Assembly (NCBI RefSeq): GCF_019635155.1
Contig: NZ_JAHBZY010000015.1
Location: 21,865-85,864, forward strand
DNA length: 64,000 nt
From: Nitrosomonas sp.
GTDB lineage: Bacteria > Pseudomonadota > Gammaproteobacteria > Burkholderiales > Nitrosomonadaceae
Direction of reading: 5' to 3'
Within the stretch, counting starts at the first letter, position 1; each line of letters opens with the position of its first letter. Both the position numbers and the translations under genes were made by a program. A model generated the notes under the pieces. It was not told where the DNA came from, made no database searches, and worked only from the letters and a program-made list of their open reading frames with translations. Positions 1 through 64,000 of this stretch are shown piece by piece.

Positions 1-1227
1 ATTATGTACATAATATAAAATCACATAATTCACAAACCCGTGGATAGCCAGCGCCAACAGCAATCCTTCAAAAATCCCCAACCGGTAAACCAACAACGCG
101 CACAACGTTGCGAGCATCAATGCGTATTGCCCTTGATGCGCAACATGCAGTAATCCCAGAATCATCTTCCAACCGGTAAAAATCATGATCACCGCCAGGG
201 AAAATTTTGGTAGAAATTCCAAATATTGCGTATTGACCACAAAAAATAAAATCACCAACCCGACCACCAACACCGAGAATTTGGTATAAGCGCCGGCCAG
301 TTTGTTGGTAGTGCTTTTAGCCAAGCCGTCCAGATTTGTCATGCCGCCGAAAAAACTCGATCCCATGTTGGCGATCCAAATGGCCAACAAACTGTTATTG
401 GTATTGCATCTGCGTTGCAACGGATCGATTTTTTGTATGGCGGCATTACTCATGACTTGTTCAATCACATCAATAATCGCCAGCATGGCTGCAAAACCAA
501 TCACATAGAGCCACATCCGCATATCATCGAAATATGGCAGCGGCAATGACAAACGTAAAGGCACGTCCTCGACATGCAGCATCGGCATCGCGATAAACTG
601 CGCCAGAATCGCACCGGCAACCATCAGAAAAAAATACGGAACAGCCGGTTGCCGGGTTTGAAATTTACTGAAGAGAAATATGAAAGCAATCATCCCCAGC
701 AATGAAATCGACACCATCTGAATACGCGCGCCGTTCCAGAAACTTTCCGTTACCATGCCATCCGGTATTTCGTAAGTCATGGCAAAAAAATTGATGGCGA
801 TTTTAAGCCCAACCCCGGCTAACAATCCTTCAACCAGATACTCCGGGACGGCGACCAGAATGTACTTTTGCAAATTGAATTTCCAGATGACGGATTGCAT
901 GAATGCTGTCAGGAAAATAACGAAAGCCATATTGTCCATGCCGAATGTCGCCACACCCAATGCCAGCACCGGTGCCAAACCGGCAGCAACGCCGGGAGCG
1001 CCGACATAATTTCCAGGACGGAACCAGGCGTTGATCCAGCCGACGAGACACGCGAAAACGACGGTTGCCAACGCTACTTTGATGGGATAAGCGGACATCA
1101 ATGCAATCCCGGCGGATAATGGGATCGCCATTGTTCCGGTAATGATGCCGGCTTGCAGATCGCGAATCAAGAATTGCGATTGAAATGCAGCCGAACCGGT
1201 CGATGGGTTTTGCGTGTTCTGCGACAT
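1..1227 (-). CDS. SulP-family anion permease, C-terminus cut by window edge
   Basis: The frame is open from an ATG at 1227 to the left edge (about 409 codons, no stop), so the C-terminal part, including any STAS domain, is outside the window. The N-terminus (LQAGIITGTMAIPLSAGIAL) and repeated long hydrophobic segments match the SLC26/SulP membrane domain. The motif GGMTNLDGLAKSTTN resembles the conserved SulP core around the substrate site. The family carries sulfate, bicarbonate and other anions. The neighbouring carbonic-anhydrase-like gene on the same strand makes bicarbonate a plausible substrate, but that is inference. The start codon is 30 bp from a MITE-like element that occupies its upstream region. 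Confidence 0.8.
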   Translation of the reverse strand, partial: MSQNTQNPSTGSAAFQSQFLIRDLQAGIITGTMAIPLSAGIALMSAYPIKVALATVVFACLVGWINAWFRPGNYVGAPGVAAGLAPVLALGVATFGMDNMAFVIFLTAFMQSVIWKFNLQKYILVAVPEYLVEGLLAGVGLKIAINFFAMTYEIPDGMVTESFWNGARIQMVSISLLGMIAFIFLFSKFQTRQPAVPYFFLMVAGAILAQFIAMPMLHVEDVPLRLSLPLPYFDDMRMWLYVIGFAAMLAIIDVIEQVMSNAAIQKIDPLQRRCNTNNSLLAIWIANMGSSFFGGMTNLDGLAKSTTNKLAGAYTKFSVLVVGLVILFFVVNTQYLEFLPKFSLAVIMIFTGWKMILGLLHVAHQGQYALMLATLCALLVYRLGIFEGLLLALAIHGFVNYVILYYVHN

Positions 1228-1619
1228 GATCCTTCCGAAGGATTCAACAACCTTTTGAGACCTTTGCACGGTTACTACGCGACACGATAATTGCGTTAAA
1301 AATTTGCGAAAAATGCTCATTTACCCTGTGTAAACTCCACTTTTTCGCAAATTTTTGCCTCATTCTCGCACCGCTCATGACACCGTGCAAAGGTCTCCTT
1401 GTATGAATTATCCTGTGCCACGACAAGCCGAATCAGCTATAGACTTATCCCAGGCTGGTCCATTACATACTATTTGCCGGCGCGTGACATTGATATAAAT
1501 CACACTTGTTGAATAACGAAACGATAGCGATTGCCGCTGATAGGATGCGGGCACACACGCGCTTTCTTCGGATCGAATAAATCCGGAGGAAGCGGGTATG
1601 CGCCCGTTATCTGAAAAAA
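1228..1619. other. intergenic region between SulP and carbonic-anhydrase-like gene
   Basis: About 390 bp without a gene. It contains the MITE-like element (1257-1397), and the rest must hold any SulP promoter and the end of the downstream-oriented transcript from the carbonic-anhydrase-like gene. I see no convincing terminator or promoter outside the element. Confidence 0.6.
1257..1397. mobile_element. MITE-like element with perfect 16-bp terminal inverted repeats
   Basis: GAGACCTTTGCACGGT at 1257-1272 is the exact reverse complement of 1382-1397. Nested inside, AAAAATTTGCGAAAAA at 1298-1313 is exactly inverted at 1341-1356. The 141-bp unit has no coding capacity, as expected of a miniature inverted-repeat element mobilised in trans. 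I see no clear target-site duplication. It sits between the SulP start and the carbonic-anhydrase-like gene. A lone copy of the terminal repeat recurs at 8752-8765. Confidence 0.75.
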
Positions 1620-2615
1620 TTAAGCGATGGGTATAATCCGCAATGAGCCATGGCCGAGAATCGAAGCCGTAGCGACATTCTGAATTGTGATTGCTTTCGC
1701 GATGCGTTGCGCATCATCATCGCTGCCGCTCGCATTGATATCTTTTGCCGCATTGCCGAATGCCCAGGCATCGACCACGAACATATCGTATTGCGGCCCG
1801 TATTTGGCACGGATCGCGGCACGATCAATCGTGGTGCCGGGTTTGGTATTCAATGCGATGCCGAGTTCATTGTGCTTGCCCACCAATTCTTCATAAAGCG
1901 CTCCGCATTCTTGCGCCGCTTGCAGCACCGCAGCCCGGTCTTCGGCAAAAAAGCCCGCTTGACCCAGACGGTTCTTAGCTTGCTGTACAATCGAACCCTT
2001 TTCCGATTCCGTAACATCGATACCCAGTTTGCCGACCAGCGCTGCAATATCATTGATGCGCTCCGAGATATGTTGATAAATCGTCGGTGCTTTGGCGCAT
2101 GCGCCGCAACCGCAAGGACCGTGATCATCGCCGTGCACGCCGGTGGAATGCCCTTTCGATTTGAGCGTATTGATCGCCTGTGTCGTCAATTGAAGCTCAT
2201 TGACATCCCCAGCGGCTGAGCCACCGCCAAGATCACCGCCATAAACGATGCTCAATGTGCCACCGGCTGCACATGGCGCGCTGAAACGCGATCCATCGGC
2301 TTTGGTACGGCCATCGACACAAATTTCCGGCACTGCTCCGTTTGCAGGCACATTAAATGTACCGGCTGCAATCGATTGATACATCTGGACCAAAACATTT
2401 TTATCGATATCATCCCGATTGTCAGGCCCGATGCTACCCAAGCCCAAGTTAAATTGACCTAGTGAAATATACTGATTAAGACTTTCTTCAGCGGCGGAAG
2501 TGGTTGAGGCGGGTGTTGAAGCTGATTGTGGTTGTGATTTTGTTTCCGGAACTGCCGATTCTGTTTCTTGACTGCCTGTAAAATGTTTTAACAGATTTTT
2601 TAAACTTTCAAACAT
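1620..2615 (-). CDS. carbonic-anhydrase-like protein (Cys-x-Asp-Gly-Arg / His-Cys metal-site pattern)
   Basis: 331 residues. The N-terminal ~45 residues are Ser/Thr/Pro/Gln-rich linker. At residues 99-103 is CVDGR, matching the Cys-x-Asp-x-Arg zinc-ligand and dyad motif of beta-type carbonic anhydrases. Around 161-173 is HGDDHGPCGCGAC, which can supply the His and second Cys ligands. Between them is a Gly-rich stretch (GGTLSIVYGGDLGGG). Overall similarity to ordinary beta-CAs is low, and a cadmium/zeta-like or otherwise divergent class is possible. No export signal is seen, so it is probably cytoplasmic. An AAAGGA Shine-Dalgarno precedes ATG 2615. Proximity to a SulP permease suggests a role in inorganic carbon handling. 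Family assignment is by motif only. Confidence 0.55.
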   Translation of the reverse strand: MFESLKNLLKHFTGSQETESAVPETKSQPQSASTPASTTSAAEESLNQYISLGQFNLGLGSIGPDNRDDIDKNVLVQMYQSIAAGTFNVPANGAVPEICVDGRTKADGSRFSAPCAAGGTLSIVYGGDLGGGSAAGDVNELQLTTQAINTLKSKGHSTGVHGDDHGPCGCGACAKAPTIYQHISERINDIAALVGKLGIDVTESEKGSIVQQAKNRLGQAGFFAEDRAAVLQAAQECGALYEELVGKHNELGIALNTKPGTTIDRAAIRAKYGPQYDMFVVDAWAFGNAAKDINASGSDDDAQRIAKAITIQNVATASILGHGSLRIIPIA

Positions 2616-2893
2616 TTTAGATATCCTTTGTAGTAATTAGTCATTTGATCATAAGTTCTATCTCATACTTGCCATATTCAAAGTAACTCAAGGAAAGGGC
2701 AAACATTGCCAAGGCCTTCTCTATCAATTTATCAATTCCCTAATACGATAAAAATAAACTCGGCGTTAGGATTCTAACACTACTTTTCTGTACCTCAGAT
2801 AGTAATTCTCCATTTTTTGCTGAGCGATGCGGCAATTTTCTTTACAAGCATCTGGGAGCGCAGCACCTTGCGCCTAACCATTTACCCCAAAAC

Positions 2894-2917
2894 GACAATG
2901 CCCTTCGATTATTACAC
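2894..2917. repeat. degenerate REP-like palindromic repeat
   Basis: This 24-bp stretch is a diverged copy of the hairpin at 8591-8617 (shared core AATGCCCTTCG followed by ATTATT/GTTATT). The stop codon of the FGE-type gene (2912-2914) lies inside it, so the gene's present 3' end runs into the repeat. Confidence 0.5.
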
Positions 2918-5857
2918 TCCATCGCCTATTCCCTCGCAGTCCATCCCCCGCTTGTCCCCAGCGCGGCTGCCAATCGGCTGCTGGCCTGCTCCGAGCACCC
3001 GGCTTGGCTTGAGCTCATGACCTCGGGCAAGGCGAAAGCCAATGCGGCGGCTGCGAAGGGACGGATCGTCGTAGTAGCGGTAAGCAGAACGACAGTCCCT
3101 GCCGCCGTCGATCCACGAGCCGCCGCGCAGCACGCGGTAGGCGCCTGATTCCGGCCCTTGCGGGTCGATGACTCGCTCCGCTGGATACTCGTCATACCTG
3201 TCCTGACACCATTCCCATACGTTGCCGTGCATCTCATACAATCCCCAAGCATTCGACGCATAACTTCTAACCGCCGCGGTTTGCTGCAAAGCGCCTTCAC
3301 CCCAATTATCATAATCATCCCAAGTACCGCGATAATTCGCTTTATCAAGCGCAATGTCAGAACCAAAATGAAACGCTGATTCAGTTCCCGTCCGGCAAGC
3401 ATTTTCCCATTCGGCTTCAGTGGGTAAGCGCAACTGCAACTGCGGGTGGCTGTTATTGAGCTGTTTCAGGAAATTTTGCACATCTTCCCAACTGACTGAC
3501 TCCACCGGCAATTGCTCTCGTTTGAAACTGCTCGGATTCTTGCGCATCACTGCCTGCCATAGTTCCTGCGTGCAAACCGTTTCCGCAAGCCAATAACCTT
3601 GCGTGAGAATAACTGGATGTTGATGTTCCCAGTCATAACGCCCTGCTTCATTTGCCGGAGAACCCATCATAAAATTATTCGGCTCGATCCAGCGGAAACG
3701 CTGGATGACGCCAGAGACTTCAGCGTCGGCGTAGAAGCCGTATTGGTCACGGCCTGCATTGGTTGCCCAATCCGGTTTATGTGCTGCTCCCTCATACACA
3801 GGCAAATAGAACCAGAAGCCTGGTAGCATGCCTTCACCGTCTCGCCATTCAGGCGGATGCCAGTACCAGCGGTAGACATTACCTTTGTTATCCATCGATT
3901 CTGCATTTAAACCACCGGTTGTATTGGCGATCAATATCGCCCAATCAGGTTTGGTAAAACGCTCTACGGTTAATTCTTCTCCATCAATGTGCAGCTTTTG
4001 TTTCTCCTGTTCATCCAGCGTAAATTCATATTGATCGATTTTGCTTAACGGTAATAAAGTATTACTGGATGCTCCCAAAGCTCCGACATGCTGACGCAAC
4101 ATACAAGACGATGATGTAACAAACTCAGCCAGCACACTGCCCAATCTAAATCCATCCGTTTCTTCCTGGAATCGATCAGACGTGGTCAGTTTTAGCTCTC
4201 TAACTCCCTGTTGATAAAGAATAAAGGTTTGCTGCTTGGATGTTTCTGTTTCAAGAAATGACATAACAGTCTGCATATCCCAGTCATCCGGTATAACGAC
4301 TTCACTGTTTATACCCTGCTTACCCAGACGGCTTGCCCAGATAGCCTGATAACATGAATTCTTGGATAGTACTTCATCATGCTGCCTATCCAAAAGATTC
4401 TCGAGAAAAGACGGCAGCGTCGGTATTTCCTGTTTCTGTTCAATAGATGCTTTTATCAATTCGCACATAGCTAGCCGTGCAGATTCGATTTCTTCACGAT
4501 CATCCGCATCAAGATTCTCTTTCATTAACTGCTCAAGAATTAACAGCTCTTCATCACGCTGCGTTTGAAACACATGCCGATGGTAACGCCGAATCATGCG
4601 GGAAATGATTCTTGCCAGTTCCGGATTCTCTTGTGCCATGCTCATGAACTGCTGCCGATATTCTTTCAAGGTATCCGGTTTATAATAAAAACCCAACGGT
4701 GTTGGCACGACATTTTCATGATGCCACGCCGCCAATTCATGACCGATGTCAACTTCTGAAAGCGGCAAACAATGACGAATCGCTCTTAATAATGCTGGTT
4801 CCACCAGCTTAGCCGGTGACAACCAGGCCAGCAACTGTTTGGCACCGCCGGCATCCTTCTGCATTGGCGTTTCGACGCTATTATCCGGCGGTGGCACATA
4901 TCTTACAGGCGATAGTTGACTATTCCTGTCCCAACAAACGCAATCAAAAAGGCCTATTAAGTCCGGCGCCAGGTAACGTTCTGGCACAGGTACTAACGCT
5001 ACCGTGCGACAACCGGCCTGGCGCAGCAGATTGCCTACTCTCAGCCAAGAACGTAAAGCCATTCCTGTTCTATCCAGCAACCCCAAATCACTTAGGACAA
5101 ACACCGTATTGCCTGCAACAGGTGCTTTCCATTGTTTGTTGACAATGGCTTTACCTTGAACAATTTGCACATTACCACCAGGCCGCTGCAGGATTTTTTG
5201 AATGACCAATCCCGTTCCGCCTCGTAATTTCTCTAATTGATGTAAGACTTGATTGTAATCACGATTGAACAAATGAGTTCGCTGTGGCCTGTCAACCAGC
5301 ACCTGAACCGATGCCGCCCAACGGCGACGTGTCCGGCGTGGTATTTTTTGCAATAACAAGCCATTTGCCATCGTTTTGATAATACGCGGCATATCCGGTT
5401 GCCGCGTTACTTTAGTCTCGCTAAGCAATGACCTTAACACTGGCCATAATCTGGACCATGGCACCAGAGGTTCTTTGTACGGTGGCTGATCAGATGGTCG
5501 ATGCATGGCTGCCGGATTCAATCGTTTAGCTTCTTGATACCAGCGCGGCTTGGGTAATGCATTTATGCTTGCTGGTTCTGGGAGTAAGCTGCTTCCCTTT
5601 CTTTCTGTAATCGCGTAATAAACGGCTTGCGTTTTTTTTTGCGGCGCCGGTATTGGCTCTATGGTAATTTTATGTGGAAATGGCTTATTTGATTGATCCT
5701 GTACTAGCGACGGCAAGATCAGTTGTACTTTCTTTCGAGGCGGGGCAACGTATCCGCTATATTCTGCAACCGTATCCAGCGCGTCGCCACCCAGTTGCTT
5801 TAGTGCACGTAATAAATCAGCCCGGTTCAACCGCTTTGCGGACTGGTAGGCATGCAT
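2912..5857 (-). CDS. vWA-like/FGE-sulfatase (C-type-lectin fold) fusion, candidate DGR variable protein
   Basis: About 981 residues. Residues ~183-300 have alternating strands (ASVQVLVDRPQR, NTVFVLSDLGLLD) that resemble a von Willebrand A fold with a degenerate MIDAS. The middle (~340-710) is a unique, partly helical region. Residues ~715-947 form a formylglycine-generating-enzyme-type domain (FMMGSP, LPTEAEWENACR, GNVWEWCQD, RGGSW, GFRLARG). Only one of the two catalytic FGE cysteines remains, so ligand binding rather than sulfatase activation is inferred. The last ~35 residues come from reading through a conserved repeat trailer after a 1-nt loss relative to the second copy. ATG 5857 overlaps the MoxR stop (TGATG). 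An in-frame GTG at 5860 is the alternative start. It is the last gene of the TIR-MoxR operon. Confidence 0.8.
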   Translation of the reverse strand: MHAYQSAKRLNRADLLRALKQLGGDALDTVAEYSGYVAPPRKKVQLILPSLVQDQSNKPFPHKITIEPIPAPQKKTQAVYYAITERKGSSLLPEPASINALPKPRWYQEAKRLNPAAMHRPSDQPPYKEPLVPWSRLWPVLRSLLSETKVTRQPDMPRIIKTMANGLLLQKIPRRTRRRWAASVQVLVDRPQRTHLFNRDYNQVLHQLEKLRGGTGLVIQKILQRPGGNVQIVQGKAIVNKQWKAPVAGNTVFVLSDLGLLDRTGMALRSWLRVGNLLRQAGCRTVALVPVPERYLAPDLIGLFDCVCWDRNSQLSPVRYVPPPDNSVETPMQKDAGGAKQLLAWLSPAKLVEPALLRAIRHCLPLSEVDIGHELAAWHHENVVPTPLGFYYKPDTLKEYRQQFMSMAQENPELARIISRMIRRYHRHVFQTQRDEELLILEQLMKENLDADDREEIESARLAMCELIKASIEQKQEIPTLPSFLENLLDRQHDEVLSKNSCYQAIWASRLGKQGINSEVVIPDDWDMQTVMSFLETETSKQQTFILYQQGVRELKLTTSDRFQEETDGFRLGSVLAEFVTSSSCMLRQHVGALGASSNTLLPLSKIDQYEFTLDEQEKQKLHIDGEELTVERFTKPDWAILIANTTGGLNAESMDNKGNVYRWYWHPPEWRDGEGMLPGFWFYLPVYEGAAHKPDWATNAGRDQYGFYADAEVSGVIQRFRWIEPNNFMMGSPANEAGRYDWEHQHPVILTQGYWLAETVCTQELWQAVMRKNPSSFKREQLPVESVSWEDVQNFLKQLNNSHPQLQLRLPTEAEWENACRTGTESAFHFGSDIALDKANYRGTWDDYDNWGEGALQQTAAVRSYASNAWGLYEMHGNVWEWCQDRYDEYPAERVIDPQGPESGAYRVLRGGSWIDGGRDCRSAYRYYDDPSLRSRRIGFRLARGHELKPSRVLGAGQQPIGSRAGDKRGMDCEGIGDGV
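2931..3166 (-). repeat. candidate DGR variable region 1 plus conserved trailer
   Basis: This segment matches 9371-9620. Variable codons occupy 3041-3112 (24 codons). Flanks on the 5' coding side differ only synonymously from copy 2, and the first 23 nt after the variable part are identical. The trailer 2931-3037 is largely conserved. It has lost the GC-rich hairpin present in copy 2, and it lacks one nucleotide at the point where copy 2 has its stop codon. Confidence 0.7.
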
Positions 5858-6978
5858 CACTCAGATGCCTCGTTTACTTCTTGCGCATCTTTTCTATTTT
5901 GCACTTTGCTATCAATCTGCTTTTGCATCCCTGGATATTTCTTCAACGCAAAATCTTTAATCGTTTTTAGCAGTTCCTTTTGCTGTTCTGTATCATTGGG
6001 CACGAGCTCATCGAGCACACGCAGCATATCCAGATACTCAGCCTGGCCGGGCGGGGTCACACCCAGACTATTCGCTTCCAGTCGATCTTTGAATAGCTGA
6101 TCTGCTGCTTCTTGCAGCACATCTTCATGCAATCGGCATTTTTGTAACGGTACATCATTTTCATCACGCTGAATCTCGGTATCACTTTCTGATTCACCCT
6201 TTTTCATAACAGGAAAATGAAAAACAGCCCGTTCTTTTAATCTCCGAATCAACTCGTTTCTTTCTTTTGGCAATTGTAAATCCAACACAAGGCACCGGCG
6301 AATAAAGGCACCTGGCAATTGTCGATCTTCATTGGTCGTCAGCACGACTAGCGGACGGTTTGCCAATTCACCATGCGCCACACCAACTGTTTTCTTGATC
6401 CAGGGCACAGTAAATTGTCCATTGTCCAAGGTCTCCAACAAACTGTTGGGAAGATCGGCATCGGCTTTATCGATTTCATCGAGCAGCAGAACAATGCCTT
6501 TTTTCTCATCGCCCGGATCGTTTACATCCGGTATGAAAAAAGGATGCTTCCCTTTCTTACTGGATGCATCGTTCCAGTCAAAAGCCCACCAGAGTATACC
6601 GGGACTTAAGTATTCTTCTGGATTCAGCATCTGGTCGATTTGTCCATCACTTTTATTTTTGCCTATGGCGCTCAATACCTGGGCATTCCCCAACCGGCTA
6701 ACCGCATCGAAGCGATACCATAAATCCTGTATTTCGGTGTGCGCATCGACGACATGCGACAAAAACTTGCGCCCCAGCACTTTAGCTGCCGCCCGCGCCA
6801 ACTGGCTTTTCCCTGTGCCAGGCTCACCCCGCACCAGCAGCGGTCGCCCTGACGCCAGTGCTGCACGTACCGCCTGTGCTGTTCTTTCATCAAAAACATG
6901 TACGCTTTTACGCCATGTTCCTATCGCAGGCAAAACATGCTTGATGTCGACAAAAGCTTTAAGTCCAGGAATTTTCAT
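5857..6978 (-). CDS. MoxR-type AAA+ ATPase
   Basis: 373 residues. Walker A is GEPGTGKSQ (51-59), Walker B LLLDEID (164-170), sensor 1 LTTN (213-216) and an arginine-finger region FIRRC (225-229). MoxR-like ATPases act as chaperones or remodellers, typically together with a vWA-domain partner. Here that partner would be the vWA-like/FGE protein encoded directly downstream, with overlapping stop and start codons. The TIR gene ends 3 bp upstream of this start. The three-gene arrangement resembles the NTP-dependent MoxR-vWA-effector conflict systems known from comparative genomics. No obvious Shine-Dalgarno precedes ATG 6978, consistent with translational coupling. Confidence 0.85.
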   Translation of the reverse strand: MKIPGLKAFVDIKHVLPAIGTWRKSVHVFDERTAQAVRAALASGRPLLVRGEPGTGKSQLARAAAKVLGRKFLSHVVDAHTEIQDLWYRFDAVSRLGNAQVLSAIGKNKSDGQIDQMLNPEEYLSPGILWWAFDWNDASSKKGKHPFFIPDVNDPGDEKKGIVLLLDEIDKADADLPNSLLETLDNGQFTVPWIKKTVGVAHGELANRPLVVLTTNEDRQLPGAFIRRCLVLDLQLPKERNELIRRLKERAVFHFPVMKKGESESDTEIQRDENDVPLQKCRLHEDVLQEAADQLFKDRLEANSLGVTPPGQAEYLDMLRVLDELVPNDTEQQKELLKTIKDFALKKYPGMQKQIDSKVQNRKDAQEVNEASE

Positions 6979-6981
6979 AAG

Positions 6982-8535
6982 TTATGTGTACTTGTTAAAT
7001 GTTTTAAGAAATTCTTCTATTGCACTCATCAAATCGAATTCAATTCCACCAAAAGAAGATTGAGTCATATTTTTATCTTTTATACCAAAACGCACCAATG
7101 GGATTTCAAGCTGCATCAAAAAATTTTCACAAATTTTCCGATAGGAATCATCGCCACCGTCCTCAAATTTAATAGCCACACAATATTTTTTTGGATCGTG
7201 CTCTATTTCACGCAATGTATTGATTTTAGCTTTTAATCTTTCTAAATCATCTTCATCTAATAACTGCTCTCGTTCATCGTCCATAATAATATTCCAGATA
7301 ATACGTTTTACTTCATCCAGACGAACTTGCTCATGCCAAGTCAGTGGATTTGTATCTATAAAGATCAGATGCTTACCAGTGATCTCGTGACCATCAATAG
7401 TAACCGTCGCTTTTCTTTCCTGTTGCCTGGCGATAAACAACTCTACGCCACCCAATGTCCGTACACGCAGCTCAAAATAAAACCCGTGAAGATCATCATT
7501 TAACCAATCCGACACATCACGCGCATCATCTTCAACAACAAGACTCAGCACAAGATAACCTAAAATCTGCTCAATTTTTTCTATGATATTCTTTTGATAA
7601 GGAATCGCTTTCTCAAAAATCTGCCCACCTTTCTCTTTATCCAGACACATGACGACGGTGTTAGTCAGTACTTTATTGATAACCGGGCATTTTTTACCGC
7701 CAAGCTGCAATGCAGTGATTAGATTTTCTGCGATATCTTTAGCATTACATTCAATTTGATCCCTTTCAAGCATCACCAAAACTTTATTTAATTCTCCATA
7801 TAGAACCTGCTTACATACCGCCATTGCATCGCCCGAGAGTGTTTCAGCAATATGCTTCTGTATAACTTGGATATATTTGTCTTGGAATTTCGGAGTGGGT
7901 CGAGCAGTCTTTTTTTCGTCTCTAACAAGTGGATTAGATTCATCTGGCTCGATGAAATCTCTGATTCCATTTTTTAAAGGGCTTATTTTGTTAAGAATTT
8001 GAGAGTAATGCTGTGCTTTGAGTTGATCCAGCGGTGTTGTTAGGCGATTTGCAGCAAAATCTAGCAATTCATCAAGCGCTTGACTTATATCGCGATACAG
8101 AACTGATTTATCAATCAATTTTCTTCTATTCTTTGAATTCTTATCACTTAATATTCCATCTGCTTCTTTTTCTTTAGCTTCCCAATAAGAAATAATGTCA
8201 TCGTGATACTTGTCATCTCCTAATTTGCAATTAACATCGATAAACAATGCATGAGTACGTTCGTTGAAACCTCCTTTTCTCCATATTGCTAACAATTCAT
8301 ACATACACCAAGTAGAGCGAAAATAATCATCGCTAAATATCGTAATGATGTGCTCACCGCCACTCAATCGATCCATAAAATCTCTGATCAAATCGCCGTG
8401 CTGCATCTCGTTTTTATCGCGAATCAAGTTGATATTACGACGCTGGTGGCATAGCCCCTCCAATTCATCCACAACACGTGTATGCTTTTCGTGCGCCCAC
8501 GAATATGAAACAAAAACGTTAACTGGTTTTGTCAT
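6982..8535 (-). CDS. TIR-domain protein, candidate effector of MoxR/FGE operon
   Basis: 517 residues. The N-terminal ~140 residues form a TIR domain: VNVFVSYSWAHEKH at the first strand, IITIFSDDYFRSTWCMYEL around 63-81, with Glu80 in the WCxxEL position used as catalytic Glu by NADase TIRs. Residues ~150-517 are not recognised. They are charged, mixed alpha/beta, without membrane segments, and may be the adaptor part that meets the MoxR and vWA partners. TIR effectors in bacterial conflict systems usually cleave NAD+ on activation, and NADase activity here is inferred from the motif. First gene of a three-gene minus-strand operon. Local base composition is more AT-rich than in flanking core genes. 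Confidence 0.8.
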   Translation of the reverse strand: MTKPVNVFVSYSWAHEKHTRVVDELEGLCHQRRNINLIRDKNEMQHGDLIRDFMDRLSGGEHIITIFSDDYFRSTWCMYELLAIWRKGGFNERTHALFIDVNCKLGDDKYHDDIISYWEAKEKEADGILSDKNSKNRRKLIDKSVLYRDISQALDELLDFAANRLTTPLDQLKAQHYSQILNKISPLKNGIRDFIEPDESNPLVRDEKKTARPTPKFQDKYIQVIQKHIAETLSGDAMAVCKQVLYGELNKVLVMLERDQIECNAKDIAENLITALQLGGKKCPVINKVLTNTVVMCLDKEKGGQIFEKAIPYQKNIIEKIEQILGYLVLSLVVEDDARDVSDWLNDDLHGFYFELRVRTLGGVELFIARQQERKATVTIDGHEITGKHLIFIDTNPLTWHEQVRLDEVKRIIWNIIMDDEREQLLDEDDLERLKAKINTLREIEHDPKKYCVAIKFEDGGDDSYRKICENFLMQLEIPLVRFGIKDKNMTQSSFGGIEFDLMSAIEEFLKTFNKYT

Positions 8536-8590
8536 TTACGCACTCATTGGTTTAATCGATTTTTGGATTGTACTGCAGGAAAAGTCGTAA

Positions 8591-8617
8591 GGTGCAATGC
8601 CCTTCGGTTATTGCACC
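8591..8617. repeat. REP-like hairpin
   Basis: GGTGCAAT (8591-8598) and ATTGCACC (8610-8617) form a perfect 8-bp stem around an 11-nt loop, 56 bp upstream of the TIR gene start. A diverged copy lies at 2894-2917 at the far end of the same operon. Confidence 0.6.
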
Positions 8618-8751
8618 CTATAGTCTTAAGAGAATTCTTTTTCCACATACGGTGAGTTACATCTGTATTCCGAAAATACTCATAGTCAATAATTCAATAC
8701 CGTTGTTTTAAAACATAATTGTAACGCCAGTTACATACTCTGGGGGCGTTG

Positions 8752-8765
8752 CCGTGCAAAGGTCT
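8752..8765 (+). repeat. solo terminal repeat of the MITE-like family
   Basis: CCGTGCAAAGGTCT matches 14 of the 16 bases of the right terminal repeat of the element at 1257-1397. No partner repeat is found within the intergenic space to its left, so this is a remnant. It lies 25 bp upstream of the HigB start and may contribute to that promoter region. Confidence 0.6.
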
Positions 8766-8790
8766 TATGAAAATGATTATAATAAAAATC

Positions 8791-9069
8791 ATGATCAAAT
8801 CATTCAAGCATAAAGGATTGCAGCAATTTTTCGAAAGCGGCAATTGCGCCGGTATCATTCCGGCACACCAAACAAAATTAAGGATGAGATTGGTTGCATT
8901 GGATACCGCCACTGGTATCGAGGACATGCGTTTGCCCGGTTTTGATCTGCATGCATTGAAAGGCGACAAAGCAGGATTATGGGCAATTCGCGTTAACAAA
9001 AACTGGCGCATCACTTTCGAGTTTTCTGACGGCAATGCGACCATCGTCAATTACGAGGATTATCACTGA
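8791..9069 (+). CDS. higB: HigB-like type II toxin (RelE superfamily mRNA interferase)
   Basis: Encodes about 92 residues starting MIKSFKHKGLQQFFESG, the usual N-terminus of the HigB/plasmid-maintenance-killer family. In-frame ATGs at 8749, 8767 and 8773 would add residues that are atypical for the family. The C-terminal half (LHALKGDKAGLWAIRVNKNWRITFEF) carries the conserved basic RelE-fold residues. HigB toxins cleave mRNA on the ribosome. The toxin precedes the antitoxin, as in other hig operons. The stop overlaps the next gene's ATG (ATGA). Confidence 0.85.
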   Translation: MIKSFKHKGLQQFFESGNCAGIIPAHQTKLRMRLVALDTATGIEDMRLPGFDLHALKGDKAGLWAIRVNKNWRITFEFSDGNATIVNYEDYH

Positions 9070-9359
9070 TGAGTATGCACAATCCACCGCACCCCGGCGA
9101 ATTTATTCGCGAAGTCTATCTTGAGCCGTTGGGTATTAGTTACCGGGCTGTCGCGCTGAAACTGCATGTATCGCCATCGACATTTCATCGGATCGTTCAA
9201 GGCCGCGGCAGCATCAGTTCCGAGATGGCATTGCGACTATCAAAAACACTCGGCCGTAGCCCGGAAAGCTGGCTGGCGATGCAAAGCAACTACGATCTCT
9301 GGCAAACAAAACAGCGCGTCAATCTCGACGAAGTTGAAAAATTAGCGATTTTGGGTTAA
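9069..9359 (+). CDS. higA: HigA-like antitoxin (XRE helix-turn-helix)
   Basis: 96 residues beginning MHNPPHPGEFIREVYLEPLGIS after two leading residues, the hallmark start of HigA/VapI antitoxins. Helix-turn-helix is about 20-60 (YRAVALKLHVSPSTFHRIVQG). It neutralises HigB and represses the shared promoter in related systems. The start overlaps the toxin stop by one base. The gene ends 12 bp before the conserved trailer of the second FGE-type gene, which converges from the other side. Confidence 0.88.
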   Translation: MSMHNPPHPGEFIREVYLEPLGISYRAVALKLHVSPSTFHRIVQGRGSISSEMALRLSKTLGRSPESWLAMQSNYDLWQTKQRVNLDEVEKLAILG

Positions 9360-9370
9360 TTCGCTGAGCC

Positions 9371-9620
9371 TCCCCGCAGTCCATCCCCCGCTTGTCCCCC
9401 GCGCGCTCCGCCAGCGCGGCTGCCAATCGGCTGCTGGCCTGCTCCACTGCCTTGACTTGGCTTGAGCTCATTGACCTCGGGCAAGGCGAAAGCCAAAGTT
9501 GATGAAGCGATGGGACGGATCGTCGCGGTAGCGGTGAGCAGAACGACAGTACCCGCCGCGGTCGAACCACGAGCCGCCGCGCAGCACGCGGTAGGCGCCC
9601 GATTCCGGGCCTTGCGGGTC
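9371..9620 (-). repeat. candidate DGR variable region 2 plus conserved trailer
   Basis: Second copy of the repeat at 2931-3166. The variable stretch is 9495-9566 (24 codons). It differs from copy 1 at 15 nucleotides in 11 codons, all at codon position 1 or 2, none at position 3. The trailer continues about 100 bp past the stop codon, which is more conservation than noncoding 3' sequence normally shows and fits an initiation-of-mutagenic-homing type element. Confidence 0.7.
9399..9419. other. GC-rich hairpin in the trailer of variable region 2
   Basis: CCGCGC (9399-9404) and GCGCGG (9414-9419) form a 6-bp stem with a 9-nt loop, about 50 bp after the gene's stop. DGR target sites often carry a hairpin just downstream of the variable repeat that stimulates retrohoming. 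The equivalent position in copy 1 is deleted. Confidence 0.45.
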
Positions 9621-10274
9621 CGTGACTGGTTGCGATGGATAATCGCCCAACCAATCCTGGCACCATTCCCAAACATTACCATGCATTTGGTGCAGCCCCC
9701 AGTCGTTGCACGGTAATTCCTTCACCGCCACCGTTTGTTTCCGGTATTCGCTGTTGCTGCCATTGTTGTATGGGTAATTGCCATCGAAATTTACATACCT
9801 TGAGTCGATCTGATCGCCCCAACTGAACGGCGTAGTGGTTCCGGCACGGCAGGCGTACTCCCATTGCGCTTCCGTCGGCAGGCACAACTTCAATTCCGCT
9901 TTCATATCATTCATCTTACTGATGAAGGCTTGTGCATCATGCCAATTAACATTTTCCACCGGGTTCTCATCACCTTTAAATTCGCTGGGATTTTCGCCCA
10001 TGATCACTTGCCACAACGTTTGCGTCACCGGCGTATCCGCAATCCAGAAACCTTTGGTCAGAGTAACTTCTTGTTGCAATTCATCTTCATAACGTTCCGG
10101 TTCATCGCTTGGCGAACCCATCAAAAATGTTCCCGGCTCGCACCAGCGGAACGCTTGCCGCACGCCTTTGTACGTGAATGCCATCCACAGCCCGAATTCA
10201 TCCTCGCCCCAATCGGATGCCCACGCTTCGGGGAATTCTTCGGGGAAAATAGTGTGTTGACGGATTTTGAACAT
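9468..10274 (-). CDS. FGE-sulfatase (C-type-lectin fold) protein, candidate DGR variable protein
   Basis: 268 residues, essentially a stand-alone FGE-type domain: FLMGSPSDEPERYEDELQ, NPVENVNWHDAQAF, LPTEAQWEYACRAGT, HGNVWEWCQDW, YRVLRGGSW and the end GFRLARGQ. The FGE Cys pair is reduced to one Cys (12 residues after RGG), so a ligand-display role is more likely than formylglycine formation. The 24 codons before GFRLARG are the hypervariable segment shared with the larger protein at 2912-5857. ATG 10274 lies 1 bp after the stop of the DUF5995-like gene, implying coupling. No signal peptide is seen. Confidence 0.85.
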   Translation of the reverse strand: MFKIRQHTIFPEEFPEAWASDWGEDEFGLWMAFTYKGVRQAFRWCEPGTFLMGSPSDEPERYEDELQQEVTLTKGFWIADTPVTQTLWQVIMGENPSEFKGDENPVENVNWHDAQAFISKMNDMKAELKLCLPTEAQWEYACRAGTTTPFSWGDQIDSRYVNFDGNYPYNNGSNSEYRKQTVAVKELPCNDWGLHQMHGNVWEWCQDWLGDYPSQPVTDPQGPESGAYRVLRGGSWFDRGGYCRSAHRYRDDPSHRFINFGFRLARGQ

Positions 10275-10275
10275 A

Positions 10276-11055
10276 TCATTCCAGAATTTCGATGCGTTGA
10301 CGCGTTGTGCCGCGTTCTCCCAGGCGGATGATGCCGATGATAAGTGAGCCGTAAAAACCCGGATGGGAGATCACATCGGAGAACAATGCCATCATCTCGT
10401 CTTTTTCCAGAATTGCCTGTTGCCGTTGCGATTCCGTGAGTGGAGACAATTTCTCCGCGAATAACCAGGCGGCGTTGCGGGCTTTTTCCATGCTGAAATT
10501 GATAAGAGCGGTCTGTACCGATCCCAAAAAACGGTTAAGCAATCCGAAGACCGGCCAGATTTCCGCCAGTTCGCTTTGCACGTCACCTACCAAATCGGCC
10601 AGCACTTTATTGATCTTCTCGAAATCACCCTTGAGGTTTTGCAATTCTTCCGGCGGCACGGTTTCCGCCGCGGCGATGCCCAGATCCAGATTGATATGCG
10701 CATTCATGCCCAATAACAAATGTTGCAATACAATCGGCCACCATTGTTGCGTGGCGTCGAATGCCCGCACCCACGATTTCGTCGGCGTTTGATCGGTAAA
10801 ATGCAGATAGCAGGCGCGAATATAGCGATTGGCGAAAATCACATCGAGACGTTCCATGCGCAGGCCATCGTCGAAGTAACTTTGCTCGATACCTTTTTTG
10901 ACTTGAATGGTTACCTTGCGATACAGCGCCGCAAAATAGCCCATGCGTGAGTTGTTTTGTTTGGACCATTCGACAATGGCGGTTAATTGCGCAATGACTT
11001 CGTCAATGGTTGTAGCTGGTGTTGCAATCACGTAGGGAAAGCTATTGGGCGGCAT
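10276..11055 (-). CDS. DUF5995-like protein of unknown function
   Basis: 259 residues, largely helical, no membrane segments. Features that recall the DUF5995 family are GLRMERLDVIFANRYIRACY near 84-103, paired Trp residues, and LLLGMNAHINLDLGIAAAE, with conserved His/Asn/Asp that could form an active or metal site. A good Shine-Dalgarno (AAGGAG) precedes ATG 11055. It is translationally coupled to the downstream FGE-type variable protein, so the two probably work together. It could be the enzymatic or scaffold partner of a diversified binding protein. No biochemical role can be read from the sequence. Confidence 0.6.
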   Translation of the reverse strand: MPPNSFPYVIATPATTIDEVIAQLTAIVEWSKQNNSRMGYFAALYRKVTIQVKKGIEQSYFDDGLRMERLDVIFANRYIRACYLHFTDQTPTKSWVRAFDATQQWWPIVLQHLLLGMNAHINLDLGIAAAETVPPEELQNLKGDFEKINKVLADLVGDVQSELAEIWPVFGLLNRFLGSVQTALINFSMEKARNAAWLFAEKLSPLTESQRQQAILEKDEMMALFSDVISHPGFYGSLIIGIIRLGERGTTRQRIEILE

Positions 11056-11475
11056 AATTTCTCCTTGAAATTTTGATTTTTCGCATCATACGCACTGTTG
11101 ATTGCGATGCAAGTCGTAGAATAAACAAGCTTGAGATTTAAGCGGTTCGCGATCCATTAAAGCAGCTTGGATCATTGGATTAGGTTGATGGAACAAAGCT
11201 CGGCGCGAAGCATGACCCGGCTTCCGGCGCTTCTGCCGGACCGATTCTAGCATTTATTTTACATGCGCATGACGAGTACGTTGACTGATCCCGTTAAAAT
11301 CCATCCCGATCACGGGTAATTATTCTGATATGCAATCAATACACTACCGTTATTCTGTGTCTAGCGATGCGGCGGCTCTTCCGCGAGACATTGATTGCAA
11401 GTATAATTCGTTCACATTTCCCCATATACCGCCAATTTTCCAACCTATTGGTGGCTTTTCGAGGATTGGAAAAAA
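11056..11475. other. intergenic region with divergent promoters
   Basis: 420 bp between the divergent DUF5995-like gene and mdh. A TATAAT at 11402-11407 is a good -10 candidate for mdh, but the -35 position (about 11379-11384) is poor. I see no retroelement template-repeat copy of the variable regions, no RNA gene and no terminator here. Confidence 0.4.
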
Positions 11476-12459
11476 ATGAAACCGCCTATTCGTATCGCCG
11501 TCACCGGCGCGACCGGACAGATTTGTTATAGCCTGTTATATCGCATTGCAGCAGGTGATATGCTTGGTAAAAACCAACCGGTCATTTTGCAGTTGCATGA
11601 TGTAACCGAAGCGCAACCCTTCTTTGAAGGTGTTGTGATGGAACTTTATGACTGCGCTTTTCCGCTGTTAGCAGGCATCATCACTACCGATAATCCGGAA
11701 GTTGCGTTCGAGAATGCCGATATCGCGCTGCTGATCGGTGCACGGCCGCGCGGTGAAAATATGGAACGGAAAGATTTGCTCGCAGCCAATGGTCCGATAT
11801 TCATTTCGCAAGGCAGAGCCTTAAATTCCGTCGCCAAACGCGATGTCAAGATTCTGGTCGTGGGTAATCCGGCCAATACCAATGCTTACATCACCTTAAA
11901 AAACGCACCCGATTTGGATCCGGATAATTTCTCGGCGATGCTGCGATTGGATCACAATCGTGCGTTGTCGCAAGCTGCCCTAAAACTCCGAGCACCGGTA
12001 TCTGACATAAGAAGAATGATCGTGTGGGGTAATCACTCCAACACGCAATTTCCTGACTTGAGTCACGCCATGATCGGTGAGGACAACGTATCTTCTTTGA
12101 TCAATGACGCCGGATGGGTCGAGCACCACTTTATCCCGACTGTGCAAAAACGCGGCGCGGCCATCATCGAAGCGCGCCGTGGCAAATCCAGCGCCGCCAG
12201 TGCCGCCAATGCGATTATCAATCATATGCAAGATTGGATCTTCGGTACTCGCGAAGGTGATTGGGTGTCGATGGGCGTCCCGTCGGACGGTAGCTACGGA
12301 ATACCGAGCGGCGTTATTTATAGTTTCCCGGTCACATGCCAGAATGGCCGGTATCAAATTGTCGATGGCCTGAAAATCAATGATTCGGATCAGGAAAAAA
12401 TGCAAGCAAGCTACCGGGAATTGGCTGCCGAACAAGAAGCCGTCCGACACTTATTTTAA
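11476..12459 (+). CDS. mdh: malate dehydrogenase (NAD-dependent)
   Basis: 327 residues, the normal length for the cytosolic-type bacterial MDH. Nucleotide-binding [11 protein letters not shown] is at 11-21, the substrate loop [13 protein letters not shown] at ~91-103, LDHNRA at ~159-164 and the catalytic His in [11 protein letters not shown]. It interconverts malate and oxaloacetate in the TCA cycle. Monocistronic by context: divergent upstream neighbour and a convergent lytic transglycosylase gene downstream. Confidence 0.95.
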
Positions 12460-12572
12460 GGAAGCTTCGGAGAAATTACTGCGGTTTTTTACTGAATCTC
12501 ATCTTGTTTGATCATCGTTCGCCAGCTTTTTCAAAACTTCCTCACGGAAGTATGCTGAGCCGATTCCGTCAA

Positions 12573-13832
12573 TTAGCGCGATAACCCGCTCGCTGCTTCA
12601 CGGATTGCGATCAGCACGGCGGTATCCAGATGACCATCCGCAATCCGCTGCGTTTTCTGTTGAAAACGGCTGATTGCTTTCCGGGTAGCGGAACCTAGCA
12701 CACCATCAGCTTCACCGGCATCAATGCCTAATGACAGTAGATCTTTTTGCAGTTGACGCACTTGCTCGCGCGATATTTTGACGTTTTCAATGGGCGGTAA
12801 GCGATATAATCCCGTGGCGCCCGCAATCCGATCGGCCAAGTGTCCGACGGATAGCGCATAAAACTCGGAACGATTCCAGCGCATGATGACATGAAAGTTC
12901 TGAGTGACTAAAAAAGCGGGACCTTGATGCCCCGAAGGCACCAATAAGGCGGCTTTATGCTCCCTCGGTCCCAGCGATGTGCCGGACACAGCCGTTACGC
13001 CAAGCCGCTCCCATTCGGCATAGTTCATCAATTGATCACGCCCCGCCAGCGAATAATCAAAAGATGGCGGCAAGCGTACCTCCTGCCCCCAGTTTAACCC
13101 TGCCACCCAACCCAGTTGGCGTAAGAAGTTGGCTGCGGAGCCCATCGCATCGGGGATACTGCCCCATAAATCCCGGCGCCCGTCGCCGTCGATATCTTTG
13201 GCGTACCGCAAAAAGGTTGATGGCATGAATTGCATATGACCCATCGCACCCGCCCAAGACCCGATCATTCGCTCGACGACAATGTCACCGGCATCAACGA
13301 TCCGCATTGCATTGAACAATTCCTGCGTAAAAAATGAACTGCGGCGCGTATCACAAGCCAATGTCGCCAGCGAATCGGTGACCCGGAAATCCCCAAAAAA
13401 ACCGCCATAGTTAGTCTCCAGTCCCCAGAACGAAACCAGAAATTGCGCCGGAATACCGGATTCCTGTTCAATCTGCCGCAGCAATGCGCGGTGCCTGGCC
13501 AGCAATTCCCGTCCGCGTTGAACCCGTTCCTCGTTAATGCGCGCATTGAAGTAGTTTGCAAATGTTTGCGTAAATTCGGGTTGCCGCCGATCCAATTCAA
13601 TTACGCGTGGCAGATATCTTACGTTTCCGAGAACCTGGCTGATGGTTCTGTCAGAGATACCTTCCACTCGCGCCTGATCTTTCATTCTCGAGATGCATTC
13701 ACCAAACTGGGGATTGCCTGCTTCCGCAGGCTGCATTAAAAGTGAAACGGTAAGCGCGACAAAACCAGCACCCAGTTTCTTGTTATGCAAGAGAGATTTG
13801 ATTGAAAAATATTCTAGCGCGATCAACGGCAT
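12573..13832 (-). CDS. MltB-family lytic murein transglycosylase with peptidoglycan-binding domain
   Basis: 419 residues. An N-terminal hydrophobic segment (~20-38, ending QPAEAG) looks like a secretion signal with no lipobox cysteine. The SLT_2/MltB-type catalytic domain has FWGLETNYGGFFG with Glu139 as the general acid, and MGHMQFMPSTFLRYA. The C-terminal ~70 residues are a PG_binding_1 module (LLSLGIDAGEADGVLGSATRKAISRFQQ). It cleaves glycan strands to 1,6-anhydromuropeptides in the periplasm. It starts 3 bp after the fur stop codon and could be co-transcribed with fur. Confidence 0.92.
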   Translation of the reverse strand: MPLIALEYFSIKSLLHNKKLGAGFVALTVSLLMQPAEAGNPQFGECISRMKDQARVEGISDRTISQVLGNVRYLPRVIELDRRQPEFTQTFANYFNARINEERVQRGRELLARHRALLRQIEQESGIPAQFLVSFWGLETNYGGFFGDFRVTDSLATLACDTRRSSFFTQELFNAMRIVDAGDIVVERMIGSWAGAMGHMQFMPSTFLRYAKDIDGDGRRDLWGSIPDAMGSAANFLRQLGWVAGLNWGQEVRLPPSFDYSLAGRDQLMNYAEWERLGVTAVSGTSLGPREHKAALLVPSGHQGPAFLVTQNFHVIMRWNRSEFYALSVGHLADRIAGATGLYRLPPIENVKISREQVRQLQKDLLSLGIDAGEADGVLGSATRKAISRFQQKTQRIADGHLDTAVLIAIREAASGLSR

Positions 13833-13835
13833 TCT

Positions 13836-14276
13836 TTATTTTCGATGCGAACAATTGGGCTTCGTGCAATCCGCATACAGTGACAACGAATGCTCCTGCA
13901 ACGTAAAGCCGCGTTCTTTTGCTATAGCGATTTGACGTTTCTCAATCTCGGCATCGTAGAACTCTTCCACACGGCCGCATTGTAAACAAACCAGATGATC
14001 ATGATGACCATCGCTTCTTAGTTCAAATACCGCCTTGCCGCTTTCAAAATGATGCCGCTCCAGCAATCCGGCCTGCTCAAACTGCGTTAACACTCGATAG
14101 ACGGTTGCCAATCCAATGTCTTCGCCTTCATTGATCAATTCCTTGTAAACATCTTCAGCCGATAAATGCCGCACGCTGCTTTGCTCGAATAAATTCAGTA
14201 TCTTCAACCGCGGTAAAGTAGTTTTAAGACCACTGTTTTTTAAATCGATACTTTTCAGATCATCAAAGTTACCCAT
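13836..14276 (-). CDS. fur: ferric uptake regulator Fur
   Basis: 146 residues. Winged-helix N-terminus with recognition helix near 54-72 ([19 protein letters not shown]). Metal-site residues are HHDHLVC at 91-97, structural zinc cysteines C97/C100, and a second pair C137/C142 (CTKPNC). It represses iron-uptake genes with Fe2+. Divergent from bamE across a short shared intergenic region, a conserved arrangement in betaproteobacteria. I see no clear Fur box in that gap. Confidence 0.95.
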
Positions 14277-14353
14277 AGTTATCTCTGTTCAGAAAATAAT
14301 TTACTGTATCATATAGTGCTGTGTTCACTTTGGAAACATATAATATCAACAAA

Positions 14354-15620
<1,267 letters not shown>

Positions 15621-15629
15621 AACCGTTCC

Positions 15630-16433
15630 ATGGCAATCTATGCAATCGGTGATTTACAAGGCTGTTTCACGGCGTTCCGCCGCCTCATCGATTTAATCCG
15701 CTTCGATCCTACCCAAGACAAATTATGGCTGGTAGGCGATCTCGTCAACCGCGGCCCGGATTCCTTAGCGACTTTGCGTTATATCAAACAAGCCGGCGAT
15801 GCGATGCAGGTCGTACTGGGCAATCATGATTTGCATTTACTGATGGTTGCAGCCGGCATCGCAAGAAATCACCCGAACGACACCTTGCAATCGATCCTCA
15901 GCGCACCTGACCGCGACGAATTGTTACATTGGTTACGGCAACAGAAATTGTTTCACAGCGAAGGCTCTTATGCCATGGTACACGCCGGCCTGCTGCCATC
16001 CTGGTCAATCGCGCAAGCCGTGCAATTCTCAACCGAAGTGGAAAATGCCTTGCGCCAAAACGACTATCCTGCGTTATTCTCACGCATTTATGGCAACGAA
16101 CCCGATTACTGGTTTGATGATTGGAGTGGCTACATTCGTTTGCGCGTCATCGTCAATGCCATGACACGAATGCGAATTTGCACTGCCGATGGCAAAATGG
16201 GCTTGTACTTTAAAGGCGCACTATCATCGATTCCATCCGATTATTTACCGTGGTTTCGCGTTCCTCGGCGCGCCAGCGAACAACACACCATCGTATGCGG
16301 GCATTGGTCAGCACTGGGATTCCATATGAGTGACAATATAATTGCTTTAGATAGCGGTTGTGTTTGGGGCAGGCAGTTATCGGCTATTCGCTTGGAAGAC
16401 CGGAAAATTTTCCAGATTCCTTGTGAACAATAG
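15630..16433 (+). CDS. apaH: symmetrical bis(5'-nucleosyl)-tetraphosphatase
   Basis: 267 residues. Metallophosphatase motifs are YAIGDLQGC (N-terminus), LVGDLVNRGPDS and LGNHDLHLL, with GHWSALGFH and LDSGCVWG near the C-terminus. It hydrolyses Ap4A to two ADP. The 3' end overlaps by 50 bp the convergent plsC-type gene, so the two transcripts are antisense there. Confidence 0.95.
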   Translation: MAIYAIGDLQGCFTAFRRLIDLIRFDPTQDKLWLVGDLVNRGPDSLATLRYIKQAGDAMQVVLGNHDLHLLMVAAGIARNHPNDTLQSILSAPDRDELLHWLRQQKLFHSEGSYAMVHAGLLPSWSIAQAVQFSTEVENALRQNDYPALFSRIYGNEPDYWFDDWSGYIRLRVIVNAMTRMRICTADGKMGLYFKGALSSIPSDYLPWFRVPRRASEQHTIVCGHWSALGFHMSDNIIALDSGCVWGRQLSAIRLEDRKIFQIPCEQ

Positions 16434-17178
16434 GCACGCTTAAAGTATCTGCAATCGCTTGTTCGGCCAAACGTGCCAGTTCCCGCCGATTTCTCGAACC
16501 GCATGGAATCGGCGGATTAAAAATCAATGCCACATCAATCCGTGGTTGGCTCAAAATCTTCTGCAGCGATAAAATAAGGGATGAATCGATATACGCGGCT
16601 TCCTTGCAAACCTCACCGGCAGCGTTATGGTATCTGATTGCCACTGGATAGAGTAAGGCGTCCGCATTAACTGCCGATTGCAGCAATGAAGCATGAAAAT
16701 GATTCAATTGCGTACCATCCGTCGTTGTTCCCTCCGGAAATACCGTTACCGTCTCACCGTTTTCCAGCACTTCACCAATTTTTTTATTAATACGTTGCGT
16801 ATCGCTGCGTCTTGCACGCTCGATAAATAGCGTACCAGCATTCCGGCTTAGAAAACCCAAGATGGGCCATTGGCTGATCTCGGCCTTAGCAACAAAACGC
16901 GTTGGATGTGCAGCCATCAACACGCACACATCAAGCCAGGAAACATGATTCGCTGCAAGCAATGCTCGTTGTACTTGCCACACAGGCAAGCTTCCGCAAC
17001 ATTGCAGTCTGATTTCAAGACAGGTCAATACGCCCTTTGCCCATCGTTGCATCATCGTACGCTGGATGTACGAAGGAAAATAGGGATAAACCAGCGATTG
17101 CAACACACCGGAAAACACCTGCAGCAACAATTTAATCAATCGGATAACCCGCAATAACAATGGCGTGGTTTTTTGCAT
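16384..17178 (-). CDS. plsC: 1-acyl-sn-glycerol-3-phosphate acyltransferase
   Basis: About 264 residues from ATG 17178 (a GTG at 17187 is in frame). The acyltransferase HX4D motif is NHVSWLDV, followed by the glycerol-phosphate binding FPEGTTTDG. An N-terminal hydrophobic helix (~9-27) anchors it to the inner membrane. It makes phosphatidic acid for phospholipid synthesis. A related ornithine-lipid acyltransferase (OlsA) is an alternative within the same family. It overlaps the 3' end of apaH. Confidence 0.85.
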   Translation of the reverse strand: MQKTTPLLLRVIRLIKLLLQVFSGVLQSLVYPYFPSYIQRTMMQRWAKGVLTCLEIRLQCCGSLPVWQVQRALLAANHVSWLDVCVLMAAHPTRFVAKAEISQWPILGFLSRNAGTLFIERARRSDTQRINKKIGEVLENGETVTVFPEGTTTDGTQLNHFHASLLQSAVNADALLYPVAIRYHNAAGEVCKEAAYIDSSLILSLQKILSQPRIDVALIFNPPIPCGSRNRRELARLAEQAIADTLSVPIVHKESGKFSGLPSE

Positions 17179-17257
17179 GGCAGGCACTAACAGGTTGATA
17201 ACAAAACCGATATTTTAAATTTATCATCGGCATTTATTATCTGTTTGAGATAAAGCA

Positions 17258-17287
17258 ATACGCGCAATAGAAAACTATTGCGCGTAT
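17258..17287 (-). terminator. intrinsic-type hairpin after sbtA-sbtB-like operon
   Basis: A perfect 13-bp inverted repeat with an AAAA/TTTT loop (arms 17258-17270 and 17275-17287), 40 bp after the stop of the PII-like gene on the minus strand. The following T-tract is short (TTTAT), so it may be a weak terminator or a transcript-stabilising structure. Confidence 0.65.
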
Positions 17288-17327
17288 GCTGGGATAAAAC
17301 GGAATTTAAAAAATTAAAAAAAACAGA

Positions 17328-17645
17328 TTAATAAGAGACTGCCGGTCCTTCGAGCCACAGACACTCGGAAATCAGGCACATACCGCCCAATTTCTTAAGA
17401 ACTGGCCGCAATTCGCTGACAATTCTTTGTGCCTGCTCATCTTTACAAGCAAGAATAACCATCACATTTTCTTGTTCCATCAAAACATCGCCAGGATCCC
17501 GCACGCCACGCGATCCCAATCCGCCCGCATTCTTCAGCACCGTGTAACCACGCACTTCACACCGCTCCAATATTTCCGTCAGTTGTTCGAGCTGCTCAAT
17601 ACCGACAACGATCTCAAATCGTCTCATAGCAATCGTATTATTCAT
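17328..17645 (-). CDS. SbtB-like PII-family protein
   Basis: 105 residues with a PII-like ferredoxin fold: MRRFEIVVGIEQLEQLTEILE at the N-terminus and a mid region GYTVLKNAGGLGSRG where the T-loop lies. It lacks the canonical GlnB uridylylation Tyr and the GlnK-type signature. Encoded 43 bp downstream of the SbtA-like permease on the same strand. In cyanobacteria and many chemoautotrophs SbtB binds adenyl nucleotides (including cAMP) and gates SbtA. The same job is inferred here from synteny. A second possible start is Met7. Confidence 0.8.
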   Translation of the reverse strand: MNNTIAMRRFEIVVGIEQLEQLTEILERCEVRGYTVLKNAGGLGSRGVRDPGDVLMEQENVMVILACKDEQAQRIVSELRPVLKKLGGMCLISECLWLEGPAVSY

Positions 17646-17687
17646 AAATTTTTCCCATTAATTGTCTGGTTAATTAGATATATTTCA

Positions 17688-18644
17688 TTATACTGCAATG
17701 CCATGGAACCAGTGCGCCATTTCCCAGTAAATCGGTACCCCGATAAAAATATTGAAAGGGAATGTTACACCCAGCGAAGCGCCAATTGAAAGCGCAGGAT
17801 CAGCATCGGGTACCGCAATACGCATAGCCGCCGGCGCAGCAATGTACGAGCAGCTGGCATACAATACCGCCAACAACATAGTACCACCTTCAGACAGGCC
17901 GAAGATCCAACCTAAATAAGCGCCAAACAATCCAGCCGTCAACGGAAATAGAATACCAAACGCCACGATGAAAATACCTTTGTCTATAACCGCTTTCAAC
18001 CGCGCTGCTGCCAACAAGCCCATTTCCAGCAGGAAGAATGCCAACACGCCCATGAACAAGTCCATAAACATTTTATCCAACGGCGATACTAATTTTACTA
18101 CACCTGCGTAGTATCCAATCAGAACACCCACAATTAGCAAATAAAGACTGGTACCAGTCAAAATTTCGTGCATCAGTTTGCCCCATTGGGTTTTCTCACC
18201 GCCGGCACCAGCACGTGCCAAAATAGTACCGGTTACCAACGCCGGAATCTCCATCAACGCCATAATCAAAACCATATAACCTTCAGAAGGCTCATTCATG
18301 GTCCCCAGGAAAGCCACACCCACAGCAAAAGTCACCGCACTGACCGAGCCATAGTGCGCGGAAATCGCACCAGCATCCGCTTGCGAAAATTTACCAATGA
18401 ATCTTAAGATCGGATAAGCAGATAATGGAATCAATGCTGATAAAACCACCATAGAAACAGCAATCGGCAATACTTCCATAATTTCGTATTTCGCCATTGA
18501 CACCCCGCCTTTGAAACCAATGGCAATCAGCAAGAACAAGCTCAAGCTCTTGTACAGCGCTTCGGGTATTTTCAGGTCAGACTTGATTACACCTGCCAGA
18601 ACCCCAGCAACAAAAAAGAACACTACTGGTTGTATAGTAGCCAT
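17688..18644 (-). CDS. SbtA-like sodium-dependent bicarbonate permease
   Basis: 318 residues with about ten hydrophobic segments. The motifs FVAGVLAGVIKSDLKIPEALYKSLSLFLLIAIGFKGG (quoted in part: LAGVIKSDLKIPEALYKSL), HYGSVSAVTFAVG and YASCSYIAAPAAMR are characteristic of the SbtA/DUF897 family. It would import HCO3- with Na+ across the inner membrane, giving the cell substrate for CO2 fixation. GGGAG precedes ATG 18644. It forms an operon with the PII-like gene downstream. Confidence 0.88.
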   Translation of the reverse strand: MATIQPVVFFFVAGVLAGVIKSDLKIPEALYKSLSLFLLIAIGFKGGVSMAKYEIMEVLPIAVSMVVLSALIPLSAYPILRFIGKFSQADAGAISAHYGSVSAVTFAVGVAFLGTMNEPSEGYMVLIMALMEIPALVTGTILARAGAGGEKTQWGKLMHEILTGTSLYLLIVGVLIGYYAGVVKLVSPLDKMFMDLFMGVLAFFLLEMGLLAAARLKAVIDKGIFIVAFGILFPLTAGLFGAYLGWIFGLSEGGTMLLAVLYASCSYIAAPAAMRIAVPDADPALSIGASLGVTFPFNIFIGVPIYWEMAHWFHGIAV

Positions 18645-18948
18645 GCAACACTCCCTATTTTATTAATTATGTCTATTCTTAATTGAGAAAAATCCTTTCT
18701 CTCCAGTATCTTTCAAAGCGCCATAAATCCAGAGAAAAAAAAGATAGTCCCAAAATCCGTATAACTTATGGGGGATTCAATTCTTTAACTGAGACTCTAC
18801 GAAACGTAACAACCTAGTTGGAGTAAGTAACGAAAAAACGCTCTGTTATAGATCTGGAAACCCGTGACTCAAGTACCCTTCACGCTTAAACGTTAACATA
18901 GGAAACGTGAAGAATTCGTGAAGAAAATTAGGTATCTGCCTTCGATAA
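18645..18948. promoter_or_regulatory. sbtA upstream region with phased CGTGAAG repeats
   Basis: 304 bp between the histidine-kinase stop and the sbtA-like start, both on the minus strand. CGTGAAG occurs at 18906-18912 and 18917-18923, 11 bp apart (one helical turn), and inverted (CTTCACG) at 18878-18884. Direct repeats with 11-bp phasing are typical for OmpR-family regulators, so these may be sites for the regulator encoded at 20204-20893. I see no strong terminator. Confidence 0.4.
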
Positions 18949-20223
18949 TCAAGGAAAAATAATGTGAAAAGTCGTGCCCTTACCAGGGGTACTGTCGACT
19001 TCGATACGCCAACCATAGTGGTCGCTGATACGTTTTACGATCGCCAATCCAATGCCTAAACCTTCGCCTTGCGTGGATCCGCGAAAGAAACGCTCATACA
19101 GCAAGGGCAGATAAGCCGGCTCAATGCCAATGCCTGAGTCGGCAACGGACAAACGCCGGTTGTTGAAATCCACGCGAATAAAGCCATTTTCGGTATACTG
19201 CACGGCGTTGCGCAGCAAATTCATCAGAGTAGTATGTAAGGCCTGGCGGTTCAGCACTACCGTCACAGACGGTGCGATATTGACCTCAAAATTCAGTCTT
19301 TTGCGATAAATCTCGGTACAAATCGGTTCAACTGCGTCGTAAACGCATTCAGCGATCGCAACCGGTTCAGTCACACCCAACGACTGTTCCCGCGCCAAGA
19401 ACAACAAAGCTTGCAGTTGCTCGCCCATACGCGTTGCCGCACTCTCGATCATTTTTATCCGGTGTTGAACTCTCGAAGGTACGTCAGAAGAAGCTTCCAG
19501 CAATTCGCAACTGGTCAGAATCGTGGTAATGGGCGTACGCAATTCATGGCTGATATTGGCGGTAAACTCTTGCTCGCGCTGCAGCATCCGTTTAATGCGG
19601 ATCTGGTAATCGTCCAGAGCTTGCGCCAGCTGCGCAACCTCCTCATCCATGTCGGGTTGCGTCAGCAAACCTGTCTGAACATTCCCCGTTGCCAGAGTAC
19701 TGACACGGTCCGCTAAATCCGTTACCTGCTTGACCAGTACGCCAGCCAGCAAATACCCGACAACAAAGGTAATTGCAACCACTGCAAACCAGGAAAACAA
19801 AATAATTACCCTTAATTTACTCAACCGCTGTTGATGCAGTGCAATCCGGTATGCAACCAGAAACTTCACTTCTTTATCGGTTCGCACCAGTACGTGGAAA
19901 TTCTCCAAGCCATAGTAAATCCGGTGATACCCCGCATTCAATCCACGTAAATAAGTAGGAATCTGCAGCTCGTCATCGATATTATGGATAACATAGCTTT
20001 TAAGATGCAAACCGACTTGGAAAATAAAATCGGAGTGCTTTTGATAGCGTTGAACGAGATGATCCATTTCCATCTCGATCACCTGCTCAATATGTTCCTC
20101 TTCGATATTGTCTGAGACAAAATAAAGAATGATGCAAAGCGTTCCAACGATAAAAACGCTAAAAGTTGTCAGCGCTACGGCAACCCGGTAGCGCAGGCTA
20201 TTTTCACTCGGGAATCTGAACAC
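18949..20223 (-). CDS. two-component sensor histidine kinase
   Basis: 424 residues, GTG start. TM1 is ~16-36 and TM2 ~138-163, framing a short (~100-residue) periplasmic sensor. HAMP linker follows, then HisKA with phospho-acceptor His226 (NISHELRTPITTIL), N box LMNLLRNAVQYTENG, G1 VADSGIGIEP and G2 GEGLGIGLAIVKRI. It overlaps the response-regulator gene by 20 bp and is its obvious partner. The Glu-rich sensor segment (EEEHIEQVIEMEMDH) could bind metal or polyamine ligands, but this is a guess. Confidence 0.92.
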   Translation of the reverse strand: MFRFPSENSLRYRVAVALTTFSVFIVGTLCIILYFVSDNIEEEHIEQVIEMEMDHLVQRYQKHSDFIFQVGLHLKSYVIHNIDDELQIPTYLRGLNAGYHRIYYGLENFHVLVRTDKEVKFLVAYRIALHQQRLSKLRVIILFSWFAVVAITFVVGYLLAGVLVKQVTDLADRVSTLATGNVQTGLLTQPDMDEEVAQLAQALDDYQIRIKRMLQREQEFTANISHELRTPITTILTSCELLEASSDVPSRVQHRIKMIESAATRMGEQLQALLFLAREQSLGVTEPVAIAECVYDAVEPICTEIYRKRLNFEVNIAPSVTVVLNRQALHTTLMNLLRNAVQYTENGFIRVDFNNRRLSVADSGIGIEPAYLPLLYERFFRGSTQGEGLGIGLAIVKRISDHYGWRIEVDSTPGKGTTFHIIFP

Positions 20224-20893
20224 GCGATGTCAAACAATAACCGAGACCATGCACGGTTTCTATCGGATCGTACCCTCCGGCTTTGGTCAACGCTCGCCGC
20301 AGTATGTGCATATGGCTACGCAAGGTATCACTCGTTTCCTGAACATCTTCCCACGCCTCCATTTCCAGTTCTTCACGGCTAAAAACCCTGCCCGGCTCAC
20401 TCATCATCAAAGCTAATAAACGTATGCACTTGGGAGGAAGCTTGACATTCTGATTCTCAAAACGAATGGAAAGCGTTTTCGGGTCGAAAGAAAGCTTGTC
20501 AAACTCCAATGTGCGATTGGCCACTTTTCCTGCATGCCGCTTATGCAATGCCAATAAACGCGCTTCCACTTCCTTCAAAGCAAAGGGTTTGATCAAATAA
20601 TCATCGGCCCCTTGTTCAAAACCTGCTAACTTATCTTCCAAAGTGTCTCGTGCAGTCAGCATTAAAATGGGCGTGTCGATTTGCGATTCTTGTCTTAGCT
20701 TACGACATAGCGTCATGCCATTCATCCCAGGCAAACCTAAGTCAAGTAATATTGCATCAAACCGTTGCGTAACCGCCAAGTGTAAACCTGCAACACCATT
20801 CACTGCAGCATCGACCGTATGTCCTCTTGATTCCAGAAAGTCATAGAGGTTAGCAGCAATAGCTAAATCATCTTCAATAATTAATATATGCAT
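20204..20893 (-). CDS. OmpR/PhoB-family response regulator
   Basis: About 229 residues from ATG 20893, which has an AGG-type ribosome site. A TTG at 20914 is also in frame but less likely. The receiver domain has acidic pocket EDD (7-9), phospho-acceptor Asp51 (LLDLGLPGMNG) and Lys in LIKPF. The C-terminal winged helix is typical (KLPPKCIRLLALMMSEPGRVFSREEL). It is encoded just upstream of, and overlapping, its kinase. Confidence 0.92.
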   Translation of the reverse strand: MHILIIEDDLAIAANLYDFLESRGHTVDAAVNGVAGLHLAVTQRFDAILLDLGLPGMNGMTLCRKLRQESQIDTPILMLTARDTLEDKLAGFEQGADDYLIKPFALKEVEARLLALHKRHAGKVANRTLEFDKLSFDPKTLSIRFENQNVKLPPKCIRLLALMMSEPGRVFSREELEMEAWEDVQETSDTLRSHMHILRRALTKAGGYDPIETVHGLGYCLTSRVQIPE

Positions 20894-20924
20894 AGGATTA
20901 CCTGCAACTATCAATTGGCTGTGG

Positions 20925-21998
20925 TTAAACTCCTTCAGAATGGAACCTGCGACTTAAAGAATGAACAGCACTGACTAATGCCGCAGCATTTTCCGGAGGC
21001 GTAAATTGCGAGATACCGTGTCCAAGATTAAAGACGTGCCCACTTCCTTTGCCATAGCTCGTCAGAATTTTTTCCACCTCGGCGGCAATAATTGTCGGGG
21101 TTGCAAATAGCACGGATGGATCAAGATTACCTTGCAAAGCAACCTTATCGCCGACTCGTCGACGCGCTTCCCCGATATCGATCGTCCAATCCAACCCGAT
21201 CGCATCGCACCCAATATCCGCAATTGCTTCTAACCATAAACCACCGCCTTTGGTAAAAACAATATTGGGTATACGCGAACCATTCTGCTCCCGTTTCAGA
21301 CCGGCGATTATCTGCCGGATATAGCGCAATGAAAATTCCTGATACGCAGCATGCGATAACACACCACCCCAGGTATCGAAAATCATAACGGCTTGCGCGC
21401 CTGATTCAATCTGTGCATTCAAATAAGCCGTCACGGCTTTTGCATTGATCTCCAAAATATGATGCAGCAGCTCAGGCCGTGCGTACATCATAGTTTTGAT
21501 TTCACGGAACTCGGTGCCGCCACGCCCTTCCACCATGTAACAGGCAAGTGTAAAAGGGCTACCGGAAAATCCGATTAACGGCACTCGATTGTCCAGCGCT
21601 TTCCTGATCTCGGATACGGCGTCCATCACATAACGCAATTCCGCCCCCGGATCGGGAACCTTCAGTGCCTGGATTTCAGCTTCATTCCGCAAAGGATGCT
21701 TAAACATGGGGCCTTCGCCCTGAGAAAAGTATAATCCCAACCCCATTGCATCCGGGATTGTTAAAATATCAGAAAACAATATGGCAGCATCCAGCGGAAA
21801 ACGAGCAAGCGGCTGCATGGTAACTTCGGTTGCAAATCCAGGGTTCTTACATAGAGAAAGAAAATCACCCGCGCGCGCGCGCGTTTCATTATATTCCGCA
21901 AGATATCTACCCGCTTGCCGCATCAACCAAACAGGCGTGTATTCAATGGGTTGCTTCAGCAATGCGCGTAGCAACGTGTCGTTTTTAAGTGTTGTCAT
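20925..21998 (-). CDS. hemE: uroporphyrinogen decarboxylase
   Basis: 357 residues. The N-terminal signature [15 protein letters not shown] and the internal [16 protein letters not shown] and VMIFDTWGG motifs are diagnostic of HemE. It converts uroporphyrinogen III to coproporphyrinogen III in haem synthesis, important in a cytochrome-rich ammonia oxidiser. It lies upstream of the two-component genes on the same strand. Confidence 0.97.
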
Positions 21999-22201
21999 CC
22001 AAAAGCCTCTATTTATAATTGTTATAAAAGGCTACCTTCCCGTAAATATTTAACCTTTTCCTAACCGTGATTTTACCAGCGAATGGCCATCACGTATATT
22101 CTCATTCCATAGGATAAAACCAATGCGTGTCGTTTCGCGCATCCGACCATGACAACTGGACAAGTAATCCAAGCAACTGCACACCGTACAACTATTGCTT
22201 G

Positions 22202-23323
22202 TCAGTCTTGTGCAATCGTGAATAAACGTTGGTATTCTTTGATGGCATAACGATCTGTCATGCCAGCAATATAATCTGCAACCGCTTGTTGCCCTTCCGC
22301 TTCAAATTTTTCTTGATACTTCTGCGGTAATAGCCTTATTTCCGAACTGAACGCGGAAAATAATTTTTCGATGGTATGACGCGCTTTGTTATTCATGCGC
22401 ACCACACGAAAATGCCGGTATAGCTTATCGAACAAAAATTTCTTTAATTCCTGCTGCTCTTTTTTTACCTGCCCGCTGAAACCAATCAGCGGAGGTGCGG
22501 CATGCACATCTTCCAAATTGCGGATACAGGCATCCCGGATATTTTGGGTGCTCTGTTGTATCAGATCGGTTACTAACGTATTGATCATGTTGCGCACCGT
22601 TTCATAAACCATACGCCGTTCCGAAAGCGATGGATGCAGGGTTTTCACGCGCAGCAGGTGGCGGGAGAAAATCGAAACTTCCTGCAATTGCGCCAAATTG
22701 ATCAACCCGGATCGCAAACCGTCATCGACATCATGATTATTATAGGCAATTTCATCAGCAAGATTCGCTAATTGCGCTTCCAAAGATGGGCTTTTATGTT
22801 GCAAGAAACGTTCCCCTAACGCTCCTAATTTTTGTGCATTTTTTTTCGCCACATGCTTAAGAATACCTTCCCGGGTCTCATAACATAGATTAAGACCATC
22901 GAAGGTCGCATAACGCTCTTCGAGCACATCAACAACCCGCAAGGATTGAAGATTGTGTTCAAAACCACCGTAGTCGCGCATGCAATTATTCAATGCGTCT
23001 TGCCCGGCATGTCCGAATGGTGTATGCCCCAGGTCATGCGCCAAGGTTATGGCTTCAACCAAATCCTCGTTCAGTCCCAAGTTTCTTGCAATCGATCGGC
23101 CGATCTGGGCAACCTCCAGACTATGTGTTAAGCGCGTACGAAACAGATCCCCTTCATGATTAACAAACACTTGGGTTTTATATTCCAACCGGCGGAAAGC
23201 CGCTGAGTGGATGATACGATCCCGGTCTCGCTGAAATTCGCTTCGTCCGGTCGGCGATTCTTCAAAAATCACGCGCCCTCGTGAATTCTCGGAAGACACC
23301 GCATAATCGGTCAGTTTATTCAT
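22202..23323 (-). CDS. dgt: deoxyguanosinetriphosphate triphosphohydrolase-like HD protein
   Basis: 373 residues. The HD-domain residues are [10 protein letters not shown] (His67), [13 protein letters not shown] (His96, Asp97) and a later NNHDVDDGL. This is the short dGTPase-like type that hydrolyses dNTPs to nucleosides and triphosphate and is found after aroB in many beta- and gammaproteobacteria. The start overlaps the aroKB stop by 8 bp, so translation is probably coupled. Confidence 0.93.
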
Positions 23324-25013
23324 GCGGCATGCAAGCCCGAATCGTATCGTTCAGTAATTCAGGAGGCACATCGGCGCGCATCACCGCTTCTCCGATGCGA
23401 TTAAGAACAATAAAACGCGTTTTACCAGACTCCACTTTCTTATCCAGCATCATCAACTCCAGATACTGTTCCACAGGCATTTTCGGTGCAACAACCGGCA
23501 GGCCTACTTGCAGAAAAATTTTGCGGATTCGATTCACATCCGTTTCGCTAATTAACTTCATGCGACGTGATAACTCCGCCGCCAGAATAGTTCCGGCCGC
23601 CACCGCTTCGCCATGCAACCAAACACCATAACCCATGCCATTTTCAATCGCATGACCAAAAGTATGCCCCAAATTCAATAACGCCCTGACGCCCCTCTCC
23701 CGCTCATCGGATGCAACGATCTCCGCTTTGTTTTCGCAGCTCCGCCGAATCGCTTCGTTTAACGTTGTCGGATCACGCGCCAGCAGCCGATGCATGTTTT
23801 GCTCCAACCATTCGAAAAAAACCGGATCACGGATCAAACCGTATTTAATGATTTCAGCAATTCCCGCGCGCAGCTCCCGATCAGGTAAGGTATTCAGCGT
23901 TGCGCTATCGGCTAGCACCATCCGTGGCTGATAAAATGCGCCGATCATGTTTTTACCTAATGGGTGATTGATACCCGTTTTACCGCCGACCGAGGAATCG
24001 ACTTGCGCCAATAGCGTGGTTGGAATTTGGATAAATGGAACACCGCGTAAATAAGTTGCTGCGGCAAATCCGGTTAAATCACCGACTACGCCACCACCCA
24101 ACGCCAAGATTGCGGTTTTGCGTTCGCAATGGTTTTTGAGCAACGCATCAAAAATCAAATTCAATGTTTCCCAATTTTTACAGGCTTCGCCGTCTGGAAG
24201 AATAATGGGAATAGAAACAACCCCTCTGGTTTCCAAGGCTGCACGCAACTTATCCAGATAGAGCGGTGCAATGGTAGTATTGCTGACAATTGCCACCCGT
24301 TTTTGCGGCAAGCAATTAACAATCAGATCAATCTGCTGCAATATTCCATGCCCCACATGAATTGGATAGTTGCGTTTTTCAGATGAAGACGTAAAATCTA
24401 CCGTAATGGTTTGCATAACATCCTTGTCTCTACCGTACATAATATAATCGAGGTCGTTAGAAATTAATTTATTGATAAGTTTTTGAACGAGAAAACGAAT
24501 GCCTTGCTTACCGCTGTCGACAATGAGATGCGCCGTTTCGCGATACAGCGAATCCCGCTGACCGTAAAGTTCGCTCAACCGGGCATACAAATTATCGGTC
24601 TGTAGCAACGGACGATTCTTATCATACCGGGTACGCCGGTATAAATCATTGACCGATGCCCGCAGATAGATGACGATGCCACTGCGTCGCAACAACTGCC
24701 GGTTGCCTGAATTAAGGACAGCCCCGCCCCCGGTCGCCAGCACCACATTCTCTTTATTAACCAGATCAGACAAGGTTTCCGATTCGCGTTTCCGGAATCC
24801 GGCTTCGCCTTCGATTTCAAAAATTACCGGGATTTTTACACCGGTACGCTTCTGAATTTCATGATCGGAATCAATAAATTCTTTATTCAGCGCATTGGCC
24901 AGCGCTTTGCCGATCGTAGTTTTGCCAGCACCCATCATGCCAATCAAAATAATATTGGTATTTCCGATTTTTTTCTGAAGAGGTTGCAGCATTTTCGTTT
25001 TACTTAAATTCAT
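23316..25013 (-). CDS. aroK-aroB: fused shikimate kinase / 3-dehydroquinate synthase
   Basis: 565 residues in one uninterrupted frame. Residues ~18-190 are shikimate kinase (Walker [29 protein letters not shown]). Residues ~200-565 are 3-dehydroquinate synthase ([53 protein letters not shown]). In most relatives aroK and aroB are adjacent separate genes. Here no stop separates them. An internal ATG at 24416 with AAGGA 5 nt upstream would still allow a free AroB. Both enzymes serve the shikimate pathway to aromatic amino acids. Confidence 0.93.
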
Positions 25014-25117
25014 AGCCGTGATTGTAGCTGAATTAGCAGCTTGCTCGCGGGAACACTTTCCATCGGGCTGAGCTTCCGCCGAGATAATCCCTGAGAACCC
25101 CTTACCATTCGATCAAT

Positions 25118-28100
25118 TTATGCGGCTGGTTGCTGCGGTACAGTTTTATCCTTATTTCCGGATTGTTTGGAACTCTGCTTGCGTACAAACCAAGAAAAAA
25201 ATAGTGGCACAAAAATTGTTGCGATCGTCGTGGCCAGTATCATCCCGCCAAAAACGCCGGTCCCCATGGATTGCCGGGCTGCCGAACCGGCACCGGTGGC
25301 TAATACCAAGGGAACGACACCCAGTATAAAAGCCATCGAGGTCATCACAATGGGGCGGAAACGAAGTTGCGCGGACCGTATGGCTGCGTGAGAAATCGCC
25401 ACACCTTGTTTCATTTTTTGGTTTGCAAATTCGACCAGTAGTATCGCATTCTTCGCTGTCAATCCGATCAAAGTCACCATACCGATCTGAAAATAAATAT
25501 CGTTCGGCATGCCACGCAACAAAATCGCCATCAAAGCCCCCATCATCGCGAAAGGGATCGCCATGATGACCGCTAATGGCAATGCCCAGGTTTCAAATTG
25601 CGCCGCTAAAATAAGAAAGACCATTATAACTGCCAGACTCACCGCCATAATCGCAGCCGACCCCATCTTCTTCTCTTGAAAAGCTGCCCCCGTCCAGGCG
25701 ATCTGATAACTATCCGGTAATGTTCTAGCCGCAATTTCCTCCACCCGTGCAATCGCTTCGCCGGAACTCACCCCCTTCGTACCGCTGCCCATCACCTTAG
25801 CCGCTAACAAGCCATTAAACCGCTCCAGCTGTTCCGCACCAACGATATGTTTCACCATACTTAAGGCCGACAACGGAATCATCGCACCTGATTCTGAACG
25901 CACATATACTTTCCCAAGATCCTCCGCGGTCATTCTGAATGGCGCTTCAGCCTGCAATTGCACGCGATAGGTTCGCCCGAAACGATTAAAATCATTCACA
26001 TAAAATGAACCCATGGTGCTTTGCAATGCTGCATAGATATCCGATATCAACACGCCCTGTGCAATCGCCTTGGCATCATCGACTTCAATAAAATATTGCG
26101 GCACCGATGACCGCAAGAATGTATTTACAGTTGCCAATTTAGGATCCTGCCGCAGCGTCTGCATCAATTCGTCGACAACACGCGCCAATTGTGCCGGATC
26201 AGAATCCGTTCGGCTCTGCACGAACAATTCAAACCCGCCGGTGCTGCCAAGCCCGCGAATCGCCGGCGGGTTAAATGCAATAGCCATTCCATCCGGCTGC
26301 TGCGCACCGGCTTCCGTCATTTTCTTGACCACATCTTCAGCGGTAATGGTCCGTTCAGACCAGTCTTTCATTCGTAAAAAAATCGTCGACACATTCGCTT
26401 TGTTTCCGCCGCCGACAAAATCCAGGCCGTTGACAGAGAATTGAAAAGTTACACCGGGTAACTGCCCCATTTCGGTCGTAATGGCATTCGCCGTTTGAAT
26501 CGTCCTGCCAAGTGCCGCACCATCGGGCAAAATTACCGCCCCCAGTACGAATCCTTGATCTTCCGGCGGTATAAAACTATCCGGAATTCTATTTATCAGA
26601 ACAATTAAACACACGATCACTGCTGCGAATATCAGCGTACTTTTGATCGAATTTCGCAGACTCAGCCCCACCATTCCGACATATAACCGACGAGTGCGCT
26701 CAAAATAGCGATTAAACCAGGAAAAGAAAGCCGATTGCCGGTGCGTGGATCGAAGTAACATCGCACATAGCGTCGGTGTCAACGTTAATGCCACGATGCC
26801 TGAAATCACACCGGCGACAGCCACGGTCACCGCGAATTGCTGATATAACTCCCCGGCGATGCCTCCCAAAAACGCTACGGGAACAAAGACCGCCACCAAT
26901 ACCATGGTCATGGCCACCACAGCGCTGGAAACTTGCTGCATTGCTTTCATCGCCGCATCAATCGGCGATAACTTTTCATGTGATATCAGGCGCTCAATAT
27001 TTTCCAGCACCACAATGGCATCATCGACCACGATGCCTATCGACAATACCATGGCAAACAGCGTCAAAGTATTAATGGAGTATCCAAGTAACCACAATCC
27101 GGCAAACGTGCCGATCAACGAAATCGGAATGGCAATGATCGGGATAAGAGTCGCTCGCCAGCTCTGCAAAAACAGATACACGACCAGCACGACCAGCAGC
27201 AAAGCTTCTCCCAAGGTCTTCACAACCTCCCAAATCGATGCTTTAACAAAAATACTGGTATCGTACGATATGACGTATTCCATGCCTTCCGGAAAATACT
27301 GCTTCAACTCAGCCATTTTGGCTTTAACCGCTGCAGCAGTTTCCAGCGCATTGGCGCCGGATCGCAGAAAAATTCCGATTCCCAAGCCGGGTTGGCCATT
27401 CAGCAATGTACGCGTCGCATAATCCTGCGCACCCAGTTCAATGCGTGCGACATCTCTCAGATAAAGCACACCGCGCACCCCATCGGAGCGCAGAATCACT
27501 TCTTCGAATTGCTCGGGTTCCAATAACCGACCCTTCGCAGTCACTGTATAGACCAGCTGCTGGTCGGCCAATGCAGGTTCCTGACCGATTTTCCCGATTG
27601 CTTGCTGTGCATTCTGTGCACGAATGGCATTCACGATATCACTGGTGGTAACCCCCAGTTGCGCCATACGATCCGGCCGCAACCAGATTCGCATGGAATA
27701 GTCTTGCGCACCAAAAATCCGCGCTTCGCCCACTCCCGTGGCGCGTCTCAGATCATCCAGCAAGTTGATTGCAATAAAATTGCTAAGGAACAGCGTATTA
27801 TGTTTTGGATCGCTGGAAGTCAGTGCTAAAACCAGCAATAAATCATTCGAACGCTTCTGAACGGTAACGCCGGTTCGTCTAACCTCATCGGGCAAACGCG
27901 CCAACGCGGTATTGACTTCGTTACTGACATTAAAAACAGCGCGATCAACATCGGTTCCGATTTCAAACGTAATCGTAATCGTCAACCGGCCGCTGGAGTC
28001 AGCGCTGGAATTAAAGTATAACAGCCCTTCAATAGCGCTAAGTTTCTCTTCAATGGGCGCTGCTACGGTTTTTATCATTGTTTCGGCACTCGCACCTGGA

Positions 28101-28246
28101 AAGGTCGCCGTTACTATGACCGTGGGAGGCGTAATCCGAGGATACTGTTCAATCGGCAATTGTATCGCCGCAGCCAGCCCCGCCAACACGATGATGATTG
28201 ACAATACCGAAGCAAAAATCGGCCGTTCAAGAAAAAATTTAGTCAT
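25118..28246 (-). CDS. RND efflux pump, HAE1 (AcrB-type) inner-membrane subunit
   Basis: About 1042 residues from Met MTKFFLERPIFASVL at 28246, the conserved start of the family. A 20-residue upstream extension to 28306 is possible but atypical. The proton-relay segment GIVVDDAIVVLENIER and 12 transmembrane helices with two large periplasmic loops are present. It exports hydrophobic drugs or metabolites by H+ antiport. Normally a membrane-fusion protein gene sits immediately upstream. Here there is none on either side, so it must borrow an adaptor and outer-membrane channel. The C-terminus ends in a Lys/Gln-rich tail. Confidence 0.93.
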   Translation of the reverse strand: MTKFFLERPIFASVLSIIIVLAGLAAAIQLPIEQYPRITPPTVIVTATFPGASAETMIKTVAAPIEEKLSAIEGLLYFNSSADSSGRLTITITFEIGTDVDRAVFNVSNEVNTALARLPDEVRRTGVTVQKRSNDLLLVLALTSSDPKHNTLFLSNFIAINLLDDLRRATGVGEARIFGAQDYSMRIWLRPDRMAQLGVTTSDIVNAIRAQNAQQAIGKIGQEPALADQQLVYTVTAKGRLLEPEQFEEVILRSDGVRGVLYLRDVARIELGAQDYATRTLLNGQPGLGIGIFLRSGANALETAAAVKAKMAELKQYFPEGMEYVISYDTSIFVKASIWEVVKTLGEALLLVVLVVYLFLQSWRATLIPIIAIPISLIGTFAGLWLLGYSINTLTLFAMVLSIGIVVDDAIVVLENIERLISHEKLSPIDAAMKAMQQVSSAVVAMTMVLVAVFVPVAFLGGIAGELYQQFAVTVAVAGVISGIVALTLTPTLCAMLLRSTHRQSAFFSWFNRYFERTRRLYVGMVGLSLRNSIKSTLIFAAVIVCLIVLINRIPDSFIPPEDQGFVLGAVILPDGAALGRTIQTANAITTEMGQLPGVTFQFSVNGLDFVGGGNKANVSTIFLRMKDWSERTITAEDVVKKMTEAGAQQPDGMAIAFNPPAIRGLGSTGGFELFVQSRTDSDPAQLARVVDELMQTLRQDPKLATVNTFLRSSVPQYFIEVDDAKAIAQGVLISDIYAALQSTMGSFYVNDFNRFGRTYRVQLQAEAPFRMTAEDLGKVYVRSESGAMIPLSALSMVKHIVGAEQLERFNGLLAAKVMGSGTKGVSSGEAIARVEEIAARTLPDSYQIAWTGAAFQEKKMGSAAIMAVSLAVIMVFLILAAQFETWALPLAVIMAIPFAMMGALMAILLRGMPNDIYFQIGMVTLIGLTAKNAILLVEFANQKMKQGVAISHAAIRSAQLRFRPIVMTSMAFILGVVPLVLATGAGSAARQSMGTGVFGGMILATTIATIFVPLFFSWFVRKQSSKQSGNKDKTVPQQPAA

Positions 28247-28306
28247 GAAACTGTTATCGCTATTGTTAACCGCTCCTCCAAGATGCACGCAGTTCCGTAA
28301 AATCAA

Positions 28307-28765
28307 GGTTCGAAGCTATCGCAAATTAAAATCGGGAATTTAAGTATTACTGGGAGTCACTTCAGGATTCCACGACTGGATCTTGCTTAGGCCGAATCGT
28401 GTTGAAACCAGTGTGATTAGCTGATTGCCGCATTAGATTGGATTCTCATTGCCCGTATCGCAAACCTTGATCGCATTCAACATGCGTCGTCAAAGACGTT
28501 ATCTTATTACAATCATCGCCCTGATAAGTCCCGCATTATTGTAACAGTAGGCTCAACTGTCGAGATCTTTTTACGAATGGCTGTTACAAATAAAAACACC
28601 ACCTGGATACCAGGTGGTGTTTTTATCAAGGAAAACCAAATTGCCTGCGCAAACAAATTACTGCATTAGGTGACGCTCAAAAATTCATCTATCTTGAGAA
28701 TATATCGCGCGTTTTTTGCACCCCATTTGCTTGACATCATATCTTGCTCGGCAAATTAATCAATG
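28307..28765. other. intergenic region between MCP and RND genes
   Basis: About 460 bp. It carries the strong hairpin at 28592-28624. The remaining 300 bp upstream of the RND gene shows no adaptor-protein remnant and no promoter I would defend. Confidence 0.5.
28592..28624. terminator. bidirectional intrinsic terminator after the MCP gene
   Basis: A perfect 15-bp inverted repeat (28592-28606 and 28610-28624) with a 3-nt loop. The GC-rich core CACCACCTGG is flanked by A5 on one side and T5 on the other, so it works as a rho-independent terminator in both directions. It lies 142 bp beyond the MCP stop codon. Confidence 0.85.
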
Positions 28766-30496
28766 CTAAAACTCTTCCCAATCATCGCCACCGCCACCGG
28801 ATGCAACTTTGCGAGGCTGTGTTGATACACTCGATGATGCCGCTTCAGGTTTTACTAGCGCTTTCTTGGTCGCCGGGCCGCGGTTCGGTAACTTGGCTAC
28901 CGCCGCCGGACGATTATTTCTCTTAACCGGTGTGACGGCCGATCCATGACCACCCGATAGCTTGAATATGCTGACCGCTTGCGATAGCGATTGCGCCTGT
29001 TCTTGCATTGATTCAGCTGCAGCTGCCGATTCTTCCACCAACGCCGCGTTTTGCTGCGTCACCTCATCCATCTGCGTGACCGCTTGGTTCACTTGCTCAA
29101 TTCCTGAGCTTTGTTCTTGCGATGCCGCCGATATCTCACTCATGATGTCCGTTACGCGTTTCACCGCACTCACGATTTCGTCCATCGTCGTTCCCGCTTC
29201 ATCGACCAGCCGTGTTCCTTCATCGACTTTCGCTACCGAGTCACTAATCAGTTCCTTGATTTCTTTCGCCGCCGCCGCTGAACGTTGCGCCAGGGTTCGA
29301 ACTTCCGTTGCCACGACCGCAAATCCACGCCCTTGTTCTCCAGCACGCGCCGCTTCCACTGCCGCATTCAATGCCAAAATGTTGGTCTGGAACGCGATCC
29401 CGTCTATGACGCTGATGATGTCGACAATTTTATGCGAGCTTTCGTTGATTGATTTCATAGTGTGCACCACTTGACCCACCACGGTACCGCCTTTGACCGC
29501 AACTTCCGATGCGCCCGCCGCCAGTTGATTCGCTTGGCGCGCATTATCGGCATTCTGCTTCACTGTCGATGTCAGTTCTTCCATCGAGGAGGCTGTTTCT
29601 TCTAGGCTCGATGCTTGCTCTTCGGTCCGTTGACTCAAGTCCATGTTGCCGGAAGCTATTTCACCCGATGCCGTCGTTATTTGATCGGTACTGGAGCGTA
29701 CTTTTCCGACCAAGTCTATCAAGCTGTCATTCATCTCTTTTAATGCTTGCAATAACCTGCCCGTCGACGATTTCGTTGAGCCTACTACGATATTCGAAGT
29801 CAGATCGCCTGACGCTACTCTATGGGCGATATCTATCGCTTCATTCAGCGGATCCACAATCGACTTTAATAGCAACATGCAAAACACGAATGCTAATACT
29901 ACGCCTGCAATCATCGTTCCCACCAAAACCATAAGAATGGTCTCGAAATTTGTTTGCGCATGCGCATATTCCTTTTCAGCAACTGTGCCTTGCAAATCCA
30001 GCAATGCAAAAACCGTATCACGCAAAGCATTAAACTTTGGCACGGTATCGTTTGCGAGATTCTGTGCCGCGGCTTCAAATTCTCCGGTCGAAGCTAATTG
30101 AATCGTCCGGTTCATTGAATTTACATACTGCACGTGTTGCTCACCTTTGGTTTTGGTCAGCAATTCTTCTTCAGGCGTTAAGTAGGTTGCAAGATATTTG
30201 GCCCACACCCCTTCGTTTTGCTTGACCAAACGATTCGCATCGTCTCCCAATGTTCTTGCGGTCGCAACATTTCTCGATTCAACCGCGTTTCTGGCATTTT
30301 CCCGAACTTGGTACCAGACATCCAGAATGGAGCCTAATTGAACTGATGGAGTCAAGCGGTCTTCAAAAACCGATTTCAATCCATTATTTGACTGACTAAA
30401 ACCATACAAACCCACTGCGCCAGTACAAACCAACAATATTGCCATTATCGATAACACAAAATTTAAGCGAAACTTAATTGACGTCTCAGTAAACAT
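28766..30496 (-). CDS. methyl-accepting chemotaxis protein
   Basis: About 576 residues from ATG 30496 (AGGAGG upstream). TM1 is ~14-33, a four-helix-bundle periplasmic sensor ~35-188, TM2 ~190-213, then HAMP. The long cytoplasmic coiled-coil hairpin contains the universally conserved tip ([20 protein letters not shown]). The Tar/Tsr-type tail ends GGDDWEEF, like the NWETF pentapeptide that docks CheR/CheB. Paired with cheW just upstream. No other flagellar or chemotaxis genes are near. Confidence 0.95.
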
Positions 30497-30534
30497 CAAA
30501 ACCTCCTATGAATTTTTTTCTAAAAGCCACTCTG

Positions 30535-31047
30535 TTAGTTAATGCTTGGTTCAATCAATTCCATATCGCCACTGCTCATCAGCTTCTCGATATCGATCAA
30601 TATCAACATCCGTTCATCAATCGTCCCAAGACCCATTATGTGCTCGGTATCGATCACGGAACCTAATCCCGGCGCTGGGCGCATTTGCTCAGACTCCAAG
30701 CTGATGACATCGGAAACGCCATCCACCACGATACCCATCACCCTGCCAGCGACATTTATAATAATCACCACAGTAAATTGATTATATTCAACATTTCCCA
30801 AGCGAAATTTGATTCGCATATCGACGATCGGTACGATGATACCTCTCAAATTCACAACGCCCTTAATGAAGTCGGGCGCATTGGCTATTTGCGTAATGGC
30901 TTCATAACCACGAATCTCCTGCACCTTGAGGATCTCTATCCCATATTCCTCATTTCCCAGACGAAAGGTTAGGAATTCATTGGTAATGCTGCTCGTCCGC
31001 AGCTGCGTTGACCCACTCACGGCTGGGGTCGTCTGCTCCTGTAACAT
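30535..31047 (-). CDS. cheW: chemotaxis coupling protein CheW
   Basis: 170 residues. [21 protein letters not shown] and [19 protein letters not shown] are the CheW signature segments. It links receptors to CheA. AAGGAG precedes ATG 31047. The MCP starts 38 bp downstream on the same strand, so the two form an operon. Confidence 0.95.
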
Positions 31048-31778
31048 GCGCCTACTCCTTCTAGTTACAAAACTGATTTTGGATTAGATGACAATTCGTA
31101 TTCTTACCGACTCAAACAGATAGGTAGGAGTTTTCTTACGGAAGAAGGAAATATTTTCTTTAATTTATTTTTTAATAATTTAAAATAAAACCTCAAGAAA
31201 GAAAATCAAATCCGGCACAGAGTCCCACACACGCCGGTTCTACGTGGATTCTATAAATCTCGTCTTGAAGTATTATGCGATCAATTTTCCAGTGGCTTTA
31301 CACGGGCAGCGGCATTATCTTTCGTCAATACTTGAGGCATCACCCCACATTGACACTACCCAAAACAATGCGCCCAAAATGCTCGGTGCAAATCACGCCT
31401 CTCTCAAGCTCACTTTCATCGGAGCTTATTCTCATTAAATCCCGTTTAATAACAAACTATTGATAGAAAATAAATAAATAAACAGGTGATCAAAAGAGTG
31501 GCTACACAAAAATATTGCTGGTAGACTTTTATGTTCTTACAGGCAAATCCAATCATCAATTTCCGAATGCTGCTATCTTTGAACGGCATCAGCTGGCGAT
31601 AAGCATGGTTTGTTATCACCATTTTAGTGAGGATCAGAAAAATCCAAGTATGGAATAAGAGGAGGAAAAATCCTCTATATATGTAGGAATATATGAAATT
31701 ATTTGTAAGGGTACGGAGCAGGTAGCAGATTTAGTTTCGTCCCGGATATGAATTAGCATTATGCAGGAGCGTAACAAA
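31048..31778. other. long AT-rich intergenic region
   Basis: About 730 bp between divergent cheW and the VOC-family gene. It is AT-rich and contains only short reading frames without credible ribosome sites or familiar motifs. It must hold the promoters of both neighbours. A 3' segment near 31640-31690 has purine-rich GGAGGAAAAA-like sequence not followed by an ORF. I see nothing else that can be supported. Confidence 0.4.
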
Positions 31779-32162
31779 ATGAAAATCCTCGGCATGAATC
31801 ATTTCACGGTTCTAAGCAGCAATCTTGAAAGAAGCAAAAATTTCTATATCAATATCTTAGGTCTTTCAGAAGGTTACCGGCCACCGTTTACGTTCCCGGG
31901 TGTCTGGCTCTATGCGGGAGATCAAGCCATATTGCACATCATGACGGGTAAACCGATACCGGCCAATGCAGCCGGCGTCATTGATCACATGGCTTTCACA
32001 GCTTCCGGCTTACAAGCGACAGCCGATACTCTCAAGCTACACGGTATCCATTATGAATTACAACGATTGCCGGAATTGGAAATATGGCAATTATTCTGCC
32101 ATGACCCGGATGGCGCAAAAGTCGAACTGGATTTTCCGGCAAACGAGCCGGCGCCAAAATAA
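31779..32162 (+). CDS. VOC-family (glyoxalase/bleomycin-resistance fold) protein
   Basis: 127 residues from ATG 31779, which has AGGAG 9 nt upstream. The ATG at 31761 lacks a site. The fold markers are LGMNHFTVLSSNLERSKNFY and the C-terminal LFCHDPDGAKVELDF, with His and Glu in metal-ligand positions. The family includes glyoxalase I, dioxygenases and resistance proteins, and the substrate cannot be read from sequence. Monocistronic, convergent with the M48 protease. Confidence 0.88.
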   Translation: MKILGMNHFTVLSSNLERSKNFYINILGLSEGYRPPFTFPGVWLYAGDQAILHIMTGKPIPANAAGVIDHMAFTASGLQATADTLKLHGIHYELQRLPELEIWQLFCHDPDGAKVELDFPANEPAPK

Positions 32163-32170
32163 TAATAACC

Positions 32171-32956
32171 TTATTTAACGCAATTTGGCTTTTTCCCGGC
32201 AGCACGGGCTTGTTGCATCAATGCCGTGGCTTTCGGCATTCGTTCCTGCAAATCATGGATCCGGGTTTCGTGCGACGGATGGGTTGACAAAAATTCAGCC
32301 GGTTGCGAACCCTGACTGGCCTGTGCCATTTTTCTCCAAAGTGTAATGCTTTCGGCAGGATTGAATCCTGCTTTGGCCATCAAATCAATTCCGATCGAAT
32401 CCGCTTCGCTTTCATGTAAACGGCTAAACGGCATCAACACACCATATTGAGTACCGACACCAAGCAACCCCAGGGCAGTTTGGCCCATCGGCGTTTGCGG
32501 CGCCGCCACCGCGGCGATCAGTGAAATTCCAATTTGCGCGCCTAATTTCTGGGACATCCGCTCATTGCTATGTCTCGCCAATACGTGGCCAATTTCATGA
32601 CCTATCACGGAAGCCAATTGATCCTGGTTATCCACCAAATCGATTAAACCGGTATGAACGCCAATTTTTTTACCGGGTAATGCGAAAGCATTCAAAGTTT
32701 TATCTTCAAATACGACAACTTCCCACTCACCACCGACTTCGTGAGTGATCGCATCGGTAATGCAACGCACAAACTGATTCTCCCGCGTATCTTGACTCAT
32801 TTGCTTTTCATTTTTCATATCGGTAAAAGCTTGTAATCCCATCGCATCCACCTCATTATCCGGCATAAAAACCATCTGACTTCTACCGGTAGGCGTCGTC
32901 GCACAAGCCGTCATCAGCACGAGCATCGACAAAACAACGACCAATCTGAATCTCAT
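32171..32956 (-). CDS. M48-family periplasmic metalloprotease lipoprotein
   Basis: About 261 residues from ATG 32956 (GGAG 9 nt upstream). The lipoprotein signal MRFRLVVVLSMLVLMTAC has lipobox MTAC. The zinc-protease motif is HEIGHVLARH with downstream third ligand in LHESEADSIG. Resembles LoiP/YcaL, quality-control proteases of the outer membrane and BAM complex. Confidence 0.92.
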   Translation of the reverse strand: MRFRLVVVLSMLVLMTACATTPTGRSQMVFMPDNEVDAMGLQAFTDMKNEKQMSQDTRENQFVRCITDAITHEVGGEWEVVVFEDKTLNAFALPGKKIGVHTGLIDLVDNQDQLASVIGHEIGHVLARHSNERMSQKLGAQIGISLIAAVAAPQTPMGQTALGLLGVGTQYGVLMPFSRLHESEADSIGIDLMAKAGFNPAESITLWRKMAQASQGSQPAEFLSTHPSHETRIHDLQERMPKATALMQQARAAGKKPNCVK

Positions 32957-33035
32957 GACAAATTGCTCCATTAAAATAAATGACCAAAGTATGATATAAC
33001 GTTTCTTCCATCAACATAAAAGGGGGATTTCAAAA

Positions 33036-33242
33036 ATGAGCGATCATGTCTACAAAGTGATTGAAATTGTCGGCTCATCGACCAAAAGCAGTGATGATGC
33101 CATTCATCAGGCAATTGCCAAAGCCGGACAATCGTTGCATCACTTGGATTGGTTTGAAGTTGTAGAAACCCGCGGTCATATCGTTGATGCAAAAATCGCG
33201 CATTTTCAGGTAAAGCTAAAAATCGGTTTCCGTTTGGACTAG
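33036..33242 (+). CDS. dodecin-family flavin-binding protein
   Basis: 68 residues, VYKVIEIVGSSTKSSDDAIHQAIAKA, with the family's central Trp (LDWFEVVETRG) that stacks flavin. Dodecins form hollow 12-mers that store or buffer flavins. A strong GGGGGA ribosome site precedes the ATG. Monocistronic, between the M48 protease (divergent) and the ABC exporter genes (convergent). Confidence 0.93.
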   Translation: MSDHVYKVIEIVGSSTKSSDDAIHQAIAKAGQSLHHLDWFEVVETRGHIVDAKIAHFQVKLKIGFRLD

Positions 33243-33311
33243 CGCACCTATCGCAGTTTTCGTTAGCACAAAACCCATTTCTGCGGTTTGCACATTGTCG
33301 ATCGTACACCG

Positions 33312-33989
33312 TCAGGCATTTCTGATCACGCCGTCTTCCAGTTCCACCACGCGATCTGCAATATCCAGGATTCGATAATCATGCGTGACCAGTAATATCG
33401 TAGTACCTCGTTCTTTTGCCAATCTTTTCAACATCCCGACAGCTTCGTAACCGCTTTGCTTATCCAGCGAAGCTGTCGGTTCATCAGCCAAAATGATTTT
33501 AGGTTGTCCGACCAACGCTCGAGCAATCGAAACCCGTTGGCGCTGCCCCCCGGAAAGCTGTTCCGGACGATAATCCATCCGGTCGCCAAGTCCGACCGCA
33601 TCCAGCATCGCTGCAGCCCGATCAAGTCTTTGTTGTTCTGTCATGGTATCGTGCATTTCCAAAGCCATGCTGACATTCTGCAACGCTGTCAACGCTTTAA
33701 GCAGATTATGTTGCTGAAAAATATAGCCGGTTTGCTGCCGGATCTTAATCCTGACTTGCTCCTCGCTACCGACCAGTTGCTGATCCAACACGTGCACGCT
33801 GCCATGGCAAGCTTGACGCAAACCACCGACGATGGTTAAAAACGTCGTTTTCCCGGAACCGGACGGCCCCGTCATTAAAACGATCTCCCCCTTGTCGATC
33901 GAGAGCGTCACATCCTTTAAAACAGGGCGTTCTATCTCACCGCTGCCGAAACTGAAATTCAGACGACGCACATCAATGATTCCAGCCAT
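33312..33989 (-). CDS. ABC exporter ATP-binding subunit, DevA/MacB type
   Basis: 225 residues. Walker A GPSGSGKTT (~40-48), signature LSGGQRQRVSIARAL, Walker B IILADEPTASLD and H-loop VTHD are all intact. The start overlaps the permease stop (TGATG). Together with the permease and HlyD-like genes it forms a DevBCA-type tripartite exporter, known in cyanobacteria for glycolipid export and widespread in autotrophs. The substrate here is unknown. Confidence 0.92.
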   Translation of the reverse strand: MAGIIDVRRLNFSFGSGEIERPVLKDVTLSIDKGEIVLMTGPSGSGKTTFLTIVGGLRQACHGSVHVLDQQLVGSEEQVRIKIRQQTGYIFQQHNLLKALTALQNVSMALEMHDTMTEQQRLDRAAAMLDAVGLGDRMDYRPEQLSGGQRQRVSIARALVGQPKIILADEPTASLDKQSGYEAVGMLKRLAKERGTTILLVTHDYRILDIADRVVELEDGVIRNA

Positions 33990-35158
33990 CAGAACATATC
34001 CGCGGGATCAGCGGCTTTCAACTTGCGAATGGCTAACACTCCGGCCATTACGCACATCGATAAAATAAACACAAATACCGTACCCAATTTGCTAAAAGTC
34101 ATCGGCATGGGCATGAATATTTGCGATTCAGCAAGGTAATATAAGCCGGTCGACAGCATAAGCCCGGGAAAGAACCCCAGTACCGCCAGGAAAAAAGCCG
34201 AAGCAAAGACGACACGAATAAAATAGCCATGTTCATACCCCATAGCTTTCAGTGTTGCGAATTCGTAACGCAGATTGGCGATATCGGTAAAAAGAATCTG
34301 ATAAACGATGACAAGACCGACAATCAATCCCATGATCGTGCCAAAGCCGAAGATGAAACCGATCGGCGCCATATCCGCCCAATAATCCTTTTCATGTTTC
34401 AACAACTCTTCGTACGTAAAAACATCGACAAATTCGTTAAGTTGATATCTTAACTCCCGTTGCACTTGCTGAATCGACGATCCGGAATCAAGCTTAATCA
34501 CGCCTAAATCAATCGCATTATGGTTTCTATTGGGAAAAATACGCATGAAATTGAGATCACTGGTCACTATATTGCCATCGGCTGCAAAGGAGACACCTAA
34601 GTGGAACAATCCGATCACGTCGACTTTGTAATCATTGACTTCGGTAGAGCTTCGGCCTGCTTCCAGCAGTTGGCGCATGGGTCCGAATTCAGGACGGGAA
34701 TATTCGTCGAATAAAACCGTATCCTTAATCCGCAGTCCATCGCGGTAATTCCGGATACCGGCGATATCGAATATCTGCGAATCGGGATCAAAACCATATA
34801 CCATCAGCGTTCTTTTCACCCGCGTCTCAATATTCTTGAATGATGCCAGTCCTAAATACACAGGAATCACATCAACGACCGCCGGATGCCCCAGCGCCCG
34901 CATCAGTTCGCGGCGTGGAAATTTAGCCGGACGCCACATCGCTTCGGTCTGTTTGTGCATTAGAAACAAATCGCCGGTTAATTTCAATGGTGCGGAAATC
35001 GCGCTATCGTATAAGGAATCTCTAAAGCCCAACTGCATAAACACCAATACACAGGCGAACATCACTCCGAAAATTGCAGCCACCAGCTTGGTACGATCGA
35101 ACACCAGTTGCCGCCACGCCAAACGCGCCGGGAAATAGCACCAATTCACAATATTCAT
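33989..35158 (-). CDS. ABC exporter permease, DevC/FtsX type
   Basis: 389 residues. FtsX-like topology: one N-terminal TM (~22-44), a large periplasmic domain and three C-terminal TMs (~270-380). ARLAWRQLVFDRTKLVAAIFGV is typical of DevC. ATGA overlap with the HlyD-like gene upstream and TGATG overlap with the ATPase gene downstream show a strictly coupled operon. Confidence 0.92.
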   Translation of the reverse strand: MNIVNWCYFPARLAWRQLVFDRTKLVAAIFGVMFACVLVFMQLGFRDSLYDSAISAPLKLTGDLFLMHKQTEAMWRPAKFPRRELMRALGHPAVVDVIPVYLGLASFKNIETRVKRTLMVYGFDPDSQIFDIAGIRNYRDGLRIKDTVLFDEYSRPEFGPMRQLLEAGRSSTEVNDYKVDVIGLFHLGVSFAADGNIVTSDLNFMRIFPNRNHNAIDLGVIKLDSGSSIQQVQRELRYQLNEFVDVFTYEELLKHEKDYWADMAPIGFIFGFGTIMGLIVGLVIVYQILFTDIANLRYEFATLKAMGYEHGYFIRVVFASAFFLAVLGFFPGLMLSTGLYYLAESQIFMPMPMTFSKLGTVFVFILSMCVMAGVLAIRKLKAADPADMF

Positions 35159-36066
35159 GGCAGGAAACGCACTTTGACTTGACGGAAAATCTGATGCCGC
35201 AACACATCGACCGCTTCCGCTTCCAGCGTCAAACGGACTTCTACAATGCGATTATCAGTATCCGCCAATGGATCGGTATCGTTCAAATCGTTCTTCTTTA
35301 CCTGAAAACCGATTTCCCCGACTTGCGCTTGATAAGCCCGCTGCCAACCGGTTGCACTGATCAAAGCTTGCTGTCCCGTTTTTATTTGTAACAAATCCAC
35401 TTCATAGACTTCCGCAACGACATCCAATTGCGATAAATCCGCCATCTCCAGCAGACCATTTTCCTTAATCCGCTCACCGGGACGTGTCAGGATTTTTAAA
35501 ACAGTACCGGTAATCGGCGCATAAATAAACGCATTGTCGAGCTCCGCCTCGGCGATTTTCTGTTTGAACCGCGCATTGGCAATTTCAGCCGATAGACGTT
35601 CTATCGTCGTTTCCGATTGCTGCAGCGCCAAACGCTTGCTATCGGTTTGCGATTCACTGGTGGCAACGTCTTGTTGCAACGATTGGTAGCGTTTAAATTC
35701 TCTTCGATTGAAAGTCAGTGAATATTTTTCCGCCTTCAATTGCGCTTCAAGCATCGTCACAAAAGTCCTTGCTGCACCGACTTCCGCTTTTCTTTTCAGG
35801 TCATCCGAGAGAACCGCCAATTTATCGCCGGAAATAACCAGATCGCCTTCCTGAATCAGCAATTGCTGCACTCGCGCGCCTTCCGGTCCGGCATTATGAG
35901 AAATTTTGATGACCCGGGAGCGCGGCTCAATCCGGCCTAAAGCGCCGACGCCATGATTTCCGTGCACCCGTGCCGATGTATCGGCGAATGTGTCCGTACT
36001 TATTGAAAACCAACTGATAATAATAAAACAGCAAAAGAGGCTTCGCTGCAGCAGAGGAACTCCCAT
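35155..36066 (-). CDS. HlyD-family periplasmic adaptor, DevB type
   Basis: 303 residues. An N-terminal hydrophobic anchor or signal (~6-30), a lipoyl half-motif GRIEPRSRVIKIS, a coiled-coil hairpin (~95-170) and a second lipoyl half with FIYAPITGTVLKILTRPGE. It bridges the inner-membrane permease to an outer-membrane channel (TolC-like, not encoded here). First gene of the three-gene exporter operon. Divergent from leuS. Confidence 0.9.
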   Translation of the reverse strand: MGVPLLQRSLFCCFIIISWFSISTDTFADTSARVHGNHGVGALGRIEPRSRVIKISHNAGPEGARVQQLLIQEGDLVISGDKLAVLSDDLKRKAEVGAARTFVTMLEAQLKAEKYSLTFNRREFKRYQSLQQDVATSESQTDSKRLALQQSETTIERLSAEIANARFKQKIAEAELDNAFIYAPITGTVLKILTRPGERIKENGLLEMADLSQLDVVAEVYEVDLLQIKTGQQALISATGWQRAYQAQVGEIGFQVKKNDLNDTDPLADTDNRIVEVRLTLEAEAVDVLRHQIFRQVKVRFLP

Positions 36067-36124
36067 AATGCTTTTAAATAGATGACGGATTGAAAGAGAC
36101 TAAGCGCGCCGGTTAGCAGTATAA

Positions 36125-38752
<2,628 letters not shown>

Positions 38753-38768
38753 CGCCCACTCTCTTCAA

Positions 38769-39275
38769 ATGATGAAGTTTCCAATTTTTATTCTGATCGT
38801 ATTATTGCTGCTAAGCGCTTGTGGATTTCAATTGCGCGGCCAAGTTTCTCCTTTGCCGTTCAAGTCGTTGTACGTTATCGCGCCAGACGGTCACACCATT
38901 GGAATGGAGATGAAGCGTATGCTCAGAAACTCTTCCGCTACCAAACTGGCGACTAGTTCTACAGAAGCCGAAGCGACCTTGGATATCATCAGCGCTACCA
39001 ACGAGAGGATCATTTTGTCTTTGTCGGGTGGTGGCCGCGTGCGGGATTTTAATCTGGTATACCGTGTGACTTACCGTGTACTTGATCATCGAGGTGTTGA
39101 AATCGTACCCAATACCGCAATTTCCTTAACGCGCATCCTACCATTCTTGGATGCGCAAATTCTCGCTAAAGAATCGGAAGAACATTTATTGGTGAAGGAA
39201 ATGCAAAGCGATGCAATACAACAAATTATCTGGCGTTTATCCGCCTATAAAGCGCCCCTCGAAAACTCGCGGTAA
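38769..39275 (+). CDS. lptE: LPS-assembly lipoprotein LptE
   Basis: 168 residues. The lipoprotein signal ends LLLLSAC with Cys18, then GFQLRGQVSPLPFKSLYV, the family's conserved N-terminal core. It plugs LptD in the outer membrane to insert lipopolysaccharide. The position between leuS and holA is the standard place for this gene in proteobacteria and supports the call. Confidence 0.92.
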   Translation: MMKFPIFILIVLLLLSACGFQLRGQVSPLPFKSLYVIAPDGHTIGMEMKRMLRNSSATKLATSSTEAEATLDIISATNERIILSLSGGGRVRDFNLVYRVTYRVLDHRGVEIVPNTAISLTRILPFLDAQILAKESEEHLLVKEMQSDAIQQIIWRLSAYKAPLENSR

Positions 39276-39297
39276 TCGTTGATTTTGGTTACGCAAT

Positions 39298-40308
39298 ATG
39301 CGAATCAGGCCTGAGCAATTAACACAATTCCTGCAGAATCAATCCGCGTCACTCTATACATTCTCCGGTAACGAGCCGCTCCTGATCCAGGAAGCCACTG
39401 ATCAAGTCCGTTCTTACGCACGCCAGCAAGGCTATACCGAGCGTGAGCTTTTTACCGTTGATCAGCACTTTGCTTGGCCCGATCTGCTCAATGCAGGCAA
39501 TAATCGGTCACTGTTCGGTGACCGGAAAATGATCGATATTCGTATTCCATCCGGAAAACCCGGCAAAGAAGGTAGCAAAGTTATCGAAGCTTATTGCAAA
39601 GCCTTGCCCCCCGATACCATAACACTGGTTACACTGCCACGAATCGATAAACAAGGACAAGCAAGCAAGTGGTTTAAAACGCTCGAATCCACCGGTGCAT
39701 ACCTTCCGCTTTATGCCGTCGAGCGCAACCAGCTACCGGAATGGCTCAGTCGGCGCCTTGCCAAACAACATCAAAAAGCAACCTCGGCCACATTACAGTT
39801 TCTTGCCGATCGTCTTGAAGGAAATTTACTTGCCGCGCATCAGGAGATACAAAAATTTGCCCTGCTTTATCCGAGTGGTAATCTCACATTCGATCAAGTG
39901 AAAGATGTCGTACTGAATGTAGCACGGTACGATGTCTATCAACTGGCGGATGCACTGATTGCTGGCGATATCAAACGCTATCATCGTATCCTGATAGGAT
40001 TACAAGACGAAGGAACCGCGCCTTTGCTAATTCTCGCCACTTTAACCGAGCACATCCGCCAACTCATCGCCATACACAAAGGGCTTAATAATGGCCAATC
40101 TCCAGATCAACTATTGCTAAAGGCAAGAGTTTGGGGAGAACGCCAGAAGATCGTCTTAACTGCAGCCAAACGAACCAGTTTACATTCCCTATTACAAAAG
40201 CTTTGCCTGGCCGCACACATTGATCGCATCATTAAAGGCATTGCGCACGGCAATGTCTGGGATGAATTATTACAACTGGGTTACCCGCAAGTTGCCAATG
40301 CAGACTAA
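39298..40308 (+). CDS. holA: DNA polymerase III delta subunit
   Basis: 336 residues. RPEQLTQFLQNQSASLYTFSGNEPLLIQEA is the typical N-terminus (quoted in part: LYTFSGNEPLLIQEA), and the C-terminal AAA+-like collar contains LAAHIDRIIKGI. It opens the beta clamp in the clamp loader. It follows lptE by 22 bp. Confidence 0.95.
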   Translation: MRIRPEQLTQFLQNQSASLYTFSGNEPLLIQEATDQVRSYARQQGYTERELFTVDQHFAWPDLLNAGNNRSLFGDRKMIDIRIPSGKPGKEGSKVIEAYCKALPPDTITLVTLPRIDKQGQASKWFKTLESTGAYLPLYAVERNQLPEWLSRRLAKQHQKATSATLQFLADRLEGNLLAAHQEIQKFALLYPSGNLTFDQVKDVVLNVARYDVYQLADALIAGDIKRYHRILIGLQDEGTAPLLILATLTEHIRQLIAIHKGLNNGQSPDQLLLKARVWGERQKIVLTAAKRTSLHSLLQKLCLAAHIDRIIKGIAHGNVWDELLQLGYPQVANAD

Positions 40309-40356
40309 TGCATTGAATGACACCACAGTCAAAATTAATCAACGGTTGTTCGAAAT

Positions 40357-40385
40357 TTGACTTTTAGGGATGTCTATCATAGAAT
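40357..40385 (+). promoter_or_regulatory. strong sigma-70-type promoter of rplM-rpsI
   Basis: TTGACT (40357-40362), a 17-bp spacer and TAGAAT (40380-40385) fit the consensus closely. It lies 35 bp upstream of the rplM start codon, so the leader is short. Confidence 0.8.
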
Positions 40386-40419
40386 TCCCGACTCTTTTGA
40401 ATACGCAGGACAGGTTTTC

Positions 40420-40854
40420 GTGAAAACATTTTCAGCCAAACCACACGAAGTAAATCATGACTGGTTTGTTATTGACGCAACAAATAAAGTGCTCGGTCGA
40501 CTTGCTTCTCAAATCGCTCACCGTTTACGTGGTAAACATAAACCGATCTATACGCCTCATGTTGATACCGGTGACTATATTATTGTCATCAATGCAGACA
40601 AATTACGCGTAACCGGTAATAAAGCTGACGATAAAATTTATTATCGCCATACCGGCTATCCCGGCGGAATTTATGCAACCACTTTTAAGAAAATGCACGC
40701 TCGTTTTCCTAATCGTCCGCTTGAAAAAGCTGTTAAAGGCATGTTACCGAAGGGACCATTGGGATATGCAATGCTAAAGAAACTTAAAGTGTATGCCGGT
40801 GATTCACATCCGCATGCTGCTCAGCAACCCAAACCACTTGAGATAAGAGCCTAA
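40420..40854 (+). CDS. rplM: 50S ribosomal protein L13
   Basis: About 144 residues from GTG 40420, where the family begins ([19 protein letters not shown]). Upstream extension to 40357 overlaps the promoter and is not translated. AGGACAGG precedes the start. Core: [18 protein letters not shown] and the [11 protein letters not shown]-like [14 protein letters not shown]. It sits next to rpsI as in nearly all bacteria. Confidence 0.96.
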
Positions 40855-40855
40855 T

Positions 40856-41248
40856 ATGACTACCCAATCTAATTATGGAACCGGCAGACGAAAAAGCGCG
40901 GTAGCTCGTGTTTTCATAAAACCGGGCAAGGGAGCGATCGTTATTAACGACAAACCGATTGATGATTACTTCTCCAGAAAAACCGGGCGCATGATCGTCA
41001 GGCAGCCGCTGGAATTAACAGATAATCTTTCAACATTTGATATCATGGTCAATATCCATGGAGGCGGTGAATCCGGTCAAGCTGGTGCGGTGCGTCATGG
41101 AATCACGCGGGCGTTAATTGATTATGATGCAGCTTTAAAACCGGTTCTCAGTAAAGCTGGTCTGGTTACCCGGGATGCTCGGGAAGTGGAGAGAAAGAAA
41201 GTCGGTTTACGTAAGGCGAGACGTCGTAAACAATTCTCTAAACGATAA
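40856..41248 (+). CDS. rpsI: 30S ribosomal protein S9
   Basis: 130 residues. [17 protein letters not shown] at the N-terminus and the basic tail [11 protein letters not shown] that reaches the P-site tRNA are diagnostic. It starts 1 bp after the rplM stop. A terminator follows. Confidence 0.97.
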
Positions 41249-41270
41249 TTTTATTTGTATTTGGAATTTC

Positions 41271-41300
41271 AAAAGCCGCCTTGTATTGGGCGGCTTTTTT
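41271..41300 (+). terminator. intrinsic terminator of rplM-rpsI
   Basis: AAAAGCCGCC (41271-41280) pairs with GGCGGCTTTT (41289-41298) around an 8-nt loop, followed by continuous T residues to 41300. It lies 22 bp after the rpsI stop. Confidence 0.9.
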
Positions 41301-41345
41301 ATTGATACTTTTGCAAAATACATCCAATAAAATATAGGAGTCATT

Positions 41346-42374
41346 ATGATTAACGTCGGTATTGTCGGTGGTACAGGCTATACGGGAGTTGAATTACTTC
41401 GACTGCTCGCACTCCATCCCAAAGTCAGAATTAAAGCGATCACATCACGTAACGAAGCTGGCATCACTGTTTCTGAATTATTCACTAATCTTAGAGGCTA
41501 TCTCGATCTCAAATTCAGCGACCCTACCGACGCTAAACTTAATAAATGCGACTTAGTTTTTTTTGCCACACCAAATGGCATCGCAATGCAACAAGCAGAA
41601 TCTTTACTTCAGGCGGATGTGAAAATTATTGATCTCGCAGCGGATTTTCGTATCAAGAATGTTGCAGAATGGGAAAAATGGTACGGTATACGGCATGCTT
41701 GCCCAAATCTCGTAGCTGAAGCGGTTTACGGACTCCCCGAGATTAATCGAGAACAAATAAAAAATGCACGATTAATCGCCAATCCGGGCTGTTACCCCAC
41801 TGCAGTACAACTCGGCTTTTTACCGTTAATAGAAGCGAAGGTCATTAACACCGATCACCTCATCGCCGATGTCAAATCGGGCGTATCCGGCGCAGGTAGA
41901 AAAGCGGAAGTTCACACTTTACTTGCTGAAGCATCCGATAATTTTAAAGCCTACGGCGTACCTGGCCACCGGCATCTCCCCGAAATTAAGCAGGGGCTAT
42001 CGAATGTTGCCAAGCATCCGGTCGGTTTGACTTTTGTTCCTCACCTAGTACCGATGATTCGCGGAATTCATGCAACGCTTTATGCGAAACTCACCAAACA
42101 AGTTGATCTGCAGTCGCTCTACGAGCAACGTTATCAGAACGAAATATTTGTTGACGTATTACCAGCGGGAAAACATCCTGAAACCCGTTCTGTCAGAGGA
42201 TCCAATCTTTGCCGTATCGCCGTACATCAACCACAAAATAGCGATACAGTCGTGATTTTATCTGTCACTGACAATCTCGTAAAAGGCGCGGCAGGGCAAG
42301 CAATACAAAATATGAACATCATGTTCAATCTACCTGAATCACTTGGCATTCAACAGATTCCTTTGTTACCGTAG
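41346..42374 (+). CDS. argC: N-acetyl-gamma-glutamyl-phosphate reductase
   Basis: 342 residues. [18 protein letters not shown] is the nucleotide-binding start, [12 protein letters not shown] carries the catalytic Cys, and PGHRHLPEI the catalytic His region. Arginine biosynthesis. TAGGAG precedes the ATG. Confidence 0.96.
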
Positions 42375-42488
42375 CAGTCGATCTGTTTTTTTAGTTTGAT
42401 TGCGGTAAGATGTTTTGAGTTATCCAAGAAAATAACCGGATACAATGTATGAGCAATTAATCATCAATTAATAAAATAAATACACACG

Positions 42489-43217
42489 GTGACTTCTCCA
42501 TCCCCCCAAAAAACAGAAATTCCTCGTGTTACCATTCGTCCGCTTCGTTCGTGGCATTTTCTCTTTTCGATGGGCATCATTGGTTGTTTACTCATCTCAC
42601 TGCTGTCATGGATTATGTACGAAGCCGGTAAACGCTCAGAAAGTGCGTTCAATGACGTAACTGAAGAAAACCACAGCTATTCATTTGATCCGGGAATTTG
42701 CCGGCAAACAAAGAAACGCCAATTATGTTCACAAATAGGCGACTTAACGCAACAATTGCAAATCGGCAATACTGCTAACCACGATCTTGCTGAACAAGTA
42801 AAGTCACTCTCGCAGGAAAATGATCATCTCAAAGAAAAATTAGCTTTCTTTCAACATTTTGTATCAAGCAATACAAAAAATGGAATATCAATCTATCAAT
42901 TCAGTTTGAAAGAAACTGAAACATCCGGAAAATACCGCTACGCACTAACTTTAATTCAAAGCGGCGAAAGACCTAGTGATTTCAAAGGCAATCTCAAATT
43001 TCAAGTTAAATTATCTCAGAATGGCCAGAACAAGCTTATTCCTTTGGTCAACAAAAACTCAAATCGCAATTTTCCTATTGAATTCAAATTTCTGCATCGA
43101 TTGGAAGAAACCTTTGTAGTACCGCCGGATGCCAACGTAGAAAATATGCAAGTTCAAATCTTTAAAGAGAGTAACAACAAAGCCATCCTTACTGAAACTG
43201 TGTCACCGGCCTTGTAA
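42489..43217 (+). CDS. membrane-anchored coiled-coil protein, DUF6776-like
   Basis: 242 residues from a GTG at 42489 with no good ribosome site. A start further in is possible. One TM (~26-46, SMGIIGCLLISLLSWIMYEAG), a coiled-coil (~80-118, LTQQLQIGNTANHDLAEQV) and a C-terminal beta-rich domain with YRYALTLIQSGERPSDFKGNLKF. This layout matches what I know of the DUF6776 family, which is usually next to a bactofilin gene. It ends 13 bp before the bactofilin start. It may anchor or guide bactofilin filaments at the membrane, by context only. Confidence 0.65.
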   Translation: MTSPSPQKTEIPRVTIRPLRSWHFLFSMGIIGCLLISLLSWIMYEAGKRSESAFNDVTEENHSYSFDPGICRQTKKRQLCSQIGDLTQQLQIGNTANHDLAEQVKSLSQENDHLKEKLAFFQHFVSSNTKNGISIYQFSLKETETSGKYRYALTLIQSGERPSDFKGNLKFQVKLSQNGQNKLIPLVNKNSNRNFPIEFKFLHRLEETFVVPPDANVENMQVQIFKESNNKAILTETVSPAL

Positions 43218-43230
43218 AGGAGAATAAAAC

Positions 43231-43689
43231 ATGTTCGGCAGAAGAAAAAAGAACCAACTGCATCACCATATCGATACTTTGATTGGAGCGAATACCAATC
43301 TGATCGGTGATATCCATTTCACGGGCGGCTTGCGGGTCGACGGACACATCGCCGGAAATGTCACCGCCACAGGTAACGAACACGATACCTTAGTACTCAG
43401 TAATGCAGGTAGCGTTACAGGCAAGATTAGCGTTGCCAACGTTGTAATTAATGGCACTGTCAATGGTCCTATCCATGCATCCGGCTATCTGGAGTTGCAA
43501 GAAAACGCCAAAGTTCACGGGGACATTCAGTATGGTTTGCTGGAAATACATTTAGGCGCTTCTGTTCAGGGAAAAATGATTCAAGAAAATTTTCTGGAAG
43601 ACGATCATGCAAAAAATACGGATAAAATGATAACATTGATATCTTCTGCGGTCGATCAACCGCATACTTCCACAGATGAAGCGAAATAA
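43231..43689 (+). CDS. bactofilin (polymer-forming cytoskeletal protein)
   Basis: 152 residues. The central beta-helix repeat is plain (TNLIGDIHFTGGLRVDGHIAGNV, then SVTGKISVANVVINGTVNGP). The N-terminal basic stretch MFGRRKKNQ could be a membrane-targeting peptide. Bactofilins polymerise without nucleotide and position cell-wall or polar complexes. AAAGGAG precedes the ATG. Probable operon with the upstream coiled-coil gene and erpA. Confidence 0.93.
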   Translation: MFGRRKKNQLHHHIDTLIGANTNLIGDIHFTGGLRVDGHIAGNVTATGNEHDTLVLSNAGSVTGKISVANVVINGTVNGPIHASGYLELQENAKVHGDIQYGLLEIHLGASVQGKMIQENFLEDDHAKNTDKMITLISSAVDQPHTSTDEAK

Positions 43690-43739
43690 CGCTTTCTGCT
43701 GAATGAGAAATAAATTTCATCAACAAAACTTAAGCGTAT

Positions 43740-44084
43740 ATGAACACTGAAATCAATGCACCGCTCAATTTTACCGAGAGTGCGGCTGCCAAAGTCAAGC
43801 AACTCATTGAAGAAGAAGGCAACAGTCATCTTAATCTTCGAGTTTTTATCAGTGGTGGCGGTTGTTCCGGATTTCAATACGGATTCACTTTTGACGAACA
43901 AATCAACGAAGACGATACCGTAATGGAAAAAAACGGTGTTAAATTGCTGATTGATCCAATGAGTTTTCAGTATTTAATCGGAGCCGAAATTGATTATCAG
44001 GAAAATTTAAAAGGCTCGCAGTTCGTCATAAAGAATCCTGGAGCAACAAGTACTTGCGGTTGCGGATCGTCTTTTTCCGTATAA
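43740..44084 (+). CDS. erpA: iron-sulfur cluster insertion protein ErpA
   Basis: 114 residues. A-type carrier with the three conserved cysteines in [12 protein letters not shown] and [10 protein letters not shown]. Delivers Fe-S clusters to apoproteins including those of isoprenoid synthesis and respiration. Start 50 bp after the bactofilin stop. Adjacent to anmK, as commonly seen in betaproteobacteria. Confidence 0.95.
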
Positions 44085-44112
44085 ATTCCATCCAATTCGG
44101 ATTGACGGGAGT

Positions 44113-45213
44113 TCAGGCCGGATAAATTGCACCCAGGATTCGCTCGCCTTTTGCGCCGGTCACCGATGCTAGATTCCCCGTTTCACGCAGCAAAGCCCGC
44201 CGTCCCAGCCATGCAAATGCAAAAGCTTCCACCCAATCAGCCGCAACGCCGAGCCGATCGGTCATTTCCACCTTTTTTCCGGGCATTTCACCGGCGAGCC
44301 GCCTCATCAAAGCCGCATTGTGAGCCCCTCCGCCGCAAACATAAACTTCTTCGGTATTCGGACAGAACTGAATAATCGCTGCGGCTATCGACTGCACGGT
44401 CAATTGCAGTAGTGTCGCTTGCACGTCTTCGGGCAATTCATTTCCAGAAATCTTCTGTTCCAGCCATTCAAGATTAAACCTGTCCCTGCCGGTACTTTTA
44501 GGCGGATTGCATTCAAAGTAAGGATCCGCCATACAAGTATCCAGTAAAGTCGCGATAACGTGCCCGCTGGCCGCCCAATGTCCATTGTCATCATAGTGCT
44601 GCCCTATATGACGCAAACACCAAGCATCCATTATTAAATTTCCAGGCCCGCTATCAAAACCCATGACCGGCAATCTGGAATTTAGCCGGGTAATATTAGC
44701 GATACCACCGATATTGACTATCACGCGAGGACTATCAGCATGCATAAAAACAGCCTGGTGAAAAGCAGGTACCAATGGCGCTCCTTGCCCGCCAGCAGCA
44801 ATATCGCGGCTGCGAAAATCGGAAACCACGGAAATCCCGGTCAATTCCGCCAATAGCGCAGAATTAACCAGTTGTATTGTATAGCCCTTCTCTTTTTCTG
44901 GACAATGACGAACAGTTTGACCATGGCAACCGATTGCTATTATTCGTTCGGGAATGAAATTTGCTATTTCCAGCAAGCTAATAACCGCTTGTGCATAGCA
45001 TTGAGATAACTGATTGCTGAGAATTGCGGCGCGATGCAATTCATCATTTCCGGATTGATGAAGCTCTAATAATTGCCTTCTTAGTTCATCATCATAGGGA
45101 AGAAAGAAAGTTTGCAGCAGCGCCGGAGGGGAATCTTGAAAATCCACCAATACCACATCCACGCCATCCAGACTGGTACCCGACATGACGCCAATATAAA
45201 AAGCAGATTCCAA
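44113..45213 (-). CDS. anmK: anhydro-N-acetylmuramic acid kinase
   Basis: 366 residues. FYIGVMSGTSLDGVDVVLVD at the N-terminus is the family hallmark. NIGGIANITRL and VCGGGAHNAALMRRL are the other ATPase-fold motifs. It phosphorylates 1,6-anhydroMurNAc in cell-wall recycling, the product of lytic transglycosylases such as the one at 12573-13832. The start is a TTG at 45213. No ATG is available before the conserved N-terminus. Confidence 0.95.
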   Translation of the reverse strand: MESAFYIGVMSGTSLDGVDVVLVDFQDSPPALLQTFFLPYDDELRRQLLELHQSGNDELHRAAILSNQLSQCYAQAVISLLEIANFIPERIIAIGCHGQTVRHCPEKEKGYTIQLVNSALLAELTGISVVSDFRSRDIAAGGQGAPLVPAFHQAVFMHADSPRVIVNIGGIANITRLNSRLPVMGFDSGPGNLIMDAWCLRHIGQHYDDNGHWAASGHVIATLLDTCMADPYFECNPPKSTGRDRFNLEWLEQKISGNELPEDVQATLLQLTVQSIAAAIIQFCPNTEEVYVCGGGAHNAALMRRLAGEMPGKKVEMTDRLGVAADWVEAFAFAWLGRRALLRETGNLASVTGAKGERILGAIYPA

Positions 45214-45326
45214 CTAATTTAATACTTGAGAAAAAATAAAGATCCGTAATCATCCACCATAACGACGTTGACGATTCCAGCAACGGCAAATCGCCAACGT
45301 TGGATGGATGGGATGCTTTTGGTTGA

Positions 45327-46664
45327 TTACTCTATTGCAGCAAGCTGGATGCTACGCATGATATTCAGGCGCGCAACCAATGATTGTGTTTCTTTCTGGA
45401 AATTGTTCAAATCACGCTTGGCAATTGGCGGCGCCGTTGGCAACACCACTTTCGTCGGATCGCGCTGCACACCGTCAACACGTAATTCATAATGCAGATG
45501 CGGACCGGTTGCCATGCCGGTAGAACCGACATATCCAATCACATCACCTTGATTGATCCGTTTACCTTTCGACAATCCTGAAGCAAAACGGGATAAATGT
45601 CCATACGCTGTTTCGTATTTACCGTTATGTTTCAACACCACCAGATTTCCATACCCCCGTTGCGATCCTGAGAAAGCAACTATCCCGCTCGCCGTTGCTT
45701 TTACAGGTGTGCCTGTCGGTGCAGCATAATCAATACCACGGTGCGCACGCCATTTCTTCAGAATCGGATGAAAACGAGCGTTGGTAAAACCAGAGCTCAC
45801 TCGCGTAAAAGCGAGCGGCGATAGCAGGAATGCTTTACGCAAACTGTCGCCTTCAGGTGTGTAATAGCCATCTGCACCGTTCGAAGATTTAAAATAAATG
45901 GCCTGATGGGATTTTCCTTTATTGATAAACTCAACCGCTAATACCTGGCCGGTTTTTGCCAACCGGCCGTTATTTGAGAATGTTTCATAGACAACGGTAA
46001 AGCGATCACCTTGGCGCAAATCACGATAAAAATCGATCTCGGATGCAAAAATTTCAGTCAACTGCATGGCAATATTGTTTGGAACCCCTGCATTATCAGT
46101 TGCCGCAAATAATGAACTGGTAATTACGCCGGACTTCATATGAACTTGACTATCGAGCTCAATGGATTGCTCGGTCATCTTAAATTCATCGTCCGTTTTT
46201 TCCATCAAAAACAACTCTTCGTTACCAAAGAAATAACGCAGCGATAACAATTCACCATCGGCTGTTGTTTGCGCGTAAATGGTCTTTCCCGGTCTAAGTT
46301 GGCGCATGGCGCGGCTACCGCGCGCTGCCTGAAGAAAATCGGTGGAATCCTGACTGCTTATGTCCAGCCGGTTTAGAATGGTTGCAATGGTATCACCACG
46401 ACGGATGCTTTCCTGACGCCAGAATGTTTGATTCGCTTGTGCTTCGGCTAAGACATCCGGAATGGATAAATCAAGATCAAGAACAACTTCCTCTACTTGA
46501 ACATCACCGAATGAAGGGGAATTTGGCGCAATTCCAAATGCCGTAACGATGCCGAAAAGCGGGATGCTGGATAGCGCTACCAGCCAGCGAATTGATTTTT
46601 TTGTTAGTTTTGATGATTTTTGAGCTAGAATCCTTTGCTTACTGCTAATAGGCGTATATAGCAT
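45327..46664 (-). CDS. M23-family peptidoglycan endopeptidase (MepM-like)
   Basis: 445 residues. One N-terminal TM (~28-47), a region with GDTIATILNRLDISSQDSTDF (OapA/LysM-like) and a C-terminal LytM domain (HRGIDYAAPTGTPV and GPHLHYELR with the zinc ligands His, Asp and His). It cleaves peptide crosslinks in the periplasm for growth. GGAGG precedes ATG 46664. Divergent from tyrS, a conserved arrangement with anmK nearby. Confidence 0.93.
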   Translation of the reverse strand: MLYTPISSKQRILAQKSSKLTKKSIRWLVALSSIPLFGIVTAFGIAPNSPSFGDVQVEEVVLDLDLSIPDVLAEAQANQTFWRQESIRRGDTIATILNRLDISSQDSTDFLQAARGSRAMRQLRPGKTIYAQTTADGELLSLRYFFGNEELFLMEKTDDEFKMTEQSIELDSQVHMKSGVITSSLFAATDNAGVPNNIAMQLTEIFASEIDFYRDLRQGDRFTVVYETFSNNGRLAKTGQVLAVEFINKGKSHQAIYFKSSNGADGYYTPEGDSLRKAFLLSPLAFTRVSSGFTNARFHPILKKWRAHRGIDYAAPTGTPVKATASGIVAFSGSQRGYGNLVVLKHNGKYETAYGHLSRFASGLSKGKRINQGDVIGYVGSTGMATGPHLHYELRVDGVQRDPTKVVLPTAPPIAKRDLNNFQKETQSLVARLNIMRSIQLAAIE

Positions 46665-46819
46665 CTATGAAGTACCTCCAGTCGTTTGTATCATTTTTGC
46701 AAACAGGCGCGAGTCTATCATGAAAATAGTTAATTTGTACTAAAAAACTACTAGAAAAGTACTAAAAATTTATCGCACAATTCCATAATATCAATATAAA
46801 TCATTAAGTTAATATTATC

Positions 46820-48022
46820 GTGAAAAAATCAATAATATCTGATCTTGGCATTATAAAACGTGGCAGTCACGAACTATTAGTAGAAACAGAACTGGAAAGC
46901 AGGCTTATTTCCGGACATCCGTTGCGCGTAAAAGCCGGGTTTGATCCCACAGCACCGGATTTGCACTTAGGGCATACAGTGTTAATCAATAAATTACGCC
47001 AATTACAAGAAATGGGACATCATGTTCTGTTTCTGATCGGTGATTTCACCGGCATGATTGGTGATCCCAGTGGAAAGAATGCCACTCGCCCGCCGCTTAG
47101 CAGAGAACAAGTAGCGGAAAATGCAAAATCCTACACCGCGCAAGTTTTCAAAATATTAAAGCCTGATCAAACCGAAGTAGTATTCAATTCCACCTGGATG
47201 GATAAGCTCAACGCTGCGGATTTAATCAAACTGGCGGCAACACATACGGTGGCCCGCATGTTGGAGCGCGACGACTTCGATAAGCGCTATCGCAATAATC
47301 AAGCCATCGCTATCCATGAATTTCTCTATCCGCTGATTCAGGGATATGACTCCGTTGCACTCAAAGCTGACCTCGAACTGGGCGGAACCGACCAAAAATT
47401 CAACTTGCTGATGGGGCGGGAATTGCAAAAACATTTCGGGCAACCTCAACAATGCATCCTGACAATGCCATTGCTGGAAGGATTGGATGGCGTCAATAAA
47501 ATGTCCAAATCGCTCAACAATTACGTTGGAATTACCGAAAACCCGAAAGATATTTTTGGCAAACTGATGTCGATTTCCGATCAACTGATGTGGCGTTATC
47601 TGGAATTACTGTCTTTTGAATCGCTGCAAACCATTCAAAAATGGCGTGAAGAAGTAGAATCCGGCCGCAACCCCCGCGACGTCAAAGTCCGGTTTGCACA
47701 AGAAATTGTGGCTCGATTTCACAGTCAACGCGATGCCGAAGAAGCCTTGGCGGATTTTGAAGCGCGCTTTAGACACGGCGCACTTCCCGATGAAATACCT
47801 GAAACTTCGATTCAAGCACCCGACGATGAAATTCCATTGGTGCAGGTGTTAAAGCAAAGCGGATTAACTGCCAGTACCAGTGAGGCATTGCGCATGATCG
47901 AACAAGGCGCTGTGAAATTGGACGGTGAGAAAGTGGACGATAAGTCAATGAAGTTGAAAAAAGGAATCAAGACTGTCATTCAAGTCGGCAAACGAAAATT
48001 TGCAAAAGTTGCCATTCAATAA
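46820..48022 (+). CDS. tyrS: tyrosyl-tRNA synthetase
   Basis: 400 residues, GTG start. [14 protein letters not shown] carries the HIGH motif, KMSKSLNNY the KMSKS motif, and the C-terminal ~60 residues an S4 RNA-binding domain ([19 protein letters not shown]). This length and the HLGHT spelling indicate the TyrZ-like form common in betaproteobacteria. Confidence 0.96.
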
Positions 48023-48031
48023 ATGAGTTCG

Positions 48032-48060
48032 TTGCATGATAACGCTTAATCCGGTATACT
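48032..48060 (+). promoter_or_regulatory. sigma-70-type promoter of the DEAD-box helicase gene
   Basis: TTGCAT (48032-48037), 17-bp spacer, TATACT (48055-48060). It implies a 5' untranslated leader of about 200 nt before the GTG at 48271. Long leaders are usual for cold-induced RNA helicase genes. Confidence 0.65.
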
Positions 48061-48270
48061 GCGCGGCCAAAGTTGGTGAGTGAATTCGCGTTCATCGACT
48101 TTATTTGGTTCCATCGTTCCTGACCTCTCTTCAATTTTGTTTCCCGGAAATTGTATATAACCTTGGTTAGCGGCGATGCTTTTTTAATCCGCTGACAAGG
48201 GCATGCACACCAATGATTCACATCCAGTGAATCATGTCGTGCGTTTCATTGTCTTTTTTAGGAAATCAAC

Positions 48271-49668
48271 GTGTCTTTTGAAGATTTAAACTTACAACCT
48301 GCAATACTCAAAGCAATCCAGGAAGCCGGCTACACTGCACCAACGCCGATTCAACAACAAGCCATCCCCGAATTAATCGCCGGTCATGATGTCATGGCTT
48401 GCGCTCAAACAGGTACCGGCAAAACAGCGGCCTTCATGTTACCCGCTTTGCATATACTGTCTACGCCTTCACCCGTCCGCAGCAGCGGCCCCCGCGTACT
48501 GGTTCTGACACCGACACGCGAATTGGCATTGCAGGTATCCGACGCAGCCAAAAAATACGGCAAATACCTGAAACGTATCAACGTCGTCAGTATCCTGGGA
48601 GGCATGCCATATCCGCTACAAAACCGGTTATTATCGCAACCGGTCGAAATTCTGGTTGCCACACCGGGACGATTGATTGATCACATACAACGAGGCCGTA
48701 TTGATTTTAAACGTCTGCAGATGCTGGTATTGGATGAAGCCGATCGCATGTTGGACATGGGTTTCATCGAAGATGTCGAAACCATTGCAGCCGCGACACC
48801 GAATACCCGCCAAACGTTACTGTTCTCCGCCACGCTCGACAATGCCATCGATAAGGTCGCTACGAAGCTGCTAAAAACGCCTAAACGCATCCAAGTCGCA
48901 TCCCACAAAACCAAGCTTGACAATATCGAACAACGGCTGCATTACACCGACGACATGTCGCACAAAAATCGTTTGCTCGATCATCTGCTGCGTGACGAAT
49001 CATTGAAACAAGCGATCGTGTTCACCGCCACCAAACGCGATGCCGACACCTTGGCGGATAACCTGCATGCCCAAGGCTTTGCCGCCGCCGCTTTGCATGG
49101 TGATATGAATCAGCGCGAGCGTAATCGCACGCTCACCCGATTGCGCAACGGCGGCTTGCGTGTTCTGGTGGCTACCGATGTGGCCGCCCGTGGCATCGAC
49201 GTTGCCGACATCACGCATGTCATCAATTTTGACTTACCCAAATTCGCGGAAGATTACGTGCACCGCATTGGCCGTACCGGCCGCGCCGGCGCGACGGGCA
49301 CAGCCGTTTCCTTCGCATCGACCAAAGACAGCCTCCATCTGTCCAGGATTGAACGCTATACCGGTCAACGCATTACCTCGCACATTATCCCTGGCTTGGA
49401 GCCACGTATCAAACCCCGTTTTCATAATAACAACCCCAAAAGCACAACAAATGTCACTCAAAAACGCAAACGAGCACCCTTTGCGAGTCACGACAGCCGC
49501 CCCGGTTTAGGCGTAACCGCCAAAACCCAGGAGCAAAGCAGAAACCGCAACAGCCAGCGTGGCAGGCCGTTCGAAGACAATCGTGCATTTGGAAACAGCA
49601 ATCGTGGTGGTGCTTTCCGAAATAATAACGGGAATAAAACCGGCTATCAGTTTGCGCGTACTAAGTAA
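48271..49668 (+). CDS. rhlE: DEAD-box RNA helicase, RhlE type
   Basis: 465 residues, GTG start with AGGA 8 nt upstream. Q motif PTPIQQQAIP, AQTGTGKTAAF, DEADRMLDMGF, SAT and HRIGRTGRAG are intact. The C-terminal ~75 residues are a basic Asn/Arg/Gly-rich tail (NRNSQRGRPF, RGGAFRNNNG) for RNA binding. It remodels ribosomal precursors and mRNA, especially in the cold. Confidence 0.94.
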   Translation: MSFEDLNLQPAILKAIQEAGYTAPTPIQQQAIPELIAGHDVMACAQTGTGKTAAFMLPALHILSTPSPVRSSGPRVLVLTPTRELALQVSDAAKKYGKYLKRINVVSILGGMPYPLQNRLLSQPVEILVATPGRLIDHIQRGRIDFKRLQMLVLDEADRMLDMGFIEDVETIAAATPNTRQTLLFSATLDNAIDKVATKLLKTPKRIQVASHKTKLDNIEQRLHYTDDMSHKNRLLDHLLRDESLKQAIVFTATKRDADTLADNLHAQGFAAAALHGDMNQRERNRTLTRLRNGGLRVLVATDVAARGIDVADITHVINFDLPKFAEDYVHRIGRTGRAGATGTAVSFASTKDSLHLSRIERYTGQRITSHIIPGLEPRIKPRFHNNNPKSTTNVTQKRKRAPFASHDSRPGLGVTAKTQEQSRNRNSQRGRPFEDNRAFGNSNRGGAFRNNNGNKTGYQFARTK

Positions 49669-49679
49669 TCACTTCTAAA

Positions 49680-49722
49680 GTTGCTTTGCTCCGAATTCAA
49701 AGGTATTGCGGAGCTAAGCAAC
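49680..49722. terminator. hairpin between convergent genes
   Basis: GTTGCTTTGCTCCG (49680-49693) pairs with 49709-49722 with one mismatch around a 15-nt loop. No T-tract follows, so it may be a rho-assisted or processing structure serving both convergent transcripts. Confidence 0.4.
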
Positions 49723-49749
49723 TCTGAATGTCAACCTGATGCGCTTGGT

Positions 49750-50535
49750 TTATTGGCGCTCCACTAACACCCGTTCCTGCAACATCCTCACAATCCGGTA
49801 TGCCGCATACGCGGCAATCAAGTGCTTGAGCGTATGGCCGCTGATCCAACCGTTTGTCCAGGCAAAGACTTGCGAATCGAATATTTCAAATAGCTTTGCG
49901 ACCGCGTAGAGCGCAATCACATGAAAAACCGTATGGCCATGACTGTAACGCGATGGGAAATACAGACTGATCCAGACCATCAGCAGGATCGGATAAAACT
50001 GCATCACGATATAAAAATTCAAATTACCCGCGCCGTGCAACTCGGTCCAATACCAATACAGCACACTCGACACAGACAATGTAACCAGCAGCGGCAAAGC
50101 CACTAAACCGGCGGTTTTATTTACACGCTCGACCAGTGTCGCCGACAGTAATGCCGCAATCGCAACGACAATCGGTAATCGATCCCACAACAGATGATCA
50201 ATATCCGGAGTCCAATGATAATAAATCGATCCAAACGCAACTGAAGCAACGCTGAAAAACAATATCCGGTATGGCCGGCTTTCCTTGCAATCCTGGAATA
50301 CCGATTGCGCTGGATTCTGATGGATTCTCCATAGAAACAGTAAACCGGCGCCACCGCTGACCAAAAAAGCCAGATTAGACACAACATCGTTGAAATTCGG
50401 GATACCTAGAAAGCTGCGTTGGTCGGCGAAACGGTGATACTCGGCAGATTGCGCCAATGGCGGTGCCCATGCGGCAATCAAGATGACCAGAATCGATATA
50501 CCCGCCAGAAACTGCCAATGCCTGTTTGAATTCAT
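49750..50535 (-). CDS. ceramidase-family integral membrane hydrolase
   Basis: About 261 residues from ATG 50535 (AGGAG upstream). A TTG at 50565 overlaps the radA stop by 4 bp and may be used for coupling. Seven hydrophobic segments. The alkaline-ceramidase-type metal motifs are FGSIYYHWTPDIDHLLWDRLP in the middle (quoted from GSIYYHWTPDIDHLLW) and HTLKHLIAAYAAYRI near the C-terminus. In eukaryotes the family cleaves ceramide. The bacterial substrate is not established. Confidence 0.8.
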   Translation of the reverse strand: MNSNRHWQFLAGISILVILIAAWAPPLAQSAEYHRFADQRSFLGIPNFNDVVSNLAFLVSGGAGLLFLWRIHQNPAQSVFQDCKESRPYRILFFSVASVAFGSIYYHWTPDIDHLLWDRLPIVVAIAALLSATLVERVNKTAGLVALPLLVTLSVSSVLYWYWTELHGAGNLNFYIVMQFYPILLMVWISLYFPSRYSHGHTVFHVIALYAVAKLFEIFDSQVFAWTNGWISGHTLKHLIAAYAAYRIVRMLQERVLVERQ

Positions 50536-50561
50536 CAACTTGCAGACTCCTGCAATAACGG

Positions 50562-51911
50562 TCAATGCATATGCGTAACCGCGTCCTTGAGCCGCGCCAC
50601 CGGGATAATAGTCATGCCGTCAATGGCTTGCTTGGGTTTGTTAGCCAACGGAATGATGGCTTGCTTAAAACCCAATTTGGCGGCTTCCTTCAACCGTTCC
50701 TGGCCGCGTTGCACCGGGCGGATCTCACCCGCCAGACCGATTTCACCGATGACGATCATTTTCTCCGCCAACGGCTTGTTTTTCAGCGATGAAACAACCG
50801 CCAGCAAAATTGCCAGATCGGCACCGGGTTCAGTAATTTTGACACCGCCCACGGCGTTGACGAACACATCCTGATCGTAACACGGGATTCCGGCGTGACG
50901 ATGCAAAACCGCCAACAGCATCGCCAGCCGGTTTTGTTCCAAACCAACGCACAACCGGCGAGGATTGGGTGACCGCGCTTCGTCAACCAGCGCTTGGATT
51001 TCCACCAACAGCGGACGCGTCCCCTCTTGCGTAACCATAATGCACGATCCCGGTACTTGCGCATCGTGGTGCGACAAAAATAATGCCGAAGGGTTCTTGA
51101 CTTCACGCAACCCTTTCTCGCCCATCGCAAAAACCCCTAATTCATTGACCGCGCCAAAGCGATTCTTGAACGCGCGAATCATACGGAAAGTGGAATGCAT
51201 GTCGCCTTCGAAATACAGTACGGTGTCAACCATATGTTCCAGCACGCGCGGCCCTGCCAACGCCCCTTCTTTAGTGACATGGCCAACCAGAATGATGCAG
51301 GTACCGCTCGACTTCGCCAACCGCGTCAATTGCGCCGCGCATTCGCGCACCTGCGCAACCGAACCCGGCGCGGATTGTAATATTTCCGAATAAACCGTTT
51401 GGATCGAATCGACCACGGCTACAGCCGGTTTATGCTTTGCCAGTACCGCTTGGATTTTCTCCAGTTGGATTTCCGCATATAAATCAACTGAGCGCACATC
51501 AAGCGCCAGGCGCTTGGCACGCAACGCCACTTGCTGCGCTGATTCTTCGCCGCTGACGTACAGCACAGCATGCTGTGCTGACATATAAGATAATGCTTGC
51601 AACAATAAGGTCGATTTACCGATGCCCGGATCGCCGCCCAGCAACACAACCCCGCCGCGCACCATGCCGCCGCCCAACACTCGGTCCAGTTCCTCGATCC
51701 CGGTTGGATAACGCGGCTCCTCGTATGCCTCGATCGTCCCCAGATTCTGCACCTGCCCGGTTTCGGATACCGGACTGAAACGTGACACCGCTTTCTCCGC
51801 GATGGTTTCAACCAAAGTATTCCAAGCTTGGCAATGCGGACACTGGCCTTGCCATTTCAAGGTCTGGCCGCCGCATTCGGTACAGGAATAGATGGTTTTC
51901 TGTTTGGCCAT
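50562..51911 (-). CDS. radA: DNA repair protein RadA
   Basis: About 449 residues from ATG 51911 (MAKQKTIYSCTECGG), the canonical start. An upstream Met at 51968 would add an atypical 19 residues. Zinc finger CTECGG...CPHC, Walker A GGDPGIGKSTLLLQ, the RadA-specific KNRFGAVNELGVF and a Lon-protease-like C-terminal domain. It promotes branch migration in recombination. It is followed directly by the ceramidase-family gene. Confidence 0.95.
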   Translation of the reverse strand: MAKQKTIYSCTECGGQTLKWQGQCPHCQAWNTLVETIAEKAVSRFSPVSETGQVQNLGTIEAYEEPRYPTGIEELDRVLGGGMVRGGVVLLGGDPGIGKSTLLLQALSYMSAQHAVLYVSGEESAQQVALRAKRLALDVRSVDLYAEIQLEKIQAVLAKHKPAVAVVDSIQTVYSEILQSAPGSVAQVRECAAQLTRLAKSSGTCIILVGHVTKEGALAGPRVLEHMVDTVLYFEGDMHSTFRMIRAFKNRFGAVNELGVFAMGEKGLREVKNPSALFLSHHDAQVPGSCIMVTQEGTRPLLVEIQALVDEARSPNPRRLCVGLEQNRLAMLLAVLHRHAGIPCYDQDVFVNAVGGVKITEPGADLAILLAVVSSLKNKPLAEKMIVIGEIGLAGEIRPVQRGQERLKEAAKLGFKQAIIPLANKPKQAIDGMTIIPVARLKDAVTHMH

Positions 51912-51986
51912 CAGTCTATAAACACTATGAAGATAGCAGTCCCGATACCAACCATCGGTTTTCGCCAATGATAGATTCTTAACATG

Positions 51987-52532
51987 TCAATCATAAACCT
52001 CGGCTGCCGCAAATGTAGCACCGCGGGCATCTTTTTCGGATAGCACTGGAGAACCTGAAATTGGCCAATTTATCGTCAAGGTTTTATCGTTCCACACGAT
52101 GCAACGTTCGAACTCCGGCGCCCAATAGTCGGTGGTGTTATATAAAAACTCGGCATTATCGGATAGCACCACGAAGCCATGCGCGAAACCAACCGGAATC
52201 CACAACTGCTTTTTGTTTTCCGCGCTGAGAATTTCCCCTACCCAGTGTCCGAATGTCGGCGAAGAGCGACGAATATCCACCGCGACATCGAACACTTCAC
52301 CCACCACGACGCGCACCAATTTTCCCTGTGCATGTTGGATCTGATAATGCAAACCACGCAACACGTTATGAGCGGAACGCGAATGATTGCTCTGCACAAA
52401 ACCGACGGACTTTCCAATAGCGGACTCAAATGCACGCTGATTAAAGCTCTCATAAAAGAAGCCGCGATCATCGCCGAAAACGCGCGGCTCCAGCAAAAAA
52501 ACATCGGGAATGCGTAGAGGTGTCGCTTTCAT
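51987..52532 (-). CDS. rfbC: dTDP-4-dehydrorhamnose 3,5-epimerase
   Basis: About 181 residues from ATG 52532, which overlaps the rfbA stop (TGATG). VFGDDRGFFYESFNQRAFE, SNHSRSAHNVLRGLHYQ with the catalytic His, and QLWIPVGFAHGFVVLSD are diagnostic. It makes dTDP-L-rhamnose precursor for O-antigen or capsule. rfbB and rfbD are not in the window. Confidence 0.95.
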   Translation of the reverse strand: MKATPLRIPDVFLLEPRVFGDDRGFFYESFNQRAFESAIGKSVGFVQSNHSRSAHNVLRGLHYQIQHAQGKLVRVVVGEVFDVAVDIRRSSPTFGHWVGEILSAENKKQLWIPVGFAHGFVVLSDNAEFLYNTTDYWAPEFERCIVWNDKTLTINWPISGSPVLSEKDARGATFAAAEVYD

Positions 52533-53416
52533 CAGAATCCCCGTTTCAGAACTTGCAGCAGATATTGTCCGTAACCATTCTTGGCCAATGGCAGTGCCAG
52601 TGCCTCGAGTTGTACAGCATCGATCCAGTCTTGCCGAAATGCAATTTCCTCCGGACAAGCAATTTTGAGGCCCTGCCGGTGCTCAATGGTCGCAACAAAC
52701 TGACTGGCATCCAGCAATGATTCATGCGTGCCGGTATCCAGCCAAGCGTAACCGCGCCCCATGATTTCCACGTTAAGCGCCTCATGCTCCAGATAAATAC
52801 GATTTAAGTCGGTAATTTCCAGTTCGTTACGCGCCGACGGTTTCAGGTTTTTAGCGTAATCCACCACATTAGCATCATAAAAATATAAACCTGTTACAGC
52901 ATAATTTGATTTCGGCAGCCCGGGCTTCTCTTCCAAATTCACGACTTTGCCACTGGCATCGAATTCAACCACGCCATAACGCTCTGGATCGTGCACGTGA
53001 TACGCGAAAACACTTGCGCCTTCAGTGCGCCGCATCGCATTCATCAGCAAATGATGGAAATCATGCCCATAAAAAATGTTATCACCCAGGACTAATGCCG
53101 AAAGATCGTTGCCGATAAACGATTCGCCGATCAGAAAAGCCTGCGCCAAACCATCGGGTAAAGGTTGTTTCGCGTAAGATATATTCAGCCCCCACTGACT
53201 CCCATCTTGTAATAATTCCTGAAAACTCCCAATATCGCGCGGCGTTGAGATCACCAAAATTTCCTGAATCCCAGCGAGCATCAATGTACTCAACGGGTAA
53301 TAAATCATAGGCTTATCAAATACCGGCAACAATTGCTTAGAAATTGTCTGCGTCACCGGATAAAGCCGAGTGCCGGAACCGCCTGCCAGAATAATGCCTT
53401 TTCGTCGTGGAAGCAT
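52532..53416 (-). CDS. rfbA: glucose-1-phosphate thymidylyltransferase
   Basis: About 294 residues from ATG 53416. An in-frame TTG lies at 53437. [16 protein letters not shown] is the nucleotide-binding loop, [20 protein letters not shown] and [10 protein letters not shown] follow, and YGVVEFD is conserved. It forms dTDP-glucose, the first step to dTDP-rhamnose. Confidence 0.96.
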
Positions 53417-53562
53417 GGATATAGAGTGACTCCTCAAATAGAATGTACCGAATAAAGCTGGATCAGTTCATGATAAACAATAGCGATTGTACTATATCTA
53501 TGCCCTGCGCCGGATTATCACGCCAGCAATACCATGAGAATGTTGGTGTAAAATGATGAATT

Positions 53563-55239
53563 ATGATCCGCATGCAACTTTATTTTCGCCTACTCGCCAA
53601 ACAAGCGCCGTATAGAAAATTACACCTTCTGACAGCCTGTTCGATATTGCTCATGGCTACCACGATCGCCGTATTTCCGCTGCTTATTCATCAATTGCTT
53701 GACAGTATTTTTGTCACAAAAAACCACGCGGTATTGCAATCGACAATTCTGATGATAATCGGACTATTCACAATTCACACCGCGGCTGTTTATTTCAAAC
53801 TTTTTTCGATCGGCAAAAGCGGCAGCCTTCTGGCGGATGATTTACGCATGGATCTTATCGACAAGCTGCTCGCACTGCCCGTCAACCAGTGTTTACCGTT
53901 ATTCAGAAACGATCGGATCCATCAGATGATCGCTCACATTTATCAAGTATCCCCAAGCGCGATTCGCCACTTCGCGCAGTTACTGCAGGATTGCCTGATA
54001 ATTTTTGGACTGCTTCTATGTACGTTGTATCTCAATCAGGAATTTACGATTCTATTGGTACTGATCGTGCCGCTGCTCGCGTTAATTCACCGGTTAACCG
54101 CGCATTCCGATCAACGGCGTTCACCGGCTCTTCACGACTTATTACAGCATTTATCCCAAGCGATCGAGCATCATAGAATAATCCGGCTGGATGGAGGGTT
54201 AGCGCAGGAAAGCGAACGTCTGAGGAAAATTTCCAAAACAATCCAACTCGATGAAGTACAGCAAACAGGACAAAGCGCTATCGTCACTTCATTCTCTCTA
54301 GCAATCGTGGTGTTGATCACAATCGCTGTAAGCTACGCCGTTGCTTTTCAGGCCATTAATGGCACCTTGGATTTACCGGAAATCGGAGCGCTTGTTACTG
54401 CAACACTTTTGCTACTGACACCTATCCAGCGTATTTTAAAAATACCTAAACAAATGGAATGCCATCAAAAACCGTTAGAAGCCATTTTTATGTTTCTGGA
54501 TCAACCGTTTGAAACCGACACTGGTATCCTGGATATCCCCAGGCTCCAAGGAAAATTGGTATTCGAACAAGTACGTTATGATGACGAGGTGAGATCCAAA
54601 CCAATCCTGAATCACATCAATTTCACCATTAAGCCGGGAGAAGTGGTCGTCTTCAAAGGTTATTCCACCGACGAGAAAACCGCGTTGATCGATCTGATAC
54701 TTCGTTTGCAACGACCTGCCGATGGAAAAATCTGGTTGGATGATCATTTGATAGAACGCATCAAGCTCGATAGCTTGCATGCCAATATTGCCATGGTTTC
54801 TTCGGACGCTTTTTTATTGAATGACAAAGTCGCCGGCAACATCGCGTATGGCGCAAAACGCTGCAGTAACGAAGCGACCATCACCGCTGCCGCCCACGCT
54901 TCACGGGCGATGGAATTTATTCGTACGATGCCCGCCGGATTGCAAACCCAAATAGATCGGAAAGCAAACAAAATAACCCGGCAGCAATTTCTGCAGCTTG
55001 CCATCGCTCGCGCGTTTGTCAAAAACACCCCCATCTTGATCTTGGATGAGATATTCTCATTAACCGATCACGATTCCGGGAAACTGCTTTCAATTCTGGA
55101 AACACTGATGAAGAACCGCACCACGTTAATCTTCAATCAACAAATTCCGCAGCAACTCAGAAAAATTGACCGGATCATCGTACTGGAAAATGGAAGCATT
55201 ACTGAAAATCTGAAAGCGCCTGATAGTTACCCGCCATGA
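53563..55239 (+). CDS. MsbA-like ABC transporter with degenerate nucleotide-binding domain
   Basis: 558 residues. Six TMs in the first ~310 residues, as in MsbA-type lipid flippases. In the ATPase domain the Walker A loop reads GYSTDEKTAL instead of GxxGxGKS/T. The LSGGQ signature is replaced by KITRQQFLQLAIARA, and the H-loop His by Gln (LIFNQQ). Walker B is partly kept (ILILDEIF). These losses suggest weak or no ATP hydrolysis unless it pairs with an intact partner. It is flanked by polysaccharide genes on the other strand. The frame is intact, so it appears to be under selection. Confidence 0.82.
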   Translation: MIRMQLYFRLLAKQAPYRKLHLLTACSILLMATTIAVFPLLIHQLLDSIFVTKNHAVLQSTILMIIGLFTIHTAAVYFKLFSIGKSGSLLADDLRMDLIDKLLALPVNQCLPLFRNDRIHQMIAHIYQVSPSAIRHFAQLLQDCLIIFGLLLCTLYLNQEFTILLVLIVPLLALIHRLTAHSDQRRSPALHDLLQHLSQAIEHHRIIRLDGGLAQESERLRKISKTIQLDEVQQTGQSAIVTSFSLAIVVLITIAVSYAVAFQAINGTLDLPEIGALVTATLLLLTPIQRILKIPKQMECHQKPLEAIFMFLDQPFETDTGILDIPRLQGKLVFEQVRYDDEVRSKPILNHINFTIKPGEVVVFKGYSTDEKTALIDLILRLQRPADGKIWLDDHLIERIKLDSLHANIAMVSSDAFLLNDKVAGNIAYGAKRCSNEATITAAAHASRAMEFIRTMPAGLQTQIDRKANKITRQQFLQLAIARAFVKNTPILILDEIFSLTDHDSGKLLSILETLMKNRTTLIFNQQIPQQLRKIDRIIVLENGSITENLKAPDSYPP

Positions 55240-55263
55240 AACACTGTTGTCCGGCAGGTTTCC

Positions 55264-57132
55264 CTAGGCTTCGACTTCCTTTCGACTATATTCCGGCACC
55301 CAATTGATCAGTTGATCGCGAACTTCTTGATCATCGAGCACGGTAATTTTCTCCAGCCATGAAATTAAATCGGCCAACCATTGCTCATCCACCTGCTGCG
55401 CTTGCGCGATGCGCAGTTTTTGATGGGGTGTCGCATAGGTATTTTCATTAACCGCCAACAATTCCTCATGGAGTTTTTCGCCAGGTCGAAGACCGGTATA
55501 AACAATGCGGATATCGCCTTCAGCCAATCCGGACAAATGAATTAAGTCATTCGCCAGATCCACGATCCTGACCGGATCTCCCATATCCAACACAAAAATC
55601 TCTCCACCGCCCCTAACACCTCCCATCAATCCTGCCTGTAAAACCAATTGCGCAGCTTCGGGAATCGACATGAAATAGCGCGTCATATCGGGATGCGTAA
55701 TGGTGATCGGGCCACCCCGGGCGATCTGCTCTTGGAATTTGGGTATGACGCTACCGGTACTACCCAGCACATTGCCAAAACGTACCATCACAAAACAAGT
55801 ACGCTGCGTTTGGTTTTTCTGAATGGATTGCTGCAAAGCCTGACAGACCATTTCCGCCAAACGCTTGGTGGCTCCCATGACACTCACCGGGTTCACGGCT
55901 TTATCAGTGGAAACCAAAACAAATTTTTCGACGCCAAAACGAATCGCCACTTGTGCCAGTATATAAGTGCCTAGAACATTATTCAGTAAAGCCTGGCACG
56001 CATTTCCTTGTTCCATCAACGGCACATGCTTATAAGCGGCAGCATGAAAAACCACCGCAGGGCGGTATTGCTCGAATAATTGCACCATCCGCGCCTGATC
56101 TTTGATATCGCCGATCAAGAACGACATATTCATTTCCGGATATCGTGCTGCAAATTCTTCCTGAACACTGTACAACGCATATTCGTTGCGCTCGAAAAAA
56201 ACAATCCGTCCTGGCGCGAATGCCGCCAATTGCCGGCATAGTTCCGAGCCGATGGATCCTCCCGCACCGGTTACTAAAACAACTTTCTCCGTCAGCAAGC
56301 CATGTAGTCCTTCGTCATCCAGAACCACCGGTGCCCGGCCCAGCAAATCATCCAATTGAATCTCGCGAATATTGGATACCGTCGCTTTGCCGCCGATTAA
56401 ATCGGCATACGATGGCACCGTCATCGCCTTAACACCGAGTTCCGAACAAATTTCCAATGCTTGCCGGTGAATCCGGCGCGAAACCGATGGCGTCGCAATA
56501 ATCACATGCTCAACATTGAGTTTATGTATCCAATGCGGTAGCTCATCAATTTTTCCCAATACTCGGATACCTTGTAAACGGGTGCCATATTTTCTTGGAT
56601 CGTCATCCAGCATACCGACCACATGCCATTCCCGGCTTCCGGTCAATGCTTTCACCAAATTGACCGCCGTACTGCCTGCTCCAATAATTAATACCAATTT
56701 GGCTTCAGGGCTTTCCAAACCGTATAAGCGGCGTTCTTTCCAAGCACGATAAATCAAGCGGCTGCCGCCCATAATAAACATCAATAAGAGCGGTGCAAGT
56801 ACCATGACCGATCCCGGAATTTTTGCCAGCAAACCAAACGCCCCTGACAACAAAATCACAGCCGTGGAACCAGCCATCACAGCCACGAAAATTCTTTTTA
56901 AATCCGGCAAGCTGGCATAACGCCACAATCCGCGATAAAGCCCTAGCCACAAAAAGAAACCACCTTGAATCAGCACGATCCACGGAATAGCCTCTAAAAG
57001 GAACAATACCGACGAAGCAGGAACATGAAAGTTAAAGCGAAATAAATACGCAAGCCACCAAGCTGCAGCGACCGCGATAAAGTCATGGGTAAAAGCGATA
57101 AAAGTGCGAACTCCGTATCGACCAACGAACAT
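55264..57132 (-). CDS. membrane nucleotide-sugar 4,6-dehydratase (WbpM/CapD type)
   Basis: About 622 residues from ATG 57132 (GAGG 5 nt upstream). Four N-terminal TMs, a first Rossmann domain (LVLIIGAGSTAVNLVK), and the catalytic Rossmann domain GAGGSIGSELCRQ with VSTDKAVNPVSVMGATK, where Met replaces the usual Tyr of the SDR triad, as in UDP-GlcNAc 4,6-dehydratases. It starts 1 nt after the WecA-like gene stop. It makes precursors such as UDP-4-keto-6-deoxy sugars for O-antigen. Confidence 0.93.
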   Translation of the reverse strand: MFVGRYGVRTFIAFTHDFIAVAAAWWLAYLFRFNFHVPASSVLFLLEAIPWIVLIQGGFFLWLGLYRGLWRYASLPDLKRIFVAVMAGSTAVILLSGAFGLLAKIPGSVMVLAPLLLMFIMGGSRLIYRAWKERRLYGLESPEAKLVLIIGAGSTAVNLVKALTGSREWHVVGMLDDDPRKYGTRLQGIRVLGKIDELPHWIHKLNVEHVIIATPSVSRRIHRQALEICSELGVKAMTVPSYADLIGGKATVSNIREIQLDDLLGRAPVVLDDEGLHGLLTEKVVLVTGAGGSIGSELCRQLAAFAPGRIVFFERNEYALYSVQEEFAARYPEMNMSFLIGDIKDQARMVQLFEQYRPAVVFHAAAYKHVPLMEQGNACQALLNNVLGTYILAQVAIRFGVEKFVLVSTDKAVNPVSVMGATKRLAEMVCQALQQSIQKNQTQRTCFVMVRFGNVLGSTGSVIPKFQEQIARGGPITITHPDMTRYFMSIPEAAQLVLQAGLMGGVRGGGEIFVLDMGDPVRIVDLANDLIHLSGLAEGDIRIVYTGLRPGEKLHEELLAVNENTYATPHQKLRIAQAQQVDEQWLADLISWLEKITVLDDQEVRDQLINWVPEYSRKEVEA

Positions 57133-57133
57133 G

Positions 57134-58126
57134 TTATCCTCGGTCAGAAAACGATTTAAGACTCCGATCGGCAATCATCATTGCTGCCAAATAAACACCT
57201 CCCCACATCATCATGACCCATTGTTGCACCACCATGTCTTGTCCATTGATCCACGTTGCACTCGCACCTGCCATCAGCATTAACGCATAAGCCGACAATG
57301 CGGTATTGCGATGGCCGAAACCACTTTGCACCAAGCGCTGATAATAATGCTCCCGATGCGCTTGCCAAATTTTTTTCCCGTGGAATAAACGTTTTGTCAG
57401 CGTCACTGTTGCATCCGCAATGAAAGGGGAAAAAACCAATAGAGGCACCCAAATCGTCCAGAGCTGATTCAACCACCCCAGCACTCCAAGCACTGCCGCC
57501 AGATACCCTAATGGAACCGAACCTGCATCACCCATAAAAACCCTCGCCGGATGAAAATTGTGCAATAAAAAAGCCACTGCCGCAGCGGCAATCGAGAAAT
57601 TAATCATGGCAAAATTGTAATCACCCGCCCAAAAAGCGATCAATCCATAATAACCGAATCCGATAACCGTCATCCCACCTGCCAATCCATCCGAACCATC
57701 CATGAAATTATAAAGGTTCGACATCCAGATTACTGCGATTATCACACACAACACCACCGACCAGTCATAGGTATTGAATAAAAGTACAACTGCAAACCAA
57801 GCAGCCGCGACCGCATGAATCAGTAACCGGCACCACACCGGTGCATGCCAAATGTCATCGATCAACGATATGACCATCAGCAATGCCACACCCAACAAAA
57901 CAGTGAATGGCATGATTGCCGAGAAACAGAACCATGCAACCATCGTTCCGAATAATAGACAGACACCACCGACCCGGGGAACCGGAACCGTATGTAGCGA
58001 ACGCGCATTCGGTTGATCCAGCACCCAATCCGCTTTTCTTTTAAGCAGCCATAAAATGGAAAAAAACGACAAAAAAAACGCCAGAGAAGGCGCTAAAAAC
58101 ATCGAATAAGGAAAATCCAAAACCAT
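57134..58126 (-). CDS. polyprenyl-phosphate N-acetylhexosamine-1-phosphate transferase (WecA/WbpL type)
   Basis: 330 residues with about ten TMs. The family's catalytic segments are NFMDGSDGLAGGMTVI and FHPARVFMGDAGSVPLG. It starts O-antigen or capsule repeat units on undecaprenyl phosphate. Upstream of and nearly overlapping the dehydratase, with which it forms a conserved wbpL-wbpM-like pair. Confidence 0.92.
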   Translation of the reverse strand: MVLDFPYSMFLAPSLAFFLSFFSILWLLKRKADWVLDQPNARSLHTVPVPRVGGVCLLFGTMVAWFCFSAIMPFTVLLGVALLMVISLIDDIWHAPVWCRLLIHAVAAAWFAVVLLFNTYDWSVVLCVIIAVIWMSNLYNFMDGSDGLAGGMTVIGFGYYGLIAFWAGDYNFAMINFSIAAAAVAFLLHNFHPARVFMGDAGSVPLGYLAAVLGVLGWLNQLWTIWVPLLVFSPFIADATVTLTKRLFHGKKIWQAHREHYYQRLVQSGFGHRNTALSAYALMLMAGASATWINGQDMVVQQWVMMMWGGVYLAAMMIADRSLKSFSDRG

Positions 58127-58168
58127 AGTATGCGGATTTATCCGTTATGAGCTATATAAAAACACAAA

Positions 58169-58200
58169 CCACTTTCCCCTCGTTGCCGACGGAAAAGTGG
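58169..58200 (-). terminator. intrinsic-type terminator after aminotransferase gene
   Basis: On the minus strand CCACTTTTCC pairs with GGGAAAGTGG across an ~11-nt loop, followed by TTTGTGTTTTTAT. It lies about 40 bp past the aminotransferase stop and before the next gene on the same strand. Confidence 0.55.
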
Positions 58201-58239
58201 TATCAGAGCGAATAAGGATTGTTACTAATCCAGTGTATC

Positions 58240-59457
58240 CTAGAACATCGGTTTTGCCGCATAAGTCTTATGTGCGGCCGCTGCAGCAGTGCCGCGTTCG
58301 ACTTTAACACCCATATCGGACAGAATGGTTTCCAAAGCATTCAAACAGAAAATCACATTCTCCACTCGGCAGGATGTACCCATCAAACCGAAGCGCCATA
58401 CTTTTCCAGCGAAATCGCCCAAACCAGCACCGATTTCCAAGCTGTAATCATCCAACAGACGGCGGCGCACTTCTTTTTCATCCACGCCGGCAGGCACATA
58501 AACCGAATTCAGTTGCGGCAAGCGATGCTCTTCTTTTACCACGTAATTCATTCCCAGGGTCGCAAAACCGGCTTTCAACGCTTCGTAATTGTAACGATGG
58601 CGCGCCCAAGAATGCTCCAAACCTTCCTCATACAACATCAGCAGCGATTCATGCAATCCATATAAGGCATTGGTCGGCGCAGTATGATGGTAAGTACGGG
58701 CCGCCGAACCCCAGTAATTCAGCAACAGGCTGATATCCATGAACCAGCTATGCACTTTGGTTTTGCGATTCTTAACCAGCTCGGTCACGCGCTCGGAAAA
58801 ACTCACCGGGGACAAGCCCGGCGGGCAGGATAAGCATTTTTGGCTACCGGAATAAATCGCATCGATACCCCATTCATCCACTTTAATGGGCGTACCGCCT
58901 AACGAAGTAACAGTATCGACAATCGTCAAGCAATTATATTTCCGCGCAATTTCACACAACGTTTTAGCATCGGATTGCGCACCGGTCGAGGTTTCGGCAT
59001 GCACGAACGCCACAATCTTGGCATCCGGATTTTTCTTCAACGCATCTTCAACTTTCTGCGGATCGACCGGCTCCCCCCATTTGTCATCGACCACCACCGC
59101 TACACCGCCATGACGTTCAACATTCTCGATCATACGGCCGCCAAACACACCGTTGCGGCAAACGATCACTTTATCGCCAGGTTCGATGGTATTGACGAAG
59201 CACATTTCCATCCCTACCGAACCCGGGCCGGATACCGGAAAAGTCATGCGATTCTTGGTTTGGAAGGCATAACGCATCAATCCCTTAATCTCTTCCATCA
59301 TCTCGGTAAAAACAGGATCCAAGTGACCCAAGGTTGGGCGCGCCATCGCATTCAACACGCGCGGATGTGTATCCGATGGCCCAGGCCCCATCAAAACACG
59401 TTGTGGCGGGTAAAATACTTTGGCTTCTTTTTCAGGGCGAAAATCTTCGGTATTCAT
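58240..59457 (-). CDS. serine/alanine-glyoxylate aminotransferase
   Basis: About 405 residues from ATG 59457 (AGGA upstream). The class V fold is shown by LMGPGPSDTHPRVL, the PLP lysine in YSGSQKCLSCPPG, and VSGPGSVGMEM. It transfers amino groups to glyoxylate giving glycine, which would salvage photorespiratory-type glycolate made by RubisCO in an autotroph. Which amino donor it prefers cannot be decided. Confidence 0.93.
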   Translation of the reverse strand: MNTEDFRPEKEAKVFYPPQRVLMGPGPSDTHPRVLNAMARPTLGHLDPVFTEMMEEIKGLMRYAFQTKNRMTFPVSGPGSVGMEMCFVNTIEPGDKVIVCRNGVFGGRMIENVERHGGVAVVVDDKWGEPVDPQKVEDALKKNPDAKIVAFVHAETSTGAQSDAKTLCEIARKYNCLTIVDTVTSLGGTPIKVDEWGIDAIYSGSQKCLSCPPGLSPVSFSERVTELVKNRKTKVHSWFMDISLLLNYWGSAARTYHHTAPTNALYGLHESLLMLYEEGLEHSWARHRYNYEALKAGFATLGMNYVVKEEHRLPQLNSVYVPAGVDEKEVRRRLLDDYSLEIGAGLGDFAGKVWRFGLMGTSCRVENVIFCLNALETILSDMGVKVERGTAAAAAHKTYAAKPMF

Positions 59458-59512
59458 GAACAATCCTAAGTTAGTAATTTTAGTTTGATTAATCTTGTAA
59501 AAAAGTCAGATT

Positions 59513-59542
59513 CTAACAAGCGAAATGTGAGTTTACTATAAT
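59513..59542 (+). promoter_or_regulatory. possible promoter toward small ORF and tRNA-Asn
   Basis: CTAACA (59513-59518), 18-bp spacer, TATAAT (59537-59542). The -10 is perfect, the -35 weak. It faces the 45-codon frame at 59600 and the tRNA gene. Confidence 0.45.
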
Positions 59543-59599
59543 CTTAGAAGCACTCAATAAATTATCCTTATAGTTAAGCTAAGAAATTTTCATAACAAC

Positions 59600-59737
59600 A
59601 TGAAATTTAAAAGATTTAAACAAAAAATATTCGACTCGTCAATTGCCCTCCGACAATCGATAGCAAAGCAATCAAAACCAGACTCGATTGCCGGAGCGGC
59701 ATTAGCAATGGTTGACCGGAAGGTTCCAAACCGTTAA
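59600..59737 (+). CDS. possible small basic protein (45 aa)
   Basis: ATG to TAA, 45 codons: starts MKFKRFKQKIFDSSIALRQ, rich in Lys/Arg and Gln, no membrane segment. It ends 18 bp before tRNA-Asn and lies behind a TATAAT-type promoter. The ribosome site is weak (CATAACAACATG). It could equally be a chance frame in the tRNA leader. Confidence 0.3.
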   Translation: MKFKRFKQKIFDSSIALRQSIAKQSKPDSIAGAALAMVDRKVPNR

Positions 59738-59755
59738 CATGCGCTACTCACCAAT

Positions 59756-59831
59756 TCCCCGATAGCTCAGTCGGTAGAGCGACGGACTGTTAATCCGCAG
59801 GTCCCAGGTTCGAGCCCTGGTCGGGGAGCCA
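59756..59831 (+). tRNA. tRNA-Asn (GTT)
   Basis: Full cloverleaf: acceptor stem TCCCCGA/TCGGGGA, D-loop AGCTCAGTCGGTAGAGC, anticodon GTT at 59789-59791 in loop CTGTTAA, T-arm GTCCCAGGTTCGAGCCCTGG, and encoded CCA at 59829-59831. The mobile and cassette-rich region begins within 120 bp downstream, which suggests this end of the window is an insertion hotspot. Confidence 0.97.
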
Positions 59832-59950
59832 ATTAAATTAATTGGTTATGCTCAATAGCCAAAGTAGTTAATTTTATTAGTAGCCTTATAGTAGACTGAA
59901 TAACTAACCTCAGAATTTAAGTATATTTAATATGCTCTAGACTAGCAGAG

Positions 59951-60602
59951 TTAATAACATCTGATGAGCTGCCATCGTTCACTAGCAAGTTCACCAGGTT
60001 GTTTTTTCCAACGCCATTCAGATTCTTTTAAATGCAGCTCAAAGTTAACTGACACGCCGTTAAACTTTGCAAGCCGCCGCTTGGTAAAGCTCCAAAACGA
60101 TTCGATACCATTAATATGGCAATGTCCATTCCGAGCAAATTCATTATCACCATGGGATACACGAAAATGCTTAGAGTATCCTACATCTACCAAACCGTTA
60201 TAACCACGCCAGCCATCACTATAAATGACACTTTCAATTGATACTTTACCCAGTATTACCGCTTGTAAAGTCAAGCGTTTACAGTCCGGTACTATTTCGG
60301 TGTATACCCTACCATCTCGCTCAAACACACCAAATACAGGTTGTTTTAATGTGCCGCGACCGCGTTTGAGTTTGCCATGATAACCACGACGCCATTTCGC
60401 ACCAAAATAGCTTTCATCAACTTCCATTCTACCTAACAACTTGTCTTTAAGGGCAGTCTGATGACGATATATTACTTGCCTGAAAATGCCATACCAACGA
60501 TTAATCGTGTTACGATTTTTACCTAATAGCAAAGCTGTTTTGCTGGCAGGTATATCAATACAGAAGCATTGAATTATTTTTTTAATTAAAATAGAGCGCG
60601 AT
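59951..60602 (-). pseudogene. IS1595-family (ISXO2-like) transposase remnant
   Basis: The readable frame (about 190 codons) has MEVDESYFGAKWRRGYHGK, SVIYSDGWRGYNGL and NGIESFWSFTKRRLAKFNG, the DDE/N-type catalytic core of IS1595 transposases. The N-terminal zinc-ribbon part is missing. Upstream, a second frame gives ILIKKIIQCFCIDIPASK, which would join smoothly to TALLLGKNRNTINRWY if one A were removed from a five-A run near 60538-60542, so a frameshift is likely. The element lies at the end of the cassette array. Confidence 0.8.
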
Positions 60603-60695
60603 ATTTACCAGTCATTTCCGGTAATCAAATTACAATGTCTTGATTAAATATAATATCGGTAGCAAGTGAAATTTCTGCGTATAGTCATTGCAAAA

Positions 60696-60801
60696 CACTA
60701 ACGCCATAGATGAGCTGTGAGCAAAATTAGCCCGTGCTTCTATTCCTCTTCCTGCAAGGTAAGTGCCAATTTTGATTGTCGGCTCCATCTTATTGTTAGG
60801 C
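60696..60801 (-). repeat. attC-like site after cassette gene 4
   Basis: On the minus strand GCCTAAC (60801-60795) and GTTAGTG (60702-60696) bracket an imperfect palindrome (AAGATGGAGCC... pairs with ...AGCTCATCTATGGC). This is the R''-R' layout of a 106-bp integron recombination site. Any open frame across it is spurious. Confidence 0.7.
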
Positions 60802-60857
60802 GGCGCTCTTCTCTCGAGTATCCGCCTCCACGCAGGACCAAGTGTAGGGCTAAACAC

Positions 60858-61214
60858 CTAATCAAGATGCAAGGATTCTATCAGCCTGGCTGATAGCAAC
60901 TCGATCTCCTCAACCAAACCTTCTCGAATCGTCGCGCGTGCCACAAACTCGTTTGGGCCACGCCCGTAGTACCAGTAATGAGTTGTCGTTACACCGTTCG
61001 AAAATGTGCTGCCATCAGGGCGCCGTACGATAATCGGCTCTTCTGACGTCTTTACTACATCGGGCTGACCACATTTTTCTTCCATCTCCGAAGATGGCAT
61101 ACCTTCTCGAGCGAGATAGCTACCGCAACGAAAAGAATCAGCCTGAGAGACGATTGGCCCACCAAGAATCACGACTGTGGTCAGAAGCCGAAAGAGCCCC
61201 AAATTGGATTTCAT
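60858..61214 (-). CDS. cassette gene 4: DUF2845-like secreted protein
   Basis: 118 residues. Signal peptide ~1-25 (ending VSQADS). Mature core FRCGSYLAREGMPSSEMEEKCGQP and YYGRGPNEFVARATIREG match DUF2845-type small periplasmic proteins (two conserved Cys). Carried in an integron-like cassette, flanked by attC-like sites on both sides. Function unknown. Confidence 0.75.
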   Translation of the reverse strand: MKSNLGLFRLLTTVVILGGPIVSQADSFRCGSYLAREGMPSSEMEEKCGQPDVVKTSEEPIIVRRPDGSTFSNGVTTTHYWYYGRGPNEFVARATIREGLVEEIELLSARLIESLHLD

Positions 61215-61305
61215 GACTCTACCTATGCAGATGATGTAAGAAGTTGCGCGTCTCGGGTCGAAAGCGACCCCTCGCCCCCAAAGCCTAGCATGTGCTCTCG
61301 GTGCC

Positions 61306-61389
61306 GCCTAACGTGGAGGTAAGGGGCGCACCGCCGGCAGGCGGAGCGTCCCAGTGGCCGAGGGCCACGCCTTGACCGTAGGGTTAGCC
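61306..61389 (-). repeat. attC-like site between cassette genes 3 and 4
   Basis: Minus strand GGCTAAC (61389-61383) ... GTTAGGC (61312-61306), 84 bp, GC-rich imperfect palindrome (GGCGTGGCCCTCGGCCAC core). The stop codon of cassette gene 3 (61384-61386) lies inside the first core site, a feature of compact cassettes. Confidence 0.8.
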
Positions 61390-61842
61390 GTTGGCGCGCG
61401 GAGGCACATATTGGACCTTGACTCCAAATGCGGAAGGCTCGGCGCGAACAATCCGTGCGAGGGGATGATGCTCAATGCGCAGAGCGGAGGGCCCAACCCA
61501 AGCCACTTGAACACTCGGACCGCCGCCAGCACCGGAAGGGGCGGCATTGTGGTTTGAGTCGGCAACGAAGAGGTTGCCACCTTCGTTCGGCAATGAACTG
61601 GCGGCCTCAATTACCGAAACATGCGTAGCGAAGCCAGTAGTTGCCCCGCAATCTCGCTCGAAGACAACCGCCTTCAGTTTGCCATTAGGCGACGGCACTT
61701 CAAGGATTGGCGAGTTACCGCAGAGTTCGTTCGCCCCAGAAAAAAGAAAGGCGAACACGAGGATTGGAATGCCGACGATTCCGACCAACCCGGCTAGACC
61801 GACGCCGACGACTTTCAGTAAATGCGCAGCGAGAGGATGCAT
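61384..61842 (-). CDS. cassette gene 3: membrane-anchored hypothetical protein
   Basis: 152 residues. One N-terminal TM (~10-34, VVGVGLAGLVGIVGIPILVF), then a small extracytoplasmic domain with ANELCGNSPILEVPSPNGKL and FERDCGATTGFATHVSVI, where two Cys may form a disulfide. Proteins with this FERDCGATTGF pattern are common in environmental cassettes and lack a known function. Higher GC than the surrounding core genes. Confidence 0.7.
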   Translation of the reverse strand: MHPLAAHLLKVVGVGLAGLVGIVGIPILVFAFLFSGANELCGNSPILEVPSPNGKLKAVVFERDCGATTGFATHVSVIEAASSLPNEGGNLFVADSNHNAAPSGAGGGPSVQVAWVGPSALRIEHHPLARIVRAEPSAFGVKVQYVPPRANG

Positions 61843-61849
61843 CTCAGAC

Positions 61850-61927
61850 GGCTAACGCCCACATAAACGGCGCGACGCAAGGAGCGTCCGGCGACCAACG
61901 GGAGCGAATTTGATATGTTTGTTAGGT
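61850..61927 (-). repeat. attC-like site between cassette genes 2 and 3
   Basis: Minus strand ACCTAAC (61927-61921) ... GTTAGCC (61856-61850), 78 bp, with palindromic interior (CGCTCC near one end, GGAGCG near the other). It separates two same-strand small genes. Confidence 0.75.
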
Positions 61928-61941
61928 GCTAAACTCATACT

Positions 61942-62514
61942 TCAATCACTGAGTAAAACAGGGATATTGTTCGGATGTTCACCACCGTTTCCAAATATTT
62001 TTAAAACTGGTGCTCTGGAGTTATGAGACTTGCCTTTTGAATCAACAAGCCAATAATCTGCACACACTATGACAATAGTGTCATTTGTTGAATCTGGCGG
62101 GTAATCAATCGTCATAAACCTTATTGATTCAAATGATACGTGGCTTGTAGCAACTTCTCCGGGTTTTAGTGCTTGAGCGTTAATATCCCATGCCCCATGA
62201 TCTCCTCCGACAGCACCCTTTGAGCAATCTTCTAATGATGGCACTCTTTCATTTTGTCCATATGCTGATGCTATAAGATTCATGCTGGTTACAATAACTG
62301 GCAACTCTCCGGCATTAATGAAAGAGACGTCAGCTTCAATATTAATCGTAGGATGACGATCATCGCCTTCACCTATCGGATGTACAGTCCAGTTTGGATT
62401 CGATACGGTTGCTCTAAAATCATTGTATTTGGACTGCGCCAAGTAAAAAGAAAACCCTGAAATAAAAAGAGCGACAACAGATATGCTAATCGTAATGTAG
62501 TCTTTGGTTTCCAC
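61942..62514 (-). CDS. cassette gene 2: membrane-anchored hypothetical protein
   Basis: 190 residues from GTG 62514 (GAGGA 6 nt upstream). A 15-residue longer frame to 62559 would run through the attC site and is rejected. One TM at ~8-26 (ISISVVALFISGFSFYLAQ), then an Ig-like or beta-rich outer domain (ADVSFINAGELPVIVTSMN, FMTIDYPPDSTNDTIVIVC). Not recognised. Confidence 0.7.
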   Translation of the reverse strand: METKDYITISISVVALFISGFSFYLAQSKYNDFRATVSNPNWTVHPIGEGDDRHPTINIEADVSFINAGELPVIVTSMNLIASAYGQNERVPSLEDCSKGAVGGDHGAWDINAQALKPGEVATSHVSFESIRFMTIDYPPDSTNDTIVIVCADYWLVDSKGKSHNSRAPVLKIFGNGGEHPNNIPVLLSD

Positions 62515-62529
62515 TTTTCTTCCTCGGGC

Positions 62530-62601
62530 ACCTAACGTTTGACATGAGCGGTGGCGCAAGGGCGTAGCCCTTGTGACATCCGCTCGATGGAAGGGTTAGG
62601 C
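62530..62601 (-). repeat. attC-like site between cassette genes 1 and 2
   Basis: Minus strand GCCTAAC (62601-62595) ... GTTAGGT (62536-62530), 72 bp. The interior is a clear imperfect palindrome (GAGCGGATGTCACAAGGGC / GCCCTTGCGCCACCGCTC). The stop codon of cassette gene 1 (62596-62598) lies inside the first core. This is the cleanest site of the array. Confidence 0.88.
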
Positions 62602-63174
62602 CGCACTCGCCTCGATTTCACTGACGACTTCTTCCGCTGTGACTATGAACTTCTCGATGACTTGGTTGAGCGCGACATACGAAGAAGACTCCTCGTCGAA
62701 GAACTGACCATCCTGGTTCAATAGAGGTCGCTGTTCCTTGATTTGTGACCCACCACTGACAAGTGTGACGAGCCCGCCAGAACCCACTGATAGCACTGAC
62801 GCGCCCCGTTGAGCCACGAGCTTTACAGGACCACCAATAAAGACTTCTTGCTGCTTCGGGTTTGGCGGGCTTATGCCGAACCGATGAAAATCATGAATTC
62901 GGATTCGTTCTATCAGGGCGTAGTAGGGAAGTTTTGGAGATACGTGATTCTCCAGATCTTTGCGGTTCCAGTACAGCGTGGGTTCGCCTGGGTCTCTGAT
63001 TTCTTGCTTCTCTGCGGCCTCAAGCATCAACTCCACAACTGCGCGGCAAGAGTAAATGGCGGCTAGGGAGAGCCGATGTGCTGTGACTGCCTCAGGTGCC
63101 GCGCGAGTCATCTCTAGGAAGAGCCTGGCGCGTGAGAGGTGTTCTCGCATGCCTTGGAATCGAGGGCTTGCCAA
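62596..63174 (-). CDS. cassette gene 1: hypothetical, HEPN-like N-terminus
   Basis: 192 residues from a TTG at 63174 with GGGAG 7 nt upstream. An ATG at 63150 is the alternative. The helical first half (LSRARLFLEMTRAAPEAVTAHRLSLAAIYSCRAVVELML, quoted in part: RLSLAAIYSCRAVVELML) resembles HEPN-type bundles but lacks a clear RX4-6H motif. The second half is a small beta region. No TM. It is preceded by a GTTAGGC junction at 63203-63197. Confidence 0.65.
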   Translation of the reverse strand: MASPRFQGMREHLSRARLFLEMTRAAPEAVTAHRLSLAAIYSCRAVVELMLEAAEKQEIRDPGEPTLYWNRKDLENHVSPKLPYYALIERIRIHDFHRFGISPPNPKQQEVFIGGPVKLVAQRGASVLSVGSGGLVTLVSGGSQIKEQRPLLNQDGQFFDEESSSYVALNQVIEKFIVTAEEVVSEIEASAA

Positions 63175-63196
63175 GTTGTGCTCCCTTGCTGGTGTG

Positions 63197-63203
63197 GCCT
63201 AAC
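63197..63203 (-). other. recombination junction (GTTAGGC) before cassette 1
   Basis: Minus strand GTTAGGC marks the crossover point where cassette 1 joins the preceding sequence. No full palindromic attC partner is evident upstream, so this could be an attI-like insertion site or a decayed attC. Next to it is an ATGACG/CGTCAT inverted repeat near 63222-63243. Confidence 0.5.
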
Positions 63204-63208
63204 TACAA

Positions 63209-63271
63209 TTAGACGTCCGAAATGACGCAATATATTACGTCATAAGTCAAATCTAACACGAAGTGATTCAT
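63209..63271 (-). CDS. 20-codon leader-type ORF with strong Shine-Dalgarno
   Basis: AAGGAG 5 nt before ATG 63271, then 20 codons (MNHFVLDLTYDVIYCVISDV) to TAA, ending 6 bp before the cassette junction. It may drive translation of the first cassette gene by coupling, as the ORF-11 leader does in class 1 attI sites, or be the truncated start of a displaced gene. Confidence 0.45.
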   Translation of the reverse strand: MNHFVLDLTYDVIYCVISDV

Positions 63272-63479
63272 GGTATCTCCTTATTTTTCAGACTTAACGA
63301 CTGATTTAGCTGTCACGCTATCAGTTTTTAGATCCACCATAGCGTGAATAGCTTGAAAGAAAAAATGCAAAACAGAACCAAACCTTGCAATTAATATAAC
63401 GTGTGCTCAAGAATTTTGAATCGTAATTTGCAGCGATTACTCGATACGCCGTATTCGCATCGTGAACAAGCCAAGCAGT
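63272..63479. other. intergenic region upstream of the leader ORF
   Basis: About 210 AT-rich bp between the antitoxin stop and the leader ORF. Any promoter for the cassette array should be here. I see no convincing -10/-35 pair and no integrase remnant. Confidence 0.4.
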
Positions 63480-63782
63480 TTAGTTGCTTGTATCGATAGC
63501 ATTCTTTACCGTCGCGTCGTACAAACTTCCAGCAGCGTATTTATGAATGATGCTGGCAATCAAGGTTTGATACGGCATGCCTTGTTCCATCGCCCGTCTT
63601 TGAATTGCCGTCAGATCTCTGCCGGAAATTCTGATGTTGATCCGTTTGTCTTTTTTGAACGTTTGCGCTGCCGCTGCCTCGATCATTTTTTTGCGCGACG
63701 GCGTCAATCCGGATTGAAATTCATCCGACTCGAAAGCTTCGAGCAATGCTTTTTCTTCCAACTCCAGCTTTGTTTTTTTCAT
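63480..63782 (-). CDS. CopG/BrnA-like antitoxin
   Basis: 100 residues. The C-terminal ribbon-helix-helix is RINIRISGRDLTAIQRRAMEQGMPYQTLIASIIHKY (quoted in part: INIRISGRDLTAIQRRA), typical of CopG-type antitoxins that pair with BrnT-like toxins. The acidic, helical N-terminus would bind the toxin. The ATG overlaps the toxin stop (ATGA). Confidence 0.82.
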   Translation of the reverse strand: MKKTKLELEEKALLEAFESDEFQSGLTPSRKKMIEAAAAQTFKKDKRINIRISGRDLTAIQRRAMEQGMPYQTLIASIIHKYAAGSLYDATVKNAIDTSN

Positions 63783-64000
63783 CGTTTGTCACCAAAGTAT
63801 TGTTTTGTCGCCTTTCGGCTAGGGATGATTGTTTTAAGGAATATTTCTTCTTCGGTTTCCACATAAGGAACCAAATAAACATATTCGCCGATCGAGACTA
63901 CAAAAATCCGTTGCTGCGGATACTTATCCTTATTTGGATGGAACATATCGTCCAGTAATCCTCCCGATTGAAGTGAAAAAATGACGCTCTCAAATGAAAT
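63779..64000 (-). CDS. BrnT-like toxin, N-terminus beyond window edge
   Basis: The frame is open from the right edge to TGA at 63779 (73 codons visible). QQRIFVVSIGEYVYLVPYVETEEEIFLKTIIPSRKATKQYFG has the BrnT-type end (quoted in part: FLKTIIPSRKATKQYFG) where Arg/Lys residues of the RNase site lie. Paired with the overlapping antitoxin gene downstream. Confidence 0.75.
   Translation of the reverse strand: MSFESVIFSLQSGGLLDDMFHPNKDKYPQQRIFVVSIGEYVYLVPYVETEEEIFLKTIIPSRKATKQYFGDKR

Follow-up and report, generated by a model that had tools for sequence, protein, structure and literature searches.

Two FGE-sulfatase genes and their variable repeats

The window, a 64,000-nucleotide stretch of a Nitrosomonas sp. 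contig (NZ_JAHBZY010000015.1), carries two genes with FGE-sulfatase domains, here called A and B, both on the minus strand. Gene A (2912-5860) encodes a protein of 982 amino acids with a C-terminal FGE-sulfatase domain (residues 725-946; PF03781, E = 8e-40) that has a variable repeat at its end. Gene B (9468-10274) encodes 268 amino acids with an FGE-sulfatase / C-type-lectin fold (PF03781, E = 1.1e-46). A MoxR-like AAA ATPase gene lies beside A (5857-6978, minus strand; AAA_5, E = 1.3e-13), followed by a gene for a TIR-domain protein (6982-8535, minus strand; TIR_2, E = 2.5e-8). A small HTH protein gene (9069-9359, plus strand) sits directly behind the tail of B, where the congeneric genome G022 continues into the core of a diversity-generating retroelement (DGR). 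Upstream of B is a DUF5995 gene (10276-11055, minus strand), in the same order as in G022 and in N. oligotropha Nm45 (G064).

The predicted structure of B (pLDDT 95.3) matches 2Y3C, a variable protein of Treponema denticola, better than any other PDB entry, with human FGE ranking behind it, and the same DGR variable protein is also the best PDB match by sequence. Together with the Pfam FGE-sulfatase domains, this agrees with the C-type-lectin/FGE fold proposed in the initial annotation. The variable codons of A and B presumably form an exposed binding surface, as is generally the case in such proteins. The TIR, MoxR-like and FGE genes, by analogy, look like a conflict (defence) system. A Pfam search of A and the neighbouring genes found no vWA domain.

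The variable repeats, the stretches homologous to a DGR template, span 3019-3136 in A and 9473-9590 in B, both on the minus strand. Within them, two sets of 24 equivalent codons (3041-3112 and 9495-9566, minus strand) differ at 15 nucleotides in 11 codons, and our recount agrees to the base with the earlier one. All 15 changes are non-synonymous, with 10 at codon position 1, 5 at position 2 and none at position 3. The 18 codons before the variable stretch differ by two synonymous changes only, and the 23 nt after it are identical, both as previously described. No third position differs between A and B anywhere in the repeat. Of 190 aligned codons further upstream in the two genes, 100 differ non-synonymously and 39 of the 90 codons that encode the same residue carry a synonymous change. 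Third positions account for 111 of the 240 upstream differences versus 0 of 15 in the repeat (Fisher P = 1.9e-4), and the position bias is therefore local to the repeat.

The near-identical block of A and B runs past the template-homologous part into a tail of about 70 nt, which is conserved at loci of several species whether it is coding, as in A, or non-coding, as in B. Behind repeat A (2932-2992, minus strand) the tail is in frame in A, and behind repeat B (9369-9450, minus strand) it follows the stop codon of B. The copy behind A lacks 12 nt that are present in the one behind B. Homology to the tails of relatives stops at 2932, beside a possible decayed REP, and at 9369, beside the small HTH gene. 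At their 3' ends the window repeats read CGAGGTC and the G022 template reads CGAGCTC, a difference of the kind expected between a template and the putative IMH-like end of a DGR target. We looked for a hairpin with a GRNA loop behind the window repeats, and the folds there are no better than those of shuffled sequences (z = -0.19 and -1.28). A conserved hairpin in the tail was also considered and dropped, since covariation is weak, with double changes in just 2 of 16 predicted pairs. A search for structured RNA across 2800-9700 gave no Rfam match at E ≤ 1.

A relative's template and the own assembly

G022 carries a DGR at the matching locus, consisting of a reverse transcriptase (RT), a template and two targets. 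Its neighbourhood runs mdh, DUF5995 and an FGE gene, then an HRDC accessory gene, a 341-amino-acid RT, a non-coding template and a second FGE gene. The order mdh - DUF5995 - FGE is common to G022 and the window, and the DGR core is found in G022 only. The two G022 repeats match their own template at 70/70 and 69/70 non-A sites and differ from it at 16/26 and 15/26 A sites, which is the pattern that a DGR should give. The HRDC accessory gene of G022 (L075:9979-10473, minus strand) is interrupted by an in-frame stop after 35 codons, and a 117-amino-acid ORF lies behind it, so that even this reference DGR may not be fully working.

Sorted by the base in the G022 template, the differences between A and B fall on 14 of 26 A, 0 of 23 G, 0 of 14 T and 1 of 33 C (Fisher P = 5e-9), leaving 69 of the 70 non-A positions identical between the two genes. 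This concentration on template adenines, 14/26 against 1/70, upholds the initial claim that neither drift nor ordinary selection produces the pattern. The accompanying prediction of A at all 15 variable sites holds for 14 of them when read from this relative's template, with a C at offset 63. The more distant templates of two further genomes, G083 and G106, have A at 12 and 13 of the 15 sites. A and B also share six third-position differences from the G022 template and so go back to a single template within their own lineage.

The own assembly (3.09 Mb, 49 contigs, rated 100% complete) was searched for both components. There was no RVT_1 match and no candidate for the G022 RT at E ≤ 10, and three DNA queries for the template returned nothing above noise besides A and B, with no third copy. 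The initial annotation had made its reading depend on an RT and a template in the genome; by that rule a DGR in the own genome fails, and the repeats are orphans. The missing RT and template count against a DGR within this assembly; they are no argument that the repeats arose without one. What stands of the DGR interpretation is the adenine-directed writing of the repeats, carried by 14 of 15 A sites and by the fold, and what falls is a resident element.

Within the window, no remnant of the accessory gene was found at E ≤ 1e-2, and at E ≤ 20 the accessory gene and RT gave chance-level stretches only. As the window holds no such stub, we infer the loss here from the relatives. With the assembly in 49 contigs, an element could also have been missed. 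Among plasmids the G022 RT has no close relative (best 37% identity), and no DGR close to that of G022 was found on phages or viral contigs. A protein encoded on one viral contig (L243:4001-4885) is related to the G022 RT at 31% identity. Another contig, from IMG/VR (L248:282-301), carries the 20-nt core of the repeat without a mismatch, along with part of an FGE domain; the available 4 kb of it contain no RT.

Orphan repeats and REP palindromes across the genus

We surveyed 85 congeneric genomes. A repeat match at E ≤ 1e-3 is present in 21 of them, and 12 have a strong one, whose best E is at most 3e-21 (G000, G002, G006, G016, G022, G026, G036, G064, G098, G100, G103 and G106). A class-1 RT, scoring over 340 bits, occurs in 4 of the 85 genomes (G022, G098, G106 and G083), while G019 has a more distant RT at 211 bits. 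In all four, the HRDC gene and the RT come directly after an FGE target gene, and the template comes after the RT. A class-1 RT with a fitting template is found in 2 of the 12 strong-repeat genomes, G022 and G098, the latter with a template truncated where its contig stops; nine of the 12 lack a class-1 RT. In G106, the RT and template lie on another contig, and the template disagrees with the genome's pair of class-1 repeats at 21 and 25 of 70 non-A sites, the count of 25 being inflated by an indel. An RVT_1 search of six RT-less genomes besides G006 (G000, G002, G016, G026, G036 and G064) gave no match. G000, G006, G026 and G064 are rated 100% complete; single absences weigh little in G098 (84%), G103 (89%, with 7% contamination), G036 (90%) and G100 (91%) because these genomes are incomplete.

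The closed, single-contig genome G006 has four such repeats and neither a class-1 RT nor a fitting template; a different DGR, with its own repeats, is present. Differences among repeats were counted in a plain, ungapped mismatch scan, in which copies with indels (L083, L084, L142:10508 and L086:495) come out too different. By this count, three of the G006 repeats, one of them 2.4 Mb away, differ mutually at 0-1 non-A and 11-16 A sites, and the fourth at 10 non-A sites. Three of the four G100 repeats show 1-3 non-A differences, the fourth 14-15. Other sets are more eroded, with non-A differences numbering 5-9 among three of the four repeats of G002, 7 in G026, 16-19 in G064 and 12-19 in G103. 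Two more FGE genes of N. oligotropha Nm45 (L077:12401 and L077:5757) carry eroded repeats and represent stages of decay. Repeat genes vary in number and place across the genus. A second type of DGR also occurs (L092, L091 and L088 in G006, G022 and G009; L158 in G104), in which an RT of about 380-390 amino acids is flanked by FGE-type repeats with a template-like, A-rich copy.

Fragments of the core remain in some of these genomes. In G100, the HRDC frame comes to an end at 72 codons, and behind it lie a REP palindrome and a gene for a REP-associated tyrosine transposase (RAYT). N. oligotropha Nm45 retains 28 HRDC codons (61% identity, E = 2e-6), and a degenerate REP (4 mismatches) comes next. 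Both stubs sit behind an A-type FGE gene, where the core would be expected, and truncated HRDC genes in two RT-less genomes indicate that the core was lost more than once. About 8 HRDC codons seem to be left in G103, judged by eye, and in G002 a REP and a RAYT gene come after the repeat.

The window itself contains one REP-type palindrome, GTGCAATNNCCNNNGGNNATTGCAC (8592-8616), which is situated between the two genes at a distance of 852 nt from repeat B and is the sole copy in the own assembly at ≤2 mismatches. The possible decayed REP at the 3' end of A (2893-2917) has 5 mismatches, a level reached at three places in the window and weak by itself; in its favour, a 74-nt stretch here matches a flank of N. 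oligotropha Nm45 that bears a REP, at 81%. G022 and N. oligotropha Nm45 have one GTGCAATNNCCNNNGGNNATTGCAC copy each, about 20 nt behind a repeat. A REP at ≤1 mismatch is present in 12/12 strong-repeat genomes versus 14/73 others (Fisher P = 7e-8, a value that overstates the link because one copy does not arise independently of another). Of the 51 REP copies in the full set of 21 repeat-bearing genomes, 24 lie within 2 kb of a repeat, where uniform placement predicts 0.37, and 10 lie within 35 nt, all on the 3' side. Common residence in a variable island could account for part of this association. REPs also commonly lie behind genes. Away from repeats we find the sole copy in G026 and in G036, 16 of 20 copies in G098 and 5 of 8 in G100, and three genomes (G019, G096 and G094) have several REPs though they lack class-1 repeats. 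The palindrome is not high in copy number, with one copy in the own assembly and 1-20 in the repeat-bearing genomes that have it.

In G100 and G106 the palindrome is tied to RAYT genes, whose products score 197.7 and 201 bits against NF047646 (cut-off 80) and match TnpAREP 4er8. RAYT genes occur in 60 of the 85 genomes at E ≤ 1e-10, and the own genome gave no match at that threshold. It is a tentative idea, with a small chance of proving right, that the REP/RAYT elements of the genus specifically colonise DGR target sites at about the position that a retrohoming hairpin would take and repeatedly delete the core, or that a REP substitutes as target hairpin. In G022, a repeat that is followed by a REP after 19 nt is still identical to its template at 70/70 non-A sites. 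We do not claim REPs as DGR hairpins, and their 3-nt loops vary (GAA, GGA, AAC, GCA). If the idea were true, deletion of the core by REP/RAYT would fix a hypervariable receptor gene, a switch from diversification to memory, and the link, if it holds, would connect two hairpin-based DNA systems. A literature search on DGRs with RAYT or extragenic palindromes found no paper linking REP/RAYT to DGR targets; the available text of one study names RAYT among the genes occasionally encountered next to RT genes of any kind (PMC8934634).

Origin of the repeats and known systems

At the level of sequence, a DGR origin of both repeats is strongly supported. We consider it probable that A and B are former targets of one DGR whose core has since been lost from this genome. 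An error-prone RT would have copied an A-rich template with AAC codons and rewritten the last loop of both FGE/C-type-lectin domains. Template adenines would thereby have been randomised and the remaining positions homogenised, a process modelled on known DGRs for a pattern that is seen directly in the repeats. The core, with HRDC accessory gene, RT and template, would then have disappeared here, as it did separately in the relatives that retain stubs, and the receptors would remain as fixed variants inside the TIR / MoxR / FGE cluster. The loss junction lies at a REP in some relatives, with or without a RAYT gene, which makes REP activity or REP-REP recombination a possible cause.

It is unlikely that a DGR is still present and active, in cis or in trans, and escaped notice because it falls into a gap of the assembly, is carried by a plasmid or prophage, or exists in only part of the population. 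The assembly is a draft, and the lack of any third-position difference between A and B over the whole repeat is what recent rewriting would leave; the available text on Thiohalocapsa also describes loci broken in the reference that had intact population variants (PMC10907252). Against this, RT and template are missing from an assembly rated complete, A and B are both internal to a single contig in which other genes occupy the expected place of the core, the closed genome G006 presents the same picture, and the plasmid and viral matches to the G022 RT are distant. We regard it as quite improbable that A and B were acquired, or gene-converted from each other, after diversification in another genome, in a lineage that never had a DGR of its own. 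The extension of the near-identical block beyond the template into the tail, and the differing numbers and places of repeat genes across the genus, would fit such a history, but the place beside DUF5995 and mdh is common to the DGR-bearing G022, and gene conversion by itself has no means of generating differences at 14 A sites. A history with no retroelement involved, in which a binding loop diverged in the ordinary way or under positive selection, might explain why all differences are non-synonymous and confined to one loop region, yet is contradicted by their concentration on template adenines and is hardly credible.

Under the preferred reading, loss of a DGR that once wrote both repeats, A and B look like frozen products of a lost diversification machine in sensor-like genes of a nitrifying bacterium, and relatives hold the retroelement intact or in fragments at the matching place. 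One locus thus shows an intact core, a truncated core and no core, which makes the fate of a diversified sensor after loss of its mutator directly testable. DGR surveys usually start from the reverse transcriptase, so targets that outlive their retroelement are easily missed.

Orphan DGR targets are already in print, as far as the available texts go, for T. denticola (PMC4891356) and for one cyanobacterial gene (PMC7517822). T. denticola isolates without RT and template retain DGR target genes, and the likeness extends to FGE/C-type-lectin targets (TvpA, PDB 2Y3C) and to repeats that differ from relatives' templates mostly at adenines (PMC4891356). In contrast, that system belongs to another phylum and the available text names no REP elements, whereas the Nitrosomonas genes are part of a TIR/MoxR cluster and the loss can be read from truncated accessory genes. 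The cyanobacterial gene all3226, with remnant template-repeat homology and no RT nearby, is likewise a DGR-type target outliving its core; unlike our case, it is one gene in one strain, with no REP palindromes mentioned in the text available, which does report single-strand (IS200/IS605) transposases near variable proteins (PMC7517822).

Conflict systems diversified by DGRs have been described (PMC7159879, PMC10907252), and in the parts available to us they resemble the placement of A beside MoxR-like and TIR genes. MoxR-vWA conflict systems pair a MoxR ATPase with a vWA protein (PMC7159879, available text); here a MoxR-like gene is present, and A and the genes around it gave no vWA match in Pfam. 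Thiohalocapsa PB-PSB1 similarly has targets in putative conflict systems and loci without an intact RT; according to the portion available, it differs in having intact population variants or a second DGR that fits in trans, neither of which was found here, and the same source names Nitrosomonas among bacteria with multiple related DGRs (PMC10907252). The DGR of Bordetella phage BPP-1 shares the mutagenesis of template adenines (PMC3240598, in part). Its target has a hairpin 4-34 bp past the repeat, and REP hairpins occupy roughly this position in some of the relatives. Hairpins of the BPP-1 type have 4-nt GRNA loops, whereas the REP palindromes of the genus have variable loops of 3 nt.
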